From the NCBI GenBank assembly GCA_030765065.1, contig CM060980.1, forward strand, positions 61,364,364-61,428,363: DNA of 64,000 nucleotides, written 5' to 3'. Both the position numbers and the translations under genes were made by a program. Source of the DNA: Deroplatys truncata. Lineage: Eukaryota > Arthropoda > Insecta > Mantodea > Mantidae. This document shows, piece after piece, positions 1-64,000 of this stretch. Numbering within the stretch: position 1 is the stretch's first letter; each line of letters opens with the position of its first letter. The notes below the pieces were generated by a model, which had not been told where the DNA came from, ran no database searches, and saw nothing but the letters and a program-made list of their open reading frames with translations.

Positions 1-300
1 TAGGGCCATTTTTATAAAATCAAAAATTTCGAAAAATGTTCCATGTAAAGAGTAGTTTGGGATAGTGAAGTTTGTTGAAAATCTTTGTGTCGCATCTTTG
101 GAAGTATAGAACCTAATATTATCTGAATTTTCGTTTTTAAGTCAAGCTGTTTACAGACACACATGGGCATTACTCCAAAGAGGCTTTATTTGGATTCAGG
201 GGGCCTTAACATATGTATTTCCGGTGAAATCTCGATATCAAAATTTTGGGTGGAATGCAATACTTCCCCTACTTACTCTATGTAGTAGAGAAAGTAAAAA
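1..300 (+). mobile_element. HLX element, 3' part, cut by window start
   Basis: This is the right-hand third of the window's commonest repeat (HLX). The diagnostic 3' block is present: the GTGAAATCTCG core, then the GTGGAATGCAATAC motif, a CCTAC/GTAG hairpin-like stretch, and the terminal GTAGAGAAAGTAAAAA ending at 300. The base after the end is T, as in several other copies. It has no coding capacity. The rest of the copy lies upstream of the window. Confidence 0.85.
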
Positions 301-1112
301 TAATTGAGTAGGTAAGAGCATTGGTATGCATCCGTGGTTTGAATTGCCATTCTACCTCAATCTTTTCAAACTTAATTTTACTTTTACCATTTGTTACTCT
401 AAACTGTATCTTTGGCTGTTTTTCATCCACAAAGAGATGCTATACTATATTTAGGGCATCCAGAATACCATCTTCTGTGTCTTTCACACCCTAGTCTCTC
501 ATTGCATTATAAAGAGCATAGCATGTATGTATGTATGCACACTCCATTAGCAGCAGAAGAATTAACCGTAGTCACCGAGTATGCCACATTTGAGGGAAGT
601 TGCTATCAGCTCCACCTTTCATTAATTAACACTGATTTCCGGTTTGGCAATTTGTTAGCAGCGGTCGCAGTGCTAACGTTTATGATTTTAATTAAATGTG
701 ACTGGCACTCATTACTTTGCTCTCCGACGTGACGACACCGCACGAGGGGCGTGTTAACCTGATCGGAAACGGCACAAAGGGAGTGAGGGAGCGAGGCAGA
801 AGCGCGAATTAAACCAGCTACCAAATGGAGTAAAGGTTAATACATGAGAGCACAAGATTTTATTGAAAATACATCGCTCGAAACACAATGTTTTAGCATG
901 TGCATTGCGTTATGAATACGGTTTTATATAGCATCGAATTACTAAATATAAACAAACAGCGTGAAGGGTAATGAAGTATCTAAAGAAAAAAAACAACATA
1001 ACGCTGGTGTATAACAACAGTATGACTTTCCTTACACATCGCCACCTCATAAGTACCTCATAGGAGTATGTTGTACTAGCAGTGTAAAAAATTATTCTAC
1101 TATGCACTTTGT
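301..1112. other. No recognised feature
   Basis: AT-rich DNA with short open frames that look like chance. A slightly GC-richer patch lies at about 725-830. I recognise no gene or repeat here. Confidence 0.5.
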
Positions 1113-1200
1113 GTATACATGAAAATTAAAATGTATATCTGGAATTTTCTGCAAGTAGTCTGTAAAAACCTCTTCATTCTGAAATAGTTTTATACCAGGT
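1113..1200 (-). mobile_element. HLX element, short internal fragment
   Basis: About 90 bp match the HLX segment that reads AAAATGTATATCT...GAATTTTCTG...CCTCTTCATTC on this strand in the full copies at 12500-14199 and 48532-49349. Both ends of the element are missing. It is a small relic. Confidence 0.6.
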
Positions 1201-1903
1201 GACTCAAACAAGCCGTCCTTTGTGGTTTTATGTTTCCAACATACATAGTTGCAAAAGAAGTTCCGCATCACTTTGTTCAAAGGACAGTGCAGGTAAAAAG
1301 CGAACTGTCACTGAGGTGTGCTGATGTCGGCATGTGTTTACGAGATAGTTTCGTGCTGATAAGCGTCGCTGGTCAACTGCATGCAGTTCGAGCCAGGTCA
1401 TTCAGTCAAAAAGGTAATTTCACGAAGAACATATAGATATGGTTATGATCTGTGTGCAGACGCACCAAAATGCAGCTGAGGCTCAAAGGATGTGTTCTGA
1501 ACATTTTCAGATCCTGCATCTGTCTTCTGCGCACATTTTGTTTTACATATGGAAATAATATTAAGAAATGATGGATCATTTCAGGTAGAACGTAGGCCTC
1601 GGGCGCCCTTATCAATTCGTCCACCAAGGAGAGTTTTTGCACATGCTTATTATGAATAACAAAATAATAGAAAATAATTTATTCTAGCGCACCTTTAAGG
1701 GTACATAAATTTAATAAAAATAGAATCTTGTTTAATCTTGTTAACTTTGCGGCACCAATTGATGCCGTATAGTTGTACTGATTGTATATTAACTGTCATG
1801 GAACTAAATCACTTAACACGTGTGCTCAGGTTTGCGTAAAACGGCAATCCTGAATTCCTGTTAATGAGCGAATTGCTCATTAAATAACCGATAACGCCCT
1901 CCT

Positions 1904-1935
<32 letters not shown>

Positions 1936-1986
1936 ATAGGTACTCTCACATTCAAACACAAGACTCTGGGCATACCGTGAATTTTA
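1201..1986. other. Unassigned stretch with a (CA)n microsatellite
   Basis: No gene is recognised. It contains an inverted repeat at 1861-1883 with 9-bp arms (TTAATGAGC/GCTCATTAA) around a 5-bp loop. A (AC)n run follows at about 1904-1931. Confidence 0.6.
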
Positions 1987-2092
1987 TTTTTTTTTTTTTG
2001 TTTAAAGACAACTTTCTGCAGCACAGCCGTGAATTGAACCCGCAACACCTCATATAGCAAGCAGTTTCTCTACCGAATGAGCTCTGAGACCA
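1987..2092 (-). repeat. SINE-E, tRNA head with poly(A) tail
   Basis: Read on the minus strand, a tRNA-like head contains an A-box-like AGCTCATTCGG and a B-box-like GGGTTCAATTC. These are spaced as in a tRNA gene. The element ends in a run of A (the T run at 1987-1999 on the plus strand). The head resembles the one at 34371-34450. The acceptor arms do not pair, so this is a tRNA-derived SINE and not a working tRNA gene. Confidence 0.6.
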
Positions 2093-2260
2093 GTAATAGC
2101 AGTTAAAGTGTTCGTTTTCAAGCATTGGTCTTTCATTTAGCGGTCCCCTCTTTTTTATGGGGTCCTCTTTGCAGCTCTGCTTAGGCAAACCTTTTGGCAT
2201 CCGTGCAATCCGGTATAAACTTCAACAAAGGACTGCATGTGTGAGCCACCTGGTACAATT

Positions 2261-2692
2261 GGTATAATATAGACCAAATATTACTACATAGAAATGTATA
2301 TCTCGTTAAAATACACAATCATATCAAATAAAATGTTTACTGCGTTATTAAACATTTCCGAGATATTCTTTGTTAGTTATTTGAATTTTCAAACACTTTC
2401 TTAAATGCAAATTGCTATTTCTTTTTTTTTTTTTTCTTTCTTTCTTTCTTTATATCTTATCGTAATCATGCAAAAGGAGCAGGATTTTAAAGTCATCACT
2501 AGCTTCCGGCGTTGAAAAGGTTTAACTATCGTTTTAAGCTTACTGTGTTGTTCTTATTCCTCAACGAAATGTTTTAATGAGTAGTGGAGATTTATCTCGA
2601 TCAACAATATATAGATAGAAGAATAAGCTTTCGTAAAAATAGTTTGTAGAAGAGTGAATAGAGAATCTAATGTGAATTCCACACTTCTAATA
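2261..2692 (-). mobile_element. HLX element, 5' half
   Basis: The reverse-oriented 5' half of HLX. Its 5' terminus is near 2692, with the CTCTATTC version of the subterminal motif just inside. The copy carries a T-rich/(CTTT)n expansion at about 2421-2451, which other copies lack at this length. The 3' half is absent. Confidence 0.7.
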
Positions 2693-2839
2693 TTTTTTCT
2701 ATTTGATGCCTTTAAAATATGCAATTCCATGAAGTTGTGGTTTCAAAGTTTTGGCATATGTACAATACTTACTCTACCCGCGACCCGGTAGTGAAGATCA
2801 AACTACGCGTTATCAGAGCTCCAAGATACATCACAGGAA

Positions 2840-3178
2840 CCGAGCAGGATGGTTCAGGAGGTCGTGGGTTCGATTTCCGCGGCGGATCTTCTTGACCCAT
2901 GAGATTTTCCGGGGTTTCCCTTGGTACGTAGACGAATGCTGGGGAGGTTCATTACATCCTTCGAATTTCCTGTTCCTCCATTTCGGCTCCATTCTCATTT
3001 CACTTTACTTTCGTCTGCTTAGCTGCTTCAGGGTTGAAAGTGTTGGTGGGAGTCCCGGCGTTGCATGGCAGGAGAAAAGGATGCTTTATGTAACACTTTG
3101 TCCCCAGAATGGGGACGGTATCTGAGTCCTGGGACACCAGTGGGATGTGCAATCCTGCAGGGGGAGGGGAGGTGGTTA
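2840..3178 (+). repeat. SINE-C, 5' part, split by mariner 1
   Basis: The 5' part of a SINE of about 527 bp whose full copy is at 35688-36214. It starts with a degraded tRNA-like head (GGTTCGATTTCCGCGG), then the TTTCCGGGGTTTCCC block and the GTTGCATGGCAGGAGAAAAGG block. About 35 bp of the head are deleted compared with the full copy. A mariner-like element has gone in after 3178 and the SINE resumes at 4600. Confidence 0.8.
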
Positions 3179-3180
3179 TA

Positions 3181-4597
3181 TAGGGTGATTTATGAGGAAC
3201 TGACACATTTATTTCTTTAATTGTTTCAAAACGAATTATGCTAGCGTCAACTTATTATACCTGAGATGCAAAGGAATTTGGGGGAGATTATTTACCTCTA
3301 TAGCAAATGTTGAAAATGTTCTCCATCCTGCATAAGGCACAACTCAACGCATCGTTCCATGTTACTGGCCACTCGTTGTACTCTGTTGTCCATAACTTGA
3401 ATCTCCTGTGTAATGTTGAAAGAAGTCCGGCGATGTCAAATCCGGAGATCTCGGTGCCCACAGGTTCTTGGAAATAATCCAGTGTCAAAGAAACTTGCAA
3501 TTAGTGTCATGGATTCATTTGATGTATGGCATGTAGCGCCGTCCTGCTGAAAATATCCTTGAAGCAGTTCTACATTGTCTAGGTGCTCAGCAAACTCCAT
3601 GAAAATCCGTCAGTACTCTGCAGTGTTCACATCGTTTTAAAACAAATGGTCCCACTATTCTCTGTGCGGATATTGATCACCAAACTCCGATTTTAACCGG
3701 TGCATAGGTGCTTCATGAATAACATATGCTGATCCAATAGCCGGATAAATGGAACCATGCTTCATCTGTGAACCATGTGATGGACAACATTGCAGGATTT
3801 TGCACAATGAACGCCTGAAACCAACGACAATAATTAAGTCGTTTATCCTTATCAGGTTCCTATAACTGATGGACAACCGTAATCCTATACGGCTTTAGGC
3901 CTGCACTTTTCACAGCTCTGCAACACATTGAGCAGCTGTACTCTGTCTCCTACAACAAAGCTCTTAATGGTTTTTTGGGTGGCTGATCCAGTCGTGCTCT
4001 TATGTCAACAACAATCGTGGAAGCCTAGATGAACGAGTTTTGCCTTTTTCAATTACCAGAGATCCGGTTGTTTCCAATTTGTTTACCAGTCCCAGTATTG
4101 TGTTTCTTTGGGGAGGATTCCAAACACCAAATTCTCTCTGGTACGCCCTTTGAGTAGCTGTAATTGAATTCGTAATTTAGTATTGCTTTACAAGGAAGAG
4201 TCGTTCATTTAATGTGCACGATATTTTTACGTTTTTATTCGCTTGTTGTACCCAGTTTATGCTACTGTGTTTTACTGTTTTCATACCGCTTATTTACGCA
4301 ACACACACACATACAAACACCCATGCCCGTGGCGGAACTCGAACCCGTGACCCTTAGCTTGGCGGAGCGCCGGAGCGACCACGGCTACGAGGGCCGGCAA
4401 CGTTGACTAGAACAAAATCTCAAAAACAGTTTCCGACAATAATACTAACAATTACGAATAAAACATGAACATCTAGTGACAGGCAATCGAAACTCCAGAA
4501 CATTCTGCTTAATTTGGTGCTAAAATTGGGCCATTGAGTGAATTTCGAACAGAATAATTGAAGAAAGAAATGTGTCAGTTCTTCATAAATCATCCTG
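3181..4597 (-). mobile_element. Mariner 1: Tc1/mariner-type transposon, dead
   Basis: A DNA transposon bounded by inverted repeats of about 45 bp (outer part AGGGTGATTTATGAGGAAC at the left, its complement at the right). TA flanks it on both sides (3179-3180 and 4598-4599). The minus strand encodes a broken transposase of the DUF4817 plus DDE_3 type common in insects. In order one sees AYQREFGVWNPPQRNT and GLVNKLETTGS (helix-turn-helix region), then FTDEAWFHLSGYW (first catalytic Asp). SAGRRYMPY stands where the family has the second Asp motif, and RSPDLTSPDFF is near the third. Frameshifts and stops make it non-functional. It lies inside SINE-C and carries a SINE-B insertion at about 4200-4408. 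Without that insertion it is about 1.2 kb. Confidence 0.85.
4200..4408 (-). repeat. SINE-B inserted in mariner 1
   Basis: On the minus strand the tRNA-like head begins GCCGGCCCTCGTAGCCGTGG and carries the B-box-like GGGTTCGAGTTCC. A CATGGGTGTTTG stretch with TG repeats follows, then the GCGGTATGAAAACAGTA body. Other copies are at 38490-38637, 61275-61467 and 33330-33466. It interrupts the 5' end of the mariner 1 transposase, so it came later. Confidence 0.75.
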
Positions 4598-4599
4598 TA

Positions 4600-4792
4600 C
4601 TAACTGCCATCCGGGAGAATTTCAATCTAGAAAAATGTAGGGACTCTGCCCTCTGCGCTGACGTGCCCCCTGGTCCGGCCTCCTTCTGTCTCATCTCACC
4701 TCACCTCTCTCTACCAAGGGCTTAGACACAAAAGATCTTCGTAGGTCGATGTGCTCTTCTCTCCTAGTCTTAGTTCCACATCATGTGAAATC
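4600..4792 (+). repeat. SINE-C, 3' part, continued after mariner 1
   Basis: This matches the last third of the full SINE-C copy: GCCATCCGGGAGAATTTCAATC, the CCGGCCTCCTTCTGTCTC block and the TTCGTAGGTCGATGTGCT end with a CCTAGTC-type tail. Together with 2840-3178 it rebuilds one SINE broken by mariner 1. Confidence 0.75.
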
Positions 4793-5892
4793 AGGAGTAC
4801 TCGTTACTAAGGAAAGAGAGATCCCTAACCAAACGACAAATAAGTGGATGGTTTTACAGTTCTGGATATGACTAGCTCAGGCCATTGAGCCCACATATAG
4901 CTTTGAAGATTCTTCAAAGAGGTATTATAATCCTTTACTTCTCTTGAATATGTATTCAGTATCCGAAATGTTGGTGATCTCCGGACAGGCACAGTAGAGT
5001 GTTCCTGTAAAAATGAAAGTAGATTCGTTCATTGCTAGGCAACTCACTTTGGAAAGGTCCGTCCGCTCTTCCTTTGTGATAAAGGACCTTCCTCGTCTTT
5101 TTTCTCCCGCAAAGTATAAAGCGTCTCTTTGTTGTCTTGAAGCGTTAAACGGTGTATAAAAACGTGATCGTTAATTTTTTCCCCTTCCTTTCATTTTATC
5201 CTTTTTTATTGTTTTCGTTAGAAGGTAACTCTTGTGCTTTAATGTAAAAAGATAACGCTGTAAATTTCTAATGAATAAAAGTACACCAGGCATGAAATAT
5301 GTCTCAGGTCCCTCTATTAGCCGTGTTGACATCTATGTTAAAGCTTGTGGTATTTTTTTATCTGCCTCCACTGAGGCTGTTATTGAATGCACATTAGCAC
5401 TTAATGGACCCATTTTGGTCTGCTAAATGAGCACTTTGTATAGGTCTTTTGTAATAAAGGGAACAAGCCAGGGGGAAAATGTAAGCTTACTTAGATTTCA
5501 ATCTCGGCGTAGACTTGGTTGAATATTTAAACATTAGAAAGAACATAGGTACAAGAATCTTGTAAAAAAAAAAAGGCCAGAGTCATAGCCATGATTATAA
5601 AAAGAGTACAAAGCCAATGAACAATGTCTATTCATTATTAATGAGGAAAAAGAATATATGCATATTCTTTTTATATGCTTTATATATTATATTCTTTTTG
5701 TCATATTTACATATAAATTTATAGTTTCGGTAACTCAGCAAATTTTGGTTACTATAATATAGCCATGGTTTTATTTCTGGAAAATAATAGTACAGCTGGG
5801 CACTACAGTTGCATAACGTCCATCAAAATTCAGCTTAGACCTTAAAATGCTATGGGCAAATTATTGATTTTTGAGGTTGCAATGAAACAAAT
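4793..5892. other. No recognised gene; inverted repeat at 5647-5672
   Basis: AT-rich, with no protein or repeat recognised. Positions 5647-5657 (AAAAAGAATAT) and 5662-5672 form a perfect 11-bp inverted repeat around ATGC. Further TATATGC/TTCTTTTT repeats follow. Confidence 0.5.
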
Positions 5893-6725
5893 CCTGTGTT
5901 ACATTCACATTACCTTCTCTACCCTATATCATTTATTAGTGGGTGTACAAATTATTCAAACGAAAGCTTATTCTCTTCGAGATAAACCTTTCCGAAAAAC
6001 TATTACACATTTCCTTACAGTTAAAAAATAAATCGCGATAGTCAAATGTTTTAGATTTGGACGCTATACGCTGACCTTAAAATTCCATACTCTTTCTATG
6101 ACATCACGAGAAACAGCTGAATGTGGACAGGATTCGAAAAGAATTAGTGAGTATTGAATAATTCGAATCATTAATAACGGATATCTCCTAAATGCCTGAT
6201 GCTACAAAATTTATTTAAATAAATTGTGTTTTAAAGAGATCTCATTTCTTTGCAGTAAGTTTCGTCTATTACTTAAGGTTTACCAGTTACACAAGATTAT
6301 ACAAAATTCCTTCCGAATGAAGAAGCTTGACAGATTATTCTCAGAAAATTCAAGATATACCTTTTGTTTGTGATGTAAATATCTTTACTTTCTGGTATTT
6401 TAATAAATGTTACAGCTATTTTATAACATCAATAATTTAAAAATATATTCCATGTAAACGGTAGTTTGAGGTGGGGGATTTTCGTAAAAATCTTCATGTT
6501 GTACGTGTGGAGGGTACTGAACCTAAACACCAAGTTTGGTGCTTATCCAACTTTTCATTTTTGGGTTAAGCTGTTCACACACACGCGCGCGTATATTTTT
6601 ATAAAAATTCCTTGTTTAGATTCAAGGTGCCTCAAAACATTATTTCGGGTGAAATCTCGGTATCGAATTTTTGGTTGGAATGCAATACCTTCTCTACCTG
6701 CTAGGTAAATGGTAGAGAAAATAAC
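5893..6725 (+). mobile_element. HLX element, near full length
   Basis: An HLX copy of about 830 bp. The 5' terminus resembles CCTGTGTTACATTCACAT with the subterminal CCTTCTCTACC. The internal CGCGCG/ACAC microsatellite is at about 6576-6592. The 3' block AATCTCGGTATCGAATTTTT...GGTAGAGAAAATAA ends at about 6725. It is non-coding. Confidence 0.85.
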
Positions 6726-6734
6726 ACTTACCTA

Positions 6735-7020
6735 CACAGGAACCTCGTTTATCCGGCCCTCAGTAATCTGGATTGATTTTTGCTTACTTACTTTTACTTA
6801 CCTTGCTGTTTTGTTTCTCAAAAGCAGCACAAATTTGAAACAAAACACTTACACGATATTTCAGAAAATAAAACTGAGTTTACGTGCCAAATAGTTCTTT
6901 TGTGTTATTCTTGTTAGTGCAAAAATAAATGTTTGTATAGATTATTCTATTTTAATACATTGTTTCCGGATTATCCAAATTTTCCTTAACCTGGATTACC
7001 ACCTACTCCAGAAAAACACA
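6735..7020 (+). mobile_element. Pogo/Tigger-like transposon end, fragment
   Basis: After a TA (6733-6734) the sequence reads CACAGGAACCTCGTTTATCC, then CAGTAATCTGGATT. Further in it has TTCCGGATTATCCAAATTT and AACCTGGATTACC. Repeated 'AACCTCG...ATCCGG' motifs are typical of pogo/Tigger terminal repeats. I see no transposase and no matching right end. It abuts the HLX copy to the left. Confidence 0.45.
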
Positions 7021-8260
7021 AGGTTCTTGTATATCTGTGAAATTTAGATTTTACAAAGCATTGGAAACACACTGAAAATATTTTTATCCATAGTGTATCG
7101 TTTTTCTGAATGTATGCTAGTTCTTTGAAAAATTCAGTTACTCTAGGTTTGTTGGCTAAACCATCAAAACTTATATTTAAACGTAACCTATCAACCGAAA
7201 GTTGGATGAACTGTTATATAGAGATTGTGAAGTTCAGGTTGAAAAAGTGTATCTGCTGACAGCAAGACTTTTATTGTTTTGCACGGTTGAGGTTTACTAA
7301 CGAAATGCGAGCATGCTTTTTCAAACGTTATATATTATAAACGTTTTCAACATTTTAAAACGATTTCTTCCAGTAGAAATATGACTTGTGTCAATAAATT
7401 CTTGTTAAATACTAAATTAATTGTTATGATAAATATAGTAAATTAAATATGAAGAAGAAAACTCTCTTTGGTTGTGAATCGAAATATTATCTTGTTTTTT
7501 GTTTTGATTATGGCATTAAATCATTGTGTTTAAAAGTTTGAAGAGATCTATGGACCTGTGTATCTAGGTAACAATCCAAAGCGTTATAGCTTTTAGAGAC
7601 TATACCCGAGGGGACACGGGCATCGAAGTAGTACTCCGTCGGTGCCGAGAACATGATGGATGGGCTCTCAGTGAAACAGAAGATTGGTTCAATTTTGACG
7701 CAAAGCCGAGTGTAACCGGAGGAAACACATGATGTTTCCCAATCAAGCAAACGGCCGACCTCACGTACAACATCAGAAACAAAAGAAAGAGGCGCAGCGC
7801 ACAGCCAGTGGGCAGGTCCGTAGATTGGATATTGGGATATGTTCCAGATATTACGGTGCCTGTACTCCCTCATGACGTATCACTCAATGTCGACTCAGGA
7901 GCAGACGAGCTGCGATAATGATAGAAGTTCGTGGATTGGATATTAAACATCTCCAGACGCAAGCCACCTGGGATTCTGCGATATCATCCCCAACTTTGCT
8001 CCTGACGGCCTCAACAGATCATGGATCATCGGGAAAAGACGCATTGCGCTACCTCGGCAGAAGGTGAGGCGCTTTGATCATGACTAGAATGTTCTTAGCC
8101 TCACTACGGGAGTAGATTGTTCTCGAAAGTAGGGCAGGTTCCTAAGTTAATGATATTCCTGTAAGTATTTAGGTTGTAATAAACGTGAGATTACTGGCAT
8201 AAAATACTCATAAACGTTAATAACGTAAAGAATCACCTTCAAAATTAAATAAAATATTAG
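7021..8260. other. Unassigned; GC-richer block at about 7540-8100
   Basis: The first 500 bp show nothing. About 7540-8100 is GC-richer and has a 121-codon open frame on the minus strand (7508-7873). Two similar phrases, CGTAGATTGGATATTGGGA (about 7829) and CGTGGATTGGATATTAAAC (about 7931), lie about 100 bp apart. I do not recognise the translation in any frame. It could be an old element or a non-coding unique stretch. Confidence 0.35.
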
Positions 8261-8520
8261 TCTTAACACTAGAAGGATCAAACGGTCAAATTGACCGGTA
8301 TAATTGTGTACATGTCGTATACTAATGAAACCAGAGAAGTGAAACGTTATGAATTATTATAAATTTAATAAGTGCAGATCCCTTTAACACTTTATTCTTG
8401 AAATATAATTATAATACACTGCTACCTTTTAGAACCATAGCTGTTCAGTTTGACTGGTAAACTATTTCGTATTTCCTACTTCTATAGTATTAAAATACTT
8501 CCACTGTTGCTCTGCATATA
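8261..8520 (+). mobile_element. Possible piggyBac-like terminus
   Basis: A TTAA is followed by CACTAGAAGGATCAAACGG and a near-palindrome GGTCAAATTGACC. A similar GTTCAGTTTGACTGG lies at about 8444. TTAA plus CACTAGAAGG recalls piggyBac-group ends. A weak acidic stretch (NDDNDYIPVQQD) can be read at about 9130-9170 after an intervening SINE, as in piggyBac N-termini. I found no opposite end, so this is tentative. Confidence 0.3.
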
Positions 8521-8577
8521 AAAGTTAGCCATGGATTGTGTTTCCAGCAAACTCAAATATTATTTGCTATTACTTAC

Positions 8578-8890
8578 CGAGCAAGATGGCGCCGCGGTAA
8601 CGTGTGAGCTCGCATTAGGAGGTCCCGGGTTCGATTCCCGTCGACCGTCCACTCTGGCGTCGGGTTTTTCGTGGTTTTTCCAGGTCGCTAGGTACCTCAA
8701 CTACCGATTTCCTTTCCATAATTTCCCTTTCATTCCATTTCCTTACTTCTCATCTTTAAGGTGTGCTTCTAGATTTCTCGGCGTATGACGGTGCCGAACA
8801 GATGGCGCGGATGCTTGCTCAAAGGAAAGAGTACTCCCCGTGGATACTGAGTGGTAGCTACAATAGATCTATGTAGGTCGCAGTGTGTGA
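8578..8890 (+). repeat. SINE-D
   Basis: A tRNA-like head with B-box-like GGGTTCGATTCCCG is followed by the GGGTTTTTCGTGGTTTTTCC block and a pyrimidine-rich middle. The end is TAGATCTATGTAGGTCGCAG. It shares its plan with SINE-C but differs in the body. Related reverse copies are at 10140-10652, 26586-26960 and 27040-27447. Confidence 0.7.
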
Positions 8891-10139
8891 GGTGTCCCCC
8901 TTTTTCGTACAACCTATACCGTTATTATCAACTATCATGTATTAGTAACACCAGTAAAGCCTGAAAACTCATACTGAGTTTTTTTTGCGATACTGTATTT
9001 TTTCTGTATTAACATGGTGCGGAGACATCTAAAGACAAATACTGTTATACTTTGAATCGATGTTCGATAATGAATAAGAAGGGGAAATCCTTTCACGTCA
9101 AGAAAATTAGATTGTAGTTGCCAGTGAGAATGATGATAATGATTACATCCCTGTACAACAGGATAAAGGCGACTTTTAGAGTAAAAACTTTAAAAAAACA
9201 AGATTAAGGATAAATATAACCTGAGAAAATTGAAAATTCTCAAGGAATGATGTACCAGACAAAATGGTCGTTGTCGGTCTTATTAGGCCATATAAAACCG
9301 CTGGTCATCCTACATTCTCCTGGACTAATTAGCTATCATTAATAGCATTTATATATTCTCAAGAACTTGTCGCTTCCAACCTTTTTTCTTTCACTATAAG
9401 TAACCAACTTAAAGCAAACAACATGCCATTTGCTGTTGCCCAAAACGCATCGCAATAGTGGTTAATATTTATTAATTAATTTATATATATACTGTTACAT
9501 AATTCAACAAAACTTTCGGAGTTACGGAAGAATGTTAGGCGAGTTTTTTGATATGTACACTTATGGTCTTTGAGTTCATGGTTGTTTGTGATAGATCAAA
9601 ATCAATAACGAGTTATTATGCCACTGATAAAAGTTCGCCAAGTTTCTGCTCCTTGTAGGTAATCGTGGGTCATACTATGTTCAAACAATGGAAATTGAGT
9701 TCACTCCAAACGTAATCATTCATCTGTTTAGAAATAAAAAGCATAACCATTTGCGCGGTTTCAGAATCCAACACCACAAATTTGACAGTCGAGCACGTTA
9801 ATGACTACGCTATTACTACAGCTGTTGCTTGTTTCTTTGATACGTATAATTCTCCATGTGAAAGAGCAGGTATCAGTGGTGCACTGGCCCTTGCTGACGA
9901 AACGTTTTTCCAGAAAAAAACATAGCTAAAAATATTACTGTAGCTATTTTCGCGTTTATGGAGGATAAAACAACTATTTTAGAGTGGAAATATGTACCGA
10001 ATTCGGATTAAGTCCTCATTTATTTGCAATATTCAAGTGAAAAATATAAATGCTATTTAATATGACATTCCGTTAATTTTGGTTAGAATGCTTCAGCGAA
10101 TACTTTTTGTCCATATTATTGGTGTTAGTAGTAGTTAGA
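8891..10139. other. No clear feature; possible transposase relic
   Basis: Weak plus-strand reading fragments can be followed at about 9040-9470 and 9660-9920, but frameshifts and stops break them. They may belong with the piggyBac-like end at 8261. I cannot name a domain with confidence. Confidence 0.3.
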
Positions 10140-10652
10140 CCAAGGGAGGATAGTACCGCACATAGGCCATAGTGAGCCCTTTAAGCTTCCAACATGACCC
10201 CTGGGAGGAAAGCATGAAGTGGAGACTCGAAGAGCTACCAGATCCGGACGACAATGTGGCTAGCAAAGATGATTCTAACATGATACCAATTGTGATGCCT
10301 TAACAACCCGCAACCTGAGGGTCCAGGGTGTAGACGAGACAGTCACTAGGAAGAAAGGAGGTCCTAACGGTCCCCCAAGCGTTAGACAGAAATCTTTCCA
10401 AAGTACAAGTTCAACCGTTCTGCCACAACATACAAACTGCTGTCGCCTGGTACTACATCCCGAAACAGATGAGAGTAAATGACGGGGACAGAAAATTCAT
10501 TACTAGAGAACCACCCCAGAATTCGCCTACCGACCCGGGGAAACCACGAAAAAACCCTTGGTCAGAACGACCGGCCCGACGGTAATAGAACGCAGGACCT
10601 CTCGAATGCGAACCTCACAGGTTGCCGCGCAATCATCTCGCTCGCTCATTAG
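10140..10652 (-). repeat. SINE-D, full-length-like
   Basis: On the minus strand it starts with GAGCGAGATGATTGCGCGGC and a decayed B box (TGCGTTCTATTACCG). The GGTTTTTTCGTGGTTTCCCC block follows, then the GAATTCTGGGGTGG and CTCATCTGTTTCGGG blocks. The 3' part ends in CTATGTGCGGTACTATCC. At about 510 bp it is close to the full length of SINE-C. Confidence 0.65.
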
Positions 10653-12499
10653 TGTTTAAGTATACAGCACATGTTTTCTTTCTTTCCTTTTGTTTTCGTT
10701 TGCCAAAAATATGCTGTTAATATTTTGTTTCCAGATATTCATAATCTATATCCACTAATACATGTAATAGATATTACGAACAGCATTCTTTAACAGCATT
10801 CACTGATTACTGCTTCGGATTTTTACATGTTGTATTGCTGGCTTCTGTCAAGTAATATTTGAAATGCTCCCTTCAGAGCTTAACTTCTGATGGGTAATAC
10901 AGCTCTTAGTTCATGGTTGCATTTCAAAGTCGACTAGGTTTATTCTTTCTCTCTGAAATACCGTGATATAAATGTATTTGGAATGCAGGTTTTATTATTA
11001 ATTTTGTGCCAGCACAACTGTCAGAAACTCTGTTTAGATTTTAGTTGAAAGCGAAACATATAATCATTATAAACTAATGTTCTATGAATTCTTTGTGAAT
11101 ATTTTCTGACATACTGCGAACTCATCTCCTTAATTCTAGCTGTCGTATTTATTTGGTACCTACAGAATTAAGTTGAATTTACACTAAATATGTCAACAAA
11201 AACTGGAGTTATGCATGCAGGTCTGCAGTTTGTATCAGTTGAATTTACCGAAAATGAATTCCGTGTAGCTATTTCTTTTATTGCAGTTAATTATTTCATT
11301 GTTTTCTGATTTCTATTGCATAGACATATTTCTATTTTATTTTCCTTTACTTTAACCTTAGCTACGCTTTAACTTGTTTTGCTTAGATTTTAGACTCGTG
11401 GCGCACTTAGTTAATGTACTCGTATGTACCTGTGGTAATTGCTCTAATTGTATGGCGCTGTTGAAATCTTTACTGAGCATTAAGGGTTTCGAATTACAAG
11501 TGTGACGCACAAGATATATGACCATTCTATCTCTAAAAAGGATTGAAGTTTTTAAGGAAAACCATACAGCTTAATAAGCAATCCCATGTGAGTGACGTCA
11601 TTCATTAGTTACACGCTGAATAATGGAATTTCAGACATGTCTGGTTTGACTTCCGCGGTGGCAGTCAGAGGGAAGGAGAGGTACGATATTTCGTCAACCA
11701 ATCATAAGCAAATGATACCAATTAAGGTTTAAAGCTTGTATCTGATGCGCTAATTATAATGAAGGATAAGAGCTGGCCAAAGATAAACAGATAGGGTTTC
11801 CATAACCATAAGTTTAAACCAGAACGTTGCAGAAAAAGAAGAATAGGGAAACTTTATGGAGAAGAAGTGAGCATTGGACGAACGATGCAGAGTTTAGGAA
11901 GGACTGCTTAATAACCTCCTGAGGTCCTACTATACATTTGCATAGCAAATAGTTACTTTTTCATTAAAATATTTACAAAATTCTCAGCACAATAAATTTC
12001 ATTAGACCTGAAAACCAATGTGTATGAAAAAGGCGATAAGTGAAGAAGCATGTGAATATATGATGGATATGGAGAAAGTGTTAGATGTCAGAATAAAAAC
12101 TGCACAAAAAAGAAAAACTTACAGTACCACGCAATCCAGAAGTAATTAAACAAATTGTTAACTTAATTCTATAACAAGTTATTTGTTTTGTATTCTATTG
12201 ATACTGCTTTATTCGATAACAGTGCTTAGTCGTTACTGTAATCCCTTATTAATTCTGATTTTGCTTAAACAAATGTTGTAAAATGTATGTAATTTATTTT
12301 TCCTACCTTGGTGGGTGATACGTCAGATTAAATTATATTTTTAGACAATTTAAATTTAACTAAGTCAAATAAAACCTTTAAAATAGGGCAAAAATGTCCA
12401 GTTAAATACTCCTCCTTTGGTGAAAATTAAAACTATGTTTGTAATTATTACTTCCTGTGCCTCAATGTAATTCCTACAGACGAATTTGATAATGATTTG
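10653..12499. other. No recognised feature
   Basis: AT-rich DNA. I find no long open frame, no conserved protein motif and no repeat shared with the rest of the window. Confidence 0.5.
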
Positions 12500-14199
12500 T
12501 AAACTAGAACTCCCTCACGCCTCAGGTACGTGGTAGGTATTGAAGTATTGCATTCCAACCAAATATACCATATCGAGATTTCACCAAAAATACACGTTTT
12601 GAGGCCCTGAAGAAAGAAAAAAAAGCGTTTTAGAAAAAGGTCCGTGTGTGTATGTTTCTGTGTGTCAGTGTATCTGCGTGTCTGTGAACAGCATAAAGGC
12701 TGGTTCACAACCACCCGAGAACGGTAACCAGAACGGAAACGAGAACGGAAAGCAATGCACCATGCAAGATATTGGTTCACAACAACCCGGTAACGAGAAC
12801 GGGAATGCATATCGATCACAAAGTGAAAGTCAATTTTGCGCATTGGGATTTCATTTTTTTTTAACTGGCCAATGTTATTTTTCACCTACTTACAATTTAG
12901 CCAAGCCAACGTCAAAATTCGATAGAGTAAACATTATCTAAATGCATATTCATTACATTTCGATCGCTCTACTTATGCCAAGCTTTCATTCCTTTGTTTA
13001 ATGGCATACATTAAAATTGTTTATTGTTCTTTTCCCATTTCCAACGGTTTTAGCTGTTCTTGCTGTTTTGCCTTGCTTTTTAGGTAATAGCCAATTTTGA
13101 GTTGCATGTAAGCAAACTACAAATGACCCCTTCAACAGAGGAACCAACGCTGATTAGATTTGCGGGTGTCGGTGTGAGGTTAGGAAGCACATTTACTAAC
13201 TAATTCCTTCCAGTTTCATGTTTGCAGCTTGCGATTATAGAGAGCACTAATGGCTGTTTCATGTCACGGCCTCCTAGAATAACGTCTAGAGCGAAGAGTA
13301 TAGTATGCACAAATTGGATCTAATATGCCGTACCCGGGAACGAGAACGAGAAAGTTAAAAGTTGCGGAACTCTTCTTTGCCGTTCCCGAGGCCCGGGAAG
13401 GCTTCCCGTCGATTGTGAACACTCCCATTTGAATACATGTATTTCAACTTTCTCATTCTCGTTCTGGTTACCGTTCTCGTTGGTTGTGAACCAGCCTTAA
13501 CTCGAAAACAAAAAGTCGGATAAGTATCAAACTTAGGATTTAAATTCAGTATTTTCCAAGGATGCGACAGGAACATTTTCAAGAAAATCCCTCCACCCCA
13601 CCTACCATTTACATCTAACATTTTTTAATATTTTAATTTTCTAACAAATGACTAACAATTTTGATTAAAATACTATATATTAAAGATATTTACATGACAA
13701 ATAAAATGTATATCTTGAATTTTCTGGGAAAAGACTTTAAAGTCCTCTTCATTCGGAAGGATTTTTTTGTAATCTTGTAGAACTGGTAAACGTAAAGCGA
13801 TAGACGAAAATGTACTACACAAAAAATGTAGATCTCTTTAAAACACACAATTTATTTAAATTAAGTTTTGTGGCATAAACAATTTCTGACATATCCATTA
13901 TTAATGGTTCCAGTTGTTAATTTTTTGGTCATTCTTTAAAGTTCTTTCAACATTCAGTTGTTTCTCGCGACTGCATGGAAACAGTATGGAATTTTAAGGC
14001 TATGGTATAGCGTCCAGTTCTTAAACATTTAACTATCGTATTTCTCTTTGTATCTATAACGAAATGTATAATGTAGCTGTTTCTGCAAAGGTTTATTTGG
14101 ATTATTGGCAGATATAAAAATAATCTTTAGTAAGAATAGCTTGTATACTCACTAATAAAGTTAGACGGTAAAGAAGATCATGCGAATGTACCACATCAG
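12500..14199 (-). mobile_element. HLX element split by an 801-bp insertion
   Basis: A reverse HLX copy. Its 3' block lies at 12500-12696 and the remainder at 13498-14199, ending in the complement of CTGATGTGGTACATTC. Joining the two parts restores the conserved phrase GAACAGCATAACTC, which is continuous in the copies at 22899-23742 and 48532-49349. That fixes the boundaries of the foreign element at 12697-13497. Confidence 0.9.
12697..13497. mobile_element. 801-bp TIR element with TAA target duplication
   Basis: A non-autonomous DNA transposon of exactly 801 bp. Both ends begin AGGCTGGTTCACAACCA, and the inverted repeats run on for about 40 bp with one indel (GAGAACGGTAACCAGAACG in both). 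TAA flanks it at 12694-12696 and 13498-13500. The uninterrupted HLX copies carry a single TAA at this point, which proves a 3-bp duplication. TWA duplications are typical of PIF/Harbinger elements. Each subterminal region also has irregular GAACG/AACGAGAAC repeats. A further partial terminal motif is at 12772-12803. No transposase is visible in the AT-rich middle. Confidence 0.9.
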
Positions 14200-14979
14200 A
14201 TTCTTTCTCTATGAAAGGCACTTTTATTACTAATAAAATAGGTGTCAGTTAATTCATTGTTTATAAAACGTGTTACCATCGCGATCGTTTAGCCAATGTG
14301 CTTATTCAAAAACAATTAAACCTTTCTACACTAATTATACCTCGAACTGCACGAGGTCTTGAAGTATTTGGCTTTTCTTAGAATGTAGGAACTGCAAAGG
14401 AAGAAAATATACAGCAAGTTGCTGAGGCAATGAAAAAGAATGTTTCCATTGATTTAAGATCGTTAAAACCGAATGTTACGGATATGTGTTAAAATGCAAC
14501 GCCGATCTTTCAGAAATCTCCATCTTTGGTTCTTCCTTGCTTTATGCTTGGAAACCTTAATTCAAGCCCAGAACTTCTTCCAAGAGCAGTTTCTAATCAG
14601 CGGTTGTTGGCTGCTGAAATCTTTTAAAGATAAAAGCATATTATAACTTGTGTTGACTTGTTAAATTAAAATAAACTTTAAATGCAATGACTAAAATGAA
14701 TAAAATGTCTGTCTTCTAAGCTCAACCATCCAATATTTCTTCTCTCCTCTTTGTCAATGCGTTCTATAAAGATAAACAGCAGATTCGAATCAGAAATAGA
14801 GAGTCGCACATTTTGCTTCCTTTTATATTAATTTTTAGCTAGCTTTATTAACTTTAATCATTAAAGTGAGGTATAAAGGTACATTTTAATTACTTTATAC
14901 ACTCAAACTGCTGTTTCACATTATAAATGCTGTAGCAGGCGCAGGGAAATGTGAATTATAGTGCTATTTCGAGTGCTAT
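14200..14979. other. No recognised feature
   Basis: A plus-strand frame at about 14440-14630 can be read for some 40 residues (QKSPSLVLPCFMLGNLNSSP and following). Stops flank it on both sides. I do not recognise it. Confidence 0.35.
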
Positions 14980-16560
14980 TTATTTTCTTCATGTAAAGAC
15001 GTGATAAGCCGTTGCAGAAATAGTTTCATTATACATGTTGTTGAGGAGACAATGGGAATAGAGGAAACCGAATCGATACCCAAACCTTTAAAAGTGGAAC
15101 GTTATATGCTGACCTTAAAATTCCATAGTCTTTCCATGATATTTTGAAAAAGAACTGAATAACGACAGCCCTTAGAAAGTCAAGCCAATTGATACTTGAA
15201 AGATGATCGTCGCTTTTGAAGCCGTTTACTTTACCTGCTTTGTTGTTGATTCTGCTGCCGTGATCGCGTAGTTCGTTCTGCTGTCGCGTGCTCCAGCTGC
15301 TCCAGTGGTAAGCTGTAAGATCTTTCTCTCAGGGTATGTGTGGACGGATTATTAAAAGATACCACCAGTTTAAATTGACTGAGAAATTTATTGTGAACTA
15401 ATATTTGAGCTTTTGAAGTGAGTTGCCGACCGTTTGAAGACTGAAACTGATTATGAATCGTTACTCGAAACTATAACAACTGAATTATTATATCTGTTAA
15501 CTTCAAAGTTACAGTTCGAAATAACTGTTTCGCAATAAAATAAACTAGTAGTGAAGCCTACCGCTAGTCGCTAAAATGCTTATCGGCGAGACCTCTCACA
15601 ATAGCCGTGGAATCTTACTCACACAAGTACGTTACTAAGCGCTTAAAGTATCACACGAGCAGTACGCAACGGTGATGGTATCAGAGAAACTCTCTGATCT
15701 AACATTGCACGCCTTTTTACTTTTAGCTCAGCCTACATATTATTCCCCCTTCCAACTTTACCTCTGATCCGGGCCAATATCAAACTCTCTTCAGTGCGTC
15801 AATTTATTTTGACTCTCTAATTTATAGCACTGACCTAAGTGCCTGCAAGCCTACTGAATTTAATTCTAAACTGGATTCCCAAAAATGCTTAAGCCAAAGT
15901 ATTCTCTATTCGGTTGTTAGTGACTTTCTTACATGGGTCGCTAATGACCGTTTTTTCTTTCCGGACAAATCTTTTAACTCAAGCTTATTACAATATACGT
16001 TGAGTTAATATACGGAAATTATTTATTGCAATTATTTCTCTATCTTATTGTTATTTCTTTATTTAATTATTTATGTATTCCTGTCGATAATTGCGGTATC
16101 ACATTATAAACGGATTTACTGAAAACGGCTGACGCTACAAAAAGCAATCTGAAACAAATGGTGTGTCATAAAGAGATCTTGATAGTAATGTTCTCACCAG
16201 CTCTTAACTACACAGTTATACACAATTAAACAAATTTCCTTCTGAACGAAGAGGACTTCATAGGCTATTCCCAGAGTGTTCAAGAAATACATTTTATTTG
16301 TCATGCATATATCTCAAGTATATAGTATTTTAATCGAAATCCTTAAAGCATTTTTGAGAATATCGAAATCTTTTATACATTTCCCAAGTAGATTTCTTTT
16401 AAAATCTTCGTGTCGCATCTTTGGAAAGTACGGAACTAAAATACCAAATTTGGACTAATCCAAAATTTTCGTTCTTGAGTTATGCTATTCACAGATATTA
16501 CACACATATAAACGTTATCTAAAAATGCTTTTATTGGATTCAGGGGTCTCAAAACATAAC
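14980..16560 (+). mobile_element. HLX element split by an unidentified 0.9-kb insert
   Basis: HLX sequence occupies about 14980-15191 (GCTGACCTTAAAATTCCATA block) and resumes at about 16086. It then runs through the GAAGAGGACTTCATAGGC and ATCTTCGTGTCGCATCTTTGG blocks to about 16560. Both termini are missing. The break falls in the segment that other copies read as CAAGTAATGAACAATTCGAACC. Confidence 0.7.
15192..16085. mobile_element. Unidentified insert within HLX
   Basis: About 0.9 kb separates the two halves of the HLX copy. GATA stands at both edges (about 15188-15191 and 16085-16088) and could be a 4-bp duplication. The left part is GC-richer (CTGCTGCCGTGATCGCG, CTGTCGCGTGCTCCAGCTG). I see no terminal inverted repeat, tRNA head or protein motif. 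A solo LTR is possible but not shown. Confidence 0.4.
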
Positions 16561-18605
16561 AGATTGCTGTCGAAAATGTTATTTTATTTCTGATTGTGGT
16601 TCATGTGTTACGGTACAGACTTTAAAGGAAATAATGGTTATAATGCCATTTGCCACATGGATGCCTTTTAGAAAGATAAGATGAGTTTTATCTCAAATAC
16701 ATGTCTATACAAACAATATGAATACGTGTAATCTGTAACCAAAACGGTGTTTAAGAATAAGAAAATACAGATTTATGAGTAGAAAAAACGGAATAAATTC
16801 TGAGAGAATATAAACTCTTTCTAAGTCTAAAGAAAACACTTGTGTGGCCTTTAACAAGTCGAGACTTTATTATAACATTTCGCCCGTTGGTTATGCTATT
16901 CAAAAGCATAAAAAAGAAAACAAAAGCGCAAGAACAAACTTTAAAAAGTGTATTAAAACAGAAAGGGCACTATAATCGTATTGTAATAGAACCATAAATT
17001 ACTTTAAATTACCGCAACAGAAAATTATGGCCATAGAGTAAGCCAAAACAGCGGCGTGTGGAAGTGCTTGTTTTGAATTCTTGTAACATGCTCTCGCAAC
17101 TTGAAAAAAACTTGCATTAACGCCACTTATGCGTCCAGAGCCTGCCATATGTATAAACGTAAATGAAAGTACAGTAATGTGGTTGTTGAGGTTGATGAGG
17201 AGGGGTGGGGGAAGGGAAAGAGCAGAGAGAAAGGGTTAAAAATGAGAATTTAGTGTTATATAGTGAAGGGAGAGAAAGAGATGGGTTAAGGGGAAGGGAG
17301 TGGTGGGGGTAGGTTGTCTGGCTGCTCTGGTGCTGCTGCTGAGTTTTCTACTAGATGGGTGTGTTAGTTCATGCGTGTTGGAATTTATAATTATTATAGC
17401 CAGTCTGCCTCTGTCCCCCGCTACCCTTATACTTGCCTCCCAACATGACTACTGGGTTCTGAAGCATCGCAAGAGGGGCCTAAATGTTTGTTGAAGTATA
17501 TTCTAAGTTCCGATATATATATTGTGTTTCTTGTGAAATTCGTTTCACTGCAAATTCATCATCGATTTTTAAAGACATTCCAGTGACTCCTGGCCCGTGA
17601 AAGACAGCGAGTCAATACGTGGTGACGGAAAATCTGATGTGAGATGGCAGAATGATTACACAGTGAGATGCACGGAGACTCCGAAGTGAAACTCGCTCTC
17701 TGATTGGCTAGATCCTTATGTTTGAGGTAGACATAAGCACGAAAGATTGGAGCTTGCAAACTTCTGTGTTTGAGTTTTAAGCTTACGGTCATGTTTATGT
17801 TAACGTCATGCAATGTGAACTCATACAGTAAGATAACATGAAACAAGATTCTAAGTGTAGGTTATGTGTGTGTCTAATCTTCATTGTGAATGCTCCTTTA
17901 TGCGGTAAAGGTTTAAATGTTATGACTATTCAAGTTTCGATGCATGTAAACTTTCACACATTCGTTTCCTGTTATCTCTCATTAATTATTACCGAGATAA
18001 CACAATCAAATAAATTCTAAATGACTTTCCTTTATGCTTACGTTCCTACTATAGTAGATAATGCCTATTCTTGAAAAGCTGGTGTACCAGAAAACTTCAA
18101 GATAATACAAAGAGAAAGCGTCATGCGTATAACTGTCAATACAAATGTGCAAAGTTACTGAAAAATGACTCTCATTCAAAAAGAATGTTTGGAGAAAAAC
18201 TCTTATGCTACAGTGTCATTTTAAATGGTAAATAATATTTTTAAAAATTACGAATTAAACACAATCATTAATTTTTCACAGTAAAATCTTCATTGGCACT
18301 GTTTCTATCCTCCACTCTTTATTGCTATTAGATATGCTAAGTAAAGTTTAAAACTGTGTCTTAAATAATTGCTTACTTATAATATGTATTGCATATCCAG
18401 GTCCAAGTTTGTACGATCTAAGTGAACATTTTTAATATTTTTGTACACAGTGAGTGCATATTATGAAAAATTTTGCTAGCTATAAATAGTCTTCACAATT
18501 ATTAACTTGCAAACTTTGCAAACTCGAAAAAACTAGACATCGTTTCTATTAAATTTCAGAAAGACATTTCAGACATTTACTGAATTAAGAATAGCATATA
18601 AAACA
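16561..18605. other. Unassigned; purine-rich tract at about 17175-17320
   Basis: The plus strand is strongly purine-rich at about 17175-17320 (GGTGGGGGAAGGGAAAGAGC and similar). A 95-codon minus-strand frame at 17559-17846 is not recognised and may be chance. Confidence 0.4.
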
Positions 18606-20150
18606 TGAAAAAATTGGAATCAGAAAAATAGTTTAATACGCCGAGCGCATCAGAAATTTCGGGCAGTATTCTAATATAGAAAGCGACATCTATGGGCGAC
18701 AACAAATAGCCTACAAAATCTCAACTAAACTTGTTACAATCGGAAAATATTGCTACTCAAATGTGACCACTGAAAAACGAGTTAATAGATTATGTAAAAT
18801 TTCCGGTAGAAAAATGAAAATAACTGAGTAGATCCCATTACTTTAGAAGCAAAGAGGACATTAAAATTGGAGTAATTAAAGTTGGATTAGATACACTTGC
18901 TACAGAACTGTATAGATATAGTGGATTACTCTAGAAGTTCAAATTAATGCATTTTATGAATAAAATATGTGCATCCGTGCTAGCAGATATGTAGAATTCC
19001 CAAGTGTTTGAGCAATAGAAAAGTCATTTTTTTTAAAAGTGAGATCGGAACGATTGGGAGAATTATATAAGAATTGGTTTAGTGAATGTGATATAAAATA
19101 TTTATGAAAATACTAAATAAAGGAGTACAAGTCATATCAGAAAATTTCGTAATGGAAGATTAAAGTTCAATTAGAAAAGGAAGAACATATACTGGCAATT
19201 TATTCACATTTAGCAGATAATAGAGAATATAATAATTTACAAACGCACATCCCTTGGGTTTTTGCGACAGCGATTAATAAAATAAGCGGAAAACAATAAA
19301 TATACTACTAGCCTGGGGCTACCCACAGCATTTGATTAAAGCATAAAAAATTTATATACGGACACAAATATTGTTATAAATATAGGAAGAAGTGCTACTG
19401 GAGAGATTATAACTAACTTAAGACTAAGACAAGGCTGAAGTCCAGCACCCATTGCTTTTAATTTACATACAGACAGGATGATAAGAAGATGGAAAAATTT
19501 AGTTCATAATCATATATTGAAGTTGTGAAAAGTATGTAAATTCTGTTTTATCTGCTGATTAGTAACTTTGAAAAATAATGGAAATGATATAAAAAAGCAG
19601 TTTATCAGCTCAACCAAAATTTGCACGAATTATAACTTTAAAATATCAGTTCCGAAAACCAAAAAATGTATTATGTGGAAGCGACAATATGGAGATCCAA
19701 GATGATAATATAAAACGACATTATACTTGTACATAGAACAAGTACCTCACTTTAAATATCTAAATCTTTGGCAATAAACAGATCTTTGGCAACAAAAATA
19801 ACAGAGATTAAATTTTATAAAGTTATAGCAGCACCGGTGTTTTTATATGGCCTGAAAGTTTTGCCTGACTAATCGAACACTAAGTAAAACAGAAGCAACA
19901 GAAATGAAATTTTTAAGAAGGGTAAATGGTTTTACGACACTAGACATAATTTGAAATCAACGCATTAAAACGCACGTATCAAATGTTAAAATACATGAAA
20001 ATAGATTGAAATGAAAAGAATACCTTGAAATAATGGATGACAATACAATCCCCAAAAGCTAGCAAATTATAGACCTGGAGTAGGAATATGTCTGGGACGT
20101 TCAAGGAAAACATGGCAGGAACTTCGAAGCCGGAATAGGCAGTAATGCGT
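18606..20150 (+). mobile_element. LINE remnant, reverse transcriptase region
   Basis: A heavily decayed non-LTR retrotransposon read across all three plus frames. In order: GLDTLATELYRYSG (about 18880), RKGRTYTG (about 19170), NREYNNLQTHIPWVF, SATGEIITNLRLRQG (RT motif before the Ser-Pro turn, about 19390), and AFNLHTDRMIRRW. A degraded catalytic region reads SAD where FADD is expected, then KNNGNDIKKAVYQLNQN. The C-terminal part reads VPHFKYL, APVFLYGLKVLP and EIMDDNTIPKS. Stops in every frame make it a pseudogene. I would place it with endonuclease/RT LINEs that share the LYGSETW C-terminus; the clade is uncertain. Confidence 0.7.
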
Positions 20151-20854
20151 ATTCTATAAAGGACAGAAGAATAAGAAGAAACTATTATAGTCTTACATGC
20201 AGCCATAAAATAGTAGAAAATAATAAAATTGAATATACTACGCACATAAAAATCTTTACGAGAATATACAGATTTCTATTATAATATATTCGAAAAAGAA
20301 GTCCAAGAATCTAAGTTGCCTGAAGTTATTACGGAAAAGGTCTATATTGTTTACTAAGATAACGATCGAGGAAGTTTCAAATGAAGAAACGATTTGTAAT
20401 GTTCATCAGTAGAATCTAAGTACCAAGATTAGCCCCGCTTTAAATCTTCTTTTGGCATGAAAATTCAGAATTGTACTAATGGTTTTTCACTTAGTGTGTT
20501 TCTATTATGCTTTGATCATACAAAATCGTGAAAATTCTGATGTTATGAAATACATTCTGTGACATGGACGATTGGTAGATGTGCAGTTTTGTGCAAAGGT
20601 TGTTGTTTTCATGACATAAAAGCTGTCGACTTGGGATTGTTCGCTAATATTATTGAGCTCATTGAACCTGATAAATATTTACTTTCTATCTCGTATGTGT
20701 AACTTGTGAAAAGAGTGGAGATTTTTCTTAAAAGTAATGTTTAAATATATTTTATATTTAATCTTCTGAGTTGGTATTGAGTTCATCGGATATCAAAATG
20801 CTTTGTATAAGGCAATAAAAGAATGTGGAAGGAATGCAATTTTTCTTAATTATC

Positions 20855-21725
20855 TGTTGTCGCAGTAATCTGTTCGTGTTATCTTTTTTACTTGGCGCCT
20901 GTTATTGTTTTACTATTTTGAATTTTGGGTTCTTTGTCCTCGGCTAGCTATTATTACTCAGTCGAGCAAATATCTCTTGAGCAGGGCGTGTAAACGGAAA
21001 GGAGTTGCTACTAAAAGATAACACTCATAAAAGAATTTGTTTTTACACTTTTATTGCCGTCACACTTAATTAATTTAATCTTGATACACGCCCGACTGAA
21101 ACTGTTATATTTTCGAATGTAACTATAATCACTTATTTGCCGCGCACTATTAATTCGCGTATTTCACATTTTGTAACTAACTTTACGACGCGAGAGATTC
21201 TGTAGAATTGGGTAATGTGTATATCATGAATGCTTCCTTAGAAATGCCTGACGTGTAACTCGCGAGAGAGATTTCTTAGAACTGCGCAACGTTTACCTTG
21301 TGAATGATTCTGTTGAACTGCGCGATACTTGCTTTTGGTTCAAGAATTTATACTCCCTCACCCCGATATGCCTAAACATTATAATAGAGCTCCTATTGGT
21401 TAATAAATCGTGCCAACATTAGCGTCTATTTTATAAGCCAATCATAATTACTAAAACATATGCTCTAGGAAAGATATTCCCTCTATTTCTAAAGAAAGGC
21501 GCGCTACCCTGACGTCATTTGTTTGTCTCTTCTAATTGATAAACAATTCACCCCAACGCTTCATTGTTACCCACTCCTATTGTCAGTTTCAGTGAGGCTG
21601 TGTAAATTTATTTCCTAACAATGCTTATAGCTAACAAACATCTAAAATCATTGCCATACAATAATGTTAATTTACACTACAATCACCCTGGTATTCACAG
21701 TGTTGTGATATAAAATACTGCCTCA
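20855..21725 (-). mobile_element. LTR-F copy 1
   Basis: Read on the minus strand it starts TGAGGCAGTATTTTATATC. It has CCAAT-type boxes, a TATA box (GGGAGTATAAATTC, about 21340-21354) and a polyadenylation signal (AATAAAAGTGTAAAAAC, about 21038-21054). It ends near GCTAGCCGAGGACA (about 20935). It then continues into leader sequence AGGCGCCAAGTAAAAAAG. This layout is that of a long terminal repeat plus a little leader. Copies 2 and 3 are at 24890-26037 and 58837-59905. Confidence 0.7.
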
Positions 21726-22510
21726 CTGTAAATGAATACTTTGGCACATAGTGAATGTACACATTCCTCTCATCAATTATGAAGCTATACTTCATACTTT
21801 TGTACTATTTTTGCGATATTAATAAAAATTATATACGAGGGGTAAACAGAAACTAAGGTTACAAAGCCTGCAGTGAAACGTGCACATTTTATTTCATACA
21901 ACCAATACAGCCAATTGATAGTACATGCACTAGGTTATTTTTCGACATAGTCGTCGTATCGGTTTAGGCACTTGTCGCTTCGTGAGATGAGTTTGAACAT
22001 TCCCTTCTAGTAAACATTCTGTTCTTGCATGTTCAGCCACGTTGTCACGAAGGGTTTTACCTTCTCGTTTGAAGCGAATCGTCGGCCTCCTAGGTGCTCC
22101 TGCAAGTGAGGAAAATTTGAAAGTCGCTTGGAGCGAGGTCCGGGCTGTAGGGAGGGTTGTCGATGATGTGCTAGCGAAACTGCTTCAACAACGTGGTAGT
22201 CTTCTGGGCTGTATGAGGTCGCGCGTTGTTGTAAAGGTAGATGACGCCCTCGGCGAGAAGTTCTGGTCGTTTCCTCCTGATTGCTTCTCGCAATCTTGTC
22301 AAGGTCTCGCAGTATCGGTCAACGGTCACTGTGCTCTATTTCTAAATTTCCACTAGTATGACACCCGCACCGTCCCAAAACACTGTGGCCATCACGTTAA
22401 ACACCAAATGGCGTCACCTTAAACTTCTTTGCCTTTGGAAGGAGTGTTTCCACTCCATTGACGACCGCTTACTGCTGGGAGTGTACTGGTGGATAAATGT
22501 TTCGTTACCC

Positions 22511-24225
22511 TGAAGTATAATATCTTTACGTTATTTGCACCCCGCTTTGCGCACCAAACATAAGGTAGTTGCAGCCCCACGTACATACAAACTTTCCGGT
22601 GGCCTTCGCCCCAACGTTTAAAATGCAAGTTTGTATTTTAATGTTTATTTAAATATTATATATGTATATTTGCCTCGCCTGCGTCAGTAGTAATTTGCAG
22701 AAACACATATCTCTTAGCAAGGGTTGGTGCGGCTAAATAATGAAGGCGTACACAAATTATAATTTTTACTTCACTCCTTTTATTAATCCTTCACACAATT
22801 AAATAACACTTCAATGATATATCCTACTGTAGAGCTGTGAGATTATTTTTACTTGTACTATTTAACAGGTAAACTTTATATTATTCACGCTGTAATGATT
22901 TTTAGTTTCTCTACTACGTATAGTAAGTGTGGGAAGTATTGTATTCCACCCAAAAATTCGATACCGAGTTTTCACCGGAAATGCATGCTTTGAGACCCCC
23001 TGAATTCAAAAAAAAACTTTTTTGGAAATATGTCCGTGTGTATGTCTGTCTGTCTGTGAACAGCATAACTCAGAAACGAACAGTCGGATAAACACCAAAC
23101 TTGGTATTTAGGTTTAGTATCTTTCAGAGATGCGACATGAAGGTTTTCAAGAAAATCCCCACACCACAGAATACTCTTTACATGGAACAGTTTTCGAAAA
23201 TTTTAATTTTCTCAAAATGGCTCTAACGATTTTGATTAAAATATCATATGTTTAAGATATTTTCATGAAAAATTAAATGTATATCTCGAATTTTCTGGGA
23301 ATGTCTCCAAAAGTATTCTTCATTGTGAACGACTTTTGTATAACTCGTAAACCGTAAGTGATAGACAACATTTTACTACACAAAAAATGCAGATGGCATA
23401 AAAATACACAATTTATGTCATATACATTTTTTTGTTGAGTAAACCATTTTCGAGATATTGCTTGTTACTCCCTTAAATTTTCCAATACTTATACTTTTTC
23501 TCAAATTCGTTATTCAATTTTTTTTGTTCTGGTAATGCAAAGAAAATGGAATACTTCACATAGCAGCCAGCTCTTAATATATTTGACTATAGCTTAAAGC
23601 CTACCAATTCCCCTTGCATCTACCAGAAAATTAGCAATAAGATTAACATCTCGATATCTCGATTAACAGCATATATAGAATAAGCATTTGTAAAAATAGT
23701 TTGTACAAGAGTAGAAAACGTCATGTGAGTGTAACACATCCGATTTATTTTTGTCTTGCACTGTATACGTACCGAGCAAACGAACTACTCAGGTACGCTA
23801 TCTTCTAGCGTCTGCCGCTTGAATTTGCACATTTCAATTTCTGATTGGCTAATCGTACTCAATAGAATACTTTTATTTAACTTAAAGCTTTTCTAGTTTT
23901 TGATTGGTTATTTATAAGCTGTTTTAAATATTACATTATTGTTCCAAGAATTATTAGTAGCATTATTAAACTTTCTAATTTATTGTTGTTTCAAGGTTAC
24001 CTCATTGTTAGCAACTTTCGGCTTCTATTCTCACAGCTCGCACATTGTTAAATTACGTAATACATTCACATAACATTATTATACATGTACATAATAATAT
24101 AAACATAATACAATGACTGTTACATACATTTTATGTATTATATTATACACATATTTCTTTAAGGCGGGCTGTTATTATATTTTATAATTAGATGGTATCA
24201 TTTAAGTGTTAAAGATACTGCCTCA
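22511..24225 (-). mobile_element. LTR-G copy 1 inside mariner 2
   Basis: On the minus strand it starts TGAGGCAGTATCTTTAACAC and ends in ACTTCA. It is flanked by GGGA and GGGT of the mariner, a likely 4-bp target duplication. The interruption lies exactly at the GDE codons of the transposase. It has two CCAAT boxes (TAAGCTGTT...AACCAATC region, about 23845-23915). Near its 3' part are GTTGGGGCGAAGGCC and a GGGGTGCAAATAACG motif. It contains an HLX copy at 22899-23742; without that it is about 870 bp. Whether it is a solo LTR or an internally deleted copy is unresolved. Confidence 0.75.
22899..23742 (-). mobile_element. HLX element, complete, in LTR-G (T^T site)
   Basis: A complete 844-bp HLX copy. 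On the minus strand it starts CGGATGTGTTACACTCACAT and ends GTAGAGAAACTAAAAA. The related LTR-G copy at 47551-48405 lacks this insertion and shows the host phrase GAAAAGTTATTGCGATGAG. Here the host reads ...AAAT, then the element, then TCATTACAGCGTGAATAAT. The element therefore went in between two T residues with no duplication. It has the internal GTCTGTCTGTCTGTG microsatellite and no coding capacity. Confidence 0.9.
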
Positions 24226-24889
24226 TCCCATGATAATGTGGTGAAGAAAACTGTGCCCTTCCGTGGAAAACAGTTGCAAAAGTTGCAGACCTGCCCCCAT
24301 GCGCTTCTCCTTGTGTTGGTAGGACAGATTTCATGGAACTCATCGGGAACAGACTTTCCGGTACTACAAAATATCGTGAAGAATGTGGTGAACACTTCCG
24401 AATGACATTCTCAATTCTACCGCCATATGCCGTAACGTGATCTTCCTGTTGGCCTGAATCAGTTCCTCCACGCGAGCTATGTTCAAATCTGTTGATGCTG
24501 TGCTGGTGGATTTTTTCTACCGGTCGCAAACTTTCGACCACCCTTGCGACATGCTGAGGAGACATTACATTCTCTTCGTAAACCTCTACCAGCTGCCGGT
24601 GAATTTCAGCCGCGGTTACATGTTTCGTCCACAAATAACGGAGCGGATTTTTTCGCGAGACCAGTTTTCCAAACGAGTCACCGTTTGCGTTTACCTACAA
24701 TTAGCACTGTAGGTGGCGGGTGGCTGAAAATCTGCATGGTTGCCAATCGCATGTATTAGAATTAAATTAGTATTACTATTAATTTCTCTGTAACGTACGA
24801 AATTCCAATAATGTCGGCTTTGTAACCTTAGTTTCGGATCATCCCTCGTATAATTAATCTAAAAACGTTACTTAATAATGGATGTAGGA

Positions 24890-26037
24890 TGATTTTTATC
24901 AAATTGGTAATATCTTCAGCCGTAAATTGCGGCGGTTTTAATGAATATTTGTGTTTACTTGTGTTTTGCCCCACGTTTGGGAGCCAAATATGCGGCGGTA
25001 TTCTTTGTTAAGTTTGAAAGCTCCACGTTGTGGTAGACAATTTGTGACCGTATTCTTTGTTAAGTTCCACGTTGTGGTAGCCAATTTGCGATGGTATTAG
25101 TGTTTGTTTGAAAGAATTCTACTGTTTATTTGCTGCACGTATAAAAGACAATTTGTCGCGGTCACTTCGTGTTATCTTTTACTGGGCGCCTATTATTGTA
25201 TTTAATATTTTTGGGTTCACTGTCCTCCGGCTAGCTATGATCTTTTTGGTCGAGCACTTATCTTATACAAGGTGTGTAAACGGAAAGGAGTTTTTATCCA
25301 AAGATAACACTGATGAAGAATTTGTTTTACACTTTTATTGTCGTAACATATTATGCACTTTCACATATTAATCTTGACACTTGCCAAACTGAAACTGTTA
25401 TACTAACTTATTTACTGCCCCTTATTAATTCGCGTACTTCAACTTTTTGTGTACTTAACTTTACGACAATTGAGATTTTTTTATAACTTTGCTACGCGTA
25501 ACCTGCGAATCGATAAACTATGCTATGTATTCACCATGACTGTTTTTGTTGAACTCAGCGACGTGTAATGCACAAATGTTTCCGATGGACTGGAGCCGAC
25601 GTGTAATGTACAAATGTTTCCGATGAACTGGGAGGGATCTACCTCTGACTTAGCCCTTTATATACTCCCACATCCCGATATGCCTAAAGATTATAACCGA
25701 GCTGCAATTGGTTAATAAAACGCGCCAACATTAGCGTCTATTTTTATATCCAATTAAAATTACGAAAACATATGCTCTAGGGAAAAATGTTTCCGCAAAT
25801 TCTAAGAAAAACGCGCCACTCTGACGTCATTTGCTCGTCTCTAATAATGATAAACAGCTCACCCCCTCGCTACATTATTGCACGCTATTATTGTCAGTTT
25901 CAGTAAGGCCGTATAAACCCACTTCTCAACAATGCTTACAATAAACAAACATCTCAAATCAATGTTACACAACAATGCATATTCACACTACAATCACTCT
26001 GACATTTACATAATTTGTGATACAAATTACTGCGTCA
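24890..26037 (-). mobile_element. LTR-F copy 2 with leader repeats
   Basis: On the minus strand the LTR runs from TGACGCAGTAATTTGTATC (26037) through a TATA box (GGAGTATATAAAGGGC, about 25659-25674) and an AATAAAAGTGTAAAAC signal. It reaches GGAGGACA near 25216. The leader after it has AGGCGCCCAGTAAAAG. Then come repeated 'CAAATTG...CTACCACAACGTGGA' units (about 25025-25095) and CTCCCAAACGTGGGGC (about 24972-24987). The last resembles the tRNA-Lys primer site TGGCGCCCAACGTGGGGC. No pol is present. Confidence 0.7.
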
Positions 26038-26585
26038 AAATGAAGAAACTAGACAATTTTGGAAACATCTCGATTATTCACTCAGTTTCCATAAACTTAT
26101 TTCATTCATAAATGAAAAGACCATACGAGTAATCAACCATAGTACAGCATGATGTGTAACAAAGACTTAAAATAACAAAGAACTTAAAAACGAAGTATAC
26201 TATTATGGTGGTTAGTGTAATAAATAATCGAAGCCAAACTATTGTCAGTGGAAGTAGTGCTGAACTGGCAGGCAAGATGGTCCTGCTGGAGGGTTATGAT
26301 TTGTAGTATACTTATATGTAGAGTCTCTATGCCTATAAATTGTCATAATAAGTAACTTTGGAGCCACCGGAGTATATATTTTAGGGTTTAACATAAAAAC
26401 GCGTAATTTCGGATTTTTATGTAAATAAAATATTTTCGGATATTCACATAAATCGTATAAAAACATATAAAAGCACCCTTTTTAAGAATAATTTTAACAA
26501 GTCGCCATCCAACCTATTGAACGTTCAATTACGTAGGCTAGATTTCGCATTTCCTATTAAGAAGTATAAGAACTGATATGTCTAC
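26038..26585. other. No recognised feature
   Basis: Short open frames only. I see no repeat shared with the window and no protein motif. Confidence 0.5.
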
Positions 26586-26960
26586 TACAGTATCCCTCCA
26601 GATGGAAGAAAATATAAACATCCCATTTGTTCAACAAGGAAACCAATCCACGTAATGACTACTACCCATATGTGATCTTCACGACCCGATAGATAAAAGT
26701 GGGGAATTCCCATACCCCCGTTTTTCTGCTGCCATAAATGAGTTAAGTAGCGAAGATGCCAGCTCAGTTTTATCCAGTCCAGATTTATGGAACGAAATGG
26801 AGGGACAGGAAATTCTGGGAAGGAAAGAAACACTCCAGTATTCGCCTGAAGGTCCAGGAAACCCCCGAAAAAAACCCATTGGTCAGATTGGGCGATCGAA
26901 CCTGGGTCTACCGAATGCGGGCCACAGGCATTACCTCCTGAACTGCTCGGTATTGAGTAC
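26586..26960 (-). repeat. SINE-D/C-type copy
   Basis: The minus-strand head is CCGAGCAGTTCAGGAGG with B-box-like GGTTCGATCGCCC. It continues through TGGGTTTTTTTCGGGGGTTTCC, the GAATACTGGAGTG and GAATTTCCTGTCCCTCC blocks. The 3' part past about 26700 diverges. Open frames across it belong to the repeat, not to a gene. Confidence 0.65.
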
Positions 26961-27039
26961 TCAGTGATACCTTTCAGAATCATGTCTAGCGAGTACCACG
27001 TACATTTGTATTAACTGAGCATTTAATTTTTTTTAATTC

Positions 27040-27447
27040 TATTTTATTTTACGTCGCTTTAACTCCTTGGTCATATCGCGACGGATCTGTTGGTGAATAG
27101 CTCTTAGAACGATATGTAATGGACAGTTAGTCTTCTAGGTCGCATCCCTGTAACCCCTGCTTCATGCTGTGCAGATGGCATTAGGGTGCCTCCAGTCTAA
27201 CCGTCGCCCTCACACAGAAAGGCGGACAGTTAGCCTTCAAGTTCTCCTCCCTGTAATCCCTGCTTCATGCTGTGTAGATGGTATTAGGGTGCCGTCCAGT
27301 TTAACTCTTACATTGTCTGTAGATAGATGAGGCGACTGAGGAAAACCACGAAAAAACCTCAGACAGATTGGTCTGACCACGGGATTTGAACCCGGGACCT
27401 CCCGAATGCGGGCCACAGACTTTACCGCCTGAGCCAGCCCGCTCAGC
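27040..27447 (-). repeat. SINE with internal 103-bp tandem duplication
   Basis: On the minus strand the head GAGCGGGCTGGCTCAGGCGG has a good A box and a B box (GGGTTCAAATCCCG), so it is the best kept tRNA head of the C/D group. The GAGGTTTTTTCGTGGTTTTCC block follows. The body holds two similar units, 27121-27223 and from 27224. Both run from GGACAGTTAG through CCTGCTTCATGCTGTG and the GGCATTAGGGTGCC/GGTATTAGGGTGCC phrase. Confidence 0.75.
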
Positions 27448-29547
27448 TTTTAGATTTTAATTGTTGGCATATATTTTTTTATATTTTAAGCACATATTTT
27501 TTAAATTATTCAGCACATAAAAAATTAACATTTTTCAAGTTTTTAGCACTTAATAATCCGAGACCTAGTCATAAGTGACGGTTGTATTACGGAATCCATC
27601 ATCACGAGAAGGTGGATTCCATACACATAGCGTGATATAGATGCAATCCGGACATTTAAGCAGCATCATTGTTACATCCTCATAATTCTAAGAATCATCA
27701 TCGCCATATTATCATTATCACTGTCATCATCTAATCTACATTTAGGATTACTCCGATTATTATAGAAAAATCTCTGAAGGATTCTATTGGAATTGTTGCT
27801 GTCTTCCTGGGTTGGTTATTGAAAAAAAATCTTTGAAAATTTAGTCTGACAAGCTATAGTATGTAAAGGTTTCAACTAATCAGTTTCGTGTCTTTTCAAT
27901 TCTTTAAAGGATACACAATTATTTACTGTCTAACTTGCATATCCTACAGTGATTTAAAACAAGAGCCGTATCCCTCCATTTTGTACTAATGTTTCATCTA
28001 ATATATTCAATGTGCAGTTTTAACAACTATAGCTCAACAATGGTACGAATATTTCTTTTCAGAACTTAATTTGTAATTCTCTTAAACATTTATAATTTAT
28101 CTTTATATTTACTTTCCAGTATTCATTTTATAAATATTAATTTCCTGATAAGCCAAGGTTATAGAATTAACACATAGTTATATTATCTTTGTTCTCCATA
28201 TTATCCATAAGTTAATAATAGGACTTTGAGTACATCTAATAGACTATACGGTTTCCAAAAATAATACAACGTACCTCCAAGAAATGTTTTCTATGCCCAA
28301 ATGGCTAACATGTCATATTGGGGTTTTTGTAAAATTCCAATTATACATACAGTTATACCAAGTAAATACAGCATCAATTCAATAGGCAGATATAAAGCTT
28401 CAGTAGACTTTACTCCTTATGGAGTAAGTTAGGTTGCATATTCGGAAAACTGAATGGTGTCGGCGCGACCTGATGTACCCAGTAACAACTAGAGTTTCAA
28501 GTTTACATAATTTTAAAATGCCTTTACTTTTACAAATGACTGTATAATTAAAATTCAGAACCACGTGTCTATTTTCTAGCTACTAGATGACCTATACGTA
28601 AAGGTTCTGGCAATCTCCTCTCTGGATAATATTATCCATAAAATGTTTAAGTGTCGTTTTTGCTTACTCTCCGGATTGTTGTGGCCGCATGTCAGTCACT
28701 GCCATACAATTTCTTCCTGCATCCCTCCTCTTCAAAATTCAACTCTTCCAGAGCTCAACATCCATGTGATAGGTCTATGTCAGTTGTGATGTCTACCATT
28801 CTCCTCCGTCTCTTTTCCTTGATAACACATACACATGCGTTCCCTTCTTCCCCCTCCGGTTCCACACTCATCCCCACTCCACCCTTTACAGTGTTTCGAG
28901 CCCAGACTCTAGCTCTGTCTGTTGGACAAGTGCCCATGAATTCTTGAGCGTTCATGAATAAAAGTGTGGCGAAATGACCTTCTCTACCGCCGCCTCCGTC
29001 ACCGCCCCCCATCCCTCATGTGACCCTTCCCTCGCCCTTAACATTCACGCTGTATGTCCTACACTTTTGCTCTGGTTAGCAATGACGAGGCAAAGAACTT
29101 CGACTCTGTTGAACAGCATACCTGAGTATCTGCAACATCACCACTTGAAACCCAAACTTTTATTCCATGAAATAGGATCCCTACTCCCTACCTAGAAAAA
29201 AACTATAACATTTTGGGAGAGAAAGTTAGATTTGAAGAACTCTGGCCGTCTCAAATTTGAACCTCAGATCTTCGTACTTGTGTATAGCCATCAACGAAGT
29301 AGCTGGGGCTGTTTTCCTATATCCAAATATGGATATTTCTCAGATCAAATTTACGTAGACCTGCAAAGTTATCTCAACAGCGAGAGACCTGCAGTGGACA
29401 TTCATTTGTAAATCAGTTTGCTACAAAATAAAATGCGACTTCGAGAAACGATTAACTCTGCACAATTGTCAATTTTTATTGCTGCATATTTTTACAGTCT
29501 GGTGAATTTTACGGATATTAACAAGTCCTGACTCAAATATAAATAAT
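27448..29547. other. Unassigned; C-rich block at about 28790-29040
   Basis: Mostly AT-rich and featureless. Around 28640-29190 the plus strand becomes pyrimidine- and C-rich (CCCTTCTTCCCCCTCCGG, CCGCCGCCTCCGTCACCGCC). It has open frames on both strands (98 codons plus, 85 codons minus). I recognise neither; low-complexity composition could explain them. Confidence 0.35.
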
Positions 29548-30416
29548 CTGAGTGTTACACTCACATGACTTTCTCTACTCTTGTATAAACTATTTTTACA
29601 AAGGCTTATTCTCCATATGCTTCATGTTAATCGAGATATCGAGATGTTAATCTTATTGCTAATTTTCTTGTACGTGCAAGGGAAATATGGTAATTTTTAA
29701 GCGACAGTCAAATCTTTTAAGAGCTGGTTGCTATGTGGCGCATTGCATTCTCTTTGCATGTCCAGTACGTAAAAAATGAATAACGAATTCCCATTTGAGA
29801 AAAAGTATTGGAAAATTTAAGGGAATAATAAGCAATATCTCGAAAATGGTTCACTTAAAAAAAAATGTATATGACATAAATTGTGTATTTTAACCCGATC
29901 TACATTTTTGTGTAGCAAAATTCTGTCTATCTCTTATGGTTTACCAGTTAAGCAAAAATCGTTCACAATGAAGAATACTTTTGGAGGCATTCCCAGAACA
30001 TTCGAGATATACATTTCATTTGTCATGAAAATATCTTAAACATATGATATTTTAATCTTAATTGTAGCCATTTTTGAGAAAATTAAAATTTTCGAAAACT
30101 TTTCCATGTAAAGGGTAATCTGGGGTGGGGGATTTTCTTGAAAACCTTCGTGTCGCATCTCTGGAAGATACTGAACCTAAATACCAAGTTTGGTGTTTAT
30201 CCGACTGTTCGTTTCTGATTTATGCTGTTCACAGACACACACACAGACACACACACACCCACACAGACAGACATACACACGGACATGTTTCCAAAAATGC
30301 TTTTTTTGGATTCAGGGGGTCTCAAAACATGTATTTCCCGTGAAATCTCGGTATCGAATTTTTGAGTGGAATGCAATACCTCCCCTACTTACTATAGGTA
30401 GTAGAGAAAGTAAAAA
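29548..30416 (+). mobile_element. HLX element, complete reference copy
   Basis: An intact-looking 869-bp copy, flanked by T at 29547 and T at 30417. The 5' end is CTGAGTGTTACACTCACATG, then ACTTTCTCTACTC (subterminal repeat, about 29570). The microsatellite CACACACAGACACACAC...ACAGACAGACATACAC lies at about 30236-30282. The end is TCTCGGTATCGAATTTTT, CCCTACTTACTATAGG, then GTAGAGAAAGTAAAAA. The GTAGAGAAAGT is the inverse of ACTTTCTCTAC at the 5' side. It has no open frame of note. Confidence 0.9.
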
Positions 30417-33109
30417 TGGATAGTTTAATTTATATTTTTAATGAATACAAAACACGTGTTTCATTTTAATTCTACCAAACACCGTGAACACTAGGCGCGT
30501 CAGTCAACGTTTACTTTACTGGGCTTTCTATTTCTTTATACACAGGTGCATCGTAGCTAGCATTACAATCTAGTTCTTCCCTGATACTGAAATTCTAACC
30601 AGTGATGTTTAGTACTTTAGGAAACAATGCTACAAACCCAAAAACAGGTAATTATAGTTTTTAGAAACACAGATAGTTACAATATGCCATTAAGCGCGAA
30701 AACTTTTGGTGAAAATAAATTGGAACTGAAAGGGTTAAGAGATTACTGGAAGAGCTACAACTGCTTTTATGTCCGAATTTTAAAATCTTATTCCCCTTTA
30801 CAACTGACCTGTGAAATAATAAACAGTCACACCATTCGGCGCTTCAATTCAAGGACCTTTACGTGTATGTTCATAATATGTTAATATAAAAAGAGAAGTT
30901 ATTACCTATCTTATGGTATAATTTAAAAATAAAACGTGCTGCCGCGCAATGCTGCTAATAAAATTTTTCAAATTTTGTGGTCTCAAGGTCACTGTGCTGA
31001 ATCACAGAAGCGTTTTTGTTTCCCCATTTCTTTCTTCTTACAAATGTTTATTCGAGTAGAATTTGAATGAGAAAATAAGAATAACACGTTCCTTACATAT
31101 AGGGAAGTTGTAGATGAACTAAACTACTCTCAATATTTATTATTAAGAACCTTGTAAGACAACAAATGGTAGCAAGACTCTCAAAGTTTAGATGCATCAG
31201 AAAATGGGAACCGCATTTTGCATAGCGTGTATCCAGACAATAATAAAGTTTATTTCATAAGCTTTAGAGTGTATGTAAATGCCCTGTGAATTTGTTAACA
31301 GTGGCAATATGCCTTCATATTTAAAGCAGAATCTGTGACAGAAGTGGTACATGCTGTCACAAAAAATATAATCACAATATTGATAAGATAATGAAGTGTT
31401 GCAGCATCTTTTGGATCAGGCAGTCATGGAGCTCTCCTATAATTTGACAAAATTTATATTTGCTAATCCTACACAAACGTTATTTCTCCTAGCGCATTTC
31501 TCTTTTATCAGTTTGCACTGAAAATTGATGAAAATAGTGAAGTAATTAATTATTCTATATTTATGAGTTATTGAATAAAAAGGGAATAATAATGAGATTT
31601 AAAATACTTTTTATTTTAAATTAAAACAACACTGGCAGCAATAGAATAGTGAAACTCAGGTGGATTGTATTTTTAAAAATTCGGTTTGGAAATAATATCA
31701 CATATTCTAAAATTATTTTACTTAGATTACAGAAGAATATTTTGGACGAGAAGATAAATTTATTGTATAAAATTTTATAAAGTATAAAACTAAAATGGAA
31801 TGAATGAATTTAATTGAGATTAGTATAAGAAGTAGATAATGGATTCCAGTAGTAGTTCAAATTAGAAATATAAATAAGAATTAATAACAGTTAAACAGGT
31901 ATTTTTTATTTTAGTTGATTAATATAGTTAAGCAGGTGTTGTTTTATCTAGATAAGATGAGATAATAATGTTAAAGGATTTCATAGTTAGGATATGGGTA
32001 TTGCTGGTTTTTCCGAATTAAGCATTAATTAATACTGCTTTCCAGTAATAGGTAATTAGATAAAACAAGAGTGGGAGCTTTAGTTCAAGTTCAGATCTAG
32101 TTTATATTGTAGTATAAATTTAGGTAAAACAGTTAATATTAGATTAAGAAAGTATTTACTAAAAATCTTTTAATAAAATGAGGATGCATGTAAATATTCT
32201 GTCGGTGGAAAATAAAACTAAAACATTTGGGATGATACGTTCTGGTATGCACTCTAGGAGCTAGGATGTAGAATCGCAGATTTTATTTTTATATATATAT
32301 TTTATTTATCAGTTTGCAATAATAACGTCCTCCGAGGTAGAAGCAATGTACGCTCATATTCTACAAGCGAATTTAATCATCAAGTGATTTCCAGTTCGTG
32401 GATACCTCGTATATTTTCCTAGTTATTTCATAATAAATATACAAAATACTTTCATTAATTTAGAATTAGCTTGTAAAGTTCAAACCTAAATTCACATTCT
32501 TGTACACTCCACAGAACTCTGTTCAGAGGTTCTAGCTGCATCCTCCGTGGAGATTGACATTTTTAAATTACTAAAAATATTACATGCATTTGGAAAAATA
32601 CCTGGGGTTCAAGTCCCTTTACAAACCCTAACTACAGGAATAACACAGAAATCGTCGTTTAACGCAAGGAGTTGCAAACATAAGAAAAAAGTCTAACAAG
32701 TTCCATAACAAAGTATACAGTCCTCCTGTCTGAGGGATGGAAGCATTTATGATGAAATACCTATTTCGGATTATAATTTGCACCATTTTTGTTGCTAATA
32801 AAATAAAACGAGGAAACTAAAAACGAAAAATTGTTTCTTAATATCTGATAATAATTAAAGACTGCAAACCCTGGAACTCCAGCAAGAAAGATAATCTTCA
32901 GAGGACAAACGGAAATCATTATGCCCATATGTGGACATTAGAGAGGTTTTAGTATTTGTCACCATTACAATAACCATTTTATGAAATTAATTAAGAATAG
33001 AATTAAGAATAATATAATATAACATTGACTAGTGGGTGAAAAGCTAGGTAAAATAAGATTTTAAAAGGATGGCTAGTAGTGCGGCGTAGTTTGAGGGACT
33101 TTAAATTAA
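30417..33109. other. No recognised feature
   Basis: About 2.7 kb of very AT-rich DNA. Simple A/T-rich repetition of the TAGTTAAGCAGG kind lies at 31890-31940. I see no protein motif and no shared repeat. Confidence 0.5.
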
Positions 33110-33265
33110 ATTGAGTTTTATTTATGGCCGCTTTTAACCGCCGTGTCCTTAGCGTCCCATCCTATATTGGGCATGAAAAACCGGACATTTTTCTCAGAGG
33201 CATCTTTATCAGGTTTGAGGTTCTTTAACGTGCCGTAAATCTACGACACAGAACCACCGGCTTTA
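33110..33265 (-). repeat. SINE-A, 3' part
   Basis: On the minus strand it reads TAAAGCCGGTGGTTCTGTGTC, TAGATTTACGGCACGTTAAAG, then ATGCCCAATATAGGATGGGA and AAATAAAACTCAATTTAAT. The same blocks occur at 33689-33973 (minus) and 38185-38460 (plus). The tRNA-like head is missing here. Confidence 0.75.
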
Positions 33266-33329
33266 CATTTGAGGGACGTTGAAATATTCAAAGACCCTTG
33301 CACATCGAAAATTAGAAGTCTTTTGTTTT

Positions 33330-33466
33330 GTAACTTATACCCGGAATGGAAACTCACGGACACAAATACTTATGCCCATGGCGAGATTCGAACCCGCAAA
33401 CCTTTGCGCCGTAGAGCGCCGAAGTCAAGCACTACGGCGATCGCGGCTACGCGGGGCCCGTGGAAG
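33330..33466 (-). repeat. SINE-B, head and proximal body
   Basis: The minus-strand head is GGGCCCCGCGTAGCCGCG, with B-box-like GCGGGTTCGAATCTCGCC and then CATGGGCATAAGTATTTGTG. It lies directly beside the SINE-A 3' part, so two tRNA-derived SINEs are stacked in the same orientation. An HLX copy begins a few bases after 33466. Confidence 0.7.
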
Positions 33467-33477
33467 AATGATTATGT

Positions 33478-34320
33478 GTTGAACAATTCGAACCATTAAT
33501 AACGGATATCTCGGAAATGGCTGATGCCACAATAAAATTTATTGGAAATAAATTGTGTGTTTTAAAGAGATCTATATTTCTTGTATAGTACGTTTTCGTC
33601 TATCGCTTAACGTTTACCAGTTATGCAAGATTATACAAAATTACTTCCGACTGAAGAGGACTTCAAAGCTATTCCCAAAAATTCAAAATTGAAATTAAAT
33701 TAAATTGAGCTTTATTTAAGGAGCTATGATTCTTAGCGTCCCATTCTATATTGGGCATGAAATTTTGCTCGGAGGTCCTTTTTTTATCAAGCTTGAGGTT
33801 CCTTTACGTGCCGTAAATCTACCACACGGGACCACCGGCTTTACTTTCCTTACAAAGGAAGACATGCTACGGATTTTTACTCCCGAAAAAAATTCATCCC
33901 CCTACGCCGAGTTTGAACCCGCTATCTTGGGAATTAAATGGTAGCATGTGACCCGTAGACCACGGAGGACGACTCAGAAAACTCAAGTTATACACTTTAT
34001 TTCTCATGCAAATATATAACATATATGGTATTTTAACCAAAATCGTTAAGAAACATTTCTGAGAAAATAAAAAATTTCGAATAAGTTTCCATGTAAAGGA
34101 TATTTTGGGTGGGAGAAGTTTCTTGAAAATCTTCGTGTTGCATCTTTGGAAGATACTGAATTTGGTATTTATCCGACTTTCGTTTTTGATTATGCTGCAC
34201 ATACACACACATACACGGTCCTTTTTCAGGGGCCTCAAAACATGCACATCCGGTGAAGTCTCAATATCAATTTTTTGGTGGAATGCAATGCCTTTCCTAC
34301 CTACTATGGTGGTTGAATAA
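33478..34320 (+). mobile_element. HLX element with SINE-A inserted
   Basis: A 5'-truncated HLX copy starting at the GAACAATTCGAACCATTAAT block and ending near 34320 (CTACCTACTATGGTGG). A SINE-A at 33689-33973 splits the conserved phrase TTCCCAGAAAATTCAAG. Similar sequence on both sides (AAAAATTCAA at about 33677-33686 and CAGAAAACTCAA at about 33975-33986) fits a decayed target duplication. Confidence 0.85.
33689..33973 (-). repeat. SINE-A, complete, inserted in HLX
   Basis: On the minus strand it begins GTCGTCCTCCGTGGTCTACG with B-box-like GCGGGTTCAAACTCGGCG. It runs through GTAGCATGTCTTCCTTTG, AAAGCCGGTGGTCCCGTG and CAATATAGAATGGGACGC. It ends in an AAATAAAGCTCAATTTAAT tail with repeated TTTAAT/AAATT. 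Length is about 285 bp. Confidence 0.85.
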
Positions 34321-34370
34321 GTTTGCATCTCTGTGCCTTTAATAAACGAAACAAAAAAAAGAGAAATGAT

Positions 34371-34680
34371 GGTTGGCCCCGTAGCTCAGTCAGTACAGCA
34401 CCTGCTTGCTATCCGAGGGGTCGCGGGTTCAATTCCCGGCTAGGGAGTGGGAATTTTATTCTAACCAAGATTATTCCCTGTTCTCCCCACAGTCTGGAAG
34501 TATGAATGAGAGTGTGAGTCTGTGTGTGATGTAATGTATAAAACCCAAAGATAGAAATCCAACGATAACCGTATACTGATTAACACCATTACCGATAGGT
34601 AGTTTGTTCCAAGTGTAAACAGCCGACGATACGACCATTGTAGTTTCAAGGCGGCTTATAGTTGATACAATAAAATAATA
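34371..34680 (+). repeat. SINE-E with well kept tRNA-like head
   Basis: The head 34376-34447 looks like a tRNA: GGCCCCGTAGCTCAGTCAG (A box), a plausible anticodon arm, and GCGGGTTCAATTCCCGG (B box and T stem). The acceptor stem fails: GGCCCCG does not pair with CTAGGGA. A SINE body follows (GGGAATTTTATTCTAACC, CCCTGTTCTCCCCACAGTC, TGTGAGTCTGTGTGTGATG). I call it a tRNA-derived SINE. Relatives are at 37555-37790 and 1987-2092. Confidence 0.75.
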
Positions 34681-35687
34681 TTTTTCAGTGGATAACTACG
34701 ATTTCTCATGTAAGAAATAAATAACTGTTTACAAACTCACTGGTAACAATGAATGTGTTTAGAATCGAACAACAACTGAAAAGTATGTGTTATTAAAACT
34801 CAAACATGTGTAGATGCATTCGGAAAGATCCTTTATTATAAAGTTTCGTTATTCACCCTTCAAATTCGTAATAAGGTGTCTTAAGATATTTTTGCAAACC
34901 CTGACCGTCCAGTTTTGCCTTTTCCATGCATCAGAATGAACAGGGCTAGACGCGATGAAGCAAGAGCTTTTGTAATTTAAATTTTAAATCGCGAGCGCAG
35001 TAAAACGTTCAGTTTTAAAACAACAAAGTCGCTCCCAAATGTTGCACATTAGTTAAAAAGCTACTTACGTTGCAGACTCTGCAATTTCCATTCGATTCCC
35101 TCTCCACGTCACTGTTTTTCATGCGGTAGAATCGACCGTAGCGCCGCTCTATAGCCGGCTATTTTATCTACAAAGGCCTCTTGCATCATCACGTACTCCG
35201 TGATTTGTTTGGGACATTAAAAAATTCAGGCAAAAATGACAAAGTAACTGATGTACCTACACTCTAAAAAAACGAAAACGGAATCTCGGTCACAGACAAT
35301 AAATGTTCCAACGCTTTTTTTTTAATAAAAAAATACGTATTGCTATCAGAAACTTTGTGTACTTTGTAAAACCAACGCGGCTTGAAAATAAAGAGTCCTC
35401 TCCATTACTTTCTGCATATAATCATTTTTAATATGAGAGTAGTCTACCTTCATCATTGGATCCTCCACCCCAAATTCTACTGTAAGTTAAACTGTTGCTG
35501 CAACATCAGGATAAGAGTGGCACATGTCGCATTCCACATTGTGAGAATCAGTACCTTCAAAACAAATCTTATATGATATCTTGACTAACATGCTTGTCTA
35601 TGTAGTTCCTTGTATATCACATTAAAACTATTTACACCGTTTGCTGCGTCCGTAGTAGTGTGCATAGGAGTATTTAGATATAAATTA
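34681..35687. other. No recognised feature
   Basis: AT-rich apart from about 35040-35220. No repeat or gene is recognised. A short minus-strand phrase near 35500-35580 (HNVECDMCHSYP) resembles half a zinc site but has no partner; see the rejected items. Confidence 0.4.
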
Positions 35688-36214
35688 GCCGAGTGGGATG
35701 GCTCAGGAGGTAACGTCTGTGGCCTGCATTCGGGAGGTCGCCAATTCGATTCCCGCGGCCGACCTTCCTCATCCATGTTTTTTTTCGGGGATTTCCCTGG
35801 GTCACTAGATGAATGTTTGGAATTTCCTGTCCATTTCACATCCATTATCATTTCGCCTCACCCTTCATCTGCTTGGTCTGTTTGAGGTTTGAAAGTGTCG
35901 TCGGGAGTCTCGGCGTTGCATGGCAGGGGAAAAGGATGCTCTATGTAGCACTTCGTCCCTCGAAATGGGGGCTGTCTTCGAGTCCCGCCCGCCCAGTAGG
36001 ATGTGCAAGCCTGCAGCGTGGAAGGAAGCCGGTTGCGCCAGCTGCTATCCAGGGAGCTTCAATCTGTAAAATGTACGGACCCTGCACTCTGCCTTGTCTC
36101 CTGATCCGACCGCCCTCTGTCTCCTCTCACTTCAGCACACCGTCAGGGCCATAGGCACAAAAGTTCTTGTAGGTCTGTGCTAAGTCCTCCTACACACCTA
36201 GTCCTACTCCTAGG
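35688..36214 (+). repeat. SINE-C, complete, 527 bp, with target duplication
   Basis: The reference copy of the family. The head is GCCGAGTGGGATGGCTCAGG with A box, and B-box-like AATTCGATTCCCGCGG. The TTTTTTTTCGGGGATTTCCC, GTTGCATGGCAGGGGAAAAG and GTCGGATCAGG/CTGATCCGACCGCCC blocks follow. The end is CACAAAAGTTCTTGTAGGTC and a CCTAGTCCTACTCCTAGG tail. TATAAATTA (35679-35687) and TACAAATTA (36215-36223) are a 9-bp target duplication with one change. Open frames across it come from the repeat. Confidence 0.9.
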
Positions 36215-37554
36215 TACAAATTAAAAGTAATTTAAAAACCTATGGTATGACTTGGACTACTTTGGGACAGTACCTAAATTATACTTACAAGGTATCAATA
36301 GTCACTTTATAGAGGTAGAAAATAATGTAATAAATTTCTTTATAATATCCCACGTTATAAACAGGTTGTTACTATATTCAACATCCTGCATAATTGGCTC
36401 ATTATGGTGCGCGTTATGCTAATAGCAGTGACGTGTTTTCTCTTGCAATGACTTAATCCCAGTTGCCGCCACTTATAGAGATAATATGAAACTATTTTGT
36501 GATATTTTTCTGAGCAACGAAGATGCAAAATGATTAAATATAGAATTATTAACATCTGATTTTATAATTACCTACTTACCATGCTGCGCTGATAATAGGC
36601 TACGTCACAGTCCATAACACCTGCTACTTCTCTTCCACGAAGGGAATGCATGAAAGTGGCTCTCTTGGTTATTGGTTCAACACGCCAAGTAATAATAAAT
36701 GAAATGTAGGGAGAGAAGCTAACGTCTCATAGCATATTAAAGTGCTCTCTCACTTATGTCAGCTATGGATGCTGAATTATCTCACGATTTATTTCCTACA
36801 ATTTACAGTGTTAATATTGCATAAAATGTATCCAATTATTGGATAATCTTAATATGACACTCGTGAAAATTGTCGAAATCACTGTCGTTCGTGCGACAAA
36901 GATTCAATGGTGCCATAATCAACAATATTGTGTGCAGCTGAGGAAAAATTGTATATTCATATCTCAGGTAAACCATCTGTGCCAGCAGCACATGTTGAAT
37001 TTAATTTTCTCCGTGAAGACCATGCAAAATCGTTAAAGGTAGTGAATTTTCTTTATTGATTTCTTCTGCAATAGCGGAAGTCTCTTGATATTGCCCCTCT
37101 AGCATACAAGATGGTTTATGGTTATCTACTCCTGTTTTAATTGTTGCGTAAATTTTCTTTTGGTGCTAAAGAATCACCTAGTAATACGGTAGTATTATAA
37201 TTATTTTACATCGAAATAATTATAATATCCATACAATTATCGCGTAATATATATACATTTAGCTGAAAAACATTTTCTTAAAAAGTTAGAACGTTGAACC
37301 ATTATAATCTGGACGCATTATAACATCTTGCATTATATCTGCGATTTCTGTCTTAAGTTTTACTATATTATTTATTTTGTCTACTGCTTATTAATTTAAT
37401 ATATAGCATACAGTAGCTCTTTTGTGTACAATAATTCTGCCAGGTTATTGTGCTTCTCTCTTACAGTTTCATCAAAAATGGCCTGTGCTTCTACGAAAGC
37501 CGAAAATATATTGTGCTTATATCACTGAAATAAAACAGAGAAACTGGCTGTTTC
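36215..37554. other. No recognised feature
   Basis: AT-rich; several short open frames without recognisable products. Confidence 0.5.
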
Positions 37555-37790
37555 TATGGTCTGGTGATTGGGATGCTAGCTTCCAAATCCAGAGGTCTTG
37601 TGCTCGGTTCCCTGCTGAAAGGTGAGAATTTTTCTTTAGTCACTAGACGATTAGAATTGTCACTTCACGATTTCCTATCCTCCCTAGAGTCCGGAAGTAC
37701 GAAAGAGAATCTGAATATGTATAGGACATTCCATTTAAAATCGTTTGAAATAGAAGGAAAATTGACCATGCTTTTTTTAAACGAAACGAA
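37555..37790 (+). repeat. SINE-E, diverged
   Basis: A decayed tRNA-like head (GGTGATTGGGATGCTAGC and TGCTCGGTTCCCTGC) is followed by GAGAATTTTTCTTTAGTCAC. Then comes TCCCTAGAGTCCGGAAGTAC, GAAAGAGAATCTGAATATG. The order and wording match the SINE-E copy at 34371, with many changes. Confidence 0.6.
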
Positions 37791-38184
37791 ACTTTTGTAT
37801 TTGGAGACAATCCCGATTCAATGCTTTATGCAAACTTAAAATTTAGGGCATCATAGTTTTGCAATTAAAATTGCTCAAATTTATATCTTCCTAAAATTCC
37901 CAACTTCAAGCTGTTATAACTCTGAAACCTTTGAATATAATTATTTAAACCGCGCTTTATTTTGGTTTCCTAAACTTTAATTTCATACTGATAAGTAAAC
38001 ATGTTCGTCTTAGTTTATTTAAGGGAAGAAATTTCCATTTCTTCAATTGTAAGCGGCAACGGATTAAGCAAAATAATTGTATTATATATGGTAAGATTCT
38101 GTAATTTAAACACAAACACATACTTTACTGTAATTGTGAATGATAAGCAGTCGCCTAGTATAATTAAAGAAGTAAATTACTTTA

Positions 38185-38460
38185 TGCGCGGGAGGAGTAA
38201 ACTACGTGCTCATGCCAGCCTCTAGTTCCCGAGGTCATGGGTTCAAACTCAATGGAAGGCGATGGACATTTTTTGGGCATAAAAATCCTTAGCATGTCTT
38301 CCTTCGGAAGGGAAGTAAAGCCAGTGGTTCCGTATCGTAGATCTACGGAACGTAAAAGAATCTCAGGCCTGATAAACGGGCCTCAGAGCAAAATTTTCCA
38401 TTTTTTATATCTAATATAGAATGACACGCTAGTGAATGAGAAGCGCAGTAGTTAAAGACC
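38185..38460 (+). repeat. SINE-A, plus strand
   Basis: The head has GAGGTCATGGGTTCAAACTC. Then AAATCCTTAGCATGTCTTCC, AAGTAAAGCCAGTGGTTCC, GTAGATCTACGGAACGTAAA and TCTAATATAGAATGACACGC match the copy at 33689-33973. A SINE-B lies about 30 bp downstream on the other strand. Confidence 0.8.
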
Positions 38461-38489
38461 GTCTGTAAATGAAAACAATTTTTTTTAAA

Positions 38490-38637
38490 GTTCCCTTGTT
38501 GCATCCAGTTTATGGTACTTACTGTTTTCATACCGCTTATTTCCGCAACACACAACCACCCATGCCCATGGCGGGACTCGAACCCGCGACCCTCAGCTTG
38601 GCGGAGCGTCGGAGCGATCGGCTACGAGGGCCGGCTT
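38490..38637 (-). repeat. SINE-B
   Basis: The minus-strand head is GCCGGCCCTCGTAGCCGATC with B-box-like CGCGGGTTCGAGTCCCGCC. It continues as CATGGGCATGGGTGGTTGTG, GCGGAAATAAGCGGTATGAA, then ACCATAAACTGGATGC. It is a close match to 4200-4408. Confidence 0.8.
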
Positions 38638-39299
38638 TTTAATTTAATGGTCGCTAGCGCACGTTTGTTTTGAACTGAAGATCAAGCAAGCTGCTGTGTG
38701 TAACGTTAACTGAGAACGCTTACAGGATGTGGTTCTGAGTATTTCCTCACAGATTAACGGAGTGCTTGGTGATCATCGTGCAACAACCACGCGAATTACT
38801 GCGTTTATTCACTTTTGTGTTGTAACTACGAACATCTTAATATTATCACTTTACTAACTTGCCGGCTTCTCTTAATGGCACTATAGATTATTCTCAAACT
38901 AATATTTTAATTTTATAATAATCCAGACGTTTAAAATAAGTAAAAACTGTATATAGATTTTTGTGAATATTATAAAAATAATTAGTATATGCTGTAATTA
39001 AATACGCACTTTCATCTACAAAATGAGATTTGGTACAACATTCTGAAGTAAAGGGCTCCGGAGCTATGCGCACTTAATGTGCGACAAAAATTATTACGAT
39101 ACATTTATCGTTCAATAACGCAACGGTCGTTGGGTTTTAGAGCTAATACTTCATAAATATGTTTTTCTTACCACCTCTTATTAACAGGAAAAATTACAAC
39201 GGAAACGAAAAATGCGAGGTTTTTTGCCGTTCGATTTCACATGGAATGTCCCGTATGTGAATCTAAAGACAACAAAAAGAACGCAATGATTAACACAAA
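38638..39299. other. No recognised feature
   Basis: AT-rich; no shared repeat and no protein motif seen. Confidence 0.5.
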
Positions 39300-39307
39300 C
39301 TGTAAAC

Positions 39308-39462
39308 CAGAGGTGGCGAAAACGTGACTCGCGAGTCATTTTTACTCGTAGGTGCCGTTCCCTCTCTGCAACCGTCCCTTTGTTTTTCACATGCTGCTGA
39401 GTGATGCAGTGCGTGTTGCATATTTGGTGACTCGCGGAAGGAAGCCGTTTTCGCCACCCTTG
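39308..39462. mobile_element. 155-bp hAT-type MITE with 8-bp duplication
   Basis: The terminal inverted repeats share CARRGGTGGCGAAAACG. The left end is CAGAGGTGGCGAAAACG and the complement of the right end is CAAGGGTGGCGAAAACG. Inside them GACTCGCGAGTC and GACTCGCGGAAGG extend the symmetry. The flanks are CTGTAAAC (39300-39307) and CTGTAAAT (39463-39470), an 8-bp target duplication with one change. CAG/CAA-G-starting ends and 8-bp duplications are hAT hallmarks. It has no coding capacity. Confidence 0.88.
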
Positions 39463-39734
39463 CTGTAAATGAATGAACACAATTGCCATCAGCAATTGCT
39501 CCAAAGACAAAGCCGTGGATATGACCTCAGATGTTAAAGATCACATAAAAATGGAAAAACAAATAAGTCACTGAGCATTTAATGCACCTCCTGGTAAGTG
39601 AGATGATTCTCTCATGCCAAGAAGGCGAGTGAATACCTCAGGACGACGAATGCTCTCGCGCAGACAACTCGGCCATGCGATACTCATATTATCCCTGCGC
39701 GTTCCTTCGGTCTCCATTGTGCAATAAGAAGATT

Positions 39735-39925
39735 GGTACTGCGAACGAGATGGCTTGGCGTCAGCGTCTATGGCTCCCATTTGGAATGTCGTGGGTTTAA
39801 ATCCTGTGCATCAGTCAATTTGGCTGAGGTTTCATCGTGTTTTACCTCAGTAGATGCCGGTTTGGATATTCGACAGCACAACTCACAGTTCCATGAAGAA
39901 CACAAAAGAGATTGAAATAACAGCA
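39735..39925 (+). repeat. SINE-like element (SINE-G)
   Basis: A head with TGGCTTGGCGTCAGCGTC and B-box-like GTGGGTTTAAATCCTG is followed by TTTGGCTGAGGTTTCATCG and a TGCCGGTTTGGATATTCG stretch. The layout (tRNA head, then 'GAGGTTT...TTTTACCTC') resembles other insect SINEs. I see no second copy in the window. Confidence 0.5.
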
Positions 39926-41829
39926 TATGAAGCGACACTCAATTAAGGACACATATCAACAAACTTGCCCAAACAGGAGGTGCAGGAAAGCGGCCATCTT
40001 CCGGCATCACAGTGACTACGTGTAGGCATCCCAAAAACATTAATCCCACGATTACACAAGTCATCATCCCAGTTAAATAAAAAGCAATAAAATAAGGTAG
40101 CACATGAAGGTGACTTCGCAATGAGGCCATCGAACAGTAAGTTACAAAAAGGTAACTGCTTAACTAAGGCCATAATGTGGTACACACATTAAAGCATGTG
40201 TATCAGGCAACGTCTTGTTATGCCTTAGATATTAAAGCTACTTTAAATAAGTAAGAAAATACGATTTGTATTAGGTTTTAATGTGCAAGTGGACACTATA
40301 GAAGTCCCTCGGACACACTTCCAGTAAGCAATTAATTGATAATTTTCTCCTCAAGACGCTTTCAATTTTTATCTGTTTTTAAGGGTTCGGCTTATTTAGA
40401 TATACCCAGTACAGTTTTGACCTGAAGGGAGCAATAATTTCTTGTATATAGAACTAAAATATTTTTTCAAAAACAAGCTTCACAAAGAAACTTGTTTTGC
40501 GTTGATACCAGCTTTCGTTTTCTGCCACAAATGTTTTCTTTCAAAGTGATTTGCATACTTCACAACTATTAATTACAGGTTATACCTTGATTGCTCTCTT
40601 CCGCTTGAGATTCATCTTCATTTTACTGTGCCTTTCTAAGCAAATTTCTTCAATATTCATTAGTTTTATACATATACTGGTCTATTTACTATTTTCCCTA
40701 TTTTAATTTACTTCATGTCGTCTGTTATACTTCGTATCCATTGAGTTTTGAGGTGACCTAATTTACCCGAAATTATTGATTTTCAATTTACATATTTGTT
40801 GTACCAAAATTTCCTCTAAACGCTTTTAATTTTAGATCTAAACCTTTCTAGCGCCATGTACGCATAGGACTGATCGCTAAGAACAGTTAAAATTAGAAGG
40901 ATTAGGGATATTTTTAACAATAACTACTAACCAAATCAAGGCAACAATAAACATTGAGCTCATCGAAAAAAACTCTACACACTATTTAAGCATATAAAAT
41001 TACTATAACTAGAGACAAAAGGTCAAATTAAATATAAAGGAATATCACAACCTAAAGTAAATAACAATTATAATTCTGATGAGAATAAAACTGCATGAAG
41101 ATGTAATAAAGTTTACAGCTCCTATGATTCTTAATATACTTGCTACATGGAGGGAGAATATTATTAAATACACAAAAGAATTGCATATGCTATTTCAGCA
41201 GAAGTGGGATGTTTGTTATAGCGCAGAGATTTAATATAAATAATTTCTTTAGTTAATAAAAGATTTCATGCAAAGTTAGACCCGAAAATTATGGGTTATA
41301 ACTTAAAAGCAGACAAAAACTTTCTCTACCAATTACTAATTATATGTATCCCATTACTGGATGGGAAAAACAATGTGCAGAAATTTGTAGAGTAGAAAGG
41401 CAGTAACCAACATTTTATTTTTCTTGGCTATGCGAATATATGCATACGTGCTCTCTCGTACTTTGTTATAGATTTAGAGGATTATGAAATATCTTCCATT
41501 AGCTTAGCTACCTAATTCTAGAGAAAGTAAAGCTGAAAAGCATTAGATCCATCTCTACTTAGACGGACAGACCATGAATTTAAATAAAGTAACCAAAACT
41601 AAAGCTACAAGAAGAAGAAAAAGCAGTTTCTCTTGATGGTGTCGGCAAAGCGATAGAATAATGGCGATATTCCTATTATATCCAGTACAAATTCATAAGA
41701 TATATTTTCACTGTATTCTGCCAGTTATTCTGTCTAAATAATTATAATAATTACACGGATAATTAAGTATATTTAGGACAATTCATAATATGCACTTGAT
41801 GAATTAGTAGCATAATTGCTGGAATGTTT
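39926..41829. other. No recognised feature
   Basis: AT-rich; small open frames on the minus strand at 39939-40185 are unrecognised. Confidence 0.5.
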
Positions 41830-41930
41830 GATTTTGGTGATCCGTTGTGTGCAGAACCGTGGGTTCCAGTCCCGCCTTAAATACGAGTGTATGTATTTGT
41901 GAGTGTAAAGATAAACATATAAAAACAAAC
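41830..41930 (+). repeat. Possible SINE-B head fragment
   Basis: ACCGTGGGTTCCAGTCCCGCC, then a TATGTATTTGTGAGTG stretch, echoes the B box and TG-rich part of SINE-B. The match is weak. Confidence 0.3.
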
Positions 41931-41960
41931 AGAGTAAGTGCAAAACAGAAAATGAAAAAT

Positions 41961-42804
41961 ATAATGTTATACATTCATAACACGTTCTCTACTCTCTGTC
42001 TTTATTAGTGAGTGTACAAACTATTCTTAATAAACATATTTTTCTATACACTACATTTTAATCCAAGTAATGCTTTGTAGAAATAGCTACATTGCGCATG
42101 GCGTTATAAAGGGAATAGCAAAGTCAAATGTTTAAGAACCGTTTCCATGTAATCGCGGAAATAACTGAATGTTTACAACACAAAAGAGTATGACCAAGTA
42201 ATGAACAATTCGAACCATTAATAACAAACATCTCAGGAATAGTTTATGCCACAAAAGTACTTATTTGAAATAAATTGTATGTTTTAAAGAGATCTAGTTT
42301 TTGTGTGTTTGCATTGCTGGCATTCTTCACTTATTTGTTTTTTGTTGTACGTTTTCCCCTATTCCTTAACGTTTTCCAGTTATAAGATTATACAAAATTC
42401 CTTCCGAATGAAGAGCACTTCACAGGCTATTCCCAGAAAGTTCAAGATATACATTTTTTTTCTTCATGTAATATCTTTAATATATGGTATATTAGTAAAA
42501 ATCGTTAGAGCCATTTTTCTAAAATAAAAGATTTCGAAAGATGTTCCATAAAAAGGATAGTTTGGAATGGAGCAACTTTCTTGAAAATCTTCCTGTCACA
42601 TCTTTGAAAGTATTGAACCTAAATATCAAATTTGGTATTTATCCAAACTTTCGTATTTGAGTTATGCTGTTCACAGGTACAAAAACAAGAACATTTCCTA
42701 AAAATGCGTTTTTATGTTCAAAGGAACTCAAAACATGTATTTCCGGTGAAATCTCAGTATCAATACCTCCCCTACCTACTAGGTACGTAGTAGAGAAAAT
42801 AAAA
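41961..42804 (+). mobile_element. HLX element, near full length
   Basis: About 844 bp. The 5' part resembles ATGTTATACATTCAT and CGTTCTCTACTC. It has all middle blocks (GAACAATTCGAACCATTAAT, CCTTCCGAATGAAGAGCAC) and ends CCTACCTACTAGGTACGTAG, TAGAGAAAATAAAA. The CCTAC...GTAGG hairpin near the 3' end is well kept here. A second, partial copy starts 43 bp downstream in the same orientation. Confidence 0.85.
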
Positions 42805-42847
42805 GGGACAATGGCAAAAATTCCCTTTCACTTTATAGAAGAAAAAT

Positions 42848-43095
42848 CTGATGTTCTACAATCACATGACTTTTTCTACACTCAATTTTTTGTAAGTGGG
42901 TATACCAACTATTCTTACGAAAGATTATTTTATCTACTTCATTTTAATCGAGATAAAGCTTTGCAGAAATAGCTATATGCTACATTACACTCTGGTAGAT
43001 ACAAACACAACAGCAATAGTCAAATATTTGGATGCTAAATGCTGGCCTTAAAATCCCATACTCTTTCAATTCAAAGGCGAGAAACAAAAGAATAC
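42848..43095 (+). mobile_element. HLX element, 5' part
   Basis: It begins CTGATGTTCTACAATCACAT after a T (42847), with subterminal ACTTTTTCTACAC. It continues to the CTTAAAATCCCATACTC block and then stops at about 43095. With 41961-42804 it forms a head-to-tail pair separated by 43 bp. Confidence 0.8.
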
Positions 43096-44479
43096 AATAA
43101 AATTAAATTTGCAATACACTATCCTGGTTCCTCGTCTGCTACACTGGGTCCCGTAATCCAAATTTGTGATTTATTTAACGCTTCTTTCATTTTATATAAT
43201 ATTGCTGTACATAGTTTTTCTTATAAAATAATAAAAAATATATAATAATATATATTCAAAAATATACTCAACTACTGTTACTGGAAGCTGGCTACATAAC
43301 TGTATCCAAATATCCCTAATTTCCAGTAAATAATTAGGATATTAAACAAGATAAATGTAACACAATATTTTATACTACTTTAAACTACATTCTACCCACT
43401 GGTATCCAGTGGTAAAGGTACTTATTCAGTACCCAAGCTACACTTAGTATATTCGTTTTCAACTAATGATAGAGAATTTTATAACTTTTTTATAACTTCA
43501 TATTAAAATTCTAACTGCTATATACATTATATTTATCCTTTCTAATAATATTTTCATAATTTCATAACGAAATTCGAAATTCTAAGTGCTATTTTTTATT
43601 TCTCCTTACTACTTTAATAGACTTTCCTCAAAATTTATGCTTACACCATTCACTTTTCTTAATATACCTTAAAAAATCACAGTACTTAATACTTTTATTA
43701 AACTTATCACACACTCTGAATTAAACTTACCTTCCCTTATTCTTTTTATCGTAAACTTCACTTACCACTAACATAATATCTTTATAATTTTCACTTCACT
43801 TAACACAATAATCACTATATATTTATCACTCTTCTATTGACTTCTATAATACTATTACTTCACTTTCTCTTTAAAATATAGTATTACACTTCACTTATCA
43901 CTACATTCACTTATCTCCACTTATCACCATTTTTCACTCCGCTTTCCCTCACCTCATCTTCTTCTCGCCCAAAACCATAACTTTATCTAGCCCCTCCATT
44001 CACCACCTCACGCTCCATGCTCTCACTCCTATGTGCTATAAGCTCCTCTCTTGGTCATCTTTCTCTCGCCCATTGTCCTCCTCGCCCGTTATCCTTCTCT
44101 CTGCTATAAACTCTATCTTCTCCTCCATCCTCCTCTTTACTTCTTTTTCTTTCTTCCCCAATTTTCCTTCATTTTCAACCATTTCCTCCTTTCTCTCCCC
44201 ACTTTTCTTCCTGGAATTATCCAGAGCTATTTGCTTCAGTTAGTTTAAAATATGATTTTCTTCACTTTCATCATTTTATACTCCTTTTTCTTTCTAAAGT
44301 ATGATTATCGGTATCAGATGTTTGCATCAGTGAAGACTTGAATTCTCTTCGATCTTCTTATTTCTTCATTAATTACTGGTACTAATGTTACAATTTCATG
44401 TTATTCAATATCTTGTCCGAAGCTATTTTGCTAATTTTAGCTAATATGTATAGCAGTATGTATAAACGTTTATTTCTTA
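43096..44479. other. Pyrimidine-rich tract at about 43560-44260
   Basis: The first part is AT-rich. From about 43560 to 44260 the plus strand is strongly pyrimidine-rich, with CTTCACTT/CACTTATC-like repetition turning into C- and T-runs (TCTTCTCCTCCATCCTCCTC). Open frames in it reflect composition. I see no transposon ends. Confidence 0.6.
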
Positions 44480-46325
44480 ACATTTAAATTATCAGTTATC
44501 CAATTAAAATTTGCCTTTCTTGTATTGCCTCATTATAATAATGTATACATTCAAACAACACATGCTTAGGCGTTCCTTGCTGTTTGCTATAATTACACAT
44601 GTCGTTCTGTGTTTTATTAATTTTCTTCCAATAGGTATTTATAGGGGCCATGTCCTGTTAAATAATGTATTAATCCCATTATTCGTTGGATATATTTTAA
44701 TTTTAACCGTTCCGAAATGTTGTTAAATGAATAAAAGGTTCTCCTTCCTGCATCAATACCTGCTGCCAACCTGACTTCAAATTATGCTTTATTTCCGTTA
44801 TGGTTTTACATATTTTCCCAATCATATCCTTGACCTTATCTCATTCCTCTTTTTTCAACCAAAAATTGCACCCTTCAATTTTATCACTAAATCTATTGGC
44901 CATATTCCTGTAAACATTAACAATGACATTTTAAGTGTAGTGTTACTATCCCTGTAAATCTTAGTAACCTTTCTCGTTGTGTTCTTCTTAGTAAGGTTTT
45001 AATTTGTACACAATTCATTCGAAATGCCGACACTTTTACTCCATACATCATAATAGTCGCAAAAATACTATTATCATATGTAGTAATTGTGCGTAATGGG
45101 ATTTTGAAATCTGACTGAATGATTCTGGCTAATATCATCATTATAGTTTCAGATTTATTTCGAATCTATTCAGTATGTTTTCTGATAATTCAATTTTTCG
45201 TCTAAGAATATTCCCAAACATTTTACTTACTTCTGTCTTCTAATGTTCTCAATATCAAATTTAATTGTTGGATCTCTTTTTAGTTTTTTTAACTTTAAGA
45301 TTATGTAGCATGACTTTGCGGGAGATGTTTCTATTTTAATATGTTACACCAAGTATTTAATTTGGTTGTTCATTCATTTGAACGTCTTTCCAAATCCCTT
45401 CTATTATCTCCTTTTACTATAAACAATACATCGTCAGTATAGCTTTGGTGTTTTTATATCATGTCATTATTCAACGTCTCCAATACAATAGCCTAAAACA
45501 ACGGTCCTAAGATCAGGGCTTGAGGACATCCTTTGATAATTTTTTATCAACAATATCCTTTATTCCTTTGATATGTGCTTTCCTATCAGAGAAGTAATTT
45601 TTTAATATGCCATATAGACATATAGGTAATTCTTTAGTCTTAAGGATCAAAAAGACGACTCCAATAATATATTTAGCTTTTTAGGATTTAACTGCACTTA
45701 TCAGTTGATTTATGGCATCCTCGGTTGAAAAGCCCTTTCTAAACCCAAATTGTTTTTTATTTAAACCTAACATAATTCTGTATACTCCTATTCTCCTATC
45801 TATCAGTTGCTCTAATATTTTTCCCAGGGTATATAAAAAGGATTTTGGTCTATATGGTTTAGATTCTTTAGGAACTTTATCTAAGCTTTTCTTCAAAATG
45901 GTAACTTTGGCGTCATTCCAGCAGAGTGGAAATCGACCTTGTCATATGCAGTCATTAAGTAATTTAAATAAGAATGGGTGATTTTATTTTCTAAGTGTAT
46001 TCAACACATTGATTATGTCATTGGTAATATTAAATGACGTTGGTAATCTCATCAGGACCAGCCATCTTCTTCTTCTTTAAGCTTCTTATGACGAGCTTAA
46101 TTTCAGTAATGTCGAAGGAATAAATTACTCTTGAATTTAAAAAGGAATGTTTGTGTTAATTTTCTTTAAAGTGTGTATTTCTTCATCTGTTGAATAGTCA
46201 GCGTCGGGAAGTAACTTATTTAGCAGAAAATTTACGGAATGTTTCCCATTTATTGTCAATTGCCCGTCTCCCTTATTTAACGCTGTTGAAATTTCTGGTT
46301 TCTTTAAGCTTTCCACGTATTTGTG
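44480..46325 (-). mobile_element. R1/Jockey-type LINE remnant, RT to C-terminus
   Basis: A non-LTR retrotransposon reverse transcriptase, readable on the minus strand with frameshifts. From N to C: MAGPDEITN (about 46060), KVTILKKSLDKVP, ESKPYRPKSFLYTLGKILEQ, QFGFRKGFSTEDAI (about 45750), YIIGVVF, LPICLYGILKNYFSDRKAHI, then YTDDVLFIV (the YADD catalytic site, about 45435). The thumb follows (IPLRTITTYDNSIFATIMMY, TQRERLLRFTG), and a C-terminal YLTGHGPYKYL (about 44640). The two Asp of YTDD remain. It is truncated at the 5' end, where HLX pieces begin, and is not functional. Confidence 0.85.
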
Positions 46326-46332
46326 TGAAAAG

Positions 46333-46510
46333 TTTTTTTCTACAATCGCGAGAAAGAGCTGAAAATCGATAGGACTAAAATAATTACAAAGTATTGAACA
46401 ATCCGAACCATTAATAACAATACCTCAGATATGTCTAATCTCACAAAAAGGATATTTGAAATAAATTTATGTTTTAAAGAGATCTACGTACCTGGTAGAA
46501 AAAGTAAAAA
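46333..46510 (+). mobile_element. HLX element, internal fragment joined to its 3' end
   Basis: It contains the block from ACAATCGCGAGAAAGAGCTG through GAACAATCCGAACC to AAAGAGATCTACGTACC. It then jumps straight to the terminal GGTAGAAAAAGTAAAAA at 46510. About half of the element is deleted. A single T (46511) follows and the next copy begins at once. Confidence 0.8.
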
Positions 46511-46511
46511 T

Positions 46512-47339
46512 CGTATGTGTCCATTCACATGATTTTCGCTACTCACTCTTCCACAAATAACTCTTACAAAATCTTATTCTTCTATCTACTTCTTGTTAAG
46601 ATAAATAAACCTATTACACAGTTAGTTGTAGATATAAGAAGAATACACTAAGCTAAAGTGATAGTCAAATCTTTTTATTCACTCGCTATCTAATGATATT
46701 GAAATTTATTTCCCTTTGCATAAACATGAAAAGAAAGAATAGCGTCTTGCAGTAAAGAATATACAAAGTATATGAAAATTCAAACTAATAGCAAACGATA
46801 TGTTGGAAATGGTTAATGGCACAAAATATTTATTTGACATAAATTGTGTGCTTTAACGAGATCTCGCTTTTGTGTCGTATTATTTTGTGTATTTATTACG
46901 GTTTACCAATTTCGTAAAAGTCATTCAAAATGAGGAGGACTTCATGACTTAAAGACTATTGCTATAGAACTTATATAATCAAAATCGTTAGAGCTATTTA
47001 AAAAAGATTAAAAATATTAAAAGTAACGAAATTTTTCCATGTAAATGGTAGTTTTGATGGGGCAATTTTGTTGAAAATCTTCCTGTCCCATCCTTGGAAG
47101 ATGCTGAACTTAAATACCAAGTTTGGTATTTAAATGACCTTTGGTTTGGTTTTCTGTTCACATACAGACATAGAGAGAGAGAGACGCACAGAGAGGATCG
47201 TTTTCTAAAAATGCTTAAATGCCTGTTTTTATTCAGGGAGTCTCAAAAACGTATTTCTAGTGAGTTTCGGTATCTAATTTTAAGGTGAAATGCAATACTT
47301 CCTGTTTTTACAATAGGTAAGCAGTAGCGAAAGTAAAAA
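46512..47339 (+). mobile_element. HLX element, complete, tandem with previous copy
   Basis: An 828-bp copy flanked by T (46511) and T (47340). It starts CGTATGTGTCCATTCACATG and ends AAGCAGTAGCGAAAGTAAAAA. Its microsatellite is GAGAGAGAGAGACGCACAGAGAG. It is joined head to tail with 46333-46510 through one T. Confidence 0.88.
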
Positions 47340-47550
47340 TTATACGCATTGTTGCGACCAACTTTACAGTAAAAACATTAAGAGTTTTCATAGTGTTTCA
47401 GCGCAGGCTGTTTCCTCATTCTTCTTTTACCTGAAATTTCGTCCATTATATGACAAGCATATTCCCCGAAGAGCGACTGTATTACAGTAAAACGAGACTG
47501 CAGAAAGAATGAAGAGACGACCTTCACCGGAAGACGAAAGAAATATAAAC

Positions 47551-48405
47551 TGAGGCAGTATTTTATCACTTAAATGATATCCATCTAATTATATAATATA
47601 AAAATTTAATAACAGTCCGCCTTAAAACAATATGTGTATAATATAATATATAAAGTGTATGTTACAGTCATTGTATTATGTTTATATTCTGTACATGTAT
47701 AATAATGTTATGTGAATGTATTACGTAGTTTAACAATGTAGAGCTGTGAGAATAGAAGCAAGCTGCTTTCGTAGCAAACAGAATTACAAAGTAAAAATCC
47801 GAAAGTTGCTAACAATGAGGTAACCTTGAGGCAACAATAAATTAGAAAGTTTAATAAGGCTACTAATAGTTCTTGCAACAATAATAATGTAGTGTTTAAA
47901 ACAGTTTATAAATAGCCAATCAAAACTAGAAAAAGCTTAAGTTAAATAAAAGTATTCTATTGGAGTAGGCTTAGCCAATCAGAGACTTGAAATAGAGGAA
48001 ATGTACAGATTCAGGCAAAAGACACTACAAGGAAGCGTAACCAAGCAGTCAATTCGGTATGGTACAGGTGCAGTGTGAGACATGAAAAGTTATTGCGATG
48101 AGAATAATATAAATTTTACGTGTCAAAAAGTACAATTAACAATAATCTCACAGCTCTATAGTAGGATACATCAGTGAAGTGTTATTTAATCGTGTGAAGA
48201 ATTAATAAACAAATTACAATACAATTATAATTTGTGTAAGCCTTGAACTTTAGCCGTACAGTCCTGCTAAGAGATACGTGCTTTACAAATTACTAACGAC
48301 GCATTTGAGGTATGCATATATAATAAATAAACATTAAAATACAAAGTTGATTTTTAAACGTGGGGCGAAGGCCACCGGAAACTTTGTACCGTACATGGGG
48401 CGAAC
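47551..48405 (+). mobile_element. LTR-G copy 2
   Basis: It starts TGAGGCAGTATTTTATCAC. Two CCAAT boxes (AGCCAATCAAAAC at about 47915, AGCCAATCAGAG at about 47972) flank AGTATTCTATTGGAGTAGG. Later come CACAGCTCTATAGTAGG, an AATAAACAAATT signal, and then CGTGGGGCGAAGGCCACCGG. This is the uninterrupted relative that shows the empty site for the HLX insertion at 22899-23742. Confidence 0.7.
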
Positions 48406-48531
48406 ACTCCAAGAAACAATCCCCCGCAAATTGGCATTCATTACGTGCGTGGTCTAAAACAACTGCACAACGTCAGCCGTGGAAGTGCAGCTTTTGATGG
48501 CCTTTAAGCGTTAATGCAATTGTCTACACTG

Positions 48532-49349
48532 TTTTTACTTTCCCTACCACAACATAGTAGGAAGAGAAGGTATTGCATTCCACCCAAAAATTCGATACCG
48601 AGATTTCACTGTAAATGCATGTTTTGAGGCCCGGAATTCAAAAAAGTATTTTTCGGAAAAGGTCCGTGTGTTTGTCTGTGAACAACATAACTCAAAAACG
48701 AAAACTCGGATAAACACCAAACTTGGTATTTAGGTTCAACACCTTCTGAAGATACGATATGAAGATTTTAAAGAAAATATTTCCAACCCAAAACTACCCT
48801 TTACATGCAACATTTGCGGCATTTTTGATTTTCTAAAAAATGGCTCTAAAGATTTTGTTTAAAATACCATATATCAATAACAAATAAAATGACAAGTAAA
48901 ATTCATATCTTGAATTTTCTGGAAATAGCCTTTGAAGTCCTCATCATTCGGAAAGAATTTTGTATAAACTGGTATAACTAGTAAACTTTAAGCGATGGAA
49001 GAATCAAATAACTCTTTTGTGACAGACATTTACGAGATATCCGCTATTAATGGTTCGAATTGATCATTATTTGGTAGTTCGTTAAAGTCCTTCAACATTC
49101 AGTTGTTTCTCACGATTACATGAAAATAGTTTGGAAGTTTAAGGCCAGCGTATAGCATCCAGTTCTTAAATATTTGACTATCGTTGTTCCCTTTGCATCT
49201 ATAACAAAATGTGTAATATAGATATTCCTGCAAAGATTTATTTGGATTAAAATGAAGCAGATAGAAGCATAAGCTCTAGTAGGAATAGTATGTATATCCC
49301 CTAATAAGCGATAGAGAGTGGAGAAAGTCATGTGAATGTAACAGATCAG
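48532..49349 (-). mobile_element. HLX element, complete
   Basis: An 818-bp reverse copy. The plus-strand left edge is TTTTTACTTTCCCTACCAC; the right edge is GTGGAGAAAGTCATGTGAAT and GTAACAGATCAG, followed by A (T on the element strand). All internal blocks are in order. A 144-codon open frame across its 5' end is fortuitous. Confidence 0.88.
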
Positions 49350-51279
49350 ATTTTTCGTGTCTACTTTAGAGAATCTTTTAATGCTTAGACGAAACCTCTG
49401 TTCTATCTGCATGGGATAAAAATTCATCTTGTTTAATACGAAAACATAGTGACCGTTTATGAATGTCGGAAACGTTTGTTTAAAATTCAGTGGAGAATTG
49501 TCTTCAAAACAATTGCCTAATTGTCTTCCTATTGGGAGATCTATGCTCACTGATGCAAGATTGAAGAGGATTTGCTTTAAAGTAACTCAAGTATAACCAG
49601 AATAATAAACTATGACTAGGTCCTGCGTTGGCAACTTCTCTGTTCCTGCAGCACTGCAGGTATGCAGCATTTCAGGCGCTTTCTCGATAGTTCAGTCGCA
49701 AAAGAAAGCTCGTCACGCAGTATTTCCAGATAGATTTCTAAGATATATAAGTTCCTCACAGTCATAGCAAATTTAGCTAAATATATAGCTCTCTGTTATT
49801 TTGTGGCAATTTTTGCTCAAATGTCTTAAAACCTGTACTGTAGATTAAGCTAACACAAGCTAAGTTTATTTAACTTTCTTTAGTAATACCACGAGTGCTG
49901 ATAGCGTTTTTGGTAATTTAATTGAGGTTAATGAATTATCTAATTGCAGCAAGCATGAGTTTGAAAGCTAAGTTAAATTATATAAGAAACATTAGGGGGG
50001 CGAATTCGTTAAGATAAGTACAAAGCGTGAACAAAACCACGGTTTTCTTTTGTACTTTTGATGTAGTTACTGAAGTGGCTTACCTGCTTCATCTTTCTGA
50101 AAATATTCAATAATATTATTATATTTTATCCCAAGCGGAACTGCATATCTGAATTAAACAAAACACAAATGAGCAATAAGTGTTGTAATGAGAAACTCTT
50201 TTGGTAGGCAGTAAGATAATCAAATCGAAGCAGAGGTGATAGAGTGCATCCGGCAAAACTGAAAATTGGTTCCATACCATCTTTTTATTTCCTTTTGTAT
50301 TATGTTGGATCTCGTACTGCTTCTTTTCTATTTTGAATTTCCAAATCACCAAATCTCCCATTTGTTATAGTTTGTACCAACCAGGTTGGTGAACAGGAAA
50401 ATGCATAGGTTTCCTACATCCCTAGTGACGAATCAGAGCATAGATTATAGAAATCAAAAAAATAATCGGATAAAAAGTATCAGATATTAGTTTGTGCGCA
50501 TCATGCTTTAAAGCTATCGATTAAGTTCCATTCTGATTGTGAATAAGACATCAGTGATCAGTGAGACGTACATTGCCTGAAAGGCGCTCATGTGAAATTA
50601 TCAAAATAGTTGTTTTATTTTTTGCTTATTTATTGTTTACCTTAAATACTTGAGCAGAAAACGCAAGGGCTTTAACAGCATTTTACTGTGTCCTCTCGTT
50701 TTACAGAAATACTGTACGCATCTGTGTGTCACATACTGTTAACCATTTTATATTCTTATCAATTGTTGAATTTTTATTCTGTGATTTGTTTATTTCCTTA
50801 TGTTTCCATTTAATGAATAGGTAGATAATTATACATTTAGTATAATAAGCACATTTTATTTCCAATTACTAAATTGTTACATATTCGAAGCATTAATATT
50901 TTCTATGATTCGAGTATAAAGTCATTTTAGATAAGCCAGGGATAATGTTTAGTCTCCCAGGTAATAAAGTATAATACAATAATAAAACAGAGAGACAGCT
51001 TTGATAATGGGTTACGGAATCCAACTAATCAAAGAAGAAGTGAAGATCCTGCTACAAGGAAATAAAATACGTAAGCTTCACAATGACCGCGTTTTGAAAC
51101 AGTTACATGCTTATATGAACCTGGTTTGAATTTTCTCAGAGAAAGATGGACTATTAATTCGTTATTTTTCGTCTTAAATAAGGAATGCACATAATTACTA
51201 AATAATTTCTATTCATTCTAAGGTTTATATGTAAGAAACAGCCATTATTGGTTAATATCTAAGGGCTTCTTGACCACTA
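49350..51279. other. No recognised feature
   Basis: AT-rich. A minus-strand 80-codon open frame at 50119-50361 is unrecognised. No shared repeat. Confidence 0.5.
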
Positions 51280-52090
51280 ATGGTCTTTAAAAAGCATTCG
51301 ACGGATGAATGGAATAATCACAATTGTCCTTCTATATGCCCAATTTTAACATATTGAAAGCTTTAATTCGCGATATTAAAAGACGAGATCTAGAAAAGGT
51401 AAATATTTCCTCTGTAAAATGTAAAATAGCCCCATTTCTAAAGAGGAAGTGTGTTTATTCTTACTACTGAATTCGTGATAAAAGTAAATGAAATGTTAAG
51501 ATACTAAAAAGTAAATTAGGAAAGAGGAAAATAAATATTATATAAAATAACAGCATAAAATAATAGCATTTCCCATTTGCTTATATGAAGCTGAAGTTTG
51601 GACCCTAAGGAGATTTTTCATTTTGGTGTGAGATAGTCGAGCCCACCGTAGTTAGTTTGAAGCAAACATTAAGATAATAATAATGCCAAATTATTTTGAC
51701 ATATTAAAAATAACACATTAAAGATATTGTATCTCTAAGAAACTATAATTAATAAAAAATGTGTTATTCAAACAGAGAGTTCCCTTAAAGGAGACGCGAA
51801 GAAGTACTCCATAAAAGAGAGGTGAAGTTTTTAAACTTTAGCTAAATATACAATGAATTGAGCGACTTAAATGCAAAACATTATAAGAAATTTAAAAGTT
51901 AAAGCAGTGAATAAAATGAAGAAAGGAATATAAGATTCATTTAAATCGAATGAATAACAATGGAATATCTTAGTAAGGGTAAATATATACATCAAGAGGA
52001 ACGAGATGAATCGGCCTAGTAAATGATGGCTAGACCAGTTTCTGATGGAGCGAAGAAACAGTCTATGATCAAAACTTGCAATAAGAAGGA
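51280..52090 (+). mobile_element. LINE C-terminal relic, plus strand
   Basis: Very decayed. PICLYEAEVWTLRRF at about 51585-51625 corresponds to the LYGSETWTL motif of LINE C-termini. A weak NRPSKWWLDQFLMERR-like stretch follows near 52010 (one stop ignored). It faces the similar tail at 52130-52600. Confidence 0.5.
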
Positions 52091-52129
52091 AAGGAGATTC
52101 AAATACTATCTCTAATATTCCTTTTCTTC

Positions 52130-52600
52130 TTCATCATCAGCTTACCCATTTGCTGTCGCGTCAGGTTCATCCCTTTCTGTTCTTGACCATTCCATTTTTT
52201 TTAATTTCATGGTGTTTTTCCTCGCTTTATGCTATTCGTTCTATTATGTTTTCCAATTTAATTTATCTTGCTCTCCATATTTTTCCTTCTACTCTCATCT
52301 CTATTACTTACTTAACTTTCCTTCTTTCTGTAGACATCCCCAAACCACTTCACTTGTTTCACTTCTGTCACATCAGTTGTTGATTTCTTAATTTTATCTC
52401 TTCTTATTCTCTCATTACTAATCCTATCCCTCCTAGTCTTTCCCACAATTATTCTTAAGTATTTCATCTCTTCTGCTATTACTTTTATTTTATACCTGTA
52501 TAATATTGTCAAGATTTCTGCTCCATATTGTAACATTAGCTTTATCTATATATCTGTATTTTTGCCTTTATACCACTCTACCATCGCTACAAATAGTTAT
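52130..52600 (-). mobile_element. LINE C-terminal fragment, minus strand
   Basis: A 74-codon minus-strand frame (52312-52536) reads MLQYGAEILTILYRYK, then AEEMKYLRIIVGKTRRDRIS, NERIRRDKIKK and VKQVKWFGDVYRK. This is the LINE tail pattern 'LYGSETWTL...AEMKFLRR...R.RNE.IR...WFGHV.R'. It continues in another frame as NWKT and KARKNTMK. It is only the end of the element. Confidence 0.75.
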
Positions 52601-53674
52601 CTTTTTAGTTTTAAATATTTTTACTTCAATCCTTTGTTTCAATAAATGTAGTTAGCGTATCACCGAATCTTTTCTGCCTCCGTTATCGTAGGGTCTGCGT
52701 ACACCGATAGTTAAGCTGCAGATAAGCGGTAGAAATATAATTAAATCTTTACTTGAACTTCAGTGTTTACCTATCATCTTAAAGTGTTGATCTCTATATT
52801 TCTTAGCGTGTTCTGCGATTTTCTTCATCTTCTGCGACTTCCACAAACGACTTGACTCGCATTGCGTTGAGCCATCAGATGGGATCGAAGTACAGAGAAA
52901 TCAAAACATAAGCCCTTCGTGCTCCCAGAGGAAGCGTTTTTACAGGATGTGAGGAACAAGGGCAGAAAACACGTGCACCAGAAGCCATTGCTGGGAGTTC
53001 GGGAAACATACGGCAAACGAGTGTGGGTGTGTGATAAGTACACGCCAGGGCATAGATTTCACTTCAACCCTCCTCCTACTCCTCAACCCGCATTAACTAA
53101 CCCCTTCACAGCGGGGCTGGGTGGGAAAAATAAACGCAATCTTTATATTGCCGCAGCAAGGGGCAGAAATAATATACACAGAACCTAAATCTAATAGACA
53201 GCGGCCGCAACTCATGGCTTTTATCGGAGCGACACTGGCCTTTTTTTAACTGAGCTTGTATATGACTGCAACGATTTGCAATAAAAATAATGCTGGCCTC
53301 TCGCCGACTGTTATGGCCCCAAGTGCTTATGTCAGTTAATTTTTGGAACGGCGGCGGCGTAAAAGCTGCAAGGCTGCAGTAAAAACAGAGGTGCATAAAT
53401 TCGTCATCTAGATCCAAGCTTGCATCATTGGAGCTATCTAGAGTCTGGGACATGTATGTGCATTTATTTTAACAAAGAGTGTGGGTCATAACGTTGAGTA
53501 GCAAGCTTAATCACTTCCTTAGTACGCATGGAACAACAGAAGCTTTCAATAAATACTATTGTTTGATGTGCGTTTCATAGAAAGATCCTAAGCAGAATTT
53601 ATGGGCCAATTAAAGACAAGCAAAAACATTGGATAAACCAGAGAAATGAAGAAGTATATAGCAAAATAAAAAAT
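52601..53674. other. Unassigned; GC-richer stretch at about 52820-53460
   Basis: Composition rises compared with the flanks. Overlapping open frames exist on both strands (89 codons plus at 52919-53188, 115 codons minus at 53106-53453). A few CpG-containing phrases occur (GGCGGCGGCG, CAGCGGCCGC). I recognise no domain and see no copy elsewhere in the window. It is the best candidate for single-copy sequence here, but nothing shows it is a gene. Confidence 0.35.
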
Positions 53675-54613
53675 CTTATTTTTACATTCACCTAACTTTC
53701 TCTACTGACTTTTCTACAAACTATTCTTACAAAAGCGTGTTATTATATCTCTTCTTGTTAGTCAAGATAAGCTTTCAATTCATATTTACACATTTCGTCG
53801 TACGATACAGTAGGTAAAGCGATAGTCAGATTTTTAAATGCATGTTGCTATGTGATGGCTTTGAAACGCCATGATCTTAGATGACCATGAGAAAAAAAAC
53901 TTCCCATTTGAGAAAAGAAAAATATTTACAAATTCAAACCAATAATAAAGAATATCTCGGAAATTGTTCACTCCAAATAATGTATTTGATATGAATTGTA
54001 TGCTTTAGTGAGTTCTACAGTTTTTTCTGTAGTAAGGTTTTTTCGTTCTATTACGATTCAATAATTATACAAGAGTCATTCGGAACGAAGAGCACTTCAG
54101 AAGGTATTCCCTGAAAATTCAAAATATGCATTTAATTTGTCATGCAAATATCTTAGGCATATGGTATTTTAATAAAAATAGTTAGAGCCAATCGAACATT
54201 TCAAAAAATCTTCCATGTAAGAGTAGTTAGGGTAGGGGACTTTCTTGAAAATCTTCGTGTTGCATCTTTGGAAGATGCTAACCCTAAATACCGAACCTGG
54301 TATTTATCGGACATTTCGTGTTTTATCATAATCATCAGTTGGACCCTATAATTATGGCTGTTAATATTCACCGAATATGATTACTTTAGAGACTGCAAAC
54401 AGACAAAAAACAATAAAAATTAACTTTAAATGAAATACAAATGAATTTAAATCAGAAGCAAGAAGAATAACACGTATTCGAGTTACGCTGTTCACAGGTA
54501 CATACACACACATACAGACAGACAGACGGACCTAGTATAAAATTGCCTTTTTTTTATTCAACGGGCCTCAAAACATGTATTTCTGATGAAATCTTGATAT
54601 GAGAAAGTAAAAA
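53675..54613 (+). mobile_element. HLX element with a 160-bp insert and 3' deletion
   Basis: The 5' end is CTTATTTTTACATTCACC after a T, with a good subterminal ACTTTCTCTACTG. It is regular to TTTATCGGACATTTCGTG. About 160 bp of foreign sequence (54318-54480) follows, then it resumes with CGAGTTACGCTGTTCACAGG. Near the 3' end the GAATTTTTGGGTGG to CTAGGTAG part is deleted, leaving GAGAAAGTAAAAA. Confidence 0.85.
54318..54480. mobile_element. Unidentified 160-bp insert in HLX
   Basis: It replaces nothing: the host phrase 'TTCGTTTTTGAGTTATGCTG' is split here. Similar CGTGTTTTAT and ACACGTATT stand at its edges. It is AT-rich, with no tRNA head and no clear inverted repeat. Confidence 0.5.
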
Positions 54614-54774
54614 GCTAACAATAATAAGTAAAAACGCAGAGACTAAGATGGATCGGGCATATATACTGAATTTCAGATAAGAGCTCAGTAAAAGAATATG
54701 TAAATAGAAACCTCTCTAATCTTGAATAAAAGGTAGACCAAAAATAGATGGAAAGTGATAATATAGGATAGGAT

Positions 54775-55275
54775 AGTTTAGGACTAGAAGCGGAAGGGGA
54801 CTTAGCACCTCGATCTACGCAAATATTTTGCACCTAGGCCCCTGACGGGGAGCCCCCGAGAGGGAGAATTGAGGTGAGAGGAGACAGAAGGCGACCGGAC
54901 CAGGAGGCACGACAGGCATAGGGAAGAGGGAAGTCTTCCCGGGTGGAGTCTGGTGCAACCATCTGAGGGACCCGGGACCCGGAGACCACTAGCAGTCCGG
55001 AGGACGGAGGTTTAATCACAGCATCCTTTTCCCCTATCGTGCACACGCCGCGACCTCCCGCCGACACTTGCAACCCTGAAAGGAACCAAGCAGATGAAAG
55101 GTAAAGTGAAATCAGAATGGAGATGAAATTCCGGGGAAATAAAGATCCTTCCAGCATTCGCTGGAGACCCGAGGAAACCCCGGAAGTAACCCACGGGAAA
55201 GGAAGTTTGGCCATGGGAATCGAATCCACGACCTCCCGAATGCAAGCCATAGACGTCACTGCCTGAGCGGTAAGA
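54775..55275 (-). repeat. SINE-C, near full length
   Basis: On the minus strand the head is CCGCTCAGGCAGTGACGTC with B-box-like GTGGATTCGATTCCCATGG. It then has TGGGTTACTTCCGGGGTTTCC, GAATGCTGGAAGGATC and GGGGAAAAGGATGCTGTG. The 3' part is CCTGGTCCGGTCGCCTTCTG, then GTAGATCGAGGTGCTAAGTC. The tail is repeated CTATCCTATCCTATA. The large minus-strand frames here are the SINE itself. Confidence 0.85.
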
Positions 55276-56434
55276 TGGCTATATAATCAGAGATCTCAAA
55301 AGAATGCAAATAAAAAATTGGAGCGAATGCCTGCAGGATAAAATTGACTGCAGGAAAGAAATGTATGTGGACATGTGCAGCACCTCGGTTAGGGAAGAAA
55401 TTTCATGGTTTTGATTAGGAGTTTGAGATGAAAGGGTTTTAGAAAAACTATAGAACAGATAATATGCTCACTGTGTGACAGGACGAGAGCGCAAATCATA
55501 TTGCATTTTAATGAAAATATACTAAGAATTGGAGGGTAGGGTTAATTTCAAATAAACACCCTAACATCGGAAATATATAACATCAAATAAAATGTTAAGC
55601 AAGAAGCGTCAAATCAAAAATTTGAAAGAATCCTATATAAAGTTAAAAGAAAACGGTTTTGGCAGTGGAAAGGTGGAGGCTATAGAATAACAATTGAATG
55701 CATTAATATTTATATTAACTAAAATGTTAACCGGAAGAGCGGAAACGACTGTAAAATGGCCAGAGCCAAAACAGTCTCCAACCATTTTATTGTATTTATC
55801 TTGATACTTAATAAATTAAACCAAACCTTATACTTCTTCACCGGCTTTGGGGTTGTTCAATTTGATATTAACTCCAAATTCGCCATACAGCTAGGGAAAA
55901 CTACAAGACAACATAGTCAGGTTGATTGGAAACAAGCTTTTTATTTTAATTCATCCCGAATGTGAGCCTTAGTGATACAATTGAACTTGCTCGCTGTTGC
56001 TACTCCAACCGGGAATAAATTATTTCCTCAGCAGTTATGCTCGTCTAGACTTATGCTTGTCTATGTACAATGAGAACAAAAATTATGAAATATTGCTTAT
56101 AACTTTATGTTTGGGTTTGAGATTTAAAACCTTCTGTGCACTTTGAGACATCTGTACTAATCTGTTTGTTATTACCGATACGAAATACAGACGAACGAAA
56201 GCTTAGATGACATCTCGGATACATGTTACTTAACATTTTACGCCTGCAATTGAAACTTTCTCGGGTAGATATACTCTAGATGATTAAAAAACTTTCTTGA
56301 GTGCCGGAAAAGTGTTGTAAAACCAGAAATATGCATAATTGAAAATTCGCATCCTCAGCGTATAGGCTGTGTCTTGGTTATTCTTGAATGGTAACTGATA
56401 CACATTTTATACCGCCTCTTAATGCTGTATTAGG
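55276..56434. other. No recognised feature
   Basis: Mixed composition; short open frames at 55300-55500 and 55756-55965 are unrecognised. Confidence 0.45.
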
Positions 56435-57495
56435 TGAGGCAGTAGTTTTAACACTGAAATGATTTCAGTCAAATTATATAATATATATATATATATTAAA
56501 TAATAGCTCGCCTTAAAGCAATATGTGTATGTAACAAGTTATAAAAAGTCTATATTACAGTCATATATGTTTATATTATTGTATACATGTGTAACAAGTT
56601 ATGTAAATGTATTATGTAATTTAATAATGTAGGAGCTGTGAGAATAATAGGTTAAAAGTTGCTAACAATGAGGTAACCTTGAGGCAATAATGAGTAAGAA
56701 AGTCTAATAATGCTACTAGTCATTCTTGGAGCAATAATAATGTAATTTTTGTGGCAGTTTATGAAATAGCCAATCAACAACCAGAAAAAAGCTTTAGTTA
56801 AATGAAGGTATTCTATTGGAGTAGGATTGGCCAATCATAAACTGAAATATAGCAAAGTTTTCAAATTTAGAAGTCAGTTGCTTGTAAACAGCGCTCATAA
56901 CTGGACGTGTTCCTGGACGTAGACAGTGTTCCTGACGCGAAATATGTCCTCGAGAAATTTAATATATATTTTGTGTGAGACAAAAATAGTTTACGTGTTA
57001 AAAAGTGCAAGTAATTAATAAAAGAATCCCACAGCTCTCTATATAAAAAGTGTTATTAAAATCATTTCAAAGGAGTGAATTAAAAATTATAATCTGTGTA
57101 AACCTACATTCTTCAGTCGCACCACAACCCTGCAAAGAGAAACAAGTATCTAATAATAATACTGACGCAGCCGAGGAAAACGCAAATATATAATCTTTAA
57201 AGAAACAGTAAAAATTATAAAGTTAATATTTTTTAAACATTTTGGGGCAAAGGCATCGGAAAGTACATTTGGGGCGAAGCCTACCGGAAAGCGGGTACTA
57301 TACGTGCAGTTGCAACTACTTCAAGTTCGGCTCCCCAACAGTTGAACTACAATACAACTCCTACTTCAAATAGGCTTTCCATACGTGAAGCAAAAACCTT
57401 CTTCAAATTGCCTCCCAAAGCGTGGGGCAAATAACGAAACAAAACAATATTCTTCAAATTGCCTCCCAAAGCGTGGGGCAAATAACGTAAAGACA
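56435..57495 (+). mobile_element. LTR-G copy 3 with duplicated leader motif
   Basis: It starts TGAGGCAGTAGTTTTAACAC and matches copy 2 throughout (AGCCAATCAACAACC, TATTCTATTGGAGTAGG, CCCACAGCTCTC). It continues further: GGGGCAAAGGCATCGG, GGGGCGAAGCCTACCGG. Then two near-identical units of about 48 bp, each with TTCAAATTGCCTCCC and AAAGCGTGGGGCAAATAACG (about 57400-57436 and 57450-57488), follow. The CCTCCC...GTGGGGC core resembles a tRNA-Lys primer site. Confidence 0.7.
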
Positions 57496-58836
57496 ATAAC
57501 TAGCTGCTTAAAATGCGAGCTAATTCCAAAAAATAACCTTTATAACAAATGCTCGAATTAACAGTATTTATTGCTAGGGTGTGTCTCAAGTTTTACTAAT
57601 GCCTTTTGAACCAAAATTCCCTTATGAATCAGCATAATGCTTCCACATTTTTGTGTATTTAAATGGCTTTTATAATATCAAATTATTCTGTACACTAAGC
57701 AGAATCGAGTTCACAGTTCACAGATTAAAAATTAAGGTACGAACTGCAGTACTTAGCATTTTAATAATGTTTAAATCATAAAGATATAAGTAATATTATT
57801 AACTTATATTCAGTCTGTATTGTTAATTAGTTGAAGAATTACTAAGAATATACTTAATCACGGTTTAAATATTGTTTGGGGTTTCTTCTTCGCATACTGT
57901 CTCTATTAAAACCACAGCAGATGAATCGTTCAACTAAGGCATATTAAGGCATAACTTTTGAAAAGCTGCACTTTAGAATAGTGAACATATTCAGAGAACA
58001 AAGAAAGAAAATTCTCTGGAACAAATAGTCTATAAGCACTAGCAGGCAGGCTAACTTCCTCAGAGTACTGGGGGAGCAGGATGAAGAACTCAAAAGTGAA
58101 TATCAAGTGATAATGCTGTTCCCAAAAAGCAGTGGGTGGTGGGGAATAAAACGTCAGGACTCCAAAGTAAGGAATCTATGAACAGAAATCAAAACTTCAC
58201 AAGAAGTGATGCAAAATAAAGATAAAAAGATTGCATTCCAACTGTAATATTGCATAAATGAACATTTTTATAAAGAAAACTTAAGAAAATTGCTATATCA
58301 TTGATTGACAATATGTGTTAATCAATATAGAAGTGAATATGTGCACGAATTGCAAAAAAATGTTTTTTTAGGTTCCCAGAAAGACATTCACAGGGATTCA
58401 TTAACAATCCTCTTGCCGAATACACAGATCAAAAATAATTTTAGTACTTCACTTTATATTAACATTTGTTTTCTTCAGAAAATGCATGAAATTCGGTAAA
58501 TCCGGACTGAAGTCTTAGACTTTAACCTCTAAGGTAACATTAAGTTATTATACTTTTTGCTTTCTTATTAAGAAAATAATTAATCGCTAATGTTTATTTT
58601 AAAACAAACGAATGTCTGTTTCATGAATTTAGAAAATACACCAGATGAATTATAATTTCAACGCTTAAATAAAATACGCTTGTGTTTAGATTGATTTTAT
58701 TAAAGAGGACTTGATCATCATTTATGTATTCCTCAGTGCAGGCAGGTTTAGACATTTTAGTTATTAAGTGTGTATGCAGTCTTCCACGGCCGTTGTCATT
58801 ACAGAACTTCCTGGGCTTCCCGATTAGGCCACGTTA
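57496..58836. other. No recognised feature
   Basis: AT-rich, no repeat or protein recognised. It separates LTR-G copy 3 from LTR-F copy 3. Confidence 0.5.
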
Positions 58837-58968
58837 TTACAGTGAGACCGCTGTGAAGGCCGGTGTAGGCGGATCGTTAGACATCATGACGCGAACTACA
58901 CCAGAAGTTGCGGCGGTATTATTAATGTTATTGTTTGTATTTGTGTTTACTCCACGTGATGAAGCCAT
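58837..58968 (-). CDS. Possible gag N-terminus of LTR-F element
   Basis: Downstream of the LTR and leader of LTR-F copy 3, the minus strand opens at an ATG (58968) and reads MASSRGVNTNTNNNINNTAA, then GVVRVMMSNDPPTPAFTAV, before a stop. The position after the leader and the low-complexity Asn/Thr start fit the beginning of a retrotransposon gag. There is no capsid or zinc knuckle to confirm it. Copy 2 has related but disrupted sequence at 24905-24960. A longer in-frame start exists at 59019, but it lies in conserved leader. Confidence 0.35.
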   Translation of the reverse strand: MASSRGVNTNTNNNINNTAATSGVVRVMMSNDPPTPAFTAVSL

Positions 58969-59905
58969 TTTGTGACGTGATTCTTTGTTAGGTTTGTTAG
59001 CTCCATCTGGTGTTAGCAATTTGCAGTAGTATTAGTGTTTGTTTGAAAGAATGCTACGGTTATTTTATTTAATTTTGGTTTACTGTCCTCCGGCTAGCTA
59101 TGATCTTTTTGGTCGAGCACATCTCTTTATACAGGTTGTGTAAACGGAAAGGAGTCTTTTATCCAAAGATAACACTGATGAAGGAATTTGTTTTACACTT
59201 TTATTGTCGAACACATTCACTATCACATTTACACATTGATCTTGACACTCGCCAAACTGAAACTGTTATAATAACTTCATTACTGATCATTCTTAATTCG
59301 AGTATACTTCAACTTTCTGTGTAATTAACTTTACAACACTTGAGATTTTTCATAACTCTGCTGGACTGAAGGCGACGTGTAACATACAAATATTTTCGAT
59401 GAACTGACGGACTGAAGGCGACGTGTAGCATACAAATATTTTCGGTGAACTGACAGACTGAAGACGACGTGTAATGTACAAAGATTTTTGATGAACTGAC
59501 GGGCTCTATCTCTAACCTAGCCCTTTTTATACTCCTACGCCCCGATATGCCTAAAGATTATAACTAAGTTGCTATTGGCTAATAAAACGCGCCAACATTA
59601 GCGTCTATTTTCATATCCAATGAAAATTATGAATACATATGCTCTAGGGAAAATATTCCAGAAAATTCTAAAGAAAAACGCGCCAACATTACGTAACTTC
59701 CTCGTCTCTAATAATGATAAACAGCTCACCCCCTCGCTGCATTATTGCACGCTATTATTGTCAGTTTCAGTAAGGCCGTATAAACTTACTTCTCAACAAT
59801 AATTACAATCAATAAACCTCTCAAATCAATGTCACATAAAAATGCATATTCATACTATAATCATTCTTTACATTTAAATAATTTATGATACAAATTACTG
59901 CATCA
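58837..59905 (-). mobile_element. LTR-F copy 3 with leader and gag-like start
   Basis: On the minus strand the LTR begins near 59905 (TGATGCAGTAATTTGTATC). It has a TATA box (GGAGTATAAAAAGGGC, about 59522-59537) and AATAAAAGTGTAAAAC. It contains three similar units at about 59360-59500, each with GACGTGT and TACAAA...TTTTCGATGAACTGAC-like sequence. It ends near GGAGGACA (about 59083). The leader continues with CAAACAAACACTAATAC to the gag-like ATG at 58968. No further internal sequence is seen to the left. Confidence 0.7.
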
Positions 59906-60029
59906 AAGTCCATGAACTTCTTTTGTAATTTAATTATTGTTTTCTTAAAGGAACAAATTAAGACCAATTAATGAAAAACGCAGGTAAACATTGTTTAGTT
60001 TGGGAGCTTTCAGGGAACGCTGGGATTAG

Positions 60030-60735
60030 ACTTTCTTTTATATATTCGTCGACTCACTAAGTTCGCTGTTAGCAATCCAACGACCATCTAATAGCTGTCT
60101 GATGTAAAACTTGCCTAGAATTATCTGTACTGGAAAATCCGTCACATTAACCTGGATTCCATCACACGTTGGTATAACCGGCAACGAGACCGCAGATAAT
60201 GTCCAGAATCCATCAGGTAATAAAAAATGCCTCATCAGGACTACCAACAGTATATAAAACGAACTATCTTGCAACGATGGAATGTGATTGGTACTCCACA
60301 GCTACCAGCACGCTCCGCACCGTCTGTCCTGCGACCACTTCCAGGTTTTTTAAAGCACTTTCCACGACAGGACTAAGTTGTTTTCACCAGACTACTCATC
60401 GGACACACAACATTAACTCACACATATCTTCTAACTCACGATCCCCCACCTACACGTGATCAGTGTCAAGTCACACTCACGGTCCAGCATCTAATTACAG
60501 TGCTCTCGACTTGCCATTCAGAGACTTAATAATTGTGTTGTTAACAATCTGTGTGACGCTCTCAATGAACCATATTTATATAACATCCTACAGTTTATGA
60601 AAGATGCTAATGTATACAACTGTTTGTAATTGAATGTTTATAACAACATTGTAAAATCCACGTATATGTTGTAGTCGCAATATGAGCTCTGGTTAAAACG
60701 AGTTTAATAAATAAATTATTAATAATAATAATTCA
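60030..60735 (+). mobile_element. Jockey-type LINE, RNase H and 3' end
   Basis: The plus strand reads SVTLTWIPSHVGITGNETAD (about 60140-60199), the terminal signature of the LINE RNase H domain. In a second frame it has VVFTRLLIGHTTLTHTYLL (about 60380-60437), then DQCQVTLTVQHLITVLSTC (about 60460-60516). These are the usual C-terminal 'RIGHTRLTH' and 'C..C...LTV.H....C' motifs of Jockey-clade ORF2. Frameshifts separate them. After a stop comes about 120 bp of 3' UTR and an A/T-rich tail (AATAAATAAATTATTAATAA) ending near 60735. The 5' part is missing, as expected for a 5'-truncated insertion. Confidence 0.85.
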
Positions 60736-61274
60736 AAACCTGTTTACGTTAAAGAGTAAAGGGACCCTAAAAATAATGTTGAGAAAAAGTTTAAATGGGT
60801 TTAAGTATATTTTTCAGAGTGATACGCAATACCTACGGTGTCAATCTAGTTTTGGCGTATGCACGATACTCTGCCACCTGCATGCTTCCTTTGTAAACAC
60901 AAAACAAAGTACAGACATGAAGATAAATATATATCTAATACGGTATTTCAGTCAAAGTTATCTTTATTACCTTCTGTATAGCTAAAATCGAACACAACGC
61001 AAAATAGTGATAACCAAGTACTGAAGATAGTACATTTGCAATAAAAATCATCGTGCTTTGGCTATTTAATCTCAGTCAAGAATATTCACCTATACACTAT
61101 CAGAGTATTCCTCTTAAGTATATTATTATTTGCCATTTACACAAATTATTTTAAGAACTTATTGAGTTTAGAACCGTTTTATTTCATCATGCAATGTCGC
61201 GACTTACATTACAGACCTAAAGGATTCCTGGAATACCTTACTCTTATTTTGCTATTTTATTTTCATGATTTCTT
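60736..61274. other. No recognised feature
   Basis: AT-rich spacer between the LINE tail and SINE-B. Confidence 0.5.
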
Positions 61275-61467
61275 TTCTCTTTTTTAAGTTCCCTGGTTTA
61301 ACCAGTTTTTCATTACGGTGTTTTTATTGTTTTGCATTACAGCTTATTACCTCAATTACACACAAGCACAAACACAAACACCCATGCCCATGCCCTGGCG
61401 GTACTCGAGACCCTCAACTTCGGAGCGCCGAAGCTACACACTCCAGCGACCACGGCTACGTGGGCCA
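61275..61467 (-). repeat. SINE-B, diverged
   Basis: On the minus strand it has TTGGCCCACGTAGCCGTGG, a decayed B box (GAGGGTCTCGAGTACCGCC) and CATGGGCATGGGTGTTTGTG. TGTGTAATTGAGGTAATAAG follows in place of the GCGGAAATAAGCGG block. It fits the family of 4200-4408. Confidence 0.65.
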
Positions 61468-61684
61468 AATGTTGACGCTGATAGTAAGCTGTACCTTTAT
61501 GACATCATATTCCTCAAAGTTATTAGTGTTTTGCATTGCTTTAGATTCCATTTAGAATAAAGAATCCGTAACTTTTTCTTATTACATAATCTAACGCCAC
61601 TCTAATCGTCAGTTTTACTACACCAATACAAATAACATATTGTTTCTTATGTATAAACTATACTGCATATAATAAAATATAAAT

Positions 61685-63143
61685 CTGGTCCGTTGTAGTT
61701 CACATGACTTTCTCTATTCACTCTTATAAAAATTATTCTTGCAGAAGCTTTACACATTTACATATTTCGTTCTAAATACAGTAAATAAAACGAAAGCCAG
61801 ATTTTTAAACAGTATGTTGCTATGTGATGGCTTTGAAAAGTATATGTTCGAAAATTCAAACCAATAACAAGGAATGTTTCGAAAGTGATTAACTCCACAA
61901 AAAATATTTCACATTAATTTTATTGTTACTTTAACGAGATCTACATTTTTTGTGTAGGTAGATTTCGTCTATCTCTTACGGTTTAAATTATGCAAAGGTC
62001 ATTCAGAATGAAGATGACACTATTCCCAGAATATGTACGATATTCATTTCATTAGTTGTGAAAATATATGAAACGACATATTTTAGACAGCATGGCCTAA
62101 AAGTAGAACACGCGCTAAAAGCTTTAGATTATGGCACTAGTGCGACACGAGTGTTCAGTGTGACCAACTTTGGTTTCAAGTCCAATCACATAGCAATTAC
62201 TCTTTGTATTTCCACGTGTTTAATAACTCGACTTGGTTTGATTAGGTTTTACTTTTCAATATGTCTTTTTATATGGCTAATTTTTCATTGCGCTCGATTA
62301 TCTGTTCACAATACAAATCGTCATACTTTAATTTATCTCAGTTCATTGTAGAGTTATTCTATGCGTTATATTGGCAACTTTCTTTGACCTAAAATGTTGC
62401 TCTATTATCTAACCCACATAAAGATTAAATGGCGGAAAATATGAATTCAGAAACTGAAATTATAATTCTGTAATTACAGAATTCTGCTGCTTCTGTAATT
62501 CTGAAATTAAAGTAGAAGCAGAACGAATAAGAAGTACTTAACCAAAAAATCCAGAAAACAATATGATACAGCATTTCATCGCTTCATTGTCTGGTGTAAG
62601 GCAAAACATGGTGAAAATAATTCCGAAAATGACTGCTAGCGAATCAACAAAACATAACATTTCGTTTTTAACGTAATTTCTTTTGTTTCAAGGAAGCTTT
62701 CTAAATGTGATCTCTGTTAGTTTCAGGAATCAATATAATATTATTGTCTGAAACACAGTATATACCACACGTGTTAAAAGTTGTTTTACGTTTACCCGTT
62801 GTAACATAATCTACTATTAATCAAAATCCTTACAGTCATTTTCGAGAAAATTTCTGAAATTTTTTCCATGTAAAGCGTAGTTTGGGATGATCAGATTTTC
62901 CATAAAGTCTTTGTTCGAATCCTTGGAAGATTGTGAAATTAAATACCAAGTTTGGTATTTAACCAACTTTTCGTTTTTGAGTTACGCGGTTCACAGACAC
63001 ACGCACATAAGAACCTTTTTTAAAAAAACTTTTTTAAGCAGGTAGCCTTAACACGCATATTTTCGTGAAACCTTGACATCGAATTCTTGGATGGAATACA
63101 ACACTTCTTCTATTTTCTGTAAGTACGTAGTAGAAAAAGAAAC
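61685..63143 (+). mobile_element. HLX element split by a 0.73-kb insert
   Basis: It starts CTGGTCCGTTGTAGTTCACATG after a T (61684), with ACTTTCTCTATTC inside. It runs to GACATATTTTA (about 62082). It resumes at about 62813 with AATCAAAATCCTTACAG and ends TACGTAGTAGAAAAAGAAA. Undisrupted copies read GATATTTTAATCAAAATCG across this join, so the middle is foreign. Confidence 0.85.
62083..62812. mobile_element. Unidentified 0.73-kb insert with a 20-bp palindrome
   Basis: Foreign sequence between the two halves of the HLX copy. The left end (GCATGGCCTAAAAGTAG... GGTTTCAAGTCC) is faintly tRNA-like. A perfect palindrome (AATTCTGTAA and its complement) lies at 62464-62483. It is followed by an approximate mirror, TGCTGCTTCTGTAATTCTG. 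I see no protein motif and no clear terminal repeat. Confidence 0.45.
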
Positions 63144-63523
63144 TAACATTAAATATTTAATAGTAAAAGCAAACATCGAGATATTTTAAATACGAAACAT
63201 TACTTAGAAAATGTATTTTTACTTTCAAAATCGATAATTATGGTCCACGCAAGGGATTACTTGAAATAAATAAACCTATAGAAAATACATATAAATAATC
63301 ATAATCGGCCATTACATGCGGATTATCTGATGGGGTTTAACGCAGTACAAAGCAGCAATACATAGGTAAGAGTGCTAAAGGAAGAAGGTCTTGCCATCTG
63401 TTGAATGTTTGTTGTATTACTACAGTTGCGCTCCAGCCTTATGATCGATACAAGTGAGTGCTGACGACGTCTAAGCGTTCCCTCGCAATGTTATTTCTTA
63501 AATCTGCTCCTTATTTTTTACTT

Positions 63524-64000
63524 TCTCCACTATTTACCTGTAGTAAGTAGAGGAAGTATTGCATTCCATGCAAAAATTCGATACCGATAGTTTACCGGAA
63601 ATACATGTTTAGCGGCTTCCTGAAAAAAGAAGGGCATTTAAAAATTCTGTGTGTTTGTGTATATATTATGCCTTTCTGACTCTGTGTTCTGCAAACAAAA
63701 TAACTACAAGAAGAAAAATAAAAAACATTAATTAAATACCAAACCTGGTATATAAGTTCAGCATTTTTAAGGATGCGACACGAAGACTTTCAAGAAAATT
63801 TCCCCAAACTAACTTTATATGAAAACATTTTTGTTGTTTTTTATTTTCTGACAAGTGACTCTAACGATTTTGATTAAATACCATTCATCTAAGATATTTT
63901 CATAATAAATAAAATGTTTTTTTGAAATAGTTTATAAAGTCCTCTTCATTCCGAATGGTTTTTCTATAACCGGTAACCATAAGACATAGATGAAATCTTA
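63524..64000 (-). mobile_element. HLX element, cut by window end
   Basis: The reverse copy starts with TTTTTACTTTCTCCAC, then the GTATTGCATTCCATGC and ATTCGATACCG blocks. It continues in order to the TTCCGAATGGTTTTTCTATA block at the window end. The 5' part lies outside. Confidence 0.85.

Follow-up and report, generated by a model that had tools for sequence, protein, structure and literature searches.

HLX, an abundant non-coding repeat of Deroplatys truncata, and a Helentron that shares its ends

HLX is a real and very abundant non-coding repeat, present in more than a hundred thousand places of the Deroplatys truncata genome. It is almost certainly a HINE whose autonomous partner is a Helentron, near-identical copies of which still exist with open frames in the same genome. 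It is an element of a known kind, notable mainly for its scale, and its partner has been found.

Abundance and structure of HLX

The window (the whole stretch of 64,000 nucleotides analysed here) had been credited in a preliminary description, made from the sequence letters, with about 17 pieces of HLX amounting to about 16% of its length. A profile built from 37 genomic copies (E ≤ 1e-5) bore this out, finding 19 stretches that cover 9,752 bp or 15.2% of the window, while the same profile gave one match of 67 bp in the reversed window. A lower figure of 11.6%, obtained by simple blastn with one window copy as query, was limited by the sensitivity of that search and has been superseded by the profile value. 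Six of the 19 stretches are near full length (profile positions 1-8 to 874-876), among them those at 5894..6720, 41960..42798 and 46509..47334 on the minus strand and at 22906..23746 and 48537..49353 on the plus strand. Partial copies lie at 13481..14202 (plus), 53681..54323 (minus) and 63520..63999 (plus), the last being cut by the end of the window. With at most one mismatch allowed, the subterminal motif ACTTTCTCTACT is found at 13 positions of the window against 0.25 expected, a count that none of 100 shuffles reached.

Beyond HLX, the window contains a 161-codon frame on the minus strand (24212-24694) with a weak match, below cut-off, to the Mos1 transposase helix-turn-helix (PF17906, E 3e-4), which is perhaps a mariner remnant. 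Two tandem repeats, at 59363-59502 (46-bp unit, 3 copies) and 25559-25631 (38-bp unit, 1.9 copies), have CGACGTGTAA and CGATGAACTG in common between their units.

The abundance extends to the genome at large, which was searched as 4.29 Gb in 818 contigs. The 5' 32-mer of HLX has 114,368 exact occurrences and the 3' 31-mer 114,698, and neither reversed pattern occurs at all. Part of the 3' count stems from one tandem array. Near the start of contig C1 (20518-122776), 28 of the listed 3' ends follow one another at intervals of about 3,409 bp, three of the gaps being doubled, and a 3.4-kb tandem unit there therefore contains the HLX 3' end. In ten 5-kb pieces taken at round coordinates outside the window, the profile assigned 6,107 of 50,000 bp to HLX, with matches in six of the ten pieces; when reversed, the same pieces gave one match of 85 bp. 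On this small sample the share of HLX in the genome is very roughly a tenth.

For the analysis of ends and flanks, a search with the window copy at 29547..30416 scored 40 of 5,236 candidates. One was the window copy itself, and the other 39, ranked by likeness to it, match it at 88.7-91.2% and were retrieved with their flanks. Two of these (L046 and L047), in which one end was unrecognised, were left out of the end tables, and L041 was additionally left out of one flank table.

This window copy is full length and non-coding. It had been placed at 29548..30416; its AAAAA end at 30412-30416 is as reported, and its start proved to lie one base further out, at 29547. Comparison with the Helentron ends described below puts the 5' end of the copy at 30416 and its 3' end at 29547, and HLX is thus read on the minus strand here. 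For the strand we rely on both the end structures and the direction of the coding frame because one Helentron with a reversed frame is on record (PMC4067079). In the forward reading most copies have the form (A)n|TCTGATGTGTTACACTCACATGACTTTCTCTACTC...CTACTTACTATACGTAGTAGAGAAAGT|AAAAA, which on the element strand becomes TTTTT|ACTTTCTCTACTACGTATAGTAAGTAGGGG...GAGTAGAGAAAGTC-ATGTG-AGTGTAA-CACAT-CAGA|TTTT.

All end features of the copy are given on the minus strand. The TTTTT of the 5' terminus (30412..30416, AAAAA on the plus strand) probably belongs to the element. It is followed by the 5' subterminal inverted repeat (subTIR) ACTTTCTCTACT at 30400..30411, which is identified by the motif count and by the Helentron 5' end, and by an imperfect palindrome at 30378..30411, delimited by position against the consensus, whose outer arm lies inside that subTIR. 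Towards the other terminus come the 3' subTIR, AGTAGAGAAAGT on the element strand, at 29568..29579 and the 3' hairpin (consensus ATGTG-7 nt-CACAT, here minus one base) at 29551..29566. Inverse subterminal motifs at both ends had been noticed before and are indeed present, with 5' and 3' exchanged, as the element is on the minus strand; the two repeats fall within the 12-15 bp expected of subTIRs in a Helentron or HINE. The internal CA/GACA microsatellite also noticed earlier was located by Tandem Repeats Finder at 30230-30285. A T-run at 29771..29776 (A6 on the plus strand) corresponds to the self-insertion hotspot of the family and is empty in this copy.

Folded as single-stranded DNA, the consensus 5' palindrome reaches -5.7 kcal/mol (z -3.26), with one of 200 shuffles as good. 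For the consensus 3' hairpin z is -0.65 and 49 of 200 shuffles are as good; its 5-bp stem ATGTG/CACAT is kept in position among copies and folds no better than shuffles. The window copy's own 5' and 3' ends give z values of 0.15 and 0.53, with 138 and 109 of 200 shuffles as good. According to PMC4067079, elements of the DINE-1/HINE plan have a 5' subTIR that includes the outer arm of an inverted repeat, and a 3' subTIR followed by a short palindrome. The HLX consensus has the DINE-1-type inverted repeat by its 5' end, with the outer arm within the 5' subTIR. The match to this plan, together with the fold results, shows that the CTACTTAC...GGTAGTAG hairpin, initially taken for the 3' hairpin, is the palindrome of the 5' end; the true 3' hairpin is ATGTG...CACAT. 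HLX ends in TTTTTACTTT and CAGA, set in T-runs, and so has neither the 5' TC and 3' CTRR of Helitron1 nor its insertion between A and T.

Viral contigs scanned for exact matches to the HLX 5' end gave none. A literature search with the subTIR letters found no transposon paper among the titles and abstracts returned, and searches for Helentrons and Helitrons of orthopteroid insects yielded data on Helitron abundance in grasshoppers (PMC7486953) and no family that could be matched to HLX, which does not imply that none exists.

A Helentron bounded by HLX ends

A search for the Rep family PF14214, in which 150 of 291 candidates were scored, returned 152 matches, and none were returned from 14 control genomes. 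Among the matches listed, 30 have frames of at least 1,000 codons. We read one Helentron in full (C9:66062627-66073038), an element of about 10.4 kb with a single open frame of 2,324 codons. Over the 2,291 codons searched, its protein matches PIF1 (PF05970, 1.8e-28), Helitron_like_N (PF14214, 1.2e-27), DUF6570 (1.1e-16) and Herpes_teg_N (1.2e-8), as well as Pif1_2B; the Herpes_teg_N match is, on our own reading, a putative OTU-like N-terminal domain. The last 224 residues match the endonuclease family Exo_endo_phos_2 (PF14529, 1.8e-6) with 28.2 bits against a cut-off of 27.4. With this C-terminal endonuclease as query, PDB sequences gave nothing below E 0.38, and the matches there were unrelated. 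The motifs HEH and YIIKY, seen in the frame by eye only, are candidates for the two catalytic histidines and two tyrosines of the Rep.

Frames of more than 2,000 codons range from 2,108 to 2,543 codons between copies among the PF14214 matches listed. At about 4030-4990 of locus L078 the Helentron frame contains a long array of charged repeats, EDEEYKKSERKRNKEYMEQAR among them; this array may be the reason for the variation in length.

Six Helentron copies were examined, one in full and five at their end regions. All six begin with TTTTT|ACTTTCTCTACTACGTATAGTAAGTAG and finish with ATGTGAATGTAACACATCAGA|TTTT, and these are the ends of HLX. Identity to the HLX consensus is 94.9-97.8% over the first ~646 bp and 94% over the last 33 bp, and the coding frame runs on the same strand as HLX read 5' to 3'. 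Over the last 736 bp the six copies are 99.5-99.9% identical to one another. Because the ends are shared in all six Helentrons, we conclude that HLX is their non-autonomous partner, a HINE. The preliminary description had inferred a Helentron-type family and proposed searching the genome for a Rep/helicase Helentron with the same termini; such an element has now been found in this genome, with an endonuclease in addition, and it shares both termini in every copy examined. No HLX sequence was found in the Helentron outside its 5' leader and its final 33 bp, and HLX therefore did not arise from the present Helentron by a simple recent deletion. Searches of the window with blastn and tblastn found no remains of the Helentron body.

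The strong 5' palindrome of the consensus, combined with a 3' hairpin, also brings to mind Helitron2, elements with hairpins at both ends and no endonuclease, whose termini are described as similar to those of Helentrons (PMC5148889). However, the protein of the HLX partner ends in an Exo_endo_phos_2 domain that narrowly exceeds its cut-off, and this domain, which is reported for Helentrons (PMC4067079), separates the two groups. We regard membership of Helitron2 as very unlikely.

The genomic distribution of the family may be uneven. The largest contig, C16, has 707,006,351 bp and makes up 16.5% of the genome, and it holds none of the 40 scored HLX matches, a non-random sample ranked by likeness to the window copy. 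Among the PF14214 matches listed, none of the 30 with frames of at least 1,000 codons is on C16, and 16 with frames of at most 451 codons are. HLX was absent from both 5-kb pieces sampled on C16 (L098 and L099), and also from two of the eight pieces sampled elsewhere. Young copies seem to avoid this contig, and our guess is that it is perhaps a sex chromosome.

Target sites, self-insertion and composite elements

Flanks were compared in 38 copies (37 genomic copies and the window copy). In 29 of these TTTTT stands on both sides, which is uninformative with respect to duplication. In the nine informative copies no pair of flanking pentamers is identical, L039 becoming so only through a one-base shift. 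Uninterrupted sites exist, and none of the 38 copies has a target duplication outside the T-run. The earlier statement that HLX makes no target duplication holds for bases other than T, a duplication of Ts only being compatible with these flanks.

One T-run inside HLX is a hotspot of self-insertion and accounts, by exact patterns, for 26,807 empty sites, 13,111 5' junctions and 8,127 3' junctions, and the reversed controls for all three patterns gave no occurrence. By the same exact motifs, about a third of the left halves (13,111 of 39,918) have a new 5' end at this hotspot. Inspection of 100 listed places per junction class found mostly 7-8 Ts at the empty hotspot, mostly 5 at the 5' junction and mostly 7 at the 3' junction, so that a nested insertion gains about five Ts. 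We take these Ts to be carried by the HLX element, with a T-only duplication as a possible alternative; Culex Helentrons bring Ts along as part of the element (PMC4067079).

Such a gain would equally suit a MITE that a DDE transposase moves by cut and paste and that duplicates an A5/T5 target: five Ts are what a 5-bp T-only duplication would add, and most copies have TTTTT on both sides. The fixed-length duplication expected of a MITE was nevertheless seen in none of the nine informative copies, unless it consisted of Ts only. Moreover, the ends of HLX are asymmetric, and a Rep/helicase element is bounded by those same ends in all six copies. No DDE element with such ends came up among the sequences examined. 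A MITE origin of HLX is therefore scarcely credible.

Nesting was typed from the 500-bp flanks of the 38 copies. Seven (L012, L016, L017, L028, L035, L036 and L039) have both halves of a host HLX around them at the hotspot, the host being a variant HLX for L012, L028 and L039 and lacking about ten bases at L035. The 3' half alone was found at L020, L026, L037 and L042, of which L037 lies behind another HLX and L020 adjoins an old inverted HLX piece, and the 5' half alone at L022 and L031, with the 3' side of L022 in another HLX site. L009, L025, L032 and L038 are nested at other T-runs, and L019, a tandem, borders another site as well. The remaining 20 of the 38 have no HLX half at their junctions. 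At L020 and L026 the lone 3' half stops exactly at the HLX terminus, and on the other side the new copy's own 5' end stands beside the inverted HLX piece (69%) and beside DNA without HLX, respectively.

On C1, we paired all 100 listed 5' junctions with 66 3' junctions, the first of 100 in their list; the first 30 of 100 listed empty sites were also entered and contribute to no count. In the listed part, a 3' junction lies at 850-960 bp from 12 of 97 5' junctions and within 6 kb of a further 20, and 65 have none; of 63 3' junctions, 12 have a 5' partner at 850-960 bp, 12 more within 6 kb and 39 none. Stacking also occurs: a spacing of 600-680 bp applies to 25 of 100 5' junctions, and one of 220-240 bp to 13 of 66 3' junctions. 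Given the many unpaired junctions on C1, symmetric nesting is insufficient as the sole source of the hotspot junctions. One-sided HLX composites are in moderate surplus, and we claim no more than this because decay of the motifs, which are intact on the left in 21 and on the right in 18 of the 38 copies, explains a good part of it.

The Helentrons are themselves composite. All six begin with a ~646-bp HLX half that ends at the hotspot and is followed by an older 5' end, about 87% identical to HLX, giving an HLX-derived leader of ~1.9 kb in which two 5' ends follow each other. The inner junction is identical in all six. Between copies the outer half differs by 0.56-1.08% outside the microsatellite zone and by 3.3% in it. 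For the remainder of the 5' region the figures are 0.43-0.84% and, in the inner microsatellite zone, 1.6%, so that divergence of the outer half is like, or slightly above, that of the rest. The 5' flanks are of at least three kinds: copies B and E lie in HLX hotspots, C follows an HLX 3' end, and A, D and F are in dissimilar DNA. The 3' flanks of the six all differ. That the outer half is mere host DNA can be dismissed, given the same inner junction at different places and a divergence near that of the body. The same junction and outer half in differing flanks indicate that the composite Helentron moves as one unit, and the outer half was probably captured.

Could the one-sided composites be later deletions or products of unequal recombination, rather than of rolling-circle starts and stops? 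Ectopic events are to be expected given the enormous copy number, and the one-sided surplus is moderate (13,111:8,127, or 1.6:1, against 21:18 for intact left and right motifs). The exact stop of the lone 3' half at L020 and L026, with the copy's own 5' end on the other side, argues against this, as does the presence of the same outer half and inner junction in six dispersed Helentrons, which needs movement as a unit. We consider this explanation unlikely, if far from negligible. We lean towards the view that HLX gave the Helentron its working 5' end after a hotspot insertion from which the six copies descend, and that serial self-insertion at this site, with its thousands of junctions, would then be a main route by which the family forms new composites.

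Proposed mechanism and comparison with known systems

Established rolling-circle models suggest how the shared ends, the T-run targets, the composites and the young coding copies observed here could be connected. Rep would nick at the 5' end, the helicase would unwind as far as the 3' hairpin, and the single strand would be copied into oligo-T at a nick made there. Where elements are nested, a start at the outer 5' end would sometimes yield double-5' composites, and a run past the inner 3' end double-3' composites. Most likely, the Helentron first occupied an HLX hotspot and was later mobilised along with the upstream HLX half, which would have become its present 5' end. The enzymology and the movement set out here are conjectured from sequence.

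These results tie together the partner, the ends and the orientation of a non-autonomous Helentron within one genome. HLX represents a heavy rolling-circle load, of the order of a tenth of a 4.3-Gb genome on a small sample, which is relevant to the question of how some genomes come to be so large. The counted hotspot, in its empty and filled forms, offers natural experiments by the thousand on the start and stop points of rolling-circle transposition, and the near-identical open-frame Helentrons allow a bench test. For comparison, helitrons account in grasshoppers for 7-20% of the repeatome (PMC7486953), and in the silkworm 67,555 sequences related to Helitrons amount to ~4.23% of the genome (PMC3789558).

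HLX resembles the HINE and DINE-1 elements described from Drosophila, mite, Culex and oyster (PMC4067079, PMC7492417) in being non-coding, in its subTIRs and 5' nested inverted repeat, in its microsatellite and putative 3' hairpin, and in its oligo-T target without duplication beyond Ts. It differs from the mite HINE in having its 3' subTIR 22 nt and its hairpin 4 nt from the 3' terminus, compared with ~38-60 and 8-35 nt in the mite, and from HINE and DINE-1 as described in these sources in having more than 114,000 exact 5' ends and one internal T-run that serves as a heavy self-insertion hotspot. The non-autonomous Helentrons of the oyster were left without an assigned helper (PMC7492417).

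Like other Helentrons, the partner combines Rep, PIF1 helicase and a C-terminal Exo_endo_phos_2 in one frame, together with the putative OTU-like N-terminal domain, and has T-run boundaries; unlike them, it is ~10.4 kb long, with a ~1.9-kb HLX-derived leader, two 5' ends and a long charged repeat. As is proposed here for HLX, the Helitron1 elements Helraiser and Helibat have a 3' hairpin terminator open to bypass, which was demonstrated experimentally for Helraiser (PMC4778049), whereas the ends of Helraiser are 5'-TC and CTAG-3' (PMC4778049) and those of HLX TTTTTACTTT...CAGA. A parallel to the composites is FoHeli, a Helitron2 of Fusarium, which also inserts into itself and has several 5' ends with one 3' end (PMC5148889), a structure predicted by the model in Fig. 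7 of that paper; the mechanism proposed above follows the scheme drawn there for FoHeli. FoHelis are without endonuclease and duplicate 5' pieces that typically measure less than 200 bp, in contrast to the ~646-bp outer half here. As such composites have been described for Fusarium Helitron2, those of HLX and its Helentron are of a known kind and remarkable mainly for their scale.
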